Positions 1-64,000 of a stretch of DNA of 64,000 nucleotides are shown here, in pieces. The position numbers and the translations under genes are program-made. The notes under the pieces were generated by a model that worked only from the letters and a program-made list of their open reading frames with translations, had not been told where the DNA came from and ran no database searches. Where the stretch lies: contig MJAN01000006.1 of NCBI GenBank assembly GCA_001875255.1, positions 1 to 64,000 on the forward strand, read 5' to 3'. How positions within the stretch are numbered: position 1 is the first letter of the stretch; each line of letters opens with the position of its first letter. The DNA is from Candidatus Sabulitectum silens. Lineage in GTDB: Bacteria > Fermentibacterota > Fermentibacteria > Fermentibacterales > JCC-6.

Positions 1-1321
1 GTGGATAGTGCTTTATGGCTCCGCTTTCTATGATGTTGCCGAAACATCCACAGGTGACCTGATCGTTGCTGGAAGAAGATGGTCTAACTATGCTAGAACC
101 CTTTTTCTTTACTCATCAGATGGAGAGTTTCTTTGGGAAGCCTCCGTTTATCCAAGCAATCTAATCAGCTATTCGGTCATACAAAACGAAGAAGGGGATT
201 TCATCAGCCTTGGCCATGGTATTCCCGACGGTACCAGTTCTCAAACGTCGCTTTCCCTTTACAAGGTTTCCCCGGAGGGAGATGCACTCTGGTCCAGGCT
301 CTTTGTGCTGCCCGATGGTACCAGGGGTGGGGCAACGAGCTGGTTCTTTTGCCGGACGGCGGTTTTGCCGTCTGCGGCAGAAAGGACCCCTTGAAGGCAT
401 GGATATCGCCTGGATCCTCCGCACTGACTCCCAGGGAGACACTCTCTGGACCAGGGAGTGGGGATATACCAGCTCGGCTACAGCTGTAGATATCCTCTAC
501 CTTGATGACGGACTCACAGTATTCGCTCAAGGGAACACACCTTCAACGCCAGGCGGACCTCATCTGCTCAGATATGACATGGATGGGAACCTTCTCTGGG
601 AACTGACTTCCCAGACTGGCCGGGGTATGTTATTCAAGGTATGAAGTCGATGTGTGAGGCCTCAGACGGCGGGTTGCTGCTGATGAACTACTACTGGCCC
701 ACGATCGTGCATACCTCGTATACCGGTGAACCTGAATGGTGGTTCTGGCCGCCGGGGGGAAACCAGCCCTACAGTTCCTCTGTAAGCACAACCATGGATG
801 GGGGAATACTCTACAGCGGCGACATAAGGGGTGAACCTGACTCCAGGGGCGTATGCGGTGTGATAGCCAGATTCGACTCACACGGGGAAGATCTGTGGCA
901 CGACTTCATCTATGATTCATCCTGCAAAGCTCTCACATCAGCCATTCAGTTATCCCAGGGTGGTTATGTGGCTACGGGACATGCCTGGACATCCGGTTCG
1001 GGCAACCAGGGATTCCTGATCAAGTACGCCCCTGAGCTTGGTATCGGTGAAGATCCCTCCTCATTGTCCCTGGAGCTTTCCCCCAACCCCTGCAGTTCAT
1101 TCCTGTCGGTGAGCTTTACCCTTCCCGGGCAGAGCAATGCTTCCGTAAGGGTGTACGACCTCCGGGGCAGGCTTGTCTCCACCGTTGCCCAGGGTGAGTT
1201 CCCCGCCGGGAGCAGTACGGTGCAGTGGTCCGTTCCCGGGGAGCTTTCCTCGGGATGCTACTTCGTGCAGTATAGCTCAGAATTTGGTTCCCGCACTGAA
1301 TCTGTGGCACTGATCAGATAG
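1..1321 (+). CDS. Secreted protein with C-terminal T9SS-type sorting domain (5' end outside window; frameshifted)
   Basis: ORFs 8-394, 210-644 and 641-1321 form one product; C-terminus LSPNPCSSFLSVSFTLPGQSNASVRVYDLRGRLV...GCYFVQYSSEFGSRTESVALIR resembles the Por/T9SS type A CTD. Confidence 0.7.
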
Positions 1322-1509
1322 TGGTTCGGGCATAGGGAACAGTGGTACACCCTGAAATCCATCCTTCCCCGCGGACTCACCTCCAGGGAGAGCCCGCCAT
1401 CCCTGAAGTGACAACAACCACCATGGAGCAGACTGACCGACGACTGGACCTCCGGGCAGCTCAGCCAGAAGGGGAGAGAGCAGCAGAGGGGCGACAATCG
1501 CCCCAACGT

Positions 1510-2900
1510 TCACTTCAGCAGTACCAGTTTTTCAATGTGTTCAGTGCCGGATGAAGTGACCCTGAGCAGATAACACCCCGCGGGAAGCCGGGAGGTGTCC
1601 AGAATGATGGTATCCCTCCCGGAGCCATTCAGCACGTTTCTTCCAGCGCCGTCGAACAGCTCCGTCTGGACCATAGCATTCCCGGGAAGGCTGACATGAA
1701 GGGTGGATGAGAAGGGGTTGGGATACACCGCTGGAAGAGGTTCAACAGGCCGGCTGTGCACATCCAGGCCGGTAACGTCGTTTCTTTCAACGAAGAACAC
1801 ATCCGGCTGGGAACCCTCTCTGTATGCAACCCAGTATCCGTCCTCCACGCTGCAGACGGCGATATCCCCCGGGGACAGGGGATTGAGTCCCGACTTCAGC
1901 AGGTAAGCATAGTCGTTCCAGCCGTTCAGGTAGTGGCGGCAGTAGAGGTCACCTCCGCTCTGCCACACAAGCAGCAGGCCCGGGTCCTCGGGGTTGGCGG
2001 ACATGGCCGCCGCCTGGAGCCTGGACGGCCCCTGTCCCGGGAAGGGGGAAGTGGAGGTGAAACCATCCATGCAGTTGTGAACGGAAAAAAAGACCGTTCC
2101 GGTGGAATCGCTCCACAGGAAGAGCGCTTCATAGTAGTCCGAACCTGATGCCAGCAGTTCCGGTTCGGTTGACTCGGTGGTGGAACAGGTGAGGGTGTCG
2201 GCGGTGAGGTACACCGATGAAGCGGTGGTGTTGTGGCACTGGGCCGCTATGCGCCAGGAGCCGGGGGTGGGGGGCATGGGCGAGCCGGATATCCCCTGCC
2301 TCTGTGCCATCACAGGGCAGCCGAAGTAGTTCATCACGGGAAAAGTGACGTTGTGAACCAGGTCATCAGGATACCTGGAGGAAGGCAGGGGGTAGGGGTC
2401 ATAAAGCGTAAGGGAGTCACCCATGGTAAGTTCACCGGTTTCGGAAACGGTGTATTCCCTGGTAACCCACATGAACTCTTCACCGCTGCTCAAGTAGGTT
2501 GCCATATATCTGCTGAGAAGGCCCCACCCTGGGATGGCGGTCCTTCGGAGCAGCCCCGGTACACTCCACTCGTAGTCCTGCGGGAAGACAAGGGAATCCT
2601 CTGTGGGCATATCATTCCAGGGATCCAGGGAGTAAAGCACATTGTCCACCGCGGCGATGAGATGCATTCCCTGGGAGGGGTTCAGCGTTATGGTGGTAGA
2701 TACACCATGATAGGATTCCGGGAATGCCCGCCAGGTTTCATTCACTGTGCCGTTGAACCGCCAGATGAAGCCGGTGTCGCTGTTGTCCAGGCATGATACC
2801 CACAGATAGTCGGTTCCGTCGTCGGCAGGGGTAATGGCAAGGTTCGAAGCGCCTGAAGGGAGGCGGCGAAAAGTGCGGCCACAAGCAGTGAGTGTTTCAT
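1510..2900 (-). CDS. Secreted protein with T9SS-type C-terminal sorting domain
   Basis: C-terminus VYPNPFSSTLHVSLPGNAMVQTELFDGAGRNV...LPAGCYLLRVTSSGTEHIEKLVLLK; signal peptide MKHSLLVAALFAASLQA is read from ATG at 2900 in another frame. Confidence 0.7.
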
Positions 2901-2984
2901 TACACACTCCAATCTCTAAGTCCAGAAGACCATTGTAAGCCCATACTTAGTATAATAGTCTTCAATGAGGAAAAGGAGGAGCTA

Positions 2985-4415
2985 ATGGCCAGAGAAGTAG
3001 ATGTTGCCATAATAGGCTCGGGAACCGCGGGGCTCTCGGCCCTGGGGCAGGTCAGGAAGAGAACGGACAATTTCGTGATAATTAACGACGGCCCCTACGG
3101 AACCACCTGTGCCCGGGTGGGCTGTATGCCTTCCAAGGCTCTGATAGAAGCGGCGGATATTTATCACTCAAGGCATCTCTACGGTGAAATGGGCTTCTAC
3201 CTCAACGGCAGCGTTGCCGTGGACGGCAGGGCGGTGCTGAAGAGGGTGAGAAACCTCCGCGACAAATTCGTAAAGGGAGTCAACAGGCCACCGACAGCCT
3301 CACGGATGCCCAGAACATTCCAGGTAGGGCCAGAATACTGGCCCCGGACCTCATCGAGGTAAATGGCGAGAGGATACGCACCGGCAGGCTTATCATCGCC
3401 ACCGGTTCAAAACCTGTGGTTCCGGGCCCCTGGAAGGAACTGGGAACCGGCGTTCTCACCAGCGATACCGTTTTCGAGATGGAAGACCTTCCTGAAAGCC
3501 TTCTTGTAGTGGGTCTCGGGGCGATCGGCCTTGAGCTGGCCCAGGCATTCAGCAGGGTGGGAGTGAACGTGACCGGTTTCGATGCCCTTCACACCATTGG
3601 CGGAATCACCGATCCCGAAGTGGCCAGGTCCGCCGTAAAGATCATCGGCGGGGAGTTTCCTATACACCTCGGAGCGAAGGTGAACCTTGAAAGTCTACCC
3701 GGAGGGAAGATAAAGGCATCCTGGAGCGGAAACACCGCAACTGCTGAAAAAGTACTGGTGGCTGTGGGCAGAAAACCCAATATCGATGATCTAGGCCTTG
3801 AGAACCTCGGAGTTGAGCTGGACGAGAACGGCCTTCCCGGATTCAACCAGCACACCCTTCAGGTGGGCAGCCTTCCGGTCTTCCTTCCCGGTGACGTGAA
3901 CCGCAGGGCCCCGATACTCCACGAAGCCGCCGACGACGGCCATATAGCCGGATACAACGCAATGCTGAAACCGACAGCGAACATTGCTTCTGCAGAAGGA
4001 CCCCATAGGTATCGTTTTCTCACATCCGAACATAGCCTATGCCGGCAGCAGGTTCGCCGACCTGGAAATGGATGAGGCCGTTACCGCAAAGGAGGATTAC
4101 ACCGATCAGGGAAGGGCTATCACCGCCGGGGAGAACCGGGGGCTGATAAAGCTTTACGCCTCGAAGGTCACGGCAGAACTGCTCGGGGGGGAGATGGCCG
4201 CTCCACAGGCTGAGCATATGGCACACCTCATCGCCTGGGCCATACAGAGGGGGCTCACGGTCTTTGAGATGCTTGAGCTGCCCTTTTACCATCCTGTTGT
4301 GGAAGAAGGGATTCGCGGCTGCTTGAGAAAGCTTGCCGGTCAGATAGAGAAGAGGGAGTCCGCACCTGAAGTGCCCTCTGCAGGAAGCTTCCACTGGAAT
4401 GAACTAGTGGGCTGA
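2985..4415 (+). CDS. Dihydrolipoyl dehydrogenase-like flavoprotein (frameshifted)
   Basis: VAIIGSGTAGLSA FAD motif, GTTCARVGCMPSK redox-disulfide motif, LVVGLGAIGLELAQ NAD motif, C-terminal dimerisation region; split over three ORFs; RBS AGGAGG before ATG 2985. Confidence 0.85.
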
Positions 4416-4439
4416 TGCCCGGAGAAAGCGGAGTTACCC

Positions 4440-6931
4440 ATGCTGGACCACTTCGACCCAACTGACCCGATATTCACCTTCGCCGTGGCCCTGGCCGCTG
4501 TCCTTCTTGTTCCCATGCTTTTCAAGCGGCTGAGGCTTCCTGACATAGTCGGTCTGATACTGGCGGGTATAGTGCTTGGTCCCCATGCCACCGGGATCAT
4601 CCATGAAGGCAGCTTTGTTCAGCCATTCGGCACGGTGGGGCTTCTCTACCTTATGGTAATGGCGGGCCTTGAAGTGGATATGCACAGGTTCCAGAGGCAG
4701 AAGCGGGACAGCGTGATATTCGGAAGCATTACCTTCCTGATACCCATGCTTATCGGCACAATGGGCGCCCTTTTCATACTGAACATGAACTGGGCGGCAG
4801 CCCTCCTTCTTGCAAGCATGTTCGCATCCCACACCCTTCTGCCCTATCCCGTGGTTCAGCGGCTGGGCCTTGTGAAGGAAAGGGTTGTAACCACCGCGGT
4901 GGGTGGAACGGTATTCACCGATACCCTTGCGCTTCTTGTTCTGGCGGTGGTTGCGGAATCCACCAGGGGGGACATAACCGGTCTGTTCTGGGTACGAATG
5001 GCGGCGCTTCTCGCTCTTTATATCGCCTTTGCCTTCTATACCATCCCACGGGTTGGAAGATGGTTCTTCAGGAAGGTATCTGCGGAGTCAGTTCCAGGCT
5101 TTCTTTTCGTTCTGGTCTTTGCCTATGCATTCGCCGCCATAGCGCCAATAGCCGGTCTTGAGCCCATTATTGGCGCATTCCTGGCGGGGCTGGCCCTCAA
5201 CCTTCTCATCCCCGAGCACAGCAGACTTATGGTAAGGCTGAACTTCGTGGGTGAGTCCTTCTTCGTTCCATTCTTCCTCATATCCGTTGGGCTGATGGTG
5301 GACCTTGATCTTCTTCTGAGGTCCCGCGGTGTATGGATAGTCCTTGTGTTCATGGTAACCGCCGCATATGCAGCCAAGTACCTGGCATCAATGCTTTCCG
5401 GACGGATCCTGGGTTTCACGAAGGACGAAAACGGCCTTCTCTACGGTCTCAGCGTTAATCAGACCGCGGCGACCCTTGCGGCGGTGGTGGTAGGAGTACA
5501 GCTGGGAATATTCCGTGAGGACGTTCTTAACGGAACGATACTCATGATCCTGGCCACCTGCACCGTGGGACCCATGCTCACTGAAAAATTTGGCAGGAAA
5601 ATCGCCCTTACCCGTGAAGCGGATTCCCTGACTAGCTCCGGAGCCCCGGAGCGGATACTGGTTCCCATAAGCTCCAGGAACCAGATCGAACCGCTGATGG
5701 CCCTTGCCATGATGGTGAGGAACGCCGCCAGCGGCCAGCACCTCTATCCTGCCATAATAGCACCGGACACCCACGACAGCGAGGAACAGATAGCAGCGTC
5801 GGAGAAGCTTCTTGGTGAAGCAGTGGTAATAGCCGCCGAGGGCAACACACCTGTCCAGCCGGTCACCAGGGTGTCTGCCAGTACGGTGGAGGGGCTCATG
5901 GGAGCATCAAGGGACCTTCGAATATCAACAATCCTGGTAGATGAGAACTACGGTATGACCGGCGACATGGAGCATCTGCCCTCCAGGATCGCCGATCAGG
6001 GAAGGCACCTGGTGATAAGGTTCATGAACCCGGCGCTGATCAACACCTGTTCAAGGTTCCTGATCGCCATTCCTCCCCTCATTGAAAGGCAGCCTGGGTT
6101 TTCGGTGGCCTGGCGGGTTCTGGAGAGGCTCATTGAACAGGCCGGTGCCGGCATCTCCATTCTGGCTTCCCGGACAACCCTCAGGGCAATGGGAAAACAG
6201 AAGGAGTTTCCCGGGTACTTTCCCGGGCGGAGAAGAAGCAGGTGGATGACTGGCATGACATGCACAGGGAGATAACTGACATTTTTCTCCCCGGTGACTT
6301 GCCCGTCCTCTTCGCAGCACGCTCCGGCAGGCTTGCCTGGCAGCCGTCCCAGGAGAGGCTTCCTGACCAGATATCAAGAAAGCTCGGCAACCCTCCCCTT
6401 CTGATCATCCATCCTTCTGAGATGAAGTGGGAAGCCGACGCTGCGGGGGAGACCCCGGCGGTGGATTTCCGGGCCATCTTTCCCCACGAAAACCTGTTCC
6501 TGAACCTGAAGGGTAGCTGCCCCGAGGAGGCGGTGAACACCATGCTTGATTCGGCATACCACGGCCACACTCTTCCGGAGGGACTAAGGGAAGACTGCCT
6601 GCGGCAGCTTGAAGAATCGCCCCTCTGGCTTTCAGGCGACTGCGTTCTGGTCCATACCCACAAAGCTTCTCCCCCTGCTCCCATGGCCCTGCTGGCCACC
6701 GGGGAAAAGGGTTTTGCCGTGGAGGGGCATGGCGGCAGGGCGGAGGTGCTGCTCCTGCTTCTGGGCACAGGGGCGGAATCACCGGAGGAACACCTGGGCA
6801 GACTGGCGGTCATTGCCTCCCTTTTCCACAGGGAAGGAATGGTGAAGACACTGATAAACGCCGGAAGCTATGATGAAATTCTTAACGAACTCAACAGAAT
6901 GGACGAAGAGAAGGGACAGGCAGGACGATGA
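4440..6931 (+). CDS. CPA2-type cation:proton antiporter with C-terminal UspA-like region (frameshifted)
   Basis: multiple TM segments, LPDIVGLILAGIVLGP motif, then cytosolic domain continued in ORF 6242-6931. Confidence 0.8.
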
Positions 6932-7568
6932 CCATCCACTCATCTGGAGTATTCTGGGAAAGGGCCATACGCCGATCGATCCGGAAACGGTGGACTTCTC
7001 GAAGAGCAAGCCCCATGAATGCCTGGCGCCATTCTGTGACGCACATGTGGAAAAGGGCGCCTGTGTACTTGACCTGGGCTGCGGAGGGGGCAGGAACAGC
7101 CAGTTCCTGGCGGAGAAAGGTTTCAGTGTCCACGGCCTGGATATATCCCCCGCCGGTGTGGATCTTACCAGGGAACGACTGAAAAGGGCAGGGCTTGCCG
7201 GCACATTCAGTGTGGGCGAGTTCACCGCCATACCTTACCCGAATAACAGCTTTTCTGCCATCGTATGCATTGCCGCTCTGGATCATGTTACCCTTCCCGG
7301 TGCCGGGAAGGCACTGGGAGAAATGCGCCGTGTGCTGAGACCCGGCGGGAAAATGCTGCTGACATTCGACCCCCCGGGCAGGGATGAGGAGATCAAAGGG
7401 GAAGCCACCGTACAGGAAGACGGCAGCCTCTACTTCATCAGGGGCGAACAGGAGGGGATGCTCTTTCGCAGGTATACCGACCGGGAGATAGAAGACCTGA
7501 TAGGCAGGAGCAACATGATCAGCTTTGAATACACCGATGAAGGTGAAAGGGTGGTCGCGTGCCTATGA
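6870..7568 (+). CDS. Class I SAM-dependent methyltransferase
   Basis: VLDLGCGGGRNSQFLAEKGFSVHGLDISPAGV; LGEMRRVLRPGGKMLLTF; 5' start uncertain. Confidence 0.8.
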   Translation: MMKFLTNSTEWTKRRDRQDDDHPLIWSILGKGHTPIDPETVDFSKSKPHECLAPFCDAHVEKGACVLDLGCGGGRNSQFLAEKGFSVHGLDISPAGVDLTRERLKRAGLAGTFSVGEFTAIPYPNNSFSAIVCIAALDHVTLPGAGKALGEMRRVLRPGGKMLLTFDPPGRDEEIKGEATVQEDGSLYFIRGEQEGMLFRRYTDREIEDLIGRSNMISFEYTDEGERVVACL

Positions 7569-7576
7569 ACGGACCA

Positions 7577-10079
7577 TCAGGGAGCTATCCTTACCGCCAG
7601 CAGGGTGAAGTCGTCTTCGTACTCCCTGGAACCGTGATAGTGGCCAACCCTTTCCTCGATAAGGGCAAGTAGTTCCGGAAGGGGGACAGTTCTGTTCCTC
7701 GAAGCGATCTCAGCCAGCCTCTTTTCGCCGAATTCCTCTTCAGCTGAGTTCATGGCCTCGGATACGCCGTCGGTGTACATCAGTATCATATCACCGTTCT
7801 CAAGCTGTATCTCGCCCTCCTCATAGGTCACCGAATCGGAGATCCCGAAGAGAAGGCCGCCCCTTGAAAGGGTCTTTACCCTTCCATCGTTCTTCACCAG
7901 GAATGGCGGATTGTGGCCGGCATTCACATAGCGGATGCATTTCCGCACCGGATCCACGCAGAGCATGAAGAAGGTTATGAACATCTCGGAGGGGGTGTTC
8001 TCGTAAACGATATGGTTTATGCGGGAGGCGGATTCGTAGAGCCTTGCTCCCATGGCCTGTGTGGTTCGCAGTGATGCCTGAAGGTTGGCCATTATCAGCG
8101 CCGCGCCGACCCCCTTGCCCGATACGTCCCCGATGGAAAGCACTACCCTGCCGTCTTCCAGGGGGATCACATCGTAATAGTCCCCGGCAACATCGAGGCA
8201 GAACTTGATGAAGGGGCTATTTCGATCCCCTTCACACTGGGAATGTTCTGGGGAAGCAGACCCCTCTGAATGCTCCTGGCCACCCGGAGCTGCTCCTGGA
8301 GTTTCTCCTTCTGCAGCTTTTCCCCAAGCAGTTCCAGGTTTCCGCAACAAGGGCAGTCTGGGCGCTGAAGCTCTGAAGCAGCTCCAGTTCTTCGGAGGTG
8401 AAGTCCTCGCCGTTGGTCTTGGTGCTTATCACCAGGAATCCCATCAGACCGGAGGTGGTCACCAGGGGAAGAAGGATGGCGCTCTTCCTTGTTATGAACC
8501 AGTCCCTCTGTTCCCTTGATAGAAGGATCTTTCCACTGGCTATCATCTCATCGAAGAGCAGGGGATTATCCTTTGCCTCTAGCCTTCGAAGGAACTCATC
8601 CCCGGGAATGAAGGGGGTGGGTTCGCTGAGGTCACCGCAGAAGAAACCCTTGCCGTCCACCCTTATCACGGGATAGATCCTCTCGGCGGAAAGACCGTCC
8701 GCCAGTTTCTCCTCAAGCTCCTTCCAGAACTTCTCACCCTCGGCCCTGACCATGCTTGAAGCCAGGAAGTCCTTCATGAGCCGGCGAAGCTTCACCGCTC
8801 GGGTAGAAGTATTCCTCGATCCGGTGCCTTATCTTCTTCTGGGCCCACATGAAGACCATGGCAAGTGCAATTCCGGTAACGAGCACGGCGTTCTGGGAAT
8901 CAAGGCCCACCCTTGAAAGCACGAACTCCACAAGGGCCCAGAGGATGGCCACGAAAACGGCAAGGAGCGCAAAGTTCACCGTAAGGAACCTGGTGCCCCG
9001 TTTTATCCTGCCTTCCAGGTGAAGAAGCCTGTACTTGCCGATGGCGAATCCAAGGGTTATGGGCACCCCCAGCATCAGCAGGAAAATGCAGTTGGTAATT
9101 AGTATCCGGCTCACCACCGGCAGGGTGAGATACCACTGCCCGAAGAGAACCACAGTCCAGATGAAAAGCGTATAAACAACAAGCCCCGGTGCTGAGCCCA
9201 GCATCACCAGCCTGGTCTGTCTCTTTTCAAGTTTCACAACGGTTTGCCGGTGGTGTCTGATAAGCAGGGCATAACCCATGCCGAGCATCAGCGTCCGAAC
9301 GATGAGACCCGGCATGATGTGCTCCAGCCCGCCGGAAACATTAGAGTAGATCATCAGTGCGGTGGGAAGGAAGATCAGAAGGTTGAAGAGAAGTCTCCTT
9401 CTGGCGTAGACGGGGTTTCTCCTGGGGAACAGCAGCTGCAGCTTCAACCACAGCGCCGGGGTAAAAGCCGCCAGGGAAGCTGCTCCCATAACAAGCCAGG
9501 AGGGCAGGTTGAATCCGGCGTATACATCGGAGATGGTTCCGAAGGAAACGGTCATTTCCATCGCCAGTGCGAAGCAGAACAGCGACAGGGTGAGTACAGC
9601 TGATGAATTCGGCCGCCTGAGATATGCCCATATACCCACGATGATAAGCCCGATGACGATCAGGGTGCGGAGAAGCACCACCGTCCAAACCTGTGCCTGG
9701 AGGGCCGGGGGGATGGTGTGGGTTGAGATGGTCGTGGTGTAGATCGAGTCTTCATGGAGAAACTCTATCTCGAACATCTGTCCCCGGGGCGTATCGGTTC
9801 CGAAAAGACTGAAGTAGTTGTTCTGGCTTGCAAGCAGTCCGCCCACGGTAAGAAGGGAGTCGCCACGAACGGGGTAGGGGGGGACACGAAGTCGTCAATG
9901 TTCACTTCGCTGAAAAGTGCATGGCCGGTGGTATCGTTGAACACGAACAGGCTCCACATGTCACTCATGTTAGAGAAGTTGATCACCTTGGTGAAGTCCC
10001 GCGCCATGTACACCAGGCAGAACAGAACGGTGAACACCGTTCCGGCAACCATCAGAAATGAAGAGAGCTTTCTGTTCAT
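7577..10079 (-). CDS. Membrane sensor with GAF-like and SpoIIE/PP2C phosphatase domains (frameshifted)
   Basis: ORFs 9765-10205, 8734-9846, 8232-8795, 7577-8350 are consecutive; several TM segments; GDYYDVIPLEDGRVVLSIGDVSGKGVGAALIMANLQ; MILMYTDGVSEAMN. Confidence 0.8.
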
Positions 10080-10250
10080 GACACCCCCAATATGGAGATA
10101 TACAACAGATACCCTCTCCGGGCAATCAGAACCGGCGAGGACAGAACAAAAACAGAAAGATAGAAGTATATTATTGATAAGCAGTGTTTTGCGCTGATAA
10201 TGCAATACTGACCCCTGCTATTCGTCCATGAAACTGAAGGGAGGTGAACG

Positions 10251-10799
10251 ATGGGGAGAGAGGACCTTAACAGCTATGTGTCAACCAACCACCACAGCCT
10301 GGTTGCCTTCGTAAGGAGGAAGCTCGCTGAAACCGCCCACCGGGACAGCGAGGACATAGTACAGGACGTAATGGTAAGCATCCTGGACGGTCCCGGCATA
10401 ACCGAGCCCATCGTAAGCCTCTCGGCATACATCTTCCGGGCCCTCAGGAACCGGATCATCGACGAGTACCGCAGGCCCCGGAAGGCGGTGCTCTCAATGG
10501 ACGAGGAAAGGGAAGGAGAGCTCACCCTGGCCGAGACCATCACCGACGGCAGATATCAGCCTGAGAACGACCTGAAGAGAACAGCGGCTGCCGAGGAGAT
10601 CATGGAGGCCATAAACTCCCTTCCTAAGAAGCAGAGGGAGGTGATCATCGCCACGGAGTTCAACGACATTCCCATAAAGACCCTGGCGAAGAGAACCAGA
10701 ACCCCCCAGGGCACCCTTCTGGCTCGGAAGCACCGGGGCATAAAGGCAATAAGGAAGAAGTACTCACACATCAGGGAGGACTACCATGGAAACGGTTAG
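10251..10799 (+). CDS. RNA polymerase sigma-70 family (ECF-type) factor
   Basis: DSEDIVQDVMVSIL; LRNRIIDEYRR; NSLPKKQREVIIATEFNDIPIKTLAKRTRTPQGTLLARKHRGIKAIRK. Confidence 0.85.
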   Translation: MGREDLNSYVSTNHHSLVAFVRRKLAETAHRDSEDIVQDVMVSILDGPGITEPIVSLSAYIFRALRNRIIDEYRRPRKAVLSMDEEREGELTLAETITDGRYQPENDLKRTAAAEEIMEAINSLPKKQREVIIATEFNDIPIKTLAKRTRTPQGTLLARKHRGIKAIRKKYSHIREDYHGNG

Positions 10800-11229
10800 A
10801 GCGGATACCACCGAAACAAAGCGCTGCCCCGCGGCAAAGGTTGCCAAGGTGGCGGGACTTGTGGTGCTGGGCATCATAACGGCGGCGGTCCTGGCAATAG
10901 TCTTTGGTCTTCTCATTCAGTGGTTGTGGAATGAACTCATGCCGCCGATATTCGGTCTGCCCGAGGTAAGCTACTGGCAGGCTGTTGGCCTGGTGGTCCT
11001 GGCCCACATACTCTTCGGACACCACAACCACACCCACAGCGCTGCCAGGAAGAAGGGCTCCAGGGCTGTTCTGGGAACCTGCGGTGGCACGGTTACCGTT
11101 GAAAGCGACGAGAAAGAGAATGAGGAGTTCACCATGGAGTGGGACTCATTCAGGGAGTTCTGGAAGGACCACGGCCGGGAAGCCTTCACCAGCTGGCTCC
11201 ACGGCAGGGAAGAGACCGAAGAGAACTAA
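10786..11229 (+). CDS. Small two-TM membrane protein linked to ECF sigma factor
   Basis: overlaps the sigma gene; two hydrophobic segments with WNELMPPIFGLPEVSYWQAVGLVVLAHILFG. Confidence 0.65.
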   Translation: METVRADTTETKRCPAAKVAKVAGLVVLGIITAAVLAIVFGLLIQWLWNELMPPIFGLPEVSYWQAVGLVVLAHILFGHHNHTHSAARKKGSRAVLGTCGGTVTVESDEKENEEFTMEWDSFREFWKDHGREAFTSWLHGREETEEN

Positions 11230-11286
11230 GACCGGAACCCGGGCGCCGGAACCCCCGGTGCCCGGGGAAACGGAAAGGCAGGAAAA

Positions 11287-11853
11287 ATGAGCCGAAGAGA
11301 TGACCGAGTATGCCCGGTAGCCCTCCACCGAAGCCTTAACAACCCCTTCAGGAAGCTCATCCACAACCCGAAGAAGATCCTCAGCCGGTACATAAAGGAA
11401 GGCGACATAGCCATAGACATTGGCTGTGGCCCGGGCTTCTTCACCATCCCCATGGCAGAACTCACCGGCAATACAGGCAGAACCATAGCCGCCGACCTCC
11501 AGCAGGGCATGCTGGACATCATAAAGAAGAAGATAAAGAACAAACCCATAGAGAAGGGCATCATCCTCCACAGAACCACCGAGACCAATCTCAACCTGGC
11601 CATCAAGGCCGACTTCGCACTCCTCTTCTACATGGTGCATGAAGTCCCCAACCGGGAAGAGCTCTGCCGCCAGGTGAGAACCACAATGAAACCCACCGGC
11701 ACCGTCCTCATCATCGAACCCCCGGTTCATGTAACGAAGAAGGACTTTGAGGAAACGAAGCAGGCAGCCAGAAAAGCCGGTTTCAGGGTGGAGGAGGGGC
11801 CGAAGCTCTTCCTGGACAGAACCGCCATACTCAGGCCGGTCAAGGAAGAATAG
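11287..11853 (+). CDS. Class I SAM-dependent methyltransferase
   Basis: AIDIGCGPGFFTIPMAELTGNTGRTIAADLQQGML; MVHEVPNREELCRQVRTTMKPTGTVLIIEPP. Confidence 0.8.
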   Translation: MSRRDDRVCPVALHRSLNNPFRKLIHNPKKILSRYIKEGDIAIDIGCGPGFFTIPMAELTGNTGRTIAADLQQGMLDIIKKKIKNKPIEKGIILHRTTETNLNLAIKADFALLFYMVHEVPNREELCRQVRTTMKPTGTVLIIEPPVHVTKKDFEETKQAARKAGFRVEEGPKLFLDRTAILRPVKEE

Positions 11854-11870
11854 AAGGACTGCAATAGCAA

Positions 11871-11913
11871 AGGCCGGTGTTATGCTGCTCTGCGTGATGC
11901 CGGCTTATTTTTG
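11871..11913 (+). terminator. Rho-independent terminator (copy A)
   Basis: AGGCCGGTGTTATGC / GCGTGATGCCGGCTT stem with G:U pairs, followed by ATTTTTGTT. Confidence 0.7.
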
Positions 11914-11958
11914 TTGTGATGGGGTTTGTCAGAGGGGGAAGGGGGTCTGGAACAGGTG

Positions 11959-11987
11959 TTGACACAACTTGATAGGTATAGCATCAT
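11959..11987 (+). promoter_or_regulatory. Candidate sigma-70 promoter
   Basis: TTGACA - 17 nt - CATCAT; same TTGACACAAC...CATCATTAAA arrangement at 13495. Confidence 0.45.
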
Positions 11988-12042
11988 TAAACTTTATTTA
12001 CAGAATGGGTATACGTTGAAGTATACTTTTCATTGTTTTGAA

Positions 12043-13172
12043 ATGGAGATGAAATGCGAAACAATTGTATTTGCCTTGTTCCTGTCCTCTATCACCATCT
12101 CTTTCAGCTGTGGTGAAACGGAGACAACAGAATACGCAAATGAGAATGCGCAACCCCTCTATGATCTGATAAAAGCTGATTCTATCGGGTTTGAGTTTGG
12201 TGACTCCAACTATGTTTTTGGAGCGATCATTGATGCAACCTATCTTATCGATGGCCGCATTGCTCTTCTTGACATTCTTCAGCGCAAAATACTTGTTTTC
12301 TCCAGAAGCGGTGAGTTCATTGGTTCTGCCGGCGGGGAGGGCATGGGTCCCGGCGAATTTATCTCACCCTATTCTCTGACACCACTGTCTAATGGTGGAT
12401 TTGCGGTTTCAGATATACAACAGGGCAAAATAGCCTTTTTCGACTCATCTCTGGGGTTGGTAAAGGAATTGAGCGGTTTTCAGCCAATGGCTCCCGACCG
12501 AATCAGTATTGGCCCCGATGGTTCAGTTTTCGGCCGTAGACACAACTGGTATTATGATGAGGATCAGGAAGAAGTATACAGTGGTTCCGAATACTGTCTC
12601 TGGTCTGATTCCACACAACCTGATCAGTTACCAGGAAACTATTTTCCTCATTCATCGGATGATCATTTCTTCTGCGGGATATCCTCCACCGATGATGGCA
12701 GATTGTTCACAATGCCTCTTCAAGATCAGAATACAGGATTACCGGATATTCCTCATCAGGAGATGTCAGCTTTCAGATCGAGCTTCCCTGGGAAACTATG
12801 TATTTAACGGAAGAAGAATTGCTGGCTGCCCGGCCCCACATGGTTATTCCCGGACCTGGGAGTGAGTCTACATCCTCAGAGCTTTCTGCGGACTGGTCAC
12901 CTGATTCAACACGAGGAGCAGGAACACTTGCAGGTCTTGATGGTGAAAACCGATTATGGGTGAAATCCGGGAGAGGCGAAGGAGCATCTCCTGTATTCGA
13001 TTTGTACAGCGCCACTGATGGTACATCATTGGGTTCTATAGAAACCACGCTTCCGGCGATTGCTCGATTCTGGACTATAAGGGTTTCTGAACCAGGAATA
13101 CTTGGATGGGATCATAACCCCGGGGATTATCCACGGGTCTACATGCTTGAACTTGTGGATAGAAACCAGTGA
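12043..13172 (+). CDS. 6-bladed beta-propeller lipoprotein (frameshifted)
   Basis: lipobox-like FLSSITISFSCGE; VFSRSGEFIGSAGGEGMGPGEF; ORFs 11926-12807 and 12798-13172. Confidence 0.7.
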
Positions 13173-13355
13173 AAGACAGAGGGCAATTGATTCATAACCG
13201 CTGAATTAACCTGGCACAGTCCTTCTGTTCAGGAATCAGGTGTCCGAGAAACTTGCTAATCACTTCATCGCACGGTCCGGAATGGATCCCAGGGTTGTTG
13301 TCGGTCGTGATGCAGAGATTGCTTATTTCGAAACCCGCCTTTCGGACAAAGAGCT

Positions 13356-13447
13356 GGTTTCAGGGTGGAGGAGGGGCCAAAGCTCTTCCTGGACAGAACC
13401 GCCATTCTCAGGCCGGTGTTATGCTGTTCTGCGTAATGCCGGCTTTT
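13356..13447 (+). pseudogene. Duplicated 3' fragment of methyltransferase gene 11287-11853 plus its terminator
   Basis: GGTTTCAGGGTGGAGGAGGGGCC(A/G)AAGCTCTTCCTGGACAGAACCGCCAT(T/A)CTCAGGCCGGT matches 11779-11840; 38 bp then absent between two AGGCCGGT repeats. Confidence 0.85.
13410..13447 (+). terminator. Rho-independent terminator (copy B)
   Basis: AGGCCGGTGTTATGC TGTTCT GCGTAATGCCGGCTTTT. Confidence 0.65.
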
Positions 13448-13494
13448 CCCGTAAATGACCATTGTCGCAATATCAGAGTCTTCAGAATTAACCA

Positions 13495-13523
13495 TTGACA
13501 CAACACGCAGGGCATTACATCAT
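13495..13523 (+). promoter_or_regulatory. Candidate sigma-70 promoter, paralogous to that at 11959
   Basis: TTGACA - 17 nt - CATCAT. Confidence 0.45.
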
Positions 13524-13569
13524 TAAATCTGATTTTTTGGGTAGGGATATCCAGAACCATTCATAGTTA

Positions 13570-14724
13570 ATGCTTCTGCAGAACAGGAATGAAGTGAAGC
13601 TATTCGGAATTACTGGAATCGGGTTAATGCTTTTCCTGACCTGGACTGCATGCTCTGAAAAAACGGAAGATCATACTGCAGCAAAATTCGTGCTGAGAGT
13701 TGTCGATTCCTTAGGGGTGGAAACCGGGGACAGCAATCAAATTTTCGGGGATATCAACGGACTGTGCTTTGTCTCTGATTCGGCTTTTGTCGTATTTGAT
13801 AGATCTTACCAGCAGCTTCGTTTGTTCACCATTGATGGGGAGCACCTGGTAACTGAATCTTACCTGGGAGATGGTCCACTTGAATACAGATTCGCAGAAT
13901 ACCTTGCTCCCCTGGATTCCTGCTTCGGGGTTTTTGATTTTGAAATGCCGCCAAGATGCATTCTTTTCAATTCAGAGCTCGTTCCTGTGAGTTCCGTTAC
14001 CCTGCAGGAAAGCTCTGCCTTAACAAATCCAGCATTTCTTGGTGCGGAATCCATTATTGGCAGTGTCGGAAGCTTCGAGGAAAGGGATGGCTCGCTGATA
14101 CTCATGAATAATACCTGCAAATGGAATTACGAAAATGGAATTCGAGAAATCCTGCTGTACGAGAACTTCAGCGAGTTGGGATCATTTGAGGAAGGATATG
14201 GGAGCTTCGTTGATCTTGAGCATTGTATTGAAACATACAAGGATAGCCTGATATTCATTGCTCCGGATTTAAATGAATCCCGGATTCTAACCTTCACATC
14301 AGATGGAGTATGCCGCGACACGATAGCGTTTGAACTCACAAGAGAACCCCGATCAATCGATGAGATTGAGTTGGAGGTGACATGGAGGAAGCTGCGAGAC
14401 GGCAACCTGGGAGATTGGTATCCTTCCGAGCTCGAACCAGGAATTACTCAGTTACAGGTTCAGGATTCAAACGGTTTGCTCTGGGTTACCCATGGTTCTC
14501 GATTCTCTCCTGAATTTGAAGTATTTGATATTGATGGCAATCATATGTTTAGCTGCAGTTGTTCTGGTCTGCCCGAAAGAGACTACTACCGATTTTGCAT
14601 TTCCGACGAAGGTTACATAGCTTACACGATGCATCCTGAGGATTATCCACGGATTTACCTCCTTGAACTCGTTGAAGAAACAATTGAAAACCGATCGAAT
14701 TCAACAGGACCGTCAGGGTTATGA
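13570..14724 (+). CDS. 6-bladed beta-propeller lipoprotein
   Basis: intact 384-aa ORF; lipobox LTWTACSE; C-terminal MHPEDYPRIYLLELVEE shared with the neighbour (HNPGDYPRVYMLELVD). Confidence 0.7.
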   Translation: MLLQNRNEVKLFGITGIGLMLFLTWTACSEKTEDHTAAKFVLRVVDSLGVETGDSNQIFGDINGLCFVSDSAFVVFDRSYQQLRLFTIDGEHLVTESYLGDGPLEYRFAEYLAPLDSCFGVFDFEMPPRCILFNSELVPVSSVTLQESSALTNPAFLGAESIIGSVGSFEERDGSLILMNNTCKWNYENGIREILLYENFSELGSFEEGYGSFVDLEHCIETYKDSLIFIAPDLNESRILTFTSDGVCRDTIAFELTREPRSIDEIELEVTWRKLRDGNLGDWYPSELEPGITQLQVQDSNGLLWVTHGSRFSPEFEVFDIDGNHMFSCSCSGLPERDYYRFCISDEGYIAYTMHPEDYPRIYLLELVEETIENRSNSTGPSGL

Positions 14725-14770
14725 AGCAGCGTTGTATGCTGATTCGGGAGCTGCTTAACAGAAGGAGAAA

Positions 14771-15927
14771 ATGAACAGTTTAATTCTTATTATCAGTATT
14801 CTTGTTCTTTCCATGCTTTTTTCTTGCGAAGAAGACCGTGACGAAGCTCAAGGTGCTCGTTCTTATGACGAATATGAACAGAACACAGGAATTCCTCTGG
14901 ATACACTGGAGAAGTGGACTGCGTATGTGCAATCATCTGACGAGGGATTATGGGAAGATGATCCGGATCATTCCCTGATTCTTGGGAGGGTAGCAGCATT
15001 GGGAGGTGAAAATGACTTGTCTCCTCCATTCTATGATCCTCTTTACATTCATGTAATTTCTGACACATTGCTTATTGCCGACCAGGCAACCCAGGAGCTT
15101 GTCTGCATGAATAGCAGCGGAGAGCTGTTTTGGAAAGCGGGTGATATTGGTGAGGGCCCCGGCCATTTTCACGGTATCGGAACAATGGCAAATGCCGGGA
15201 ATTTGATCGCGGTAGCCAATACAGGCCTTGATCGTATAGATATCTTTACATGTTCAGGTGAGTTCAGCAGGACAATATCCATTCAATCTCCTGAGGATTT
15301 GATAGGAGTTTCTGATTCCACAATCATTGTCCTTTCAGGAACCGAGCCTAATGGTGATGTGCATCTGGTCAATTTGAACACCGGTGAGTTCGATTCCTTC
15401 GGAGAATTGAGGAAGATCCTGAGATGGTTCTCGACATGAGATTCAGGGATAATCTGCGTGGGACTTTGCTGCCAGGTGATATTCTTGCCGTTGTTTCAAG
15501 ATATGAGCATAAGCTTTACATCTTCAACCTGGAAACAGAAGAACTTGTTTTCAGCGGTGTTCGAGATCTTCCTTCCGAACCTTCCAAACCTTATCGCAGT
15601 TTCAATGAAGAGACAGGTTACAGAACAACAATAATGTTCCCCTCGGTTGGCGGTGTATTCACAGGCCCTGAAGGCATGATCAATGTTGTTGTGGATGAAT
15701 ACCAAAATGATGGTACTCTCCTTCATGACAACAGATACATTGACTACGCACCTGTTACAGTGGTTGACAGATACAATGAGAACGGTGAGTATCTTGACAG
15801 CTATTGCTTGCCTGACTCGGGTATCTCGTGGGTAAGAACTCTTCCGCCGAACATGCTTGCTGGCAGGCAGCAAGGTACAGGAATGCTTATGATTTACAGG
15901 CCATGGTTAATAGAAGAAAACCAGTAG
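14771..15927 (+). CDS. 6-bladed beta-propeller lipoprotein (frameshifted)
   Basis: lipobox LSMLFSCEE; LVCMNSSGELFWKAGDIGEGPGHF; ORFs 14771-15439 and 15424-15927. Confidence 0.65.
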
Positions 15928-16001
15928 CTAACCATGGTGGCGGTTTGAAGGAAAAGGCCTTGCCTGAGTGTATTTCTTCCAGTGAGCCGCAAAAGTTGCC
16001 C

Positions 16002-16451
16002 ATGCTGAGAAGCAATGTTGAAAGGAATCCATTGCCCATAACCGTCACCGCAGCCTGCGCCCTTAAGAAAGACTCGGTCCTTCTCTGTCGCAGGGCCATG
16101 AACCAGAAGCTTGCCGGGTTCTGGGAGTTTCCAGGGGGAAAGGTCGAGGAGGGGGAGAGTTACGCTGAGTGCCTTGCCCGGGAGCTGTTTGAGGAGCTGG
16201 GGGTGGAAACGGTTGTTGGTTCAGTTGTTGCTGAGAGCACCCATGCTTATGACTCGTTTTCAATTCGGTTGGTTTTGCTGGAGACAACGATTGTAGGTGG
16301 TGAGATAACACTGTCTGTCCATGACAGGTATGAGTGGGTGCCGGTGGGGGAGTTGCTTGGCTGGAACTCGCCCCTGCGGATGTTCCATTGGCTCGTTCAC
16401 TTATGGAGTTGCACGGGGAATCTTGTGGATAAGCACGACCCTTCGAGGTGA
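16002..16451 (+). CDS. NUDIX (deoxy)nucleoside triphosphate pyrophosphohydrolase, MutT-like
   Basis: GKVEEGESYAECLARELFEELGVE NUDIX box; FWEFPGGK. Confidence 0.85.
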   Translation: MLRSNVERNPLPITVTAACALKKDSVLLCRRAMNQKLAGFWEFPGGKVEEGESYAECLARELFEELGVETVVGSVVAESTHAYDSFSIRLVLLETTIVGGEITLSVHDRYEWVPVGELLGWNSPLRMFHWLVHLWSCTGNLVDKHDPSR

Positions 16452-19400
16452 CTGACCATCTCGTTGCAGGGGCGATTCTGATCCCTTCTGCCGAAGCTGC
16501 TTTCCGCGATCAACAATGCCACTGAGATTGATATTGCAGTTGCCTTTGTTCAGTCTACCGGGCTTAGACTGCTGTATGATGCCCTGGTGGATGCTCTTGG
16601 GGCGGGGGCGAGGGTCAGGTTCCTCACCGGGACTATCTCTATGTAACGGATCCCGAGGCACTTCGCACTCTGTTGCTGCTTAACGAAATGGGTGCCGATA
16701 CCCGGATCTTTGAGAGCGCCGGCAGGAGCTTTCACATGAAGGCATATATGTTCGTGAAGAGTGCTGGTGGTTCCCCCGTTGCCGGTCGTGCCTTCGTGGG
16801 TTCAAGCAACATCAGCCGTTCAGCACTTACACACGGGCTTGAGTGGAACCTCCGGGTGGATATGGATGACAATCCCGCCCGGTTCGCTGAACTTCGGGAG
16901 AAGTTCGAGAGGCTGTATTCTTCCCCCAAACCCGGGAGATCACCAACGCCTGGATCGATGCCTATGTTTCACGGCGCCCTTCATTCAAGAGTGCCGAAGT
17001 TCAGCCAGGTACCGATCAGATGGCTTTGCCTCCCAAGCCGAATCACATTCAGTCGGAGGCTCTTCGCCTGCTAGCGGAGACCCGGGATTACGGTGACTCA
17101 CGGGGACTCGTAGTGATGGCAACCGGTACAGGAAAAACCTGGCTGGCGGCCTCGACTCATATGCTTTCCGGGCTAAAAAGGTTCTCTTCGTAGCCCATAG
17201 GGAAGAGATACTCAAGCAGGCCGAGGAGACCTTCATCAGAATACGGCCTGAAGCCAGCATAGGGCATTACTCCGGCAGCGAGAAAACAATGGATACCGAC
17301 TTGCTCTTCGCATCGGTACAGACACTGGGAAAGCTCGGTCACCTGCGCAGGTTCAGTGAAGACCACTTCGACTATATAGTTGTGGATGAGTTTCACCACG
17401 CGGCTGCCAGAACCTACCAGAAGCTTTTAGCCCACTTTTCACCGAAGTTCCTGCTGGGGCTTACGGCTACTCCGGACAGGACCGACCAGGCAGACATTCT
17501 GGCTCTGTGCGATGACAACCTGGTTATTCAGAGAGATCTTTTCGACTCGATTCGGATGAGTCTGCTTTGCCCCTTCGACTACTATGGAGTTGCTGACCGC
17601 AGTGTGGACTACAAGGACATCCCATGGCGCAACGGGAAGTTTGACCCGGTGAAGCTGGAGAACAAACTGGCAACAGCAGCAAGGGCAAATCATGTTCTTG
17701 GTGAATGGTATTCCCGGAAGCAGTCGAAGACCCTGGCATTCTGTGTTTCCATCAAGCATGCGGACTTCATGGCTGAGCACTTCAACCGCGCCGGTATTCC
17801 CGCCGTGGCGGTGCATAATCGTTCCGAGGTCCGAAGAAATACCGCTTTGAGAATGCTTCGAGATGGCGAGATCGAGGTGCTTTTCTCTGTGGATCTCTTC
17901 AATGAAGGCATAGACGTTCCCAGCATTGATACCGTTTTGATGTTAAGGCCAACGGAATCGAAGATCCTGTTCCTGCAGCAGCTTGGCAGGGGTTTGAGGA
18001 TACACAGGGAGAAGAACCATCTCACGGTGCTGGACTTCATTGGAAACCACATCAGCTTCTTTAACAAGTTCGAGGCTCTCTTCAAGATAGATAAGACGAA
18101 CAGGGCGAGAAGAGAGTTCCTGGAAAAGGTTGAATCAGGGGCTCTAGAATTGCCTCAGGTTGCTACATGAACTACGACCTTGAATCAATTGAGTTCATGA
18201 AGAACCTCATGAAGACCAATACCCACACCCAGAAGGACTTCTACTTCTCCCTGAAGGATTCACTGGGCAGAAGACCAACCCTTTCGGAGTATTTCCTGGC
18301 TGGAGGGGGAATTTCTGCACTTCGAAGTGAGTACGGAGGCTGGTTCAACTTCCTTGAGGCGCAGGGTGAGATCGAGCCCGGTTTCATTGATGTACTGGGG
18401 TCTCATTCCGGTTTTCTCAGCGAACTGGAATCCTCAGCGATGTCGAAATCCTACAAGATGATACTCATGGAGGCCTTCATTGACCTTGACGGGTTCTCCG
18501 ACCCACCATCTGTTGAGGATCTGTGCAGAAGGTCGTACAAGGTAATGTCCCGCCGCATCAAGTGCCAGGCGGATCTGCCGGAACGGTTCAAAGGCGGCTT
18601 TGAACGGTATAACGTAATTGAGAAACGCTGGATAACGTACTGGAACAGCAATCCCATTAGTGCCTGGACAGGGGAAAGGCGAAGGTCCGGGGAAACCTCA
18701 TTCAGTCTGGCCGGAAACAGGTTCATTTACAGGGGAGAAGTGACGACTGAACAGATCGCAGACCTGGAATCCATGGTACTGGAAACAGTCAATTACAAAT
18801 ACGAGCAGTACCTGTCCAGAAGAACCCGGGTTACCGGCCCCGCCCATATTGATGCAGAATCATCCAACCTGATCGAGGTTCCTTTCTTCAGCGACCTGCA
18901 GATCGCCTGCGGGCATTTCAAATCCAGCTCACACGACCTGGATAGTTTGCATTACAAAACCCTTCCGATGTCCTATGGTAACCTGAACCCGGCAAGGCAT
19001 TTCATCGCAAGAGCCAGTGGAAACTCAATGAATGGCGGCAAGTCACCCATCAGGGACGGGGATTATCTGCTTCTGGACCTTGTGACCCCTGAGAGCGCAG
19101 GGAGCATCAGCGATCAGCTTGTTGTGATCGAGAAGCAGGATGAAACCGGTGACGATCAGTACCTTCTTCGCTATGTGAAGAAGCTGGGAAATGGCAACTA
19201 CATTCTTCAGGCCTGGAATGAAGACTATCCCGATATGCCTGCAACAGAGGACATGGTGACCCGTGCCCGGGTTAAGCAGGTGATCGATCCCCTTGACCTG
19301 ATACTTCACACGAAAACGAAGACAAGAGAGATTCCCGGGCTCTTTGGCCTTGAGTACAACCAGGGCAACTGGCAGGCGGGGCATGTCTGCCCGAAGGATC

Positions 19401-19752
19401 ATCCTGATCAGTTCCTGCTGGTAACGCTGAACAAGCAGGGTCAGCAGGAATCCCATAAGTACCATGACTACTTCATCGATGACAGGACATTCCACTGGCA
19501 GAGCCAGAGGTCTACAAAGCCAGGTTCCAAGAGGGGAATGGGAGTGATCAAACACAGGGAAAACGGTTCGATGATCCACCTGTTCCTTCGAAAGAACAAG
19601 TTAATCGGGGGAAGGCAGCCCCTTACACCTATCTCGGTACTGCGGATTACCAATCACATTCCGGCTCAGAACCCATGGATGTGGTTTTCACACTGGCAAA
19701 CCCCATTTCAAAGGAGGTTGCCGCGGAGCTTGAGATTCAGGGTACTGGGTAG
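16448..19752 (+). CDS. PLD-like nuclease / DEAD-DEAH helicase / S24-like peptidase / DUF3427 fusion protein (frameshifted)
   Basis: PLD-like FHMKAYMF...GSSNISRSALTHGLEWN; Walker A MATGTGKT; DEFHH; QQLGRGLRIH; S24-like SGNSMNGG..IRDGDYLLLD and RYVKKLGNGNYILQAWNEDYPD; DUF3427-like LFLVTLNKQ/FHWQSQRSTKP/APYTYLGTADYQSHSGSEPMDVVF; GTGA overlap with MutT stop. Confidence 0.8.
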
Positions 19753-19794
19753 CTGATGAAAAATGCATTGTGCAAATCGGAAAAGGAGAATCAG

Positions 19795-20328
19795 ATGATC
19801 AGAGGAGAGAGGGTGTTGCTCAGGCCTGTTGTGAAAGAGGATGTTCCAATTCAACATCAGTTCTACCAGAATATCGAGCTCTTCACTCTCAATGCGTCGA
19901 TTCCCCATGTTACCACTCTGGAAGCCATGGATGAGTGGTATGAGATCAGCACGAAAAGGGATGAGAACAATCAGTTCCTGGCGATCGAGGTTGACGGAGA
20001 GTACATAGGGGTGTGTTCCATCAAGAACTCTAAGAGCTGGCCGGGAAACTACTGGTATGGCATCGCCATCGGCAATCCTGAGTACTGGGGCAAGGGTTAT
20101 GGCTCTGAAGTAACTCAGCTGATGAAGGACTACGCCTTCCACTACCTGGGAGCCAGGAGAATAGGCCTGGGAACAAATTCAAAGAACCCCAGGGCGATCC
20201 GGTGCTTCGAATCCTGCGGTTTCGTTGAAGAGGGAAGTATAAGGCAGCACTACTGGATAGACGGCGGCTATGCGGACTATGTGTACATGGGTATCCTCCG
20301 TGAGGAATGGGAGAGTTCGAGTAAGTAG
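19795..20328 (+). CDS. GNAT N-acetyltransferase, RimJ/RimL-like
   Basis: IRGERVLLRPVVKEDV; EYWGKGYGSEVTQLMKDYAF; RRIGLGTNSKNPRAIRCFESCGFVEEG. Confidence 0.85.
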   Translation: MIRGERVLLRPVVKEDVPIQHQFYQNIELFTLNASIPHVTTLEAMDEWYEISTKRDENNQFLAIEVDGEYIGVCSIKNSKSWPGNYWYGIAIGNPEYWGKGYGSEVTQLMKDYAFHYLGARRIGLGTNSKNPRAIRCFESCGFVEEGSIRQHYWIDGGYADYVYMGILREEWESSSK

Positions 20329-20360
20329 AAGCCCCGGGATCGGTCAGGGGCTTTGATTTT
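20328..20360 (+). terminator. Rho-independent terminator
   Basis: AAGCCCC...GGGGCTT followed by TGATTTTG. Confidence 0.6.
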
Positions 20361-20391
20361 GTTGATCTTTGTGCGGATCGGGAAGCAGGAT

Positions 20392-20957
20392 GATGCATTA
20401 CAGAGAACTGGAAGAATCGGATCTGACGGGATTGCCCGGCATCGACAGAAGCGACTACTCCCCTTCATGGTGCAGAATAGAGAAGGTGTGCTGGTGCAGG
20501 AGGACCGTGACTTCGTACACACGGGGTTCGATCGGGATGCATGGGAAGAGATAGCCGGGGAGTATGCTGTTGCATTGAGGAATGACACGGCAATTCTCAT
20601 CGGGCCTATGATGGAGACTCGCTGGTTGGTATAGCAGGGCTGGATACCTCAAGAACTTACGGACCCTCCGGGAACATGTACAACTTCGGTCCGATGTGGG
20701 TGAGCAGGGAGTACAGAGGCGGCGGAATCGGCAGAAAACTGTTCAGCCTGATGGTTGAGAAGGCCTCGACACTTCCGGTTGACGGTCTGTACGTAAGTGC
20801 CACTCCGGTGCCCGGGACCGTAGGCTTTTACATGTCAATGGGGTGCAGGCTGCTGGACAGTCCTGACCCCGAACTCTTCTCCCTGGAACCTGAAGATATC
20901 CATATGTTCTACGATCTTGTCCAGTTCAGGGAATCGGTCAGTCGAAAAGATATGTGA
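20392..20957 (+). CDS. GNAT N-acetyltransferase (frameshifted)
   Basis: MMHYRELEESDLTGLPGIDRSDYSP; WVSREYRGGGIGRKLFSLMVEKA; TVGFYMSMGCRL. Confidence 0.7.
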
Positions 20958-21066
20958 ATGCCCTCAGTTCCCTGTTGAGATCCCTTTACAGCCAGTGTGG
21001 CCGGGGGTGTTCATGATTATGTATCGTTTCCCTGCTCCGCTGCTTCCGGCTTGTTAAGGAGAGTTC

Positions 21067-21750
21067 ATGGAATATGCAATCTCCACCTGGAACTTCGTTC
21101 AAGGGACTGATTCTCTGAGCAGCTTCATTTCAGCCTCCACCGATATGGGTTTCAATGCGGTGTCCTTCACGCCGGTACAGGTGCTGACCATGGATCGAGA
21201 TGCATCCACCCGCCTTGGCGAACAGATCTCAGCGGTGGGTCTCAGCGTTACGGTTCACGCCGACTTCAAGAACACCCCGGAAGAGATAGACAGCATAATG
21301 GTCGTATTCGGTGAAAGCCTCTGCTGCATCTCCCTGGACCCCCGCTGCCGGATCGACCCAGCCGGCGGGTTCTTAGAACCGGGAAGAATGCTTCAACTGG
21401 TTGAACACCTCCGCTGCGGAAGCGAACTCACGGGCATCCGTTTCGGTCTTGAGGGCTTTCCCATAGACGGGTGTGCACTGGACCGCAACGTAGAAGCTCT
21501 GGCAGGGCTGCTTGAATGCCCTTGCTTCGGGGCGCTGATAGACCTCGGTCCTATGAACCTGCGACTATCCTCCATCCCGCATTTCGCTGAGAAGGGCATC
21601 AACGGGTACATATCCGGAGAGCAGGTTCCGATCTTCGAGGTCCATGCGCACGACAACTGAGGGGAAGGGGATCTGCACATGCCCCCCGGGAAGGTGAACC
21701 TGGACCTTCGAGCGGCTGCTTCGGCTTTGCGGGCCAGGGGTTTTCAGTGA
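21067..21750 (+). CDS. Sugar phosphate isomerase/epimerase-like TIM-barrel protein with in-frame TGA
   Basis: MEYAISTWNF...; FEVHAHDN-TGA-GEGDLHMPPGKVNLDLRAAASALRARGFQ continues in the same frame. Confidence 0.6.
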
Positions 21751-21781
21751 GTATCAACTATCGAGATCGCTCCCCGCAGGT

Positions 21782-22555
21782 ATGGTGCGGAGCCTGGGGA
21801 TGAATACGAGTCCGTGCCTTCCGGGCTGTGTTCCTGGAAGGATGCTCTGGAGCTGTCTGATGGATGATCGCTGCCCGGTGGTTTTCTACACCACTGATGT
21901 ACGCAATGCCAGACTGAGCGAACTGCTTCGGATGTGCCCTCCAGGGCCTCTGGGCAAGCTGAGCGCTGTTCTGGTGAAGGTGCTGCGCATTCCGGGCCCT
22001 GTACTCATGGGCATGGCCTTCCATGATGTCCGTTGCTGCACATTCCAGGAGATCCCCGAACTGTTCCAGCATTTCACTGAAGAGATCCGCATCCTTGAGG
22101 AGATGGGTTTCTCATCGGCGACGGCGCTTCGAGTGCCCATGGCGGGCAGGGGGAGCTGCTGCTCCCTTGCGTTTCTGGGTGAAGATCCCGCCGTGTATGC
22201 CAACCTCGTGTTCAGCAGGACCGAGGTGAAAGGCAGGGAGTACGGAGAGTCCGGGCTCTCCTTCGTTTCCCGGGATGCCTCCATTGTCTGGGCAACCTCA
22301 GGGATGTCTCATCTGCTGGACGGTCCTGACGGCATCAGGACCCTGTACTGCCCGCCGGGCCCGGTGGAAAAGCTGCTTGAAGCTCACCTCTCCCGGCTTG
22401 TGGACGTTCCCAAATCCACTCTGCGGCATTTTGAGGCTGAGGAACTCTTGCCGGCTCTTCTGGAGCTGGAGGCCATGATCACCGACTTCAATATTGCCCG
22501 GGGGGTGTTCAGGCCGCTGACCGAAGCTGAGGTGGAGATGCTTTCTGTTCCATGA
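21782..22555 (+). CDS. Hypothetical protein
   Basis: 257-aa intact ORF on the coding strand of the cluster; no family recognised. Confidence 0.5.
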   Translation: MVRSLGMNTSPCLPGCVPGRMLWSCLMDDRCPVVFYTTDVRNARLSELLRMCPPGPLGKLSAVLVKVLRIPGPVLMGMAFHDVRCCTFQEIPELFQHFTEEIRILEEMGFSSATALRVPMAGRGSCCSLAFLGEDPAVYANLVFSRTEVKGREYGESGLSFVSRDASIVWATSGMSHLLDGPDGIRTLYCPPGPVEKLLEAHLSRLVDVPKSTLRHFEAEELLPALLELEAMITDFNIARGVFRPLTEAEVEMLSVP

Positions 22556-22649
22556 GCTGAAGACCCAATCTGCCTGAATGCAATAATCCCTTCCGCTTTT
22601 CGTCTCTGTCTGCAGTGTTTCTCTTTTCTGCTCTTTCGTAAGGAAGCCC

Positions 22650-23615
22650 ATGAAAGCAGTTCATTACAGAAGGTACGGTTCGCCGGAAGTTATCAGGGTT
22701 GAGGATACGGATGTACCGGTGCCCGGGGGTGACGAGGTGCTGGTACGTGTACGCGCGGCGTCGTTGAACGCCTACGACTGGCATATGCTCACAGCAGACA
22801 TCTTCCTGGTGAGGTTCATGGGAGGGGGATTCTTCAAGCCGACCGATCCCAGGCTGGGCACCGACGTGGCCGGCACAGTGGAGGCCGTGGGCAGTGGAGT
22901 AACCGACTTCAAAACCGGCGACCGGGCCTCGGCATGGTGAAGGGGGGCTTCGCAGAGTATGCCTGCGCTCCTGCCCGGGCATTCGTTCCAATCCCGGTAA
23001 ATGCCTCCTTCGAGTCCGCGGCGGCTATGCCCCTCGCCGGTGTTACTGCATTGCAGGGGCTTCGGGATGCCGGGGGAATCTCCCCGGGGCAGGAGGGTTC
23101 TGGTGAACGGGGCCTCCGGAGGCGTGGGCACCTTTGCGGTTCAGATAGCGAAGTCTTTCGATACCGAGGTAACCGCAGTGTGCAGCACCGGGAACCTTGA
23201 TCAGGCCAGAGAGATGGGAGCAGATTTCGTGATAGACTACACCCGTGAGGATTTCGCCTCGAACGGGGTTTCCTACGACCTTGTGTTCGCCGCCAACGGC
23301 TACCGGACCCTTGGCGCATACAAGCGTTCCCTGGCTCCCAGGGGTGTGTATGTGATGGCCGGTGGAACCCCGGCACAGATTTTCCAGTCCATACTCTTCG
23401 GCTCCCTTATGTCGGAGAAGGGGGGCAGAAGGATGACGGGGTTCATGGCCAGGAACAGCAGGGCTGACCTGAGGGTGCTTAGGGACCTTTTCGAGGAAGG
23501 TAGTGTTCTGCCGGTGATCGACAGGCGGTACACCCTTGCGGAGACCGCTTCCGCCATGGAATACCTGGGGAAGGGGCATGCCCGGGGGAAGGTGGTTATC
23601 CACATGGATGGCTGA
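22650..23615 (+). CDS. MDR-family NAD(P)-dependent alcohol dehydrogenase / quinone oxidoreductase (frameshifted)
   Basis: MKAVHYRRYGSPEVIRVEDTDVPVPGGDEVLVRVRAASLNAYDW; LVNGASGGVGTFAVQIAKSF. Confidence 0.85.
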
Positions 23616-23700
23616 GTGGGGGCTTTTGTGCGGCTCATCCACCGGTTTTGCTTTTGATAGATTATCTACTGTCTTATCTACCTGAGGGAGAGTGAAGGTT

Positions 23701-24048
23701 ATGAGAACACTCTGCGGCTGTCTGCTGGTGTTATGCCTGATTGCGCAGGCTGAAGCTCCTGGGATATCCGTTGCTGCTGTATTCACCGGGCTTGAGGAGT
23801 TCCACTGGTTCGAGAACGACGGAGGGTCCACCTCCGACGGGGTGGCCCCGCTGGCTTCATTCGTAGTACTGGAGCCCGAAGAGTTCGCGGGAGAAAGGGT
23901 AAGCATCCTGTTCAAGCACGGAGTGCTGGATAAAGCTCTGGAGTCCCTTCCGGCGGGTGGAGTATGCCGTTTCACCGTGCCGGGTGACTTCTTCGGCAGC
24001 GGCGCTGAGATACTGGAGGATATGGACATAAGCGGCTTTCATTTTTGA
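23701..24048 (+). CDS. Secreted hypothetical protein
   Basis: signal peptide MRTLCGCLLVLCLIAQAEA. Confidence 0.5.
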   Translation: MRTLCGCLLVLCLIAQAEAPGISVAAVFTGLEEFHWFENDGGSTSDGVAPLASFVVLEPEEFAGERVSILFKHGVLDKALESLPAGGVCRFTVPGDFFGSGAEILEDMDISGFHF

Positions 24049-24061
24049 GCGGGGGAGATGA

Positions 24062-24600
24062 ATGAGCACTGACGAACTTGTCATTCGTAAGGAGAGGCCT
24101 GAGGACCATTCCGCAGTAACCGAAGTAACCGTGGAAGCGTTCACCTACCTGGGTATGGGAGAGGTAACGGAACACCAGATGATAGAGAGGCTCAGGCAAG
24201 CCGGCGCCTATCGGTTTCCCTGGTGGCTGAACTTGCCGACAGGGTGGTGGGGCATATAGCCTTCTCGCCTGCGGAGGTTTCCAGCGGCGTTTCTGGGTGG
24301 TACTGCCTGGGTCCTGTGTCGGTCCTTCCGGAACTTCACCGTAGGGGAATTGGAGGGGTTCTGATTCGGAAGGGGCTTGCGGAACTGGAAGCCTCAGGTG
24401 CCGCAGGATGCTGCCTGGTGGGGCATCCTGAATACTATGGGAGGTTCGGTTTCATTCACCCCGATGGTATGTTCTACGAAGGCGTGGATCCCGAGGTCTT
24501 CTTCGCCCTGGCGTTCTCCGGGGAGTACCCTTCTGGCAGGGTTTTGTTTCACAAGGCCTCGGAGTGTAGGGCAGTTATAGTCGGGAATAGTGGCCGGTAA
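24062..24600 (+). CDS. GNAT N-acetyltransferase (frameshifted)
   Basis: LVIRKERPEDHSAVTEVTVEAF; GPVSVLPELHRRGIGGVLIRKGLAELEASGAAGCCLVGHPEYYGRFGF. Confidence 0.8.
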
Positions 24601-24657
24601 ACAGGAAGCGTGGGGTTTCGGACCCGGGAAGCAGACTCAGCTTGAGGAGGCACTGAA

Positions 24658-25128
24658 ATGAGTGCAAGGGCAAAGATCACGGATTTGATCGGAGAATGGG
24701 CGGGCAGCAGCCGACTCTGGCTTTTCCGGGGGCTACCGTAAGGGAGTCGGAAACCACCGCCTCAGTGGCGCCGGCAGCAGGTGGAGCCTTTCTGATAATT
24801 AATTACAGGTGGGAAGACGAAGGGACTCCACAGGACGGGATCCTCCTGGTCCGGCTATCTGTTGAGCCGGGCACCTGTGATATGGTATGGATCGACTCCT
24901 GGCACACAGGAGGCGAGTTCATGGTTTTTAGAGGCGAGGAAGACCGTGATGGATCCATGTCGGCGGTTGCTTCGTATGCCGCGCCTCCAGGTCCGGACTG
25001 GGCTGGCGCATCGTTCTGTCCGCAGAAAGTGAGACAGAGATGAGGATCACGATGTACAACATCACCCTGACGGGAATGAAGCACTGGCTGTGGAAGCCAT
25101 GTACGAACGCATGGCTCCCAGGGATTAA
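24658..25128 (+). CDS. Small conserved hypothetical protein, possibly DUF1579-like (frameshifted)
   Basis: MSARAKITDLIGEWAGSSRLW...; C-terminal GWRIVLSAESETEMRITMYN..PDGNEALAVEAMYERMAPRD reconstructed across frames. Confidence 0.45.
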
Positions 25129-25209
25129 CCCGGAGTTAAATGCCCTGTCAGAATTTGATATACAGCTCGCATGAAGGAGATAACTGAAGTTTAGTATGGA
25201 GGTTGAACC

Positions 25210-25557
25210 ATGGAAAAGAAGTTCATCGTACCGGCGGCGTTCTTTCTGGGACCTGTCTTTATCTGGATAGCGGCGGTGGTGGGGTACGGCTCCTGGTTCG
25301 CCCTCTCCGCTCCATTCTCGATGGGGCTGTTCTTCATCCTCGGGGTGATGATCCTCTTCTCAGGGATAAGGTGCCTGAGGGCAGGGGGACCCAGGCTGGG
25401 TAACATTATCCGCGCAAGCGTGCTGCTGGTGCTCTCTGTTCTAACCTGGTGGAAGGCAGGCAGTATGGCAGGTATCGCCATGCTCCTTTCCGCTGTGATC
25501 CTGGGTATTCTTGCGGTGCTGGGAAGGTATAGCGAGCAGGAAGAGGGCAGAACCTGA
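25210..25557 (+). CDS. Small membrane protein
   Basis: 115 aa, several hydrophobic segments. Confidence 0.5.
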   Translation: MEKKFIVPAAFFLGPVFIWIAAVVGYGSWFALSAPFSMGLFFILGVMILFSGIRCLRAGGPRLGNIIRASVLLVLSVLTWWKAGSMAGIAMLLSAVILGILAVLGRYSEQEEGRT

Positions 25558-26030
25558 ACATCTTCGTTCTGGATCTGGATGTGGAGAGGTGCGCCAGGTA
25601 CCACTGCGACAGGCATGTGGTGAAGATGATCCTGGAAAGCGCCCAGATAGCCTGCTCTGCGCTTAACGGAAAGGGCTTCGTCACACCCTACAGGTCCACC
25701 CATGTTAAACACCCCTGCGTGCTGTGGGCAGGGGAGTCGATGGATAACCTTCGCTGGCTCATTCGGCTGGGGAAGGCCCTGAACCGTGAATACCGCTACA
25801 GGTATCGCTCTGCGGATCACGCTTCTCTTGCAGTGCTTGAGGCAGTATCACGGTTTTCCTTCGAATCCCGTGGGCTTACCGAGTTTGCCCAGGCAATGCC
25901 TGAGGAGTACAGGGTGCCGGGAGACCCGGTGAAGGCCTACAGGAGATACTACATCGGGGAGAAGCTGGGCTTCGCGAAGTGGACCAGGAGAAGGAAGCCT
26001 CCCTGGATAGCTTCCTCTTTCCTCATTTGA
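25554..26030 (+). CDS. Conserved phage-type protein (NIFVLDxD...HCDRHVVKM family)
   Basis: (CTG)NIFVLDLDVERCARYHCDRHVVKMILESAQIACSAL...HVKHPCVLWAGES..NLRWL; FAQAMPEEYRVPGDPVKAYRRYYIGEKLGFAKWT. Confidence 0.65.
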   Translation: MNIFVLDLDVERCARYHCDRHVVKMILESAQIACSALNGKGFVTPYRSTHVKHPCVLWAGESMDNLRWLIRLGKALNREYRYRYRSADHASLAVLEAVSRFSFESRGLTEFAQAMPEEYRVPGDPVKAYRRYYIGEKLGFAKWTRRRKPPWIASSFLI

Positions 26031-26044
26031 TAAGGTATCTTTTC

Positions 26045-26658
26045 CTACCAGTCCCAGTTTTCCGGGTCTGGAGGCATCCATAGGCTATCGATCAGCATGA
26101 GCTTTCCCCGGGAAGAGATGTAATCGTAGGTATCGTAGTCGTATGTAAGCTTTGTAAAACCTATTGTGGTATCGTTCAGCCATTGCCCGTTCCTGGGGCC
26201 CCAGGGTACGCTGGTGTCTTCGAACTCCAGGAAAAGGGAACGGTCCGGTTCAATTCTCCAAACCTGTATTCCGTTTGGGTATAGCCGGCGTGTATGTCCT
26301 CGTTCATGCACAGAAGCCTTGTTCCGTCGGGGCTGGGAACGGGAGGGCCTATCGTTGCTGTTGTGCTGCCCGTTACACCGTCTACCACCTGCCAGCCTAT
26401 CCATTCATATCCAAGGGTCTTCACCGTCCAGAGGTTTTCTGCGGGAAGGTAGTCCATAAGGCTGTAAAGGGTGGATCTCAGCCCGTCAGGAGAATCGTAT
26501 CGGTTACGGAAGGCTACCGTATCTCCATTCGCAGTGGCGATGCTCAGGGTTGTTGCATCTTCCCTGAATGCCTGTGGATAGAGGGAGAGAAGCTGGTTTT
26601 CAAGGGAGTCGGGCTGGGAGAATGCGAAGAGAAATATCATAGCAGGAATGTGTGTCAT
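26045..26658 (-). CDS. Secreted hypothetical protein, TolB-like repeats (frameshifted)
   Basis: signal peptide MTHIPAMIFLFAFSQP; IGPPVPSPDGTRLLCMNED. Confidence 0.5.
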
Positions 26659-26710
26659 GGTGACTCCTTCCGATAGGATCCTGTAATTATACTACCTTAA
26701 GCAGTTCTGG

Positions 26711-27319
26711 ATGGGAGATGCCATGTCGCTGGAGAAGCTTTCCAACATACTGCTGGTGGTGTTCACTGTCCTTGTGGGCTCCTACTTCATTTTTCAAGAC
26801 CGGCCCTTCATGGAGCCGGTACATTCCCACCTTGAGCAGGGAGGATCCGACAGGATCGCCCTTTACATAGGTGCAGCGGTGGTGCTGCTCGTGGTTCCAC
26901 AGATGATTCAGTCCATCACCCGCAAGGCAAGGGACATGATCAGCACCGTCCGGTCGGTTACGGAGCACGGTGTGGAGGGATGGGCACACGTAAAAAAGGT
27001 GTATCGAACCGGAGAAAGGCTGGGAAGGAACGAACTGTACTTCTTAGACCTGGACGTGTCGGACAGCGAGGGGAACGAGTACGCCATTACCGTTCTCCAC
27101 CCAGTGCCTGGAAAGGAACTTGGCTTTTTCATACCGGGGTCCAGGATTCCAGTGAAGACCGCCCGGAGGGATAGGTCAATGATCATTTTCCCCCAGCTGA
27201 ACTATAGGAAGATGGGCAGTTTTCTTTTCCTTAATGAGAACAGCGATACCTGGGCCGAGGCTTTGAAGACAAAGGAAGAGATAACGCTGACACCTGTGGG
27301 GAGCGTGCCGGAATACTAG
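26711..27319 (+). CDS. Membrane protein of unknown function
   Basis: 202 aa intact ORF, two N-terminal TM segments. Confidence 0.55.
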   Translation: MGDAMSLEKLSNILLVVFTVLVGSYFIFQDRPFMEPVHSHLEQGGSDRIALYIGAAVVLLVVPQMIQSITRKARDMISTVRSVTEHGVEGWAHVKKVYRTGERLGRNELYFLDLDVSDSEGNEYAITVLHPVPGKELGFFIPGSRIPVKTARRDRSMIIFPQLNYRKMGSFLFLNENSDTWAEALKTKEEITLTPVGSVPEY

Positions 27320-27331
27320 GAGAGGAGTTTC

Positions 27332-27718
27332 ATGTCCGAGCTTAAGAAGGCTTTCCTGCCGGTGCTGCTGGCCGGTGTTTGGGTGAACTTCTGCGAGTTC
27401 GTGAGGAACGAGGTTCTCTTCAAACACTACTGGATAGACCACTTCGCCGGTATGGGGCTGGTGTTCCCGGCGCAGCCGGTGAATGGAGGGGTATGGGTTG
27501 TGTGGGGCTTCTCCATGGCGGCCTTCGTGTGGGCCATTTCCCGGAGGTTCTGCTTCAGGGATACTTTCCTGCTGTCGTGGTTCGCCGGTTTTTTGATGAT
27601 GTGGATGGCGACCTGGAACCTGTCTGTGTTTCCGGCGGCCCTGCTTTGGATCGCGGTTCCCTTCAGCATGGTGGAAACCGCCGGCGCAGTGTTCATCTCC
27701 AGAAGGCTTACCCGGTAG
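27332..27718 (+). CDS. Small membrane protein
   Basis: 128 aa, hydrophobic segments. Confidence 0.5.
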   Translation: MSELKKAFLPVLLAGVWVNFCEFVRNEVLFKHYWIDHFAGMGLVFPAQPVNGGVWVVWGFSMAAFVWAISRRFCFRDTFLLSWFAGFLMMWMATWNLSVFPAALLWIAVPFSMVETAGAVFISRRLTR

Positions 27719-27832
27719 GTCCTCCTGTTTCGCATTCCTTCTGTGTTCATGGCCGCGGGTTGTTTTATATTTTATTCTCATAGACAGTAATGCCAGGGCG
27801 GCTATACCAGACAACAATAACGAAAGCTCATT

Positions 27833-29087
27833 ATGAACGAGAATATTGGCCGCATCGTAGAACTGATAGTATCGGTTTCAAAAAAACTGCCCTCACCCGC
27901 CAGGGAAACGGTGGGTTATGAACTGGAGAACATCAAGGAAATGCTCATGGACAACAGACCGCCGCGGGTGCTCATCATCGGGCGCAGGGGTGCCGGGAAG
28001 TCATCCATCGTCAACGCCCTTTTCAAGGCCAGGGTGGCCAGGGTGGGCTCCGTCCTTTCCGAAACCGGCAAAGCCAGCTGGCACACCTTCAGCAACTCCC
28101 AGGGTTCCATAGAGATACTGGATACCAGGGGTCTGGGGGACAGGACCAGACCGGAATCCGCCAACTTCGCCGTGGCACTCGACGACATCAAGGCAGAGAT
28201 CAGGGAGATATGCCCCGATGTGATACTCTTCATGTGCAAGGCCAAGGAGGTGGATTCCCACATAAAAAGCGACCTTGAGAATGTTGCACTGGTCAGGAAG
28301 TACATCTCGGATACCCACAGCTACGAGATACCGGTTGCGGCGTTGGTCACACAGGTGGACGAGCTGGACCCGAAAAGGGTAGAGCCGCCCTACGACCATC
28401 CGGTAAAGCAGAAGAACATCCTGGAGGCGGTGAAGGCACTCCAGGAAGCATATTCCGATTCCAGCATAGAACTGCTTGAGGCCATACCAGTATCAGCTTA
28501 TGCCGAGTTCGATGGTGACCGGATAGTATATGAGAACTTCTGGAACATAGAGGAGCTGGTAACCTACCTCATGGATCATCTGCCCAGATCAGCCCAGCTC
28601 CAGCTTGCGAGGCTCACAAGGCTGCGTAAGCTTCAGAAAAGGCTTGCACGGACCATCATAGGATCACTGCCACCATATGCGGAGGGATTGCCGCAACCCC
28701 CATACCCCTTGGAGATATTTTCCCGATTACCGCCGCCCAGATAGGATGATAATGGGCATTGGCTATATCGGTGGCCGGGAACTGTCAAAGAGAACGGCCA
28801 GGGAATTCCTTGCGGCAATGGGCCTCAATGTGGGAGCGGGGTTAGCCCTGAGGGAGCTGGCCAGGGCCTCGGTGAAATTCTTCTTCCCCGGAGGGGGAAA
28901 TGTCATTTCCGCCGGGATCGCCTTCACTGCCACCTGGGGAATAGGGGAGGCCTCGGTTGCCTACTTCATTGACAATATGTCCCTCTCTGAGGCGAAAGCC
29001 GCAATGAAGAGGGGAAGAAAAAGGCATGAGAAGGAAGCGGAAGTCCTTGCAGCCAGTCTGAAGAAAGACTCAGCTGAGAGTCACTGA
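27833..29087 (+). CDS. Era/YfjP-like GTPase with C-terminal membrane-associated domain (frameshifted)
   Basis: VLIIGRRGAGKSSIVNALF (G1), ILDTRGLGD (G3), ALVTQVDELD (G4-like); C-terminal ORF 28677-29087 with hydrophobic helices. Confidence 0.75.
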
Positions 29088-29279
29088 ATCAGTTTGATCT
29101 TCCTTTGCCTGACACAAGGAAAAACATCAGTGTCCCCGTTGACTCAGGGGGAGATGCATATATCTTATTTGAAAGCAAAGAGATAGGGTTACAGGCCCCC
29201 CTACTGCCTCATCGCCATGATCATATTGCTTTGCTGAATAAGCTACAGGTTATCAAGCAAAAAGGAAGGGGTGGCAAAG

Positions 29280-29705
29280 ATGAGTTTAAGAAAACTACTT
29301 GTTCTGCTTGCCGTGGTCGCGGTTGCGGTATTCATGGCCTGCGGGGAAGAGGAACCTGAGGTTCAGGTTGAAACCGCAGATGAATCGCCGGATGTGATCA
29401 ACGCTCCCGTGGAGCCCGTGGAGCCCGTGGAGCCCGTGGAACCTGAAATGACCGAAGAAGAGAAGATGGCCTTCGTAATGGAGAACTGCATCTGCCCTCA
29501 GTGCCCGAGCTGGGTACCCGAGGCTTCGGAAAAGGGTGAAGGCGGTTACTGCGCCACAGGTATGAGCGAGTGCATAGTGGACGAAGTGGGCTGCATCTGT
29601 GCTGAGTGCCCGGTGACGGAGGAAATGGCCCTCGAGTGGGGCTACTACTGCACCAGGGGTTCAGCTGCGGACATGATGGCTGAAGAGCTGGAGGAAACTC
29701 TGTAG
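29280..29705 (+). CDS. DUF2769-like cysteine-rich lipoprotein
   Basis: lipobox AVAVFMACGEE; MENCICPQCPSWVPEASEKGEGGYCATGMSECIVDEVGCICAECPVTEEMALEWGYYCTRG matches the DUF2769 cysteine pattern as I know it. Confidence 0.7.
   Translation: MSLRKLLVLLAVVAVAVFMACGEEEPEVQVETADESPDVINAPVEPVEPVEPVEPEMTEEEKMAFVMENCICPQCPSWVPEASEKGEGGYCATGMSECIVDEVGCICAECPVTEEMALEWGYYCTRGSAADMMAEELEETL
29409..29444 (+). repeat. 9-bp tandem repeat (GTGGAGCCC)x4 encoding Val-Glu-Pro repeats
   Basis: gtggagccc x3 + gtggaacct. Confidence 0.9.
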
Positions 29706-29735
29706 GCCTTCTGCTCCCGTTGCATTCAAAAAAGG

Positions 29736-29766
29736 GGGAACAGCCGGATACAGTCCGGCTGTTCCC
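29736..29766. terminator. Strong hairpin, terminator-like
   Basis: GGGAACAGCCGGA tacag TCCGGCTGTTCCC; T-tract only on the minus-strand side. Confidence 0.5.
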
Positions 29767-30085
29767 ATAGTCATTCACTCATCCCTGCTCCCTTCCCGCT
29801 GGCCGGCTGCTGAACATTTCCAACAAAAGTTCATATAGGAAGAGCCGGTCAAGCTGCATTTCATACCGTATTCCTGCCTACCGAGGTACGCCGGCCAGAG
29901 TGGGTCATAATCCTTGTCAGAAAATTTGTAAAAAATTCGGTACGGTGCTTTGTGTTTTCTCCCTGACCATGGGAGTTTCGGTCATACTGGGTGGCTACTG
30001 CCATATATGACCTTGAACAACTGTCTTGACGGAGGCCTGGTCAGGGGTGATTTTCCACGAAGCAATCAACACGGAAGGGGGTTAC

Positions 30086-32282
30086 ATGAGCAGTTTTCTG
30101 CTGGTTTTCATGGTTCTCTCGGGTTATGGCTCCTGGGAGAACATAGGACCGGAGGGTGGTGAGATCACCGCCCTTGTCCAGAGTACACAGGATCCGAGCC
30201 ATCTTTACGCAGTTTCCGGCTCGAATCCGTCCATGGTCCTGTTTTCCGGTGACAACGGTGAATCCTGGGAGAGCATCGGTTCCTTCACAGGGGGTACCGT
30301 TTACGATGTTACCATGACTCAATCCGGCATTCTTGTGGCCTTCGGCACAAGCAGGGTATGGAGATCCACCGACGGCGGATACAACTGGAGTACTGCTTAT
30401 GTGAGCAATACCTATTTCTACCAGGGAGCATCACATCCCACCGATGGAAACACGTTGTTCGCCGCGGGGTACAGGTACATCGACAGCTACTGGAGGATAG
30501 CATTCCTTAAGTCCACCGATGGCGGTCAGAACTGGAGTGCGACCCAGCTCACAACAAGCTCCAGTCATGCCTACGGCCGAAGCATCGGAGTTTCGCAATC
30601 CGATCCCGATGTTATACTTGTTGGCGGATATGAACCCTCCGGCTCCAATACCCAGAGGCTCTATCTTTCGGAGAACGGGGGCACGACCTTTACCGATGTA
30701 ACCCCTCCCTCAAGCAGCAATGAATCCTACATGTACGGCGCGGCCATTCACCCCGAGGATCCTGACATCATGCTCGCAGGTACACTGTACTCCATTTACA
30801 GAAGCACCGACAGAGGAGCCACCTGGACGAAAATAGCCACTCAGTACTACAACTACAGGATCCGCTACAGCACAGCCGATCCCGACATTGTCATGGCCGG
30901 GGGATACAGCAACATATACCGCTCGACTAATGGAGGGCTTTCCTGGAGCAGTGTTACCACAGGGCTTTCCGGTAACAACTTCCAGCACGTGCTTCCCAGC
31001 TACGACAATGCCACCATGGCATACACAGGAAGCAATGCTGGCTTTTTCAACAGTACCAACGGCGGTACCTCCTGGAACATGTATACCGAGGGCATGACCG
31101 CAGGCAAGGTCCTTGTGGGCTGCCGCTCAGAGGGCTATGTCTACATTCAGCTCACCTCTCTGGGCATTTTCCGCATACCTGAAGACTCATCCGAAGGCTG
31201 GTCATCGGTGAATCAGGCCAGCGGATGCGGTGATCTCGCCGGACTTGTGAGCGATGGGGAGGGCACCCTGCTCGCCCTTGAAGCGGGTGGTTGAGGCGGC
31301 TCCGAGCTCTACAGGAGCACAGACGGAGGTTCCGTCTGGACAAAGGTAGATACCTATTACGGTACCGGATACAAGATGATCTATGCCGGTGATGACACGT
31401 TTTACTGCACCGGTTACAAGTATTCATCCCCGAACTATATGCTGGTGGTTTCCAAATCCATCGACGGCGGTCTGAACTGGACTCGCCAGACAATTCAGAG
31501 CGGTTCGGTCTACGGCTACATCAGGGCGCTTGCCGTTGATCCCTCCAACACTGATAATGTGTTTGCCCTGGGCTACTACAACAGCGCTGTCAGGTGCTAC
31601 TACTCCGAGAACGGTGGCACCTCCTGGCAGGAAAGGTCCATGAGCGGTCTTCAGGGAACACCCTATGATCTTTTGGTGCATCCCACCAGCAGCAACAGAA
31701 TGGCTGCGGCGACCAGTACTGGTTTATTTGCCACGGATGATGGTGGCTCAACCTGGACCAGGGTCACAACGGCCTTCACAGGTGCCTGGTGCGTAACCGT
31801 TCCCGAAGGAACAGAAGACCTTCTCGTAGGTACGAACACAAACGGTGCCTGGATCTGGGAGGACTGGACCGGTACACCGGAACTGATAGGAACGGACCTC
31901 GATGACGTCAGGGTGAATGTGCTCATCGATGTTCCCGAATACTCCCTGCTCTACGCCGGCACCTTCGGCAATTCCATGTGGACCAACTACTACGGTACAT
32001 CCACGGAGGAAGCCATTCAGCAACTCCAACTGCCCTCGATTTCGCCGTATACCCGAATCCTGTAACATCAGGTACCGCCACGGCGAGTTTCGTTCTTCCA
32101 ACGAGTTCCCAAGCCACTCTGCAGGTATTCGACCTCACCGGCCGGGTCGTGTTGGAACATCAGCCGCACCGGGAGATGGGCAGACCATCCTCAATTTCTC
32201 TTCGCTCCCTCCAGGCGCATACATATCCAGACTTACCTGCGGCACCGAGTCCGCAACGGTCAGGATGATAGTCACCCGATAA
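30086..32282 (+). CDS. Secreted BNR/sortilin-like beta-propeller protein with T9SS-type C-terminal domain (in-frame TGA and frameshifts)
   Basis: repeats W(R/Y)STDGGxxW; VYPNPVTSGTATASFVLPTSSQATLQVFDLTGRVV ... AYISRLTCGTESATVRMIVTR. Confidence 0.75.
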
Positions 32283-32288
32283 CTCACA

Positions 32289-32317
32289 GGGGCGGCCGGC
32301 AAGAACCGGCCCGCCCC
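32289..32317 (+). terminator. GC-rich hairpin downstream of the BNR protein gene
   Basis: GGGGCGGCCGG caagaa CCGGCCCGCCCC, no clear U tract. Confidence 0.45.
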
Positions 32318-32330
32318 CTTCACTGAACTG

Positions 32331-32365
32331 AAGCCATCCGTAAACTTGACAAACAGATTGTCTAT
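32331..32365 (+). repeat. Dispersed ~35-bp repeat, copy 1
   Basis: AAGCCATCCGTAAACTTGACAAACAGATTGTCTAT. Confidence 0.75.
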
Positions 32366-32499
32366 AGTAATGCGCTGCAATACATAAGAAGAGCAGTTCC
32401 GCAGATGTGTATTACAAATTATGGATTATTAAAAATATAATAGTACACTATATGATGGCAAAGCCTGATACCAGGGCTATCTCCTCATCTTGTGGGCTA

Positions 32500-32534
32500 T
32501 TAGAAGAGTTATTTGTCAAATTTACGGATGGCTT
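32500..32534 (-). repeat. Dispersed ~35-bp repeat, copy 2 (inverted)
   Basis: reverse complement AAGCCATCCGTAAATTTGACAAATAACTCTTCTAA; overlaps the stop codon of the C25 protease gene. Confidence 0.75.
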
Positions 32535-35500
32535 TAAAGTATTACGACTCTTCGGGTGCATTCCGATGCAAGACCGGATATGCGGACGGTGTAGATACCG
32601 GCGGGGAGATGCCGGCGTCCTGCCGGGCGGAGGGTGGTTAATCCGGGGGAGAGTTCGTCTGTCTCAAGGGATGAGACTATTCTGCCATCGAGGGAATAGA
32701 CGGTTATCTCGATGTTCTTCGGTGGTTCCCCGGTAAAGAAGAAGGTGACTTCCAGTTCTGAGGCGGGGGAGGGAACAGTTACCCTTCATCGGCTGGGGAA
32801 GGGAAGGCAATCACCGCGGTGTTGTTGGCCTTGCTGGTTTCCTCGTAAACGTTAAGGGGGTCGGCAACCAGGCTTATCCCGCCATCTGAAGTGCCTGCCC
32901 TTCCAAGGGGGATGAGAACGGTACGCCTGCCGTTCTCCAGAGGTGTTTCCGCTGTGCCCAGGAACTGACCGCTGCCGAGGGCGTCCACCCTTACCAGGGA
33001 GCCCCGGGAAGCAACTGCGGCCCCGGGGAGGGGGCTATGGCCGGTAATGGTTACGGTTACCGGAATGAATCCAGCTGGGAATCCTGAAAGGGGGGTTTCA
33101 GTTGGCGGCGTTAGGGCTATGTCGAGCTTGGGTTCAGCCCGGGCAGGGATGTAGAAACCGGTTCTCGCTGGGTTTGCCTGGTACATGTGCCAGCCGGTTC
33201 CATGTAACCCAGCTGGGGGGTGTCGTAAAGGGTGCCCCTGCCGGAAAAGTCGATGAAGAGTACCTCGCGCTGCCATCTGAGTTGAGGTCGCAGACCACCG
33301 GGGCTCCCCATACAGCGTCCCTTGAGTAACCGGGGAAACCCGCAACCGGATCACCGCTCAGTGGATCCACTCCGGAGAACAGGGTGGAAAAGCCGGAAAA
33401 AACCGAGGTTATGCCGGATCCCGGTGCGGAAGTGAGGCCTGTGACCGGTTGGGATTTTATGTCGGAACCGCCTCCTCCCTGTATGGGATTGAAGGGGGTG
33501 GGGGGCTCTGGTATACCGGTGTTCCGGAGTTCAGCTTCCATCCGGCTATGATCCCCTCGGAGTTGAATGTACCGGAGTTCAGTGTGTAGATAACATCGAG
33601 CCCCTCTCCACCGTCTATCTTTCCTATCACCGGGCCGGGCATGTTTCCAAAGAAATCATGTCCTGTTATCCAGCCTGTCTGCCACTGGAACTCGATTCCG
33701 GGAGCGGGTTCATCGGTTATGCGGCAAACGAAGACATTCTTGAAGTCGCTGCAGAAGGATTCAGGTTTGCCACACCGGCAATGTAGAAGGTTCCATTCTC
33801 CTCGGCGACGGCCAGTGTGCCGAAGACCCTGGCGAGGTAGCCTTCGGTGTTCAGTTCATATAGATCGTGTTCCGTTACCTGAACGACACCTCCAGCCTCG
33901 AAATCCACCAGAACCATGTCGGTACCCGGTTCACCTCCGGAGTAGCTGGTCGTTATCAGCTCATCGAAGCCGTCTTCATCATAATCCGCGGCGGAGGGGG
34001 AGTCGAAGAAACCGCCGCTGAGCTGGAGGGGGAAGTCCTGGGAGAACTCGACCCAGCCGTTCTGCCCTTCTTCGTATCTCCATACATGAAGTTTCGGGGG
34101 ATTGCCGTTGCTGCCCCTGGTTCTCAGGGCTATCTCCAGCCGAGGAGTTTCGTCGGCCTGGAAAAGGACCGGGGTGCCTCCGGTGACAGTTGAGGCCAGT
34201 TCTTCGTCCGGCCAGGTGGTGGCGATCTCCTGAACATGCCAGATCATCGCCGGCCTGGAATAGAGCAGGACCGTTACACGCTCCTGGCCGGGAACGCCTA
34301 TCTTTCTCTGGCATGTTACCACGATGTCGGTCCTGCCGTTGCCTGTGACATCCCCGGCGGCGCAGCCCAGGAAGCGGTCGAAGTCGTATCCAGCCGGGGG
34401 AAGGAGTTCCTGGAATGTCCCGTTCCTCTCCAGCACCCTTAGCGTACCGAAGGACGATATCGCAGCGATCTCGTTGAGCCCGTCGTTGTCGAGATCCGCG
34501 GTCAGGGCGCCTGAACCCGGGGAGCCATAGAGGTATACAGGCCATCCGGATACCGCCGGACAGGAAGTTGAAGCGGTTATCTCCGCGGGAGGGCTTTCTC
34601 TGCCTATGGGATCCACGGCGGTGACCTCGACCTGGCAGCTTGAGCCGGGCTGGAGTCCGTTTACGGTTATCTGCTTCACCGGGATAGGCAGGGGATTCAC
34701 CCTTCTTCTGCCGGTTCCGTCGTCGGCATAGACGTAGTATCCCGACGGCTGGATCCCCCCTGAGTACTTCCAGGTCAATGCGATATGGTCTTCCCCGGAT
34801 TCATAAACGCTTATGGAATTGGGAGGATCGAGCTCTTCGTTCTGCAGGAAGGCAACAAGTGAGGCATCCACTTCCCTGAGGATGGAAATACCGGCGGGAG
34901 TTTCAGCCACCACATCGAAGGAGCAGCCGGGAAATCCCTCCCTGAGCCAGTCGGAATCTGGATGCTGGGGAAAGACCGTGAGTGTAATGCTGCCCTCCAC
35001 TGTGTCAGCTGAGTTGGCGGGAATTCCAGAGGAGTAGACGGTGTCCACGGAGAAAGGTTCAGGCGGAGACAGGTTATCGATGGTCATGGTGAAGCCTCCT
35101 CCGTTCCCCGGCCCGGCATTGGCCACAAGCAGGTTGTCCAGCACTATGTCCGCGGTGGTTCCGGAGGAATTGTCCACGGTTGGATCGATGAGGACGGCGC
35201 TGTAATCCGAATCCATCACCGTGAGATAGAAGGAGGACCCCCACTGGTATGTTGCACCCCCTCCGGAATAGGTAAAGACCACACCGAACTCTACCACTGC
35301 GTTTCCCGGGGCATCCGGGGCGATGGAAACGGTGAACGGCTCATCAGGGCTTTTCCACTGGTCCGGTGGAATGTCCGGTAGAACTACCTGGTCCACAGGG
35401 ATGGAGCTGATGAACTGGCTGCCCTCTATTACGCTCAACTGAGCGGATACTCCCTGGGCGGTTTCACCCCCTGTGTTAACCGCCGTGAACTGGATGTTCA

Positions 35501-37719
35501 CCGTTTCTCCGGGGCCCGGCTGACCGGGGGAGGTTTCCAGAAGGGATACCACCGGGGTCTGGGATGGCAGTATGTCCAGTGTGGTAATCCCAGGCAGCCA
35601 GCTTGAAGTAGTTGACTGTAACTGGTTCAGCTGTTCCCTGGGCTTCGTGGCGGTAATGTGTATCTGATCTGATCCTCCACCATCGGCAACTGCTACCCCG
35701 GGGAAATAGGCCTTTCCGTACTGGTCGGTGTGCTGTACTGAAAACAGCTCATCCTGCTTCCAGAGACAGACCGTGGCACCGGCCACAGGGATGGATCCAT
35801 CGGTAACAGTTGCCGTTACGGTGACAGGAACCCCCTCCACGGCAAAGAGTGGTGTACAGCTTACTGAGAGTTGGCCTGGATCGTCACGCCATACACCCAT
35901 AAGAGGTGAGCCCAGCAGGTTCAGGAACATATATGAGGAGCCGGTGAGATTCTTTGAGGTTCTGTATGCCTCGCCAAGATAACTCAGGGGCCAGTTCAAG
36001 CCCTGATAATGGAAAAGATCCGCAATGTGTCCGGTGTCAAAGAGAGCGTCGCAGAAGGTGTTGGCCGTTGAGATCTGGGAGTGGAGCCCACCCCTGGCGT
36101 TGGAAATGACCGCTGTGAGCCCGGTATTCTCCGCTGTGAGGAGACCGGCCTCAGCAAAACTGAAGGCACCGTCGAAATGCCCGGCATCACACCCCAGTGT
36201 CCACAGTATTGACGGCTGGCCGGTGTTTTCCATGGTACTGAAGTCGGAGTCCCACATATACTGCCCCAGGGTACCGCTCCCCGCCGTACCCAGCTTGTGT
36301 ATCTCGGAATGTCCCGCGTGTATGATGAGATTGTAGCCCTGGTCGAACTCCGCCAGGGCATTGTTCCTGTTCAGGTCCCCCGCCGGCAGGGAGTGGGGGT
36401 AGTAGAGCTCCACAGGGTCGTCCAGATAACCGGGAACCGAATTATCCCGCAGCCTTTCCGCCAGCTCCATCAGGTCGAAGGCGCCGGAACCGGCAGGATT
36501 ATTGGAACCCATCAGAAGGATCCTTCGGGCGAAGTCCTCCGGGGGATCCGTCGGGTCTTCGTAGAGTTTCAGTTTCTCGAACATGGTCTCGAAGTCCGAG
36601 GCGTTGTTCACCGGCCATCGTCCGGTGCAGAGGTCGAGGAAGCCCGGTGAGGATATCACCCGCCACACGGAGCCGTCGTATGACCAGTTGCCGTCGAGGT
36701 CGCCGTAGTAATCGTCGGATGGGAGCTGATAGGAGGGGTAGGGAACTGGAACGTACTCCCAGCCCCCTGTCTGTCTCACCGGAACCACGGAATCGTCTCC
36801 CCCCAGGAGAACCGCCTGAATGCCCCAGTTCTGGTGGGCGCTGCGAAGGAAGTTCCTGATCCGTTCCGGTGTGTCCGCCCCTCCGTAGTGCTGTTCTATC
36901 CACTGAACGGTGCGTACGGTGGTTACAATGCCATGGCTGGTACGGTGATCCGCCAGCTGTTGAAAAAGCTCTGCCATACCATCTGTGGTTACGATTACCA
37001 TGTCTACGCAAATGCCCTGGGAGGAGGGGAATTCCGTTATGGCCAGGGGGCCTGTCTCACCGGCAAAGGTTTCCACCGACGGTGCCGGATAGAGGCGGAT
37101 GTCATCGGGATTGGACACCAGGCTTTCTATTCCTCGAAGCCGGAGACCCGAACTGAAAAGTGATTCCCTGTGGGGTGCAGAGACATAGCCAGTGGAAGGG
37201 GAGGTCAGCAGGCTCACCGATATGGAGGTAAGCACCTCAAGCTCACCGGAGGAAGGGACATATCTCAATGGATACCCGTCAAGGTAACCACCTGGTAGCC
37301 CATGGCGGAACCTGCCTGGAAATGGCAACGGGTTCCGGCGGAAATGGTTCAGTGCTGGAGTAAACAGCCGGGTCAGGTGGAGTGAAGCTGTTTTCATCGA
37401 AGGTGTCGAACTGTCTGGGTCGCAAAGTGAAGATACCGGGAATCCTGGCCCATGTTACCGAGTTGACGATCACCGAATCGGCAACGGTCCCGGGGGGGAG
37501 AAGAAAGGACCGGGACAGGTGGGGAATGGCGGGGCCCGGGGGTATGATCCCATCGGAGCTTGACTGAAAACCGGGAATGGCGGTTGAATGATATTCCCCG
37601 CTCCCAATGGCGGAAGGAGTTATCTCAACACTTCCGGGTCGGGCTGAGAAATCAAAATCCACGCTGATGATGCCCTGCGAGAGCTGCACCAGAATGATGA
37701 GAACAGCTGACAGGTTCAT
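32534..37719 (-). CDS. Gingipain-like C25 peptidase with Ig-like domains and T9SS-type C-terminal domain (frameshifted)
   Basis: NLIIHAGHSE ... LWTLGCDAGHFDGAFSFAEAGL (His/Cys context of C25); C-terminus LEVTFFFTGEPPKNIEITVYSLDGRIV...LPAGIYTVRISGLASECTRRVVIL; signal peptide MNLSAVLIILVQLSQG. Confidence 0.8.
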
Positions 37720-37722
37720 TGT

Positions 37723-37757
37723 AAGGCCACCCGTAAATTTGACAAATAGATTTTCTA
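37723..37757 (+). repeat. Dispersed ~35-bp repeat, copy 3
   Basis: AAGGCCACCCGTAAATTTGACAAATAGATTTTCTA, 3 bp upstream of the C25 protease start codon. Confidence 0.75.
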
Positions 37758-37826
37758 ACAATATTACTATCAGTAACATAACAAGTTCCCGAATACACTG
37801 GTAAGACTCACTGGAGGGAAGAAGGG

Positions 37827-38672
37827 TTGACCGACTGGAAAAGGATCGTCCGTGTTTTCGTATATGCTTTCCTGATAGTTGTTTCCTTCACCGGAACCAC
37901 CGCTTCCATACTGGAATTCCTTCTGGCGAAGCCGGCAAGGGGAGTAACAGGGAGGTTCGAAGGGGCGGCGGAGGTCCTGTCCGCACAGGCTGACTCCACC
38001 TCCCGCATGCTGAACGCCCTGCCCATGGTGTTCCCCGCCTCGGCGAAGGACGGCCCCACGGAACCGCTTCAGGATTCCATTGCAACCGGAGGGTTTCTTG
38101 CTGCTCCGGCGGTCATGGCCATTCACCTGGTGAACATCTTTCTCATACTCTCAGCACCTGTGGGCGGGTTGCTTTTCGGCGTGCTGTTCGGGGTTCTCAT
38201 CCTTCTTGAGTTCATGAGGGATTCCTTCAGGCTGAGGAACATCGCCATGGCCGTGGGAACTGCTTTCTGGGTGTTTGCCCTGGCCATTCCCGGCTCGGTG
38301 CTGATCTCCGGATTCATTTCCACCGCCTATTCCGGCCCACTCCGGTACGCGTCAGCGGTGAAGCTTGAAGCCTTTCGCGGCGACTATTCATCCCTCTGGC
38401 AGGAATGGGCCGGGGAGGAGGGGAAGGAGGTTGACGGAACAAGGTTCGAAGTGAAGACGGCGGCAATGGCAAAGGGACTTCCTGGCTATGTTGCCTTTGC
38501 GTCGATCTCGCTCATTGTGGATTGTGTCGTACTGCCTGTCCTGCTGTCATGGGCTCTCTACAGGCTGGGACTCTTCCTGGCGAACACCTGTTTCGGGACA
38601 TTCAGGATTAGCAGATTAGGAGAAACCCTGAAAAGGATAATTCAAAAAGCATCATCCCGGGATTCGGCTTGA
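37827..38672 (+). CDS. Membrane protein of unknown function
   Basis: 281-aa intact ORF with several TM segments. Confidence 0.6.
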   Translation: MTDWKRIVRVFVYAFLIVVSFTGTTASILEFLLAKPARGVTGRFEGAAEVLSAQADSTSRMLNALPMVFPASAKDGPTEPLQDSIATGGFLAAPAVMAIHLVNIFLILSAPVGGLLFGVLFGVLILLEFMRDSFRLRNIAMAVGTAFWVFALAIPGSVLISGFISTAYSGPLRYASAVKLEAFRGDYSSLWQEWAGEEGKEVDGTRFEVKTAAMAKGLPGYVAFASISLIVDCVVLPVLLSWALYRLGLFLANTCFGTFRISRLGETLKRIIQKASSRDSA

Positions 38673-39750
38673 TGAGGAAGAATACACTGTTCATGTCATC
38701 ACTGTTCCTGGCGGCGTGCTCAGCACCCCCGAAGGCAGCTGCTCCATTCAGATATCTCCGATACTCTCTTTCTGGCGGATACCGTGGGTGTTCTGGTGGG
38801 GGATGAGGGCTATACCTTCGGGGCTGTAATGGACCTTGAGCCGATCCCCGGAGGATTCGCGGTTCTCGACGGCATTTTCTGCAGGATATCCATTTACGAT
38901 CATGAGCCTGTTTCACTGGCTCTGCAGGCGGCAGGGGAGAGGGCCCCGGGGAATTCGCCTTCCCCTTTTCCTTCTGCAGGCTGCAGGCAGGAGGGTACCT
39001 TGTTTTCGATCAGGGAGCCAGACGCTACTCACTTTACAGCTCAGCTCTTTCCTTCGAAGGGAGCTATCCCTCCGGAATGGGATTGCCTCTGATGATGTCC
39101 CCCGCAGGGACTCCAGCGTGGTGGTGGGAAAGATAGAGATCATGTTCGCCGAAGAAAAGCTCATGGCGGGACAAAGGATATTTTCCATGAACCCCTATTC
39201 CGGTGAAGAAGGAGTCGTTTACCATGAGCACATAGAGGAGATGGGCGGCTCCGACATCGACCTGAGACCTCATTATTCGTTCTTCACGACGGATTCATCG
39301 GGAAGGGTGTATCTTGCCCGTTACGATTCGGACATTTACGCCATTGATGTGCTTTCCGCCGGTGGTGATTCACTTGACCGCTTCATTTTTGAACCGGAAC
39401 CCAGACCGGAATTTGACAGGGAAACCCATCAGCTCCGTTTCCTGCCGATAACCATTCCCCTGACCACGAGCGAAGGAACAAGTGTTCTGGAGGTAAGCGC
39501 TCCGGAGCTTCACCCATACGTTACATACCTTGCCACAGGCCCCGGAGACAGCATCTGGGTCCGGAGGTACGGCCTTCCTGAGTCCGAACACTGGGATGTT
39601 GTATCACCAGAGGGAGAACTGGTCCGCAGGGTGGTTCTCTTTGCGGACACCATGGGAACGGGAGCCTATCCCTCCCTTCAACTGTCGCCCTGGGGCATGG
39701 CCGCCACGATGAACGAAAACGAGGTGGAGAGGTTCTATACCGTGGAATGA
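38672..39750 (+). CDS. 6-bladed beta-propeller-like lipoprotein (frameshifted)
   Basis: lipobox FLAACSAP; TGATG overlap with upstream gene; propeller-like VLVGDEGYTFGAVMDLEPIPGGFAVLDGIFCRISIYD. Confidence 0.55.
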
Positions 39751-39767
39751 TCCCGCTGCCTGACAAC

Positions 39768-41927
39768 CTACTCCGGGGAAACCATATACGCTTCGGTCCA
39801 GTGAGGCCGTTCAGGGGAACCGACTGCCAGCATGTCACGCCAGGTACGGTCGGTAAGCCTGTCGTTCATCGGCCAGGTGAACTGATGGTAGCTGAGGACA
39901 GGTCCCATGGCAGCCTCCACCACGCCATCGGGCCTCGGTAGATAACCACGCAGTTGTCCAGGTTACCGGAGGCAACCTCAAGGACCCTTCCGGAGTTCTG
40001 ATCGGTGTGGACGTCTGCTATCAGGGAGGTTTCCAACCCCTCCGTGGTCGTTTCACCCCAGGCGATGGCGTCTTCAAGGGATGAGGCGAAACCCTTCAGG
40101 AAGTCCGCGTCGCTTTCCGTGAGCATTTCTCCCTTCAGCTCCTTCTCCGCTATTCCCTGGATCCCCGCCAGGAGGTCATCGGCCCTGTCGAACCGCATTG
40201 TCAGTTCATCGTCGAGGATGCCATAGTGTTCCAGCCCGTTCCTTGCCATTATCAGGGTCCCCCTCAGTTCGGCGTACACCTCGGGAACCGGTTCCACGAA
40301 ACCGGCGGAGGGTACAGGTTCTCCGTCTGCCGGAAAGGCGCAGCCGGCGGTGGGGGTGTAACTCTGTTTGGCGTAGAGAATGGTGTCATGACGGAGCATG
40401 GCCCAGGAAGCCAGGAAGGTGGAGAGGGTGCACCTGTTCCACATTGCCGTCTGCATGAAGTCGGGATATCCCTGCCCCCTTGGTTCAGCGAGGAGCTTCA
40501 GCGAATGGAGCCAGCACATGTAGAGGGTGGAGTGCCAGTCATCGGTGGAAACACTGTCTATCATCCTCTGCATGGACTCCATGGTATCCGGTAGTGGCTG
40601 AACAGCAGGGTTCCGTCATTCTCAAGGATCTCAAGGGCTCCCGGGCAGCGGAAGGCCCCGGCCACATCCAGCCCCGAGGGCATGAAACGCTGTTCACCGG
40701 CGGGTTCCTTCCCACGGAGGGGAAGACGAAACGGCCCAGGATGTCGCTGTCCGGTGTGTAGCGCTGGCCGAAGAAACGGAACCCGGCGGTTTTGCCAGAA
40801 GACCGGTGAAACCTCGGGATAGAAGTTTCCGGAACCGTCGGGCATTATCACCGACTGGCCGGTGCCGCTGTAAATCGACTGACCGGAGTAACTCATGACT
40901 ATGTTCTCCCTGAAATCCTCCAGAAAGGTTTCCTCCCCGAGCAGTCCGGGGTGGAAGCGCTCTCCTGCGGCGTTTCCGGCGGCGGCCTGGTACTCACCAA
41001 CGGTAAGGTCATCGGCGAATCCGGCGAAGAAGGCCGTTACCCCGTAGATCCTCTGCCAGATGTCCCTGAGGGGGACACCGTCTATGTGGATGGTATTCAG
41101 GTCCGAGACTATGAGCAGTGCCGTCCGGGTCATGCCGTCGGCGGCTTCTGAGGAAACCAGGAAGCTCTCATCCGGGCCGTGGGGGCTTCCCCCCTCCAGG
41201 ATGAACGTGAGCCTACCCATGAACATCATCGCCATGAAGAAATTCTCCAGCTCACTGCTTGCGGTGTAGTGCCCCCTGGGAACGTACTGGGAATAGTCCT
41301 CCCTGTAACCGAAGACTGGGCTTTCGGTGAACCCGGCATGGGCCTCATGAGTTCGGTCTCCGCCTCCACGGTTTCCGCGATGCTTTCATGGGGCTGAAAC
41401 CTGGTTCCAGAAAGGTAAGGGGAACGGCGAAATACGCCGCGGCAAAAGATCGTTCCTGGAGAGAGCTGATTCGTAGAGGCTAACGCACAGGGTGGAGAGA
41501 TCGGGGTAGAGGTATTCGGTTTCAACCTGCTGAAGTATCTGGTCAAAGAATATGTGCAGCATATGAAGGGGAATCCCGCTGGAGACATAAACAGGCAGAT
41601 CAGTATCGCTGAGCCTCTGGAAGGCCCTTACGGGATCGTCGGTGGGCGGAGCATGGGATAGACCGCGAAACCGTTCTCGATAAGGGTGCCCCCGGCGGAA
41701 ATCGCTCCAGCATGGAGGAGGGCGTTACTGAGGTTGATCACCGATCCCGGGTCCACAGGCAGCCCCAGGGGAGGCATGGATGGGACCGAAGAATACTCCA
41801 CCGGTTCGTAGAACCTGCTGAAGGAACTCTCCATTTCTTCGTCCAAAGGGTAGCGGAGTTCTTCCGAAGGCACTTCCCCGGAACACCCGAACATTCCAAT
41901 GAGCAATATCATCAATGCTTCTTTCAT
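39768..41927 (-). CDS. DUF3160-family lipoprotein (frameshifted)
   Basis: lipobox LIGMFGCSG; TAMWNRCTLSTFLASWAMLRHDTILYAKQSYT...GFVEPVPEVYAEL as in DUF3160 proteins. Confidence 0.7.
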
Positions 41928-42046
41928 GCTGTTCTCCCTCGAATGGTTGACGGATCCATACCGGTGATACACCGGCAGCTGCTTCCCATTCCCCCCGGTG
42001 CCCCCTTTGGTTATTATGGTCCTTTCAGTAACCGTGGGGAGGAAGG

Positions 42047-42406
42047 ATGCACACCGAGCTTCTCGAGAAGATAAAAGAGTTCAACGCCGACAGGAACTGG
42101 GAGAAGTACCACTCTCCCAAGAACCTTGCAATGTCGGTACTCATCGAATCCGCTGAACTGGCGGAGATATTCCAGTGGCTCACCGAAGAGGAGAGCAGAA
42201 AGCCCGGAGAAAGGGCTGTGATCCATGCCGGCGAGGAGATCGCCGATGTTCTGATCTACCTGCTTAACCTGTCGGACAAGCTGGGGATAGACCCGTTCGA
42301 GGCGGCATTCAGGAAGCTGGAGATAAACCGGCGGAAGTACCCCGCCCATCTCTCCCGGGGAAGCAGCCTCAAGTACAGCGAGCTTGGGAGGAATGAAGAT
42401 GATTGA
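42047..42406 (+). CDS. MazG-like nucleotide pyrophosphohydrolase
   Basis: FNADRNWEKYHSPKNLAMSVLIESAELAEIFQW...EEIADVLIYLLNLSDKLGID. Confidence 0.85.
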   Translation: MHTELLEKIKEFNADRNWEKYHSPKNLAMSVLIESAELAEIFQWLTEEESRKPGERAVIHAGEEIADVLIYLLNLSDKLGIDPFEAAFRKLEINRRKYPAHLSRGSSLKYSELGRNEDD

Positions 42407-42914
42407 GATCAGTTGGGTGGTTCCCTCATTCATAATGGTCTTCGCGTCCATATTTCCCGGGATGGCCGATGCGGTGCTGGCCCGTCACGTTTCCCCGGAG
42501 GTGCACCTGGAGTCGGTGGTGTCGCCTGGCGCCTACGGGGCTTCCCAGGCGGTGTTCTCCGCCCTTCTAAGGCTTTATGAGATGGGCGGGGAGGACATGA
42601 TCGTGGTTGGTGTCAGGCGGATAGAGGCGCCCCTTTCAGGTTATCTTGTTGACGCCACCGGCAGGCTCGCCATGGACTGCGTTGAGTACACCGTGTTCAG
42701 GGTTGGGATCAGGGACGATATGGAAGACCCTGAATATGCAGGGGAGGAGTTCGTCTTCCTTGCCGGAGGCAGGGACTGCGACGGGAATCCCATCATCTTC
42801 CCGCCTTTCCTGGAAGACGGAGGGTTCGTTCCGGAGCATGAGTATCTTGGAGATATGGATGAGTTCCTGGGGATCGGGGGCCCCGGCGGTGCCGGAACCC
42901 CCCTCAACGAGTAG
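42399..42914 (+). CDS. Hypothetical protein
   Basis: intact ORF overlapping the MazG-like gene; start ATG 42399. Confidence 0.5.
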   Translation: MIEISWVVPSFIMVFASIFPGMADAVLARHVSPEVHLESVVSPGAYGASQAVFSALLRLYEMGGEDMIVVGVRRIEAPLSGYLVDATGRLAMDCVEYTVFRVGIRDDMEDPEYAGEEFVFLAGGRDCDGNPIIFPPFLEDGGFVPEHEYLGDMDEFLGIGGPGGAGTPLNE

Positions 42915-43694
42915 TTAGAAAGTGGCCTTGATCCCGCCCCAGGTGTTCCTGGTGAGGGAAGAGGCGTTAAGGTCTATCCTGTAGATCTCGTCGGTATCCA
43001 TGTTGCTTGCCCAGAGGTAGCCCTCGTCGTCGATGGTCAGTCCATGGGCGGCGGGTATCACCGATGAATCTATGGATTCCACCAGTACGCCGTTGCCGTC
43101 GTAGGCCCGTACGGGATACTGGGCATCGTTGCATGCGTACCACCATTTTCCGTCGCCGTAGGCTATGTCGTAGAAGTCTATGCCCAGTTCCACCATGAAC
43201 TCAGGGCCCGTCTGAAGAGTACCTGAATAGTTGTAGATCTCAAGGCATTCCTTCATGGTCTGGGCATCCACACCTGCTCCGTAAATCTTGCTGTTCCCAG
43301 TTGCGAGACCGGTAACCTCCCGGTCGAGATCGCTTCCTCAACAGTCCAGGGAGAACATCCCCGAGTAGGCTCCGGCTGAGGTGTACTTGTAGCAGTAGGC
43401 CAGTGTGATGTTCGGAGGTGTGCCGCAGGCGATGTAGAGGGTGTTGTTGGCAAAGGTGCAGCCGGTGGGCACCCTTGTGGTGTTCTCGATGTACCAGCTG
43501 TTGATCACAGCTCCGGTCTGGGGATCCACCTCGTAGGCGTACTCCGTTGTTCCGTCAACGGCCCACAGCGAACCGTTCCCGAAGCCGAGACCGGAGATGT
43601 TCGTGTCCGGGGCATCGATGGTGGAGACCACCGTGTAGTCCGCCATTGCCGCCCCGGAAAGAACCAGCAGGGTCATTACCGCGATCCTTTTCAT
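42915..43694 (-). CDS. Secreted beta-propeller protein ending NTWGGIKATF (in-frame TGA)
   Basis: signal peptide MKRIAVMTLLVLSGAAMA; ISGLGFGNGSLWAVDGTTEYAYEVDPQTG; same frame resumes after TGA 43338-43340. Confidence 0.65.
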
Positions 43695-43741
43695 GAAACT
43701 CCTTTCGGTTTCCCGTTCTATAGCGGCTCCGTTGTCCGGTG

Positions 43742-46700
43742 TCAACGACCCGATGTGACTATAACCTTCGCCGCGGTAGTATGTTCCGGGTTCTCTGCCC
43801 TGATGAGGTAGACCCCGGCTGACGGGCTTTCAAGGGATATGGTCAGTTCGCCGGACCATGGGTCGTCACCTGTTGTTTCCGCCACCACCCTTCCCGCTAT
43901 GTCGAAGACGGTCACCTTCCAGTCTCCCAGGCCTGAGGCCAGATCCACGGAGAATGACCCCTGGAGGGGTTGGGTCTCGGCAGGCTCATGAGGAAAGGCT
44001 GTTCCGGCCCGCCGGTACCGTTCTCGAAACGGTATCCATCGATGGTCACATCGTCGATGTGAAAGGCGCCTGCGCCGGCCTCTTCGTTGTCGGAATGGAA
44101 GCAGAACTCAACCTGAACCGTGGTGCCCGGGGCATGTGACGAAAGGTCATAGCTTCTTGGAAGCCACATCATGTTCCCGTCCACGGCGAAGGATTCCATG
44201 CCAAGGAGGCCGCCTGCTCCGATGAAGTCCAGGGTGTCCGATGTGCCCCCGTCAAGGTCCCTGAGTATCACGTAGAGTCCGTCGGAACCGTACAGGTCCA
44301 CATCGAAGCAGGACCAGAACGTCAGTTCCGCCTCAGGGGCGAGGAGGAGGGCGGGGGACAGGAGGGAGCAGTCCATGTCGTCCTGGTAGGTGCCGGTGCT
44401 CTCGTCGCCGCACCACCAGGCCCACTGACCGGAATGGGGTTCCCCCTGGGAGAGGTGCCACTGATCGGGTTCGCCCTGGTGCGTCCAGTATTCCGGGCCG
44501 CTCTCGAAATCGCTGCTCTGGTTGAACTGACCTATGATGAAGGTGAACTCCTCTTCGCCGAACCAGAGCGGGGAGGCTTCAGTGGACAGCTGTATGGAAG
44601 GAAAGGCCGTGCCGGGAGCGGATGTGGAAACACTACCCTGAAAGGTCATCTGAGCGGTTGCTTCAGGGTCGATCCGGGGGACCGACGCCGACGGAACCGT
44701 CCAGGTGAGCCAGCTCTCCGGGGAGGAGACGGATGCTGTAACGTCGGTGGCCGCAAGGAGTCCTGAGTTGGCAATGGAGAGTTCAAGGAGGAAGCTCTCT
44801 CCCTGTTCCGCATAGCCGTTGCCGTTGCCCCCTGCGGAATCATCCACTGAGAAGGATGCGAAGTACAGGCCCGGAGCGTACACCAGGAGGGGGAGCGGGA
44901 TGGTCCATTCCCCCTGGTCCGCGGTGAGTTCCAGCTGCAGCGAAAGGATCTCCCCGGTGGAAGCCCCGGAGTCCACAAGCAGTTCCAGGGGCTGGTTTCC
45001 GGTGGAGGATGCCCCGGGGGAGAGATCTCCGTAGACGGTGAAGGGCTGGGTGAGGGAGCCGGGGCCTCCGGACAGGACCGCTGTGAGGTCGAGCCCTGTG
45101 AGGGCCTCCGTGCCTCCGTTCTGCAGGGTCACCGTTATGGCGCACTGGCTTCCAGGGGCAGGGCTGGTGAATCCTGCGGGGGTCTCGATGGCTACGCCGG
45201 AGAGCAGGGGCAGGGGGCCGGATGCCATGGGCACCGTGACCGCGGTCCTTCTCAGGTCGGTCCCGGTTACGGGTTACCAGAATATCCCCATCGGGGGCGG
45301 ATCCAGCTGGAACACATGTGCCCGGAACCGTCCAGCACTGCAGCATGGTAGACGTCCAGGTCCTGGTCGCTGAGGCAGACGGTGATGTTCCCGGGCTGCC
45401 ATTCCCCCGGTACCGTTACCGTTACAGGGAAGGAGAAGGTGTATTCGGAAACGATCTCCGGGCACTGGATATCCGGGATCACAGGGGTCCTTCTGAAAGT
45501 CCTCATTGATGGATCCCCCAGGAGGTTCACCATGTAGAGCACACACCTGTAGCAGTTCTCCTGGTGGGCGAAGGGTATGTAGGTTTCCTTTGCCGCGGAG
45601 AGAAGCTCTCCCAGGGTCAGTGTGGGGTCTTCGAAGAGGATCTTGAAAAGCTCACGGTCGAACCTGTCCGAGTAGCCGTACAGGGGGTTCCCAGGGGAGC
45701 CCCAGCCGTAGGATGAGTTGCCGATGTATGAAACACCGCCGCCGCTGGGGTTGTTCAGGAAATGCTCGGAAATGGAGTCGAAATCGTATGCGCTGGTCCA
45801 GCAGCCGATGGAGTACATCATGCCGAAGAACCTTCCGTCGGAATCCACTCCGTCCACATCACCGTTGTCCAGTGGCCCCACTATTCCTATCCATCCGTGA
45901 TCGTTCAGGTTCACATAGCCCGAGCCTGATCCAGTGCTTCCACCACCGATGAGGTGGAGTAGTTCCCCGAGGTCTGGTAGAGTTCCGTGTTGCTGAACCA
46001 GGGGGTATGTGGTTGTTCTTGATATACTTCTTCACATCGGCGTCGTCGGTGAAGGGATCGGTCCAGAGAACACCCGCCGCCAGTAGGGTTTCGTCGTGGT
46101 GGCCCGGGTCGGTGGTTTCGTAGGTCTTTATCTTGTTCCAGAAGGTCCAGGCCTCTTCAATGTCCTCACAGGGAGCACGGCCCACATGAACGTCGGGATG
46201 AAGGTCCACATCGTCTTCCACCTCGCCCCAGACGGAGTTGCCGTTCTGGTTCCAGTTCCCGTCGAGGTCGGAGAAATAGAGGTCGCAGGGCATGTTGTCC
46301 TCCCTGCCGTAGTTCCACTCGTAGGACATGGGGAAGGCGAACCTGCAGGGGATCAGATTGGTGTCCCCGGCAAGGAGCACATGATCAAGGCCGTTCTCCT
46401 GGCGGTATTCGATGATGTAGTTCCTTATTTACTCGGCATCGTCCGAACCGGGTGAGGAATAGACCTCACCTGTGGTTACCACTTCGGTAAGGATTCCCTG
46501 ATCGGTGCGCCAGGCGGCAAGTGAATCGAAGGGTTCCCTTATGGACTGGTCGGTGATGATGAGCATCCTTTCGAAATCACCTGAATATGCCGGAGGAAGC
46601 TGTCTTTCACAGGGCTCCGATCCTATTTCCACCTCCAGTGAAAGAAGCCTCTGGACCTGTCCGGTGACGGGGTTGTACCGAAAGGGTGTGACCAGTATCT

Positions 46701-47111
46701 CCGCATGGGGCATGCCTTGGGTGTAACCGGTCCCGGTGAGTGTTGCCGGCTCCGCCGGCCAGAAGGAGTCCTCGGAGTACACCGATGACGGAACCGCGGT
46801 TCGGGAGACCGGTCGGGAGATTATCTCCGGGAAGGGCAGGGGCCTTATGACAATGCCGGTTCCGGCGTCTTCCCAGACGGTGTTACTCACGGTGAGGGAG
46901 ACGGCGGCGGTTCCAGGGGCCAGTGGTATCAGCCGGGAACCGAGGCGATGTCCGGCATACCCGGCTCGGTTCCGATGAAACCTCCCTCGGTGACCAGTAT
47001 GGTTTCGCCCATGGTTGTTTCCAGAAAAAGGGGTTGGAATCCCCCTGAAGGAAAGTCTATTCCGGTATTGATGTTAAGTAAAAATATAGAAGATAGTATA
47101 GATAAAAACAT
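43742..47111 (-). CDS. Second gingipain-like C25 peptidase with T9SS-type C-terminal domain (frameshifts, in-frame TAA)
   Basis: FERMLIITDQSIREPFDSLAAWRTDQGI; HVLLAGDTNLIPCR; MNLNDHGWIG...MMYSIGCWTSAYDFDSISEHFLNN; C-terminus WKVTVFDIAGRVVAE...AGVYLIRAENPEHTTAAKVIVTSGR. Confidence 0.75.
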
Positions 47112-47263
47112 TATGCCCCCTTCAAATAATTTGCGATTATTCTTTATTACAATTCCAGCCCCTTTCCCCATTGTCAAGGCTCTGCTTCTTGATGTGGCGG
47201 GGTACTGGATTTATGTTAGCCCCGGGGTGAAGAAAGATTCCTTAAACCTTCAAGGGGGAAACA

Positions 47264-47854
47264 ATGAGAAGCATTTTCGTTCTGATGGCCGCCGCGCTCT
47301 TTGCCGCGGCATTCGCCGAAGTAACAGAAACCTGCGGCTGGGAGGGCACCGAGACCATTCTCGGCTCATACGGCGGCGTCGAGGCCACGATAGCGACCGA
47401 CCCGGTGAACACCGGCTCACAGTCATTGAAGCTGGAGCGCACCGGCGACCAGACCCCCCAGGCGTACATAGCCTGGGTAACCGGTCTTTCCGATGGCGAT
47501 GTGGTTACCGCTTCCTTCTGGAGATACGACGTCACACCTGCTGAAGCCCCCTCCTGCAGAATATGGGCACACTGGAATGACGATCCCGGAGATGTTAACG
47601 GCTACGCCGGCAGCGCAGGGGGGAACAGCGAGTATGGAGAGGGTCTGGGCTGGGACCAGACCGAATGGGAGTGGACCGTAGTTGAGGGCCACACCGGCCT
47701 TGTGATCGAGGCCAGGGTTTACTCCAATCCGGGTGACATCGTCTGGATCGACGACCTCACAGTAACCGCCCCCGACGGCTGTACGATCGTGGTCCCCGCA
47801 GGGGCTCAGGTGCTTGCACCGAGCACATGGGCTTCAATAAAAGCCACCTTCTGA
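47264..47854 (+). CDS. Secreted protein ending STWASIKATF
   Basis: signal peptide MRSIFVLMAAALFAAAFA; intact 196 aa; carbohydrate-binding-like WxHWNDDPGD. Confidence 0.65.
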   Translation: MRSIFVLMAAALFAAAFAEVTETCGWEGTETILGSYGGVEATIATDPVNTGSQSLKLERTGDQTPQAYIAWVTGLSDGDVVTASFWRYDVTPAEAPSCRIWAHWNDDPGDVNGYAGSAGGNSEYGEGLGWDQTEWEWTVVEGHTGLVIEARVYSNPGDIVWIDDLTVTAPDGCTIVVPAGAQVLAPSTWASIKATF

Positions 47855-47876
47855 TCAGCCTGGATCACCGATAATC

Positions 47877-47908
47877 AACGGCCCTCTTCTCCTGAAGGGG
47901 GCCGTTTC
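47877..47908. terminator. Hairpin between convergent genes
   Basis: AACGGCCC ... GGGCCGTTT. Confidence 0.5.
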
Positions 47909-50900
47909 ACAAACGGCACTCATCCGCCCTCCGGGGAAGGTCCATTTCCATGAACAGCCTGCGGGCCCTTTCCATCTCCGCTGTATCAGTGAACTTTTCC
48001 CCCTTCCACCTGAGGGCTTCGGCAAGGCAATGCCTTGTTCCCAGGTCTTCGAAGGAATCTATGGCGCTGTTCGCTTCATGAATCGCCCTTGCAAGCTTAC
48101 CCTCACCTTGGAGCACCTTCGCCCTAAGAAGCCTGCTGGATGCCGCCGCAAGGGGCTCACCGGTATTCTTGGATATGGAATGGGCCTCCTCCATGGCTTT
48201 TCGGGCAAGCTCCAGTTCTCCCTGTTCAAGATGCAGTTCCCCTTTCTCCAGCAGTATGTTGTGGGCCAGTGTGGCGGAACGTATCTTTGTGGCAAGCTCG
48301 TGGGCTTCTTCGAAAATGGCCAGGGCTTCCTGTAGTGCTCCCTTTTCAAAGGCTGTCTTTCCGGCGACAAATAGGGTATGGGCCCTTTCCCTTTCAATGC
48401 TGAATCTGTTCAGGAGATTGAATGCCTCGGTGGTGAGGTTTTCAGCTCCGATGAGGTCTCCCTGGGTCAGCCGGACCATTGCCAGATGGTTCAGGGCCAG
48501 CAGATGGTCATGGGGCACACCGATGATCTCCGCCAGGTCCTTGTGCATCTCCATGTGATGTACCGCCTCCTGGAACCTGCCCAGGGTTGCGAAGACAAGA
48601 CCGAGTTCGCCATGGGCGCTTAGGATGAGGAATTTTTCACCTATCTCCTCTGCGATGGAGAGCTTCCTGCCGGTTGCCTCCCGGGACTCCAGGAACTTGC
48701 CCTGCTTCTCCAGTGTCAGGGCGATGTTTCCCCAGGTAACCGCCGCCTCCCTCTTCATTCCGTTGACCAGTGCTATTTCTATGGCCCGTTGGTAGAGTTC
48801 CCGCGCCCGGGCGAACTCTGATCTCGCCCAGTGAACCGTTGCCAGTGTGTTCAGCGCGTGGCCCATCCTTCCAGCCTTCTCAACAGGTGATTTGCCGGTG
48901 ATGAGTTCACCGAGCTCCACCGCCCTCAGGGCTTCTTTCTCGGCTTCTTCCATCTTGCCCTCGATGCAGTGGACCCACGCCCGGTAGGCAGCCACCTGAA
49001 GTTGCACATCGAAGTGGTTCTCGCCGGACTGGAGGATGACCCTTTCTACCTCGGAGACCAGTTCCAGCCCTTCTCCGGTTTCGCCCTGATTGAAGAGAAT
49101 GTTCGAAAGTGCCATGAGGGCGCTCAGTATCAGCGAGGTATCCCTGGATCGCCCCACCGCCTCCCTGTAGCACCTTGCGCTTTCGTCGTAGTTCCCCAGC
49201 CTGTCATGAATATGCCCGGACTCATGAAGACATTCGGCCAGGGAGTTCCTCTTTTCAGGCAGATGCTCCCTTATCACCCGAGCCCCGCGGCTGAAATGTT
49301 CCAGCGCCTCCAGATTCCTGAATTGCTCCCCGGAAGCCCTTCCGGCTTTCATGGAGTGCTCCAGGGCCTTTTCCCATACCTGTCCCTCAAGAAAATGCCG
49401 GGCCAGGAATCCCGACGATGTACCTTCGGTCTTTTCGAGGATAAGACCTATCTCACGATGAAGCTGTCGCCGCCGTTCGGTGAGGATGGAGTCGTATGCC
49501 ACATCCCTTATCAGCATATGCGAAAAAATGTGTTCCAGCTCTTCATAGGAATGAAGCCTTGTAAGGCCGGCTCCTCCGGACTCGTCAAGGTCGGAGTGGA
49601 CCTCTCTGTTTTCGAGCTTCTCAAGCACCGGTTCGGTGAACCTCATGCCGACCACGCTGGCCACCTTCAGGCTTTCCCTGGTGGTTTCACTGAGGGTGTC
49701 TATCCTGGCCATTATCATGGAAAAGATGCTTTCAGGAAGTCCGGTAAGGCTTTCCTCCTCGGTTTTCTTCCAGACCCCGTTCTGAACCGATATCAGCCCG
49801 TTCTCCTTCAGGTACATGAGGAACTGTACCAGGAAGAACGGGTTTCCTTCGGCCTTTTCCATGATGACTGCACTTACTTCCCCGTCGATAAGTTGTCCAT
49901 CGGAATACTCGAGGAGAAGCCTGGAGGATTCCTCCGGGTTCAGGCCGTGGAGGGGCATGGGGATATGATCGGCGCTGTCAGGGATGCTTTTCAGCCCCTC
50001 CGGTCTGGTGGAGAGGATGAAGGTCAGGCCGCAGATCTTCCTCACCCCCCGGATCAGCTTCATGAGGAAGGCGATTTCCTCCTGGTGGGCACTGTGCATG
50101 TCCTCGATGAAAACGCAGGTTCCATTGCCCAGTGACCGGAGAAGCAGTATCAGACCGTCCATCAGGTTTTCGCTTTTCAGTTCCGGAGGAAGGCTTCTGA
50201 AGTTCTCGTCCTCGATGGAAAGACCCAGAAGCATGTTCCCCAGGAAGACCTTCCTTCTCATCAGACCGGGATCCGAGGTTGACTTGACCAGACGGGAGAG
50301 CCTCTCTTCCGCCTCCCCGGTGGAACTCCCCTCACTAATGGCGCAGATGGTCCTCAGGAGGCTGGAGAGTATTCCCGCGGGGTACTCCCTTCCGCTTCCC
50401 GAGCAGCGAATCACTTTGTGATCATGCTTTTCTAGCTCCCTGCGCAGCTCCTTCAGCAGTGTGGTCTTTCCCACACCGGCGTTCCCGGATACCACCACCG
50501 GCCCTTTCCCCTGGCGGATGGTCCGCAGCAGAAGCCCCAGTTCGGTCTTCCTTCCCACGAAGGGCGATGAGGATGCGCTTCGCAGTATTCCCCTGGCATG
50601 GAAGACAGTTAGTTTGCCGCTCTTGCCCCTGAGGAGGACCTCCAGGGGTTTCCCGAATGCAACGGCCCCGGCGGTGCCGGCGGCGGTCCGGGAGGAAACG
50701 ATGATCTTTCCCGGGGCTGAATGACCGGCAAGTCTTGCGGCGGTGTTCACCGGGTCGCCTATTACGGTGTACTCTTTTCTGTCATCGTTCCCGGTCATTC
50801 CGGCGAAGACGTAACCGGTGTCTATTCCGCAGGCAATGGTGAGGGATTCCGGCAAGTCCGGCTGCTGGAAGAACTCCAGGGCTGCGGACACGGCGTTCAG

Positions 50901-51725
50901 TGGATCGGGTCCCATGGAGACCGGTGCTCCGAAAAGGGCGAGTATCCCCGTCCCCGATGGAAACATGCAGTCTATGTGATGCAGATAGCCCCCGTGCTTT
51001 TTCACAGTTCTAAGTATTGAGAGGTAGAGCTGCTGGAATGAAGCCGGGTCAGGGGCAACCCCGGTTTTCCAGCCGACTTTTATGAAAACCGGAGTAACCG
51101 GTCTGTGTTCACCGAACATCCTTTTCGAACCGGGGGAGATGAAGGATTCGGGAAGGGTTTCAGGGGCGGGGAAGGACACTTCCCTGCAGTCAGGATCCCC
51201 GGTGAAGACCACCAGTTCACCTGGAGAGGCCGTTCCCTCCCTTCGGGCGAGTTCATTGACGAGGCTTCCGGAGAGGATGATGTGGGCCCTTTGTTTTCCA
51301 CCTGCTATGAACTGGTTCCAGCAGCCCTTTCCAACCACCACCCTGATGGAAATGGAGAAACGCCTGCCGAGAACGATGACCCTTCTGAAGCTTTCCATCC
51401 TTTTGAGAAGCTCATTGGCCGCGGCCTCGGCGGATCCCGGGTCGGTGAACCTCACCAGTATGGAGTCCCCGGAGAAGGTAAGGGTTGAACCGCCATAGGC
51501 CTCTACGGTCTTCAGCATCGTGTCAAAGCTGCGGTTGAGAAGGGAGGTCAGTTCCTCAACACCGGTTCTGCCACCCTTTGAGAGGTTTTCGGTAATCTCG
51601 GTAAAACCGGAGATGTCCGCCAGGAGCAGCCCGCCGGTGAAGGAAGTTCTGCCATTCCTTATCTGTTCAACATCGTTTCCTGGAAAGAACACGCTGCCCA
51701 TCGCATCTCCCTTTCCCGATACCAT
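47907..51725 (-). CDS. Class III nucleotidyl cyclase / AAA ATPase / TPR regulator
   Basis: intact 1272 aa; cyclase-like LLLADISGFTEITENLSKGG...GGSTLTFSGDSILVRF and KHGGYLHHIDCMFPSGTGILALFGAP; Walker A VSGNAGVGKTTLLKEL; C-terminal TPR-like repeats. Confidence 0.85.
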   Translation of the reverse strand: MVSGKGDAMGSVFFPGNDVEQIRNGRTSFTGGLLLADISGFTEITENLSKGGRTGVEELTSLLNRSFDTMLKTVEAYGGSTLTFSGDSILVRFTDPGSAEAAANELLKRMESFRRVIVLGRRFSISIRVVVGKGCWNQFIAGGKQRAHIILSGSLVNELARREGTASPGELVVFTGDPDCREVSFPAPETLPESFISPGSKRMFGEHRPVTPVFIKVGWKTGVAPDPASFQQLYLSILRTVKKHGGYLHHIDCMFPSGTGILALFGAPVSMGPDPLNAVSAALEFFQQPDLPESLTIACGIDTGYVFAGMTGNDDRKEYTVIGDPVNTAARLAGHSAPGKIIVSSRTAAGTAGAVAFGKPLEVLLRGKSGKLTVFHARGILRSASSSPFVGRKTELGLLLRTIRQGKGPVVVSGNAGVGKTTLLKELRRELEKHDHKVIRCSGSGREYPAGILSSLLRTICAISEGSSTGEAEERLSRLVKSTSDPGLMRRKVFLGNMLLGLSIEDENFRSLPPELKSENLMDGLILLLRSLGNGTCVFIEDMHSAHQEEIAFLMKLIRGVRKICGLTFILSTRPEGLKSIPDSADHIPMPLHGLNPEESSRLLLEYSDGQLIDGEVSAVIMEKAEGNPFFLVQFLMYLKENGLISVQNGVWKKTEEESLTGLPESIFSMIMARIDTLSETTRESLKVASVVGMRFTEPVLEKLENREVHSDLDESGGAGLTRLHSYEELEHIFSHMLIRDVAYDSILTERRRQLHREIGLILEKTEGTSSGFLARHFLEGQVWEKALEHSMKAGRASGEQFRNLEALEHFSRGARVIREHLPEKRNSLAECLHESGHIHDRLGNYDESARCYREAVGRSRDTSLILSALMALSNILFNQGETGEGLELVSEVERVILQSGENHFDVQLQVAAYRAWVHCIEGKMEEAEKEALRAVELGELITGKSPVEKAGRMGHALNTLATVHWARSEFARARELYQRAIEIALVNGMKREAAVTWGNIALTLEKQGKFLESREATGRKLSIAEEIGEKFLILSAHGELGLVFATLGRFQEAVHHMEMHKDLAEIIGVPHDHLLALNHLAMVRLTQGDLIGAENLTTEAFNLLNRFSIERERAHTLFVAGKTAFEKGALQEALAIFEEAHELATKIRSATLAHNILLEKGELHLEQGELELARKAMEEAHSISKNTGEPLAAASSRLLRAKVLQGEGKLARAIHEANSAIDSFEDLGTRHCLAEALRWKGEKFTDTAEMERARRLFMEMDLPRRADECRL

Positions 51726-51844
51726 GACTTCTGGGAAAGATATTCCCTCCCGTTCCCCGGGGCAATGACGCCCCTGAACTCCCGTTTTTCCCCGGGGAGC
51801 TTTATAGTCGAGGAAACCAACGGTCCATTTGCAGGAGGTGAATC

Positions 51845-52252
51845 ATGGCTAAGTTTCAGCCCGACCCTGATGAGATGGTCTTTGCGGACACCCGCAGGTA
51901 CTCGCTTCAGGGGAAGAAGATCAAGTTCCCGGTGTGGAGCAGATGCGTTGTCACAAACCGCAGGTTCGTGTACCACGACCTGGGGAAGATGGCGCCCTTT
52001 TATATGCAGCTTGGGTTTCTTATAAAACTCATGGTAAAGGGTAAGCCGGTGGCACTTCCATTGCAGGACCTGAAGGTTTCCCGGGGAAGGTACGCCAAGA
52101 ACAGCAAGCTTCTCAGCCTGGTCTCCCAGGATGGCACGGAACTCCTTCTTGACCGGTTCGAGAAGTCATTCGACTGGCTCCAGGGAGTGCTGAACGAAAA
52201 CGGTGTGAATCTGACCCAGACAGGTGAAGAGGAGTGGAGGATCAGTATTTGA
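51845..52252 (+). CDS. Small PH/GRAM-like domain protein
   Basis: FADTRRYSLQGKKIKFPVWSRCVVTNRRFVYHDLGK; intact. Confidence 0.5.
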   Translation: MAKFQPDPDEMVFADTRRYSLQGKKIKFPVWSRCVVTNRRFVYHDLGKMAPFYMQLGFLIKLMVKGKPVALPLQDLKVSRGRYAKNSKLLSLVSQDGTELLLDRFEKSFDWLQGVLNENGVNLTQTGEEEWRISI

Positions 52253-53914
52253 TATCCCCGAAGTGCCGGAGGAAGCCATCGGCCTGAGAGACAAGCTCAC
52301 AGGCACCGGAATACCCGAACTGGGCACCCCTGCCCAGGAGGGCCGCAGCGTGGCCCGTGCCGCCGGTCTGCTGGGAATACTCACATTCCTCAGCAGGATA
52401 CTCGGCCTTGCCCGTGATGTGGGACAGGCTGCGGTCCTGGGCACCGGGTCTCGGCGGATGCCTTCACCATTGCCTTCATTATTCCCAACATCCTCCGGCG
52501 TCTTTTCGGAGAGGCCACAGTGGCTTCGGCCCTGGTCCCCACATACACCGAAACCCTGGTAAAGGACGGCGAGAAAAGGGCCGCGAAGCTGGCGGGAAGG
52601 GTGCTTACCTTCACAGGTTCTGCCCTTGTTGTCATAGTCCTTCTGGGAATGATTTTCGCCCCGGTGCTGGTGGACCTCTTCGCCGCGGGTTTCCGGGATG
52701 TCCCCGGAAAGGCCCAGCTCACCTCCCAGCTTCTCAGGCTGCTGTTTCCATACATCCTCTTCGTGGGCCTTGCATCGGTATGCATGGGCATACTCAACAG
52801 CCACAGGCATTTCCTCGCCCCGGCGCTTGCGCCACTACTTTTCAACATTTCTGCCCTGACCGGGCTGTTCATCATCGCGAAAATGTGGATGTCGGACATG
52901 CCCGTATGGGCATATTCCACAGGTGTCCTTGCCGGGGGGCTGCTTCAGCTCCTGATACAGATCCCCTTCATGAGGAAACGGGGAGTGAGCGTAAAACCCG
53001 ATTTCCACTGGCGGGACCCCGCCCTGAGGAGGGTCCTGAGGCTGGCGCTGCCGGCACTCGTAGGCCTTCTGGCTGCCGAGGTGAACATACTGGTGGATCA
53101 GCTGATAGCCTCCATGCTGGAGGGGGGAAGCGTTGCGGCACTGTCCTACGGTCTCAGGGTGACCCAGGTTCCCCAGGGCATTTTCGCCATCGCCCTTGCA
53201 ACGGCACTGCTGCCCACCCTGAGCCGCCAGACGGCGATGGGGAGGCTGGAGGAGGCGGGGAAGACCCTGAACTTCTCCACCGTGGTCCTCTCGGGAATAA
53301 TGATCCCGGCGTCGCTCTTCATGATAGTGATGGCGGAGCCGGTGGTAAGGGTAATGTTCTTCCGGGGAGAGTTCACGGATAACTCCCTTGCCCTCACCGC
53401 CGCCGCGCTGCGCTATTATTCCATGGGAATGGTCTTCTATGCCTCGGTGAAGATCACCGCTCCGGTATTTTACGCCCTTAAGGATACCAGGACCCCGGTA
53501 AAGATAGCCGTGGGCTGCATGGGGCTGAACATCGTTCTGAACATCCTCTTTACCCTTCTTTTCATAAAGACCGGCATTGCCCGCCCCCTGGCCGGACTGG
53601 CCCTCGCCAGCAGCATTGCCTCCCTCGCCAACCTGCTGCTGCTTCGCAGGACACTCAGGGGCAGGGCCGGCAGGTCCAGGATAACCGCCAGGTCGTGGTT
53701 AAGTCTTCTCTTCACCGGAGCAGCCGCCTCCTCCTTGCTCATTCTCCTTCGTGACACCGTAACCTCCCGGGCGGCAGGGAGCCTTTTGGAAGGCGCACTG
53801 GCCATTATCATCTCTGGCCTTCTGGTCATGGCGGTATCACTGGGAGTATTCCTCATTGCCGGTGGAAGTGAGATAAGGAATACCATTGCCGGGATAATTC
53901 GCCGTGGCCGCTGA
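52224..53914 (+). CDS. murJ: Lipid II flippase MurJ (MviN family), frameshifted
   Basis: GILTFLSRILGLARDV...ADAFTIAFIIPNILRRLFGEATVASALVPTYTE; multiple TM segments; start uncertain. Confidence 0.85.
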
Positions 53915-55686
53915 ATCCCTCAGGCGCTCCATTTCCGGCGCCCCTGACCTTCCCGGTGTCTATCGCTTTCTGGATGAGAAGGGAAAGATCCTTTACATCG
54001 GTAAGGCAAGAAGTCTCATCACCCGCCTTCGGGGTCATCTCTCGAACCCCGGTGACCTCAGGCACAGGTCACTCCTTGAAAGGGCGCTGGCGGTTCAGTG
54101 GACTGTTACCCGTAACGAACTTGAAGCCCTGGTCCTTGAGGCGGAGCTGATCAGAATGCTGAAACCCCGCTGAACGTAGACCTCAGGGGCTCCAGCCGAT
54201 ACCCCTGGCTGGAGGTGACCACCGGTGAGGAATATCCCAGGCTGGTGATAACCAGAAATCCTGACAGGTCCAGGGACATTCCCAGGTTCGGCCCCTACCC
54301 CGACGCCGGGAATCTCAGGTCACTTGTCGCTTTTCTCATGGAGCTTTACCCCCTGAGAAGGTGTTCCACCGCGAACCTGAAACCCAGGAAAAGACCGTGC
54401 CTGATGGGTCAGATGGACAGATGCCCCTCGCCATGCTCCAGGGAGCAGCGGGAAGATTACATGGAAAGAACAGGAAAGATCCTTTACATACTCAGGGGGC
54501 ACTGGGAGGAGGCACGACGGGAGATACTGGAAAGGATGAAGTCAGCCTCCAGGGCCCTCGAGTACGAGAAGGCCGCCGAGCTCAGGGACCTTCTGAAGAG
54601 GCTGGATCCTTCGGATGGCCGGCGCCTGAATCACTGAGGGACAGAATACCACGGGACGTGATGGCCGTTTCGGAGAACTGGGGAATAATCATACAGGTAA
54701 GGAGCGGGAGGTTCATGGGAAGCCTCCGCCTTCCATTCAGTTCGAAGTGGAAGCTTGCAACCGAAGGGGAGCGTATAGCGGTCCTTTTGCGTTCCTACTA
54801 CTCGGAAACCGGTGACATACCCAGGCAGGTACTCCTCTCTGAGCAGCCCGAGGACCGTGAGCTGCTTGCGGAATGGCTGAGGGAGATGAAGGGCGGGCCG
54901 GTGGAGATCATGGTGCCCGAAAGGGGAGACCTGCGCTCCCTGGTGGAGGTGGCGGAAAGGGACCTCAGGAATTTCCTTTCCAAGCTGGAGTGGAAGCACC
55001 CCGCAGGCGGAAGGAAAGGCTGGAGGCTTCTCTGGAGGCCATCGCCGACATACTTTCACTCAAGGACCCGCCGGAGTGGATGGTGTGCCTCGACGCCTCA
55101 ACCATACAGGGACATGCCTCGGTGGCTGCACTGGTCAGCTTTAGAAAGGGAAGGCCGGACAAGAACGGTTACCGCCGGTTCACCATGCCCGACGAGATAT
55201 CCAGGGACGACCCGGGAATGATAGCCAGCGCGGTGTCCAGATTCGCCTCCCACCTTGAGGGCAGACCGCCGGATGTCATTTTGATAGACGGCGGAATAAC
55301 ACAGCTCAGGGCTGCCTGGGCCGCCGGTGCCGACAAAATGCCCGGCTCGAAGTTCATCGCCATAGCGAAGAGGGAGGAGACACTCCTTCTGGCTTCGGAG
55401 GAGAGAACCATAAAAATGCCGCCGGATTCTCCGCCCCTTCTGCTGCTTCGGGCCATGCGGGACGAGGCCCACAGGTTCGTGATCACCTTTCACCGGAACA
55501 GGCGGACCAGAAGCCATTTTCACTCGGCCCTTGATGACATCCCCGGGATAGGCCCCGCCCTTAAGCCTCACTGCTTGGGAAGTTCGGCAGCGTAGCCAGA
55601 ATAGCCGCAGCCCGGAAGAGGAGATAGCCGGGGTACCGGGAATAGGCAGGAAGAAGGCCGCCCTGATAAAGAGATCCCTGGAATGA
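53904..55686 (+). CDS. uvrC: Excinuclease ABC subunit C (multiple frameshifts)
   Basis: GIY-YIG-like LPGVYRFLDEKGKILYIGKARSLITRLRGHL; UVR motif YEKAAELRDLLKRL; VILIDGGITQLRAA; C-terminal HhH IPGIGPALK...GVPGIGRKKAALIK. Confidence 0.9.
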
Positions 55687-56575
55687 TCCAGCTCCTGGGA
55701 CTGTTCCTCACCATGCTCACGCCCTTAACCGGTCCGGTGGCCGGGGGAGCGGCCCTGGAGTTCCGCATGATTCAGGGCTCGTTCCCGCCCCGGGTGGAAG
55801 ATTGTGCCGGGAATACCTTTAAGAAGGACAGGCACCTTCTCCGAACTGACATATCACACCGGCGGCAGGGGCTCCTTCCGGGTACTCTCATCTGGTCCCA
55901 CCGCCGGAATCCACCCCTCGATCGGCTCCCTTGTCGGCGGGGGAGGATACGCCGGCTGGCTAAGCGCAGCCGACGCCACGGTATCCCTTTGCGATCACGG
56001 TAATTACTCCCTGGCTTCCACATACCGGGGATTCACCCTGGATTACAGGGAGAACTCCGGTTTTTTCGGTGGCTACAGTTCAGAGCGGTTCCAGGCAGCC
56101 GGAGGACCGGAGGCCTTCGTGGCGGGTATCTCACCGGCCATAGGCGAGGGATTCAGCCTCGGTCCTGCCTGGTGCGAAGGACCGCCATGGGGGCTCTGCC
56201 TGGCTCCGGGGATCCTTTTCCCGGGGCGCGCTTCTGGTGGAGACCGGCGGGGCGGTGGAGGAGGACAGAGCACTGCCCAGGGCACGGGCCACGCTGGCCT
56301 CCGGTGGTCTGATGGCATCCGCCGGGTATGACCGGGGTAAGCTGTTCGGCCAGGCCGGTCTTTCGCCGGAGTTCCTTGTCCAATGGCCCCGCTGGGGAGT
56401 TTCCTGCCTCTTCGAACCCCGGGACGACGTGCTCCTCTTCATGTCCCATGCCACCGGAGGAAGGTTCAGCGCAGAGTTTCAGATCGCCTTCCATGGTATC
56501 TCCGGGGGGTTTACCTTCACGAGGATGACCGGAGGAAGGATGGCCGGCGGCTTCACCGGGGGAATTTTCCTCTGA
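55683..56575 (+). CDS. Hypothetical secreted protein (frameshifted)
   Basis: signal-like MIQLLGLFLTMLTPLTGPVAGGAA; ATGA overlap with uvrC stop; ORFs 55804-56331 and 56237-56575. Confidence 0.5.
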
Positions 56576-56646
56576 GAAGGGCTCTGCAGGGCCATGTGTT
56601 CCACCCTTTCGCAAATTGTATATTCGGTGCGTTAACAGATTTTCGT

Positions 56647-56733
56647 GCCGGAATGGTGGAATGGCAGACACAGCGGACTTAAAATCCGCTGCCCCACAAG
56701 GGCGTGAGGGTTCGAATCCCTCTTCCGGCACCA
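56647..56733 (+). tRNA. tRNA-Leu (anticodon TAA), CCA encoded
   Basis: GCCGGAA...GCGGACTTAAAATCCGC...long variable arm...GGGTTCGAATCCC TTCCGGCACCA cloverleaf. Confidence 0.95.
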
Positions 56734-56761
56734 GAATCGGCAACGCCGATTCTGGTGCCGG
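56725..56761 (+). repeat. 17-bp perfect inverted repeat including the tRNA-Leu 3' terminus
   Basis: CCGGCACCAGAATCGGC AAC GCCGATTCTGGTGCCGG. Confidence 0.95.
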
Positions 56762-56780
56762 GGTGGTGCTGCCGCTCCAC

Positions 56781-56902
56781 TACCGGCGCAGGGTATGCAC
56801 AGCATTTTCTGGTGCCGGGGGCTTAGTGGCCCACTACCGGCGCAGGGTATGCACAGCATTTTCTGGTGCCGGGGGCTTAGTGGCCCACTACCGGCGTCAG
56901 GG
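56781..56902 (+). repeat. 54-bp tandem repeat, two perfect copies plus partial third
   Basis: TACCGGCGCAGGGTATGCACAGCATTTTCTGGTGCCGGGGGCTTAGTGGCCCAC at 56781-56834 and 56835-56888, partial from 56889. Confidence 0.95.
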
Positions 56903-56926
56903 AAATTAAAGCGATCAGGGGGGGAA

Positions 56927-58622
56927 ATGGCTGAGATAAGGAAGCTTCCGGATCATCTGGTGAACCTGATAGCCGCCGGGGAGGTGGTTGAACGACCGGC
57001 CTCGGTGGTCAAGGAGCTCCTTGAGAACTCCCTGGACGCCGGTTCCGGGAGCATAGAGATAGAACTGGAGGCCGGTGGCAGGAAACTGATAGCCCTCAGG
57101 GACGACGGCTGCGGTATGAACCGCCACAACCTGCTCCTTGCCGTTGAGCGCCATGCCACCAGCAAGATTTCTTCCCCCTCGGACCTGAACGACATAAGGA
57201 CACTGGGTTTCCGGGGTGAAGCCCTCCCGAGCATCGCCAGCGTTTCCCGTATGACCATACTGACCGGTACCGGGGAAGAGGCCTGGCGGATGATAATGAC
57301 CGGGGGTACCATCGACACACTGGAACCGGCTGCCCGGACCCGGGGAACCACCATTACCGTTGAGAACATATTCTTCAATCAGCCTGCCAGGAGGAAATTT
57401 CTCCGTACCGAGGCAACTGAGCTTTCCTGGATAGAGAGGATCGTTACGGGCTCATCCCTTTCAGCCCTGGCTGCTCCATTCGCCTTTCACATTCAGGCAG
57501 GGTGCTGTTCTCCCTGGGCCCTGTGGATTCCCCGGCGGAAAGGCTGAGAGACAGGTATGGACTGTCCTCCGGAGACCGCTGTGTGGAATCCTCCGGTGGT
57601 TCAGGGGCGCAACTGTGGAACTGACCGTTTTCCCGACAAAAGGTGGAGTACCCGGGGACACCAGTACATCCTGGTGAACGGCAGACCGGTGAGTGCCCCG
57701 ACGGCATACCACCCCCTGAAGGAGGCATTTTCAGGGCCGGCGGGGGACCCGCTGCTCCTGTGCGCCATCACGCTGGATCCTTCCCAGGTTGATGTGAACG
57801 CCCATCCGGCAAAGCGGGAGGTCCGGTTCAGGAAGCCCTCCATGGTCCAGGGGGCGGTGAGATCGGCGGTGCTGGGCATCGCCGGGCACAGAAGGGAAAC
57901 AACCGTGGCTTCCCCGGCGGGGCATTTGTCCTTTTCCAGCGGTTATTCCACCGGGGGCTCCAGGGGTTCACGGCCAGGGGAACAGGCGTTCCAGACCGCC
58001 ATGGAGTTTGAAAGACCCTCCAATGATCCTGTCAGGGGGCCCGATAACAAGGTTCCCGGCTGGGAAGACCCGGCGGAGATCATGCTCCTGTCAAACTCCT
58101 ACCTTGTCACCCGGACCGCCACGGGACTCCTGATAGTGGACCAGCACGCCGCCCATGAGAGAATTCTCTACGAGAGGATACTGGCATCGGTGAGGGGCGC
58201 CATGTCCGCCGGACAGCAGCGGATGCTGCTGCCGGAGGAAATATGCGTGGACAGCGGCCAGGTAGCCGTTCTTGACCTCTATGGACCCCTGATAAGACAG
58301 GCTGGCTACGACTACAGGATAGAGGGGGACACACTGCAGCTGCTCAGCGTTCCCGTGGGGATAAGGAGGGGAACCGAAGCCCTGAAGGAGGTTCTGGAGG
58401 CCCTTTCCACCGGTTCCGGTGCCTCTGTGGCCGAGGCGGAGAGGATAGCCGCCGCCAGCGCCTGCAAGGGGCCATCAAGTTCGGGGACAAGATCACCGAC
58501 ACCGAGGCCAGGAACCTTTTCCATACCCTGTTCACAATGGAAGACCCATTCCACTGTCCCCACGGCAGACCCACGATGATAGAAATGCCCTTCAGTGAAC
58601 TGGAGGCCCGTTTGGAAGGTAG
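56927..58622 (+). CDS. mutL: DNA mismatch repair protein MutL (frameshifted; C-terminal boundary uncertain)
   Basis: IRKLPDHLVNLIAAGEVVERPASVVKELLENSLDAG; FRGEALPSIASVS; VDVNAHPAKREVRF; ACKGAIKFGDKIT...CPHGRPTMI. Confidence 0.9.
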
Positions 58623-59523
58623 GATCCCCGTTATAGCAGGGTGCACCGCCTCGGGAAAATCATCCGTCGCCATGGAGATCGCCTCGGCAATCCCCGGAGT
58701 GGAGATCGTCAGCGCCGACAGCAGGCAGTTCTACAGGGGAATGGACATCGGCACCGCCAAACCCCTGCCCGGGGAACTGGAAAGGGTGCCCCATCATATG
58801 GTGAACATCGCCGATCCCGATGTGCTTCTCTCCGCAGGATGGTATGCCCGGAGGGCAATGGAGGTTATCGAGGATATCCTGAGAAGGGGTGGAATTCCTC
58901 TTGTGGTGGGCGGTTCTGCCCTTTACATCATGTCCCTTGCCGGCCTGCTCGATGACCTTCCGTCCCGGAACGACGGTATAAGGAACGCCCTGGGCACCCT
59001 CGAGGACCGGTTGCCGGGGGCCCTCCACAGGCTTCTGACCCTTGTGGACCGGGCAGAGGCTGAAACCCTGGGCCGTTTCGACCGGGTCAGGCTGCTCAGA
59101 TCCCTTGAGATAGCCATTTTGAGCGGTGAAAGACCTTCAGCACTGAAGGGGGGCGGCAATCCCGACGGAAGGTTCAGGTTCGCCCTGCTGGAAACCGAAG
59201 GCGAAATTCTGAAGGAAAGGATACGTCGCCGAACCGCCGAAATGATGGAGAATGGACTGGTGGAGGAGGTGAAGGGTCTTCTGGATGCCGGTTATGAACG
59301 TGAACCTGTCCTCGGCTCCACCATCGGCTACGCTGAAGTGCTGGATCATCTTCAGGAAGGCTCTAGCCTGGAGGAGACCCGGGAGGCAATATCGACTAAC
59401 ACATGGAGATACGCCAGAAGGCAGCGGAACATGTTCAGAAGGCTTCCCGGAGCTGTCAGGGTCCCCAGGGACACGGAGAGAATAACAGAGGTTCTGTTCA
59501 AGGAGAGGATTTCCCATGGATAG
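58612..59523 (+). CDS. miaA: tRNA dimethylallyltransferase MiaA (probable TTG start)
   Basis: IPVIAGCTASGKSSVAMEIA; IVSADSRQFYRGMDIGTAKP; VVGGSALYI; RQRNMFRRLPG. Confidence 0.9.
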   Translation: MEGRIPVIAGCTASGKSSVAMEIASAIPGVEIVSADSRQFYRGMDIGTAKPLPGELERVPHHMVNIADPDVLLSAGWYARRAMEVIEDILRRGGIPLVVGGSALYIMSLAGLLDDLPSRNDGIRNALGTLEDRLPGALHRLLTLVDRAEAETLGRFDRVRLLRSLEIAILSGERPSALKGGGNPDGRFRFALLETEGEILKERIRRRTAEMMENGLVEEVKGLLDAGYEREPVLGSTIGYAEVLDHLQEGSSLEETREAISTNTWRYARRQRNMFRRLPGAVRVPRDTERITEVLFKERISHG

Positions 59524-60299
59524 AGATACTGAAATAATGGCCGACCACCTTCCCCTGGAGGAGGTCCTGATCTCGGAGATCGATGGAATGGACGCTCCTG
59601 AGAACTGGTCCAGGTCCGACGAAGACAAAACTCCTGAACTGCCACCGGTGCTCATAGAGGAGGACAGGGGCTACTCCCTGGTTGGCAACCACAGAACGGT
59701 CTGGCATCTGAAGGACAGCGGCAGGTCCCTGGTGAAAGCCCTTGTGGTAAGGTCCTCGGTCCATGTCCGCCCTGCCCATGCCCTGATCAGCAACTGCACC
59801 GAGGAAGCACTTCTCTTCGAGGCGCTGCTTCGCAGGAGATAGTAGACAACCGGAGTCGCCTGGCGGATATGCTGGGTACTCCAGGGCAAGGATAACACAG
59901 CTCCTTAACCTGCTCAAGCTTCCCCCTGAGATAAGGCGGAAGGTCCTTATCACCGACGACATAAGCGAATTCAGCTCAGGCAGCTTCTGAAGGTGCTTGA
60001 CGACGAACCAAACTGATGCACGGGTTCCGGAGCCTCCTGGAGAAAAGCTCTCCGGCCGGCAGATGGCCCTCTTCGCAAACACCGACCATCCACCGGGAGA
60101 GTTCACCGGCGGAGAAGAGCCAAAGGATGATGAACCGGTGGAAGAGGTTGCCGAAGATTCCATGACTGAACTTGAGGATGTTTTTGCCCACACCGAAGAG
60201 ATCCCGGAAAAGGCCATGGAGACTGAGCCGGCCCAGGAAAAGCGAAAGAAGCCTGAGCCCCTCCGGTGGAGGAAAGGCCTGATATGGCCGGCATACTGA
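59516..60299 (+). CDS. ParB-like protein (frameshifted)
   Basis: PPVLIEEDRGYSLVGNHRTVWHLKDSGRSLVKALVV; HTH-like LGYSRARITQLLNLLKLPPEIRRKVL..DISEFQLRQLLKV. Confidence 0.65.
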
Positions 60300-60684
60300 G
60301 GGAGATCGGAAGCCTTCGGGATAGCGGCTGGCGGGCCAGGGCGGCGGTCTATCTGCTGCCCCGATCCAGATGGAGTTCCTCGAGGGTGTTTCCTGTCTTC
60401 GCACAGGCCTGTACGCCAGGGCCATGGATATACTCACCGATGTTGTTTCCGAGGACTCATCCCACCACGAGGCATGGTTTTACCTTGGCCGGTGCTCCAA
60501 TCTAACCGGCTCGCTGCAGGAGGCGGAGGAGTACCTGCGCAACGCCGTTTCCAGGCAGCCGGAAAACCCGGACTACATAGTTGAACTCGCCATAGTACTT
60601 GAGAAACTCAAGCGGCATACTGAAGCCGAGGCTTTCTACAGAAAGTCCGCGGGCATCCGCAAGAAACTGGCAATGGGTAAATGA
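60284..60684 (+). CDS. TPR-repeat protein (frameshifted 5' part)
   Basis: AMDILTDVVSEDSSHHEAWFYLGRCSNLTGSLQEAEEYLRNAVSRQPENPDYIVELAIVLEKLKRHTEAEAFYRKSAGI. Confidence 0.7.
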
Positions 60685-62262
60685 GGAGTACCTGCAGGAT
60701 AATCTTTCTGCTGCTGATTGCGGGCTGCGCTAAGATAGTTGCACCCACCGGCGGCCCCGAGGACCGGGAGCCCCCTGTTATTGAGGTGGTTGACCCGGAG
60801 CCCGGCTATACCCGCAACATTCCCTCCAGGGTCTTGATAGAGTATTCGGAAAGACTCAGGGAGGACGAGGGTGTTGTTCAGGTATATCCAGGCCCGGGTG
60901 ATATAACCTTCACCGGTCGGGGAATAACCGTTTCTTCCGGTGATACCGGGGATGTACTCACCATAACCGTATCCGGGGAGCTGCAGGACATCCGGGGCAA
61001 CAGGACGGACGAACCGGTAACCCTGGTATGGAACTCCATGCCTGAATCCGCATTCGCCGGGGTGAGGGGACTGGTTTCCAGGACCGGTGGCGGAAGCGTT
61101 ACCGAAACAACCAGATGCGATCTTTATCTGATGCCGGACACTGCTTCCGCCCTTCTCACCGGATTTCCCGACTCCACCGGAGTTGTGAACGCAGGATGGC
61201 TTCCCCCGGGCGAATACATCCTTCAGTGCTATGAAGACAACGACAGAAGCCGGTCGTGGAACCCGGAAAGGGAACCGGGGGTCAGGGAAAGGGCCCTCCT
61301 CGAGGCTGGAGAGATACTGGAGATCCCACTCAGCATGTCCATTACCGACAGCATCGGTCCCCTGGTCTCCGGTGTGGAACCCCTGGACGGATGGCATCTG
61401 GAGATACAGTGGAACGAGCAGGTTTCCGCACCAGATGCGGCCTCGGAACACGTTACCGTTACCGATCCCGACGGCGGATCCGTTGAGGTGCTGGGGCTGA
61501 GCGCCTCCGCAGGCAGATCCTCCACGGGAAGGCTCACGGTCTACACCGAAGAAATGCGGGATACACTGTACACCATTCGATCCGGGGATAATGGACCTCG
61601 CCGGGAATCCCTCCCTTCCCGATACCCTGGAGTTCTGGGGAATCGATTCCCTTCCTGAGCAGGTTCTCATGGTCCAGTCCGCCTATCCTGAGGACGGCGG
61701 GATCGACGTCCCCCCGGGCGGTCCCTTCATGATCTCCTTCACTGACTATGTGGACCTCGACGCCATCGACTCCCTTTACTCCGTTGTGAGGGTGGCGGAC
61801 AGCGTGTCCGTTCCGGGTATCCTTTCCAGGACATCACCGGTGGCCTTCTCCTTTACCCCGGAGATGGAACTCCTGGGGGAGAGGCAATACAGAATAGATC
61901 TTGACTCCGGTCTGGTTTCCCTGCAGGGAGATACCCTTGCAGGAAGAAGCTGGACCTTCAGGCCGGCATGGAGCGACATGCCCGGCTCCATATCCGGATC
62001 AATAAGCGGAATATCCGCAGGACCCGTCACACTGATCGCCGCCTCCGCAGGTGGTGGTGACATCAGCTATAGCGGGGAGTTCTCCCCGGGAGAATATCTA
62101 CTGGAGAACATCCCCGGGGGCAGGTATACGGTTTCATGCTTCCTGGACAGGAACGGAAACTCCAGATGGGATCCCGGGGAGCCATACGGAGCATGGCCCG
62201 GGGTGGTGGAGGTCCTCCCGGGAATGGATGCCCCGAAAACGGACATTCAGGTGGTTCCATGA
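60681..62262 (+). CDS. Ig-like domain (Big_5-type) lipoprotein (frameshifted)
   Basis: lipobox LLLIAGCAK; VAPTGGPEDREPPVIEVVDPEPGYTRNIPSRVLIEYSERL. Confidence 0.7.
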
Positions 62263-63031
62263 ACACCTTCGACCCCCGGACATCCTTCAGGGCTGATACC
62301 TGCACCGGATGCGGAATATGCTCCTCGGTCTGTCCGGTTTCCGCGGTGGTCACCGATAAGGGTGGGAGGGTGGTCTCCTTCCTGGACATCTGTATCCGAT
62401 GCGGTCACTGCGGGGCTTACTGTCCCAGTGACTGTTTTGGTCTGCCGCCTGTGACCGGGGCGGAAAACTCCTCACTGGAAGGCAAGATAGATGCTCTATT
62501 CAGGAACAGGAGATCCCTTCGAAGCTACAGGGAAGAACCACTGGATGAAGCAACCCTGGCCTCCATACTGGAACCGGTGGGCTTCTCTCCAACGGGGCAC
62601 AACGATCAGGGGCTGAGGGTCAGGGTGATAAGTGGCAGGAAGGCCGTGGAGGACCGTCTGGTAAGACCCCTCGTCAGACTGTTGAAGATAGCCGACTGCC
62701 TGGGAATGGTAACCCTTCTGGCAGGTCCGGCCCGGCCCATGGTGAAAAGGCTGAAAAGGGGGAGGACCTGATCACCTGGGGAGCCCCCTGCGTCCTTCTC
62801 TTCTCCGCCCGATCGGAACGTAACCGGGGCACCGATGCGGTGATCGCCGCTTCCATGGTTTCGATCAAGGCCGAGGCTGCCGGTATTGGTATCCTCTGGA
62901 ACGGCGTTGTGAGGATACTCGCGCCGCTGCTTGGCCTTGGGAGATGCTCAGCCGCTCTGTGCGCGGGACATCCCCGGCTCAGGAAGTATCAGAGGGTTCC
63001 GGAAAGGGACTGGAAGAGGACAGACCTGTGA
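62259..63031 (+). CDS. 4Fe-4S ferredoxin / nitroreductase-family protein (frameshifted)
   Basis: DTCTGCGICSSVCPVSAV, CIRCGHCGAYCPSDCF; FRNRRSLRSYREEPLDEATLASILE. Confidence 0.8.
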
Positions 63032-63942
63032 TCAGGGCCGCCAGGGCAGCTCCTGATGCAGGGAATACCTTTCGATACCCGGAGCGATAAGGTTCCGCCA
63101 GCCAAGAAGTCTGTTCACGCTGTAGAGGGCCATGTCTATCCTGCTTATTCGGTACGGGCTCGGTTTGCTCTCGCTGTAGAGCTCGCTGAAGTTTCCCACG
63201 GCTCCGTCTACCAGATACCCCTGAACCACCGCCGGGCGACCCCGGTACTCCATGGATGAAAGCACCTCCACCGCTTCGTTCCCCAGGGGAAGCCTTCCGC
63301 CGGGATACGCCAGGGTGTTTATCCCCGCTGTTCTCAGTCCCAGTCTTCTTCTGAATGAATCCAGCGCCGGAAGGACCTGTGTGTGATAACGGGAGGGATG
63401 GATCTCCATGAAGGAGGTGTGGTCCGCTGTGTGGTTGCCTATGGCGTGGCCCATGTCCAGTAGCTGGTTAAGTTTTTCCTCTGTATCGGTCCCGAACGGC
63501 ACCTTGTCCCAGCTGATGAAAAAGACAACACCGGTACCGAAATCGGGGTGTTCCTCAAGGAAATCGTTCACTATGGCCACGGCGCAGTCGGGATCCAGTC
63601 TGCGGGTCCCCCGGGTTCGTCGATGTACCTGAAATTGTCCTCCCAGCCGTCGTCGAAGGTGATCATCAGGGGTCTTCTGTCCCGGGGGACCCTGTAGAGA
63701 CCATCCTCTAAGTCCACGGGCTGAATGAGGAAGAAGCCGGCGTCGTAGAGTTTTCTCAGGTCTTCCCTCAATTTGAGGGGAGAGGCCGAATAGGCCGATG
63801 GAATACTGGTTATCTGGTGATAGGTAATCACAGGAATGCCGCTGGCTGCCGCCGGCTGCTCGGGGGCGGGGCCGTGGTGGAGCACCGGAGCGCTGGAGCA
63901 GCCCGGTGTGTACAGCGTAAGAAAAAGGAGAAGAAGGGTCAC
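63032..63942 (-). CDS. Polysaccharide deacetylase-family lipoprotein (frameshifted)
   Basis: PVITYHQITSIPSAYSAS; LMITFDDGWEDNF; MGHAIGNHTADHTSF; NTLAYPGG. Confidence 0.8.
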
Positions 63943-64000
63943 AGGGGCACCACCGTGAGCCTGTCAAGGGAAACATCCATCCCTCCGTCGATGAAAACGC
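63939..64000 (-). CDS. 3' end of an upstream CDS, product unknown
   Basis: VFIDGGMDVSLDRLTVVPL-stop, TGA overlapping the GTG start of the deacetylase. Confidence 0.4.
   Translation of the reverse strand, partial: VFIDGGMDVSLDRLTVVPL

Follow-up and report, generated by a model that had tools for sequence, protein, structure and literature searches.

The targets of type IV restriction enzymes are modified DNAs, and no protective methylation shields the host, which raises the genuine question of how cells carrying such enzymes escape harming themselves. Fusions of a PLD domain to a helicase are typical of nucleic-acid defence or repair, and S24 domains of the LexA/UmuD type self-cleave by means of a Ser-Lys dyad. 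SauUSI of Staphylococcus aureus (PDB 7clg), a restriction enzyme dependent on 5mC/5hmC, combines a PLD nuclease, an SF2 ATPase, a coupler region and a DUF3427/SRA reader. The reader of SauUSI has been described as an SRA domain and modelled as flipping 5-methylcytosine into a pocket formed by Asp858, Tyr831 and Trp868 (PMC7913695). Among NUDIX hydrolases, NudG (Orf135) and MutT2 hydrolyse CTP, dCTP and 5-methyl-dCTP, and NudG acts on 5-methyl-dCTP with much higher efficiency than on CTP (PMC5158307). In addition, all 23 occurrences of PDC-S07 in a survey of Streptococcus suis co-localised with RM type IV systems (PMC12813430).

The window analysed here (the whole 64,000-nucleotide stretch of contig MJAN01000006.1 of Candidatus Sabulitectum silens) harbors, on the + strand between 15828 and 19753, Pfam matches in the order NUDIX, PLDc_2, ResIII, Helicase_C, Peptidase_S24 and DUF3427. 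All the domains named in a preliminary description of this DNA (NUDIX, PLD, SF2 helicase, S24 and DUF3427) were thus found by Pfam in the order it had given, but that description had missed that the core is of the SauUSI type, that the genes are frameshifted and that most relatives have a methyltransferase partner. The features of the locus are as follows.

16002-16432, + strand: NUDIX hydrolase of the NudG/CTP-pyrophosphohydrolase type (Pfam NUDIX, 3e-18; PADLOC PDC-S07, 1e-34)
16448-16930, + strand: PLD nuclease domain, spread over several frames (PLDc_2 pieces, orthologue alignment and motifs)
16927-18155, + strand: SF2 translocase/helicase (Pfam ResIII, 2e-25; Helicase_C, 5e-15)
18158-18880, + strand: coupler region, equated with the helical coupler of SauUSI by position only
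18881-19294, + strand: S24 (LexA/UmuD-fold) domain (Pfam Peptidase_S24, 7.9e-8, above cut-off; alignments; AF2/Foldseek)
18908-18913, + strand: Cys-Gly site of the S24 domain
19025-19027, + strand: Ser of the S24 domain
19169-19171, + strand: Arg at the catalytic-Lys position of the S24 domain
19178-19183, + strand: Lys pair of the RYVKK motif put forward in the preliminary description
19295-19740, + strand: DUF3427/SRA-type modified-base reader (Pfam DUF3427, 5e-17, above cut-off)

Judged by its sequence and modelled structure, the core belongs with SauUSI among the type IV (modified-cytosine-dependent) restriction enzymes, because its motor best matches SauUSI, its DUF3427 region aligns with the SauUSI SRA reader and Foldseek matches the AF2 model of the C-terminal region to SauUSI and other SRA proteins. 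The PLD region, with a likely GTG start at 16448, carries an HxK motif (SFHMKAY) at 16727 and GSSNIS at 16799; PLDc_2 is matched in the window by two weak Pfam pieces and at 7.8e-13 in an intact orthologue. The motor bears Walker A at 17119, DEFHH at 17385 and QQLGRGLR at 17976, matches the PADLOC mREase_IV profile at 4e-79, and has SauUSI (7clg) as its best solved match (4.5e-63), as does the reader. Among S24-type relatives, the HxK motif is kept in 67 of 67 and Walker A in 66 of 67. The coupler region shows a weak HNH_repeat match (1.7e-4) under the Pfam cut-off. Kinship to SauUSI also lends support to the defence or restriction role that had been proposed for the locus.

The C-terminal region was aligned as a profile, in which DUF3427 corresponds to residues 803-919 of the SauUSI TRD. 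The AF2 model of the S24 and DUF3427 regions has a mean pLDDT of 79.5, and Foldseek matched it to SauUSI, SUVH6, LpnPI and MspJI. Equivalents of Asp858 and Trp868, mapped from the profile alignment, are invariant in 53 of 53 relatives, whereas the position of the methyl-contacting Tyr831 is occupied by His in all 53. The modification recognised by S24-type enzymes may therefore differ from that recognised by SauUSI.

Unlike SauUSI, the enzyme contains an S24 module between the coupler and the reader, is linked to a NUDIX hydrolase and, in most relatives, is also accompanied by a fused or adjacent methyltransferase. The S24 fold, suggested in the preliminary description, is corroborated by a Pfam match that passed the cut-off and by the AF2 model, to which Foldseek matched the C-terminal domain of lambda repressor, LexA and UmuD', together with a repressor-RecA complex and with lambda-repressor fragments that include the cleavage-site region; the confidence of the model in the S24 part is moderate. 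Bacterial and archaeal genomes were scanned for the module, with the best 80 of 311 relatives retained, and a phage search for it gave no match. Across 82 aligned sequences the S24 Ser and the UmuD-type C-G site are invariant, the C-G figure being subject to bias, because 81 of the 82 fit the pattern used in the search. All 40 sequences retrieved by the C-G pattern alone retain the Ser, and the pattern-free finds retain both C-G and Ser; these are the two orthologues within the genus and a pair of Pseudoalteromonas records, of which one is a broken gene. The position equivalent to LexA K156 and UmuD K97 is Arg in 82 of 82 sequences under three alignment modes, compared with Lys in 31 of 32 LexA-type controls; hhalign, which set the gap elsewhere and likewise placed no conserved Lys at the catalytic position, was excluded from residue identity calls. 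Of the Ser-Lys dyad proposed earlier, the Ser of SGNSM is thus retained as the S24 Ser (82/82). The RYVKK Lys was rejected as its partner, since it lies off the catalytic position in the alignments and is Lys in 7 of 82 sequences; the next Lys after it is kept in 80 of 82. The module accordingly resembles LexA, UmuD and lambda repressor in its fold, its C-G scissile-type site and its SGxSM Ser, but differs in the invariant Arg that replaces Lys, in a longer hairpin and in being embedded in a restriction enzyme.

With Arg at the catalytic-Lys position in every sequence and the RYVKK Lys poorly conserved, self-cleavage of the S24 domain appears doubtful. The most likely function of the domain is in regulation or docking, and the replacement of the catalytic Lys by Arg leaves its proteolytic competence uncertain. 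Some S24-type relatives (L006, L021, L022 and L051) end at S24 without DUF3427, suggesting that S24 may have its own role in targeting. We put at about even chances the possibility that S24 is a dead pseudo-peptidase whose role is purely structural or lies in dimerisation or in binding DNA or protein, perhaps for target recognition; the loss of Lys from all sequences aligned and the relatives that stop at S24 are consistent with it, but the invariance of Ser and C-G exceeds what a pure scaffold would need, even though that of C-G is search-biased.

S24-type loci, in the best 80 of 311 relatives, occur mostly in Pseudomonadota. In a tree of the PLD-plus-helicase part, the S24 type forms one clade, interrupted only by L067, in which the S24 part is encoded by a separate ORF. 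In 64 of these 80 loci (L014-L090; best 80 of 311), a class I SAM methyltransferase domain either precedes the enzyme as an N-terminal fusion or is encoded adjacently, and fusions of NUDIX to methyltransferase adjoin the S24-type enzyme in five loci; in L021 a single protein runs NUDIX-methyltransferase-PLD-helicase-S24. The methyltransferase of the proteobacterial relatives is absent from both same-genus orthologue loci and has no counterpart beside the window gene, and the methyltransferase-like ORFs of the window (6870-7568 and 11287-11853) are not adjacent to the helicase gene. Raw counts over 86 neighbours of S24-type genes, with no background set, gave six HNH_2 endonucleases and five Fic proteins, along with known defence families matched once each. 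The HNH_2 neighbours match PADLOC HNH (best 6.7e-116) and, as guessed from ORF size, lie in the downstream flank of L024, L032, L041, L077, L078 and other S24-type loci. On a Pseudoalteromonas plasmid (L006:6228-17173), a SauUSI-like enzyme ending at S24 lies side by side with an ABC-three-component system and another DUF3427 helicase. In L016, a further, partial copy of S24 plus DUF3427 (9050-9805) follows the S24-type gene at a distance of 1.7 kb downstream.

The profile of the NUDIX partner scored 131 bits against NudG and 90 against MutT, and the PADLOC profile that it matches is the PDC-S07 of the S. suis survey. Residues of the NUDIX box (GX5EX7REUXEEXGU) are invariant in 21 sequences, and NudG Asp118 is kept in 21 of 21. 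The linked NUDIX therefore shares with NudG, MutT2 and PDC-S07 the NUDIX box, the Asp118 equivalent and a strong profile match, but it does not keep NudG Arg72, and its gene is linked or fused to type IV enzymes. Being closest to CTP/5-methyl-dCTP hydrolases such as NudG, it suggests pool clean-up against self-restriction.

The conserved NUDIX linkage anticipated earlier was recovered in the homologue survey, with NUDIX adjacent or fused in several lineages. It is present in 10 of 80 S24-type loci including fusions (best 80 of 311), mostly in the clade that contains the Fermentibacterota proteins. Most betaproteobacterial S24-type relatives do not have it, and NUDIX is therefore not essential to the enzyme. 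Among 99 genomes of another class, which looks fusobacterial by gene content, 68 carry DUF3427, and 13 of 36 strong NUDIX matches lie within 4 kb of, and on the same strand as, a DUF3427 gene, nine of them within 60 bases. In addition, one genome outside the S24 clade encodes a NUDIX-PLD-helicase fusion (L156). In a relative without S24, a NUDIX domain fused to a region of ~400 aa is encoded directly downstream of the SauUSI-like gene (L106:4168-5760). Less probable than pool clean-up, though still a serious contender, is that this NUDIX sanitizes 8-oxo-dGTP or has some other general housekeeping task, or hydrolyses signalling nucleotides, its linkage being unrelated to modified cytosine. NUDIX substrates are hard to predict from sequence, the best single-sequence structure match is the RppH structure 3ees, NudG Arg72 is not retained, and many strong profile matches are unlinked to DUF3427 genes. 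However, the profile favours NudG over MutT, Asp118 is kept throughout, and linkage to type IV enzymes recurs in the other class, in the L156 fusion and in S. suis (PMC12813430), which argues against this reading.

It is unlikely that S24 still cleaves itself by means of a non-canonical base, be it the Arg or the conserved Lys four positions further along, in which case a cut at C-G on a RecA/DNA-damage signal would provide built-in restriction alleviation. The invariance of C-G, Ser and Arg in 82 sequences, the retention of Ser in the pattern-only set and of C-G plus Ser in the pattern-free finds, and the Foldseek matches to the cleavage-site fragments and the repressor-RecA complex would fit such an enzyme. 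However, the general-base Lys present in nearly all LexA-type controls is uniformly Arg, C-G conservation is search-biased and AF2 confidence in S24 is moderate. The preliminary description had proposed that auto-proteolysis could separate the nuclease/helicase from DUF3427; the Ser of that proposal stands, but the dyad is weakened and release of an effector is less plausible than a switch-off. Because S24 and the DNA reader would leave the nuclease-motor, a cut at C-G would more plausibly turn restriction off than free an effector. A more elaborate and quite improbable scheme combines a damage-sensing off-switch, in which a Ser-Arg module on RecA filaments cuts off the reader, with a NUDIX that keeps modified dCTP from the host genome; if true, a type IV nuclease, for which protective methylation is lacking, would possess two layers of self-protection.

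The reading frames of the locus were resolved by aligning the window to intact orthologues. In this assembly the helicase gene is divided into six frame pieces and the NUDIX gene into two. The helicase-gene segments derived from the same-genus orthologue alignment are as follows.

16488-16631, + strand: helicase gene, frame 3
16631-16930, + strand: helicase gene, frame 2
16927-17151, + strand: helicase gene, frame 1
17133-18155, + strand: helicase gene, frame 3
18158-19615, + strand: helicase gene, frame 2
19591-19740, + strand: helicase gene, frame 1

Frame changes in the helicase gene include those near 17150 and 19600, and the NUDIX frameshift lies near 16365. Same-genus orthologues in two other genomes are intact proteins of 1110 aa and 1111 aa, each with a NUDIX gene directly upstream and each laid out as PLD nuclease, SF2 motor, coupler, S24-like domain and DUF3427. 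The comparison with these orthologues rules out two earlier readings: the single product of ~1100 aa is intact only in the orthologues and lies in six segments in the window, and the GTGA stop/start overlap at 16448-16451 is an artefact of a shifted frame, since the frame-corrected NUDIX gene ends at TAA 16430-16432. Conserved genes elsewhere in the window, at 2892-4075 (Pyr_redox_2) and 22650-23615 (zinc-binding dehydrogenase, ADH), are likewise split across frames, so the indels are probably assembly errors rather than signs of gene decay; the completeness of the assembly is 71%. A decayed pseudogene, to which the frame changes inside the helicase gene and the one in NUDIX might point, is improbable, given that the breaks require no nonsense substitution, identity to the orthologues is ~60-79% in most segments, and unrelated window genes are broken in the same way in an incomplete assembly.

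Collectively, sequence and model comparisons make it reasonably probable that the locus encodes a SauUSI-like, ATP-driven type IV restriction system, with an S24 module that is most likely regulatory or docking and a NUDIX that most likely removes modified dCTPs. By homology, the DUF3427/SRA domain would recognise a modified cytosine in DNA entering the cell, the SF2 motor would translocate and the PLD domain would shred the DNA, with the S24 module between coupler and reader acting as a putative regulatory or docking element. The NudG-type NUDIX would remove modified dCTPs and thereby keep them out of the host chromosome, where the enzyme would attack them. The enzyme class is already known, while the S24 insert, the Lys-to-Arg change and the NUDIX/methyltransferase partnership are apparently undescribed: in the literature covered, which lay outside preprints and most subscription papers, nothing relevant was found on S24 in combination with restriction helicases, and the S. 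suis co-localisation was the only relevant find on NUDIX alongside DUF3427 or type IV restriction (PMC12813430). The S24 module, found in one clade across several phyla with an invariant Ser and Arg for Lys, represents a new restriction-enzyme element, and it also makes it possible to test if the dyad of S24 peptidases tolerates rewiring. The recurrent linkage of NudG-type NUDIX hydrolases makes pool sanitation a directly testable answer to how type IV hosts may avoid damaging themselves.
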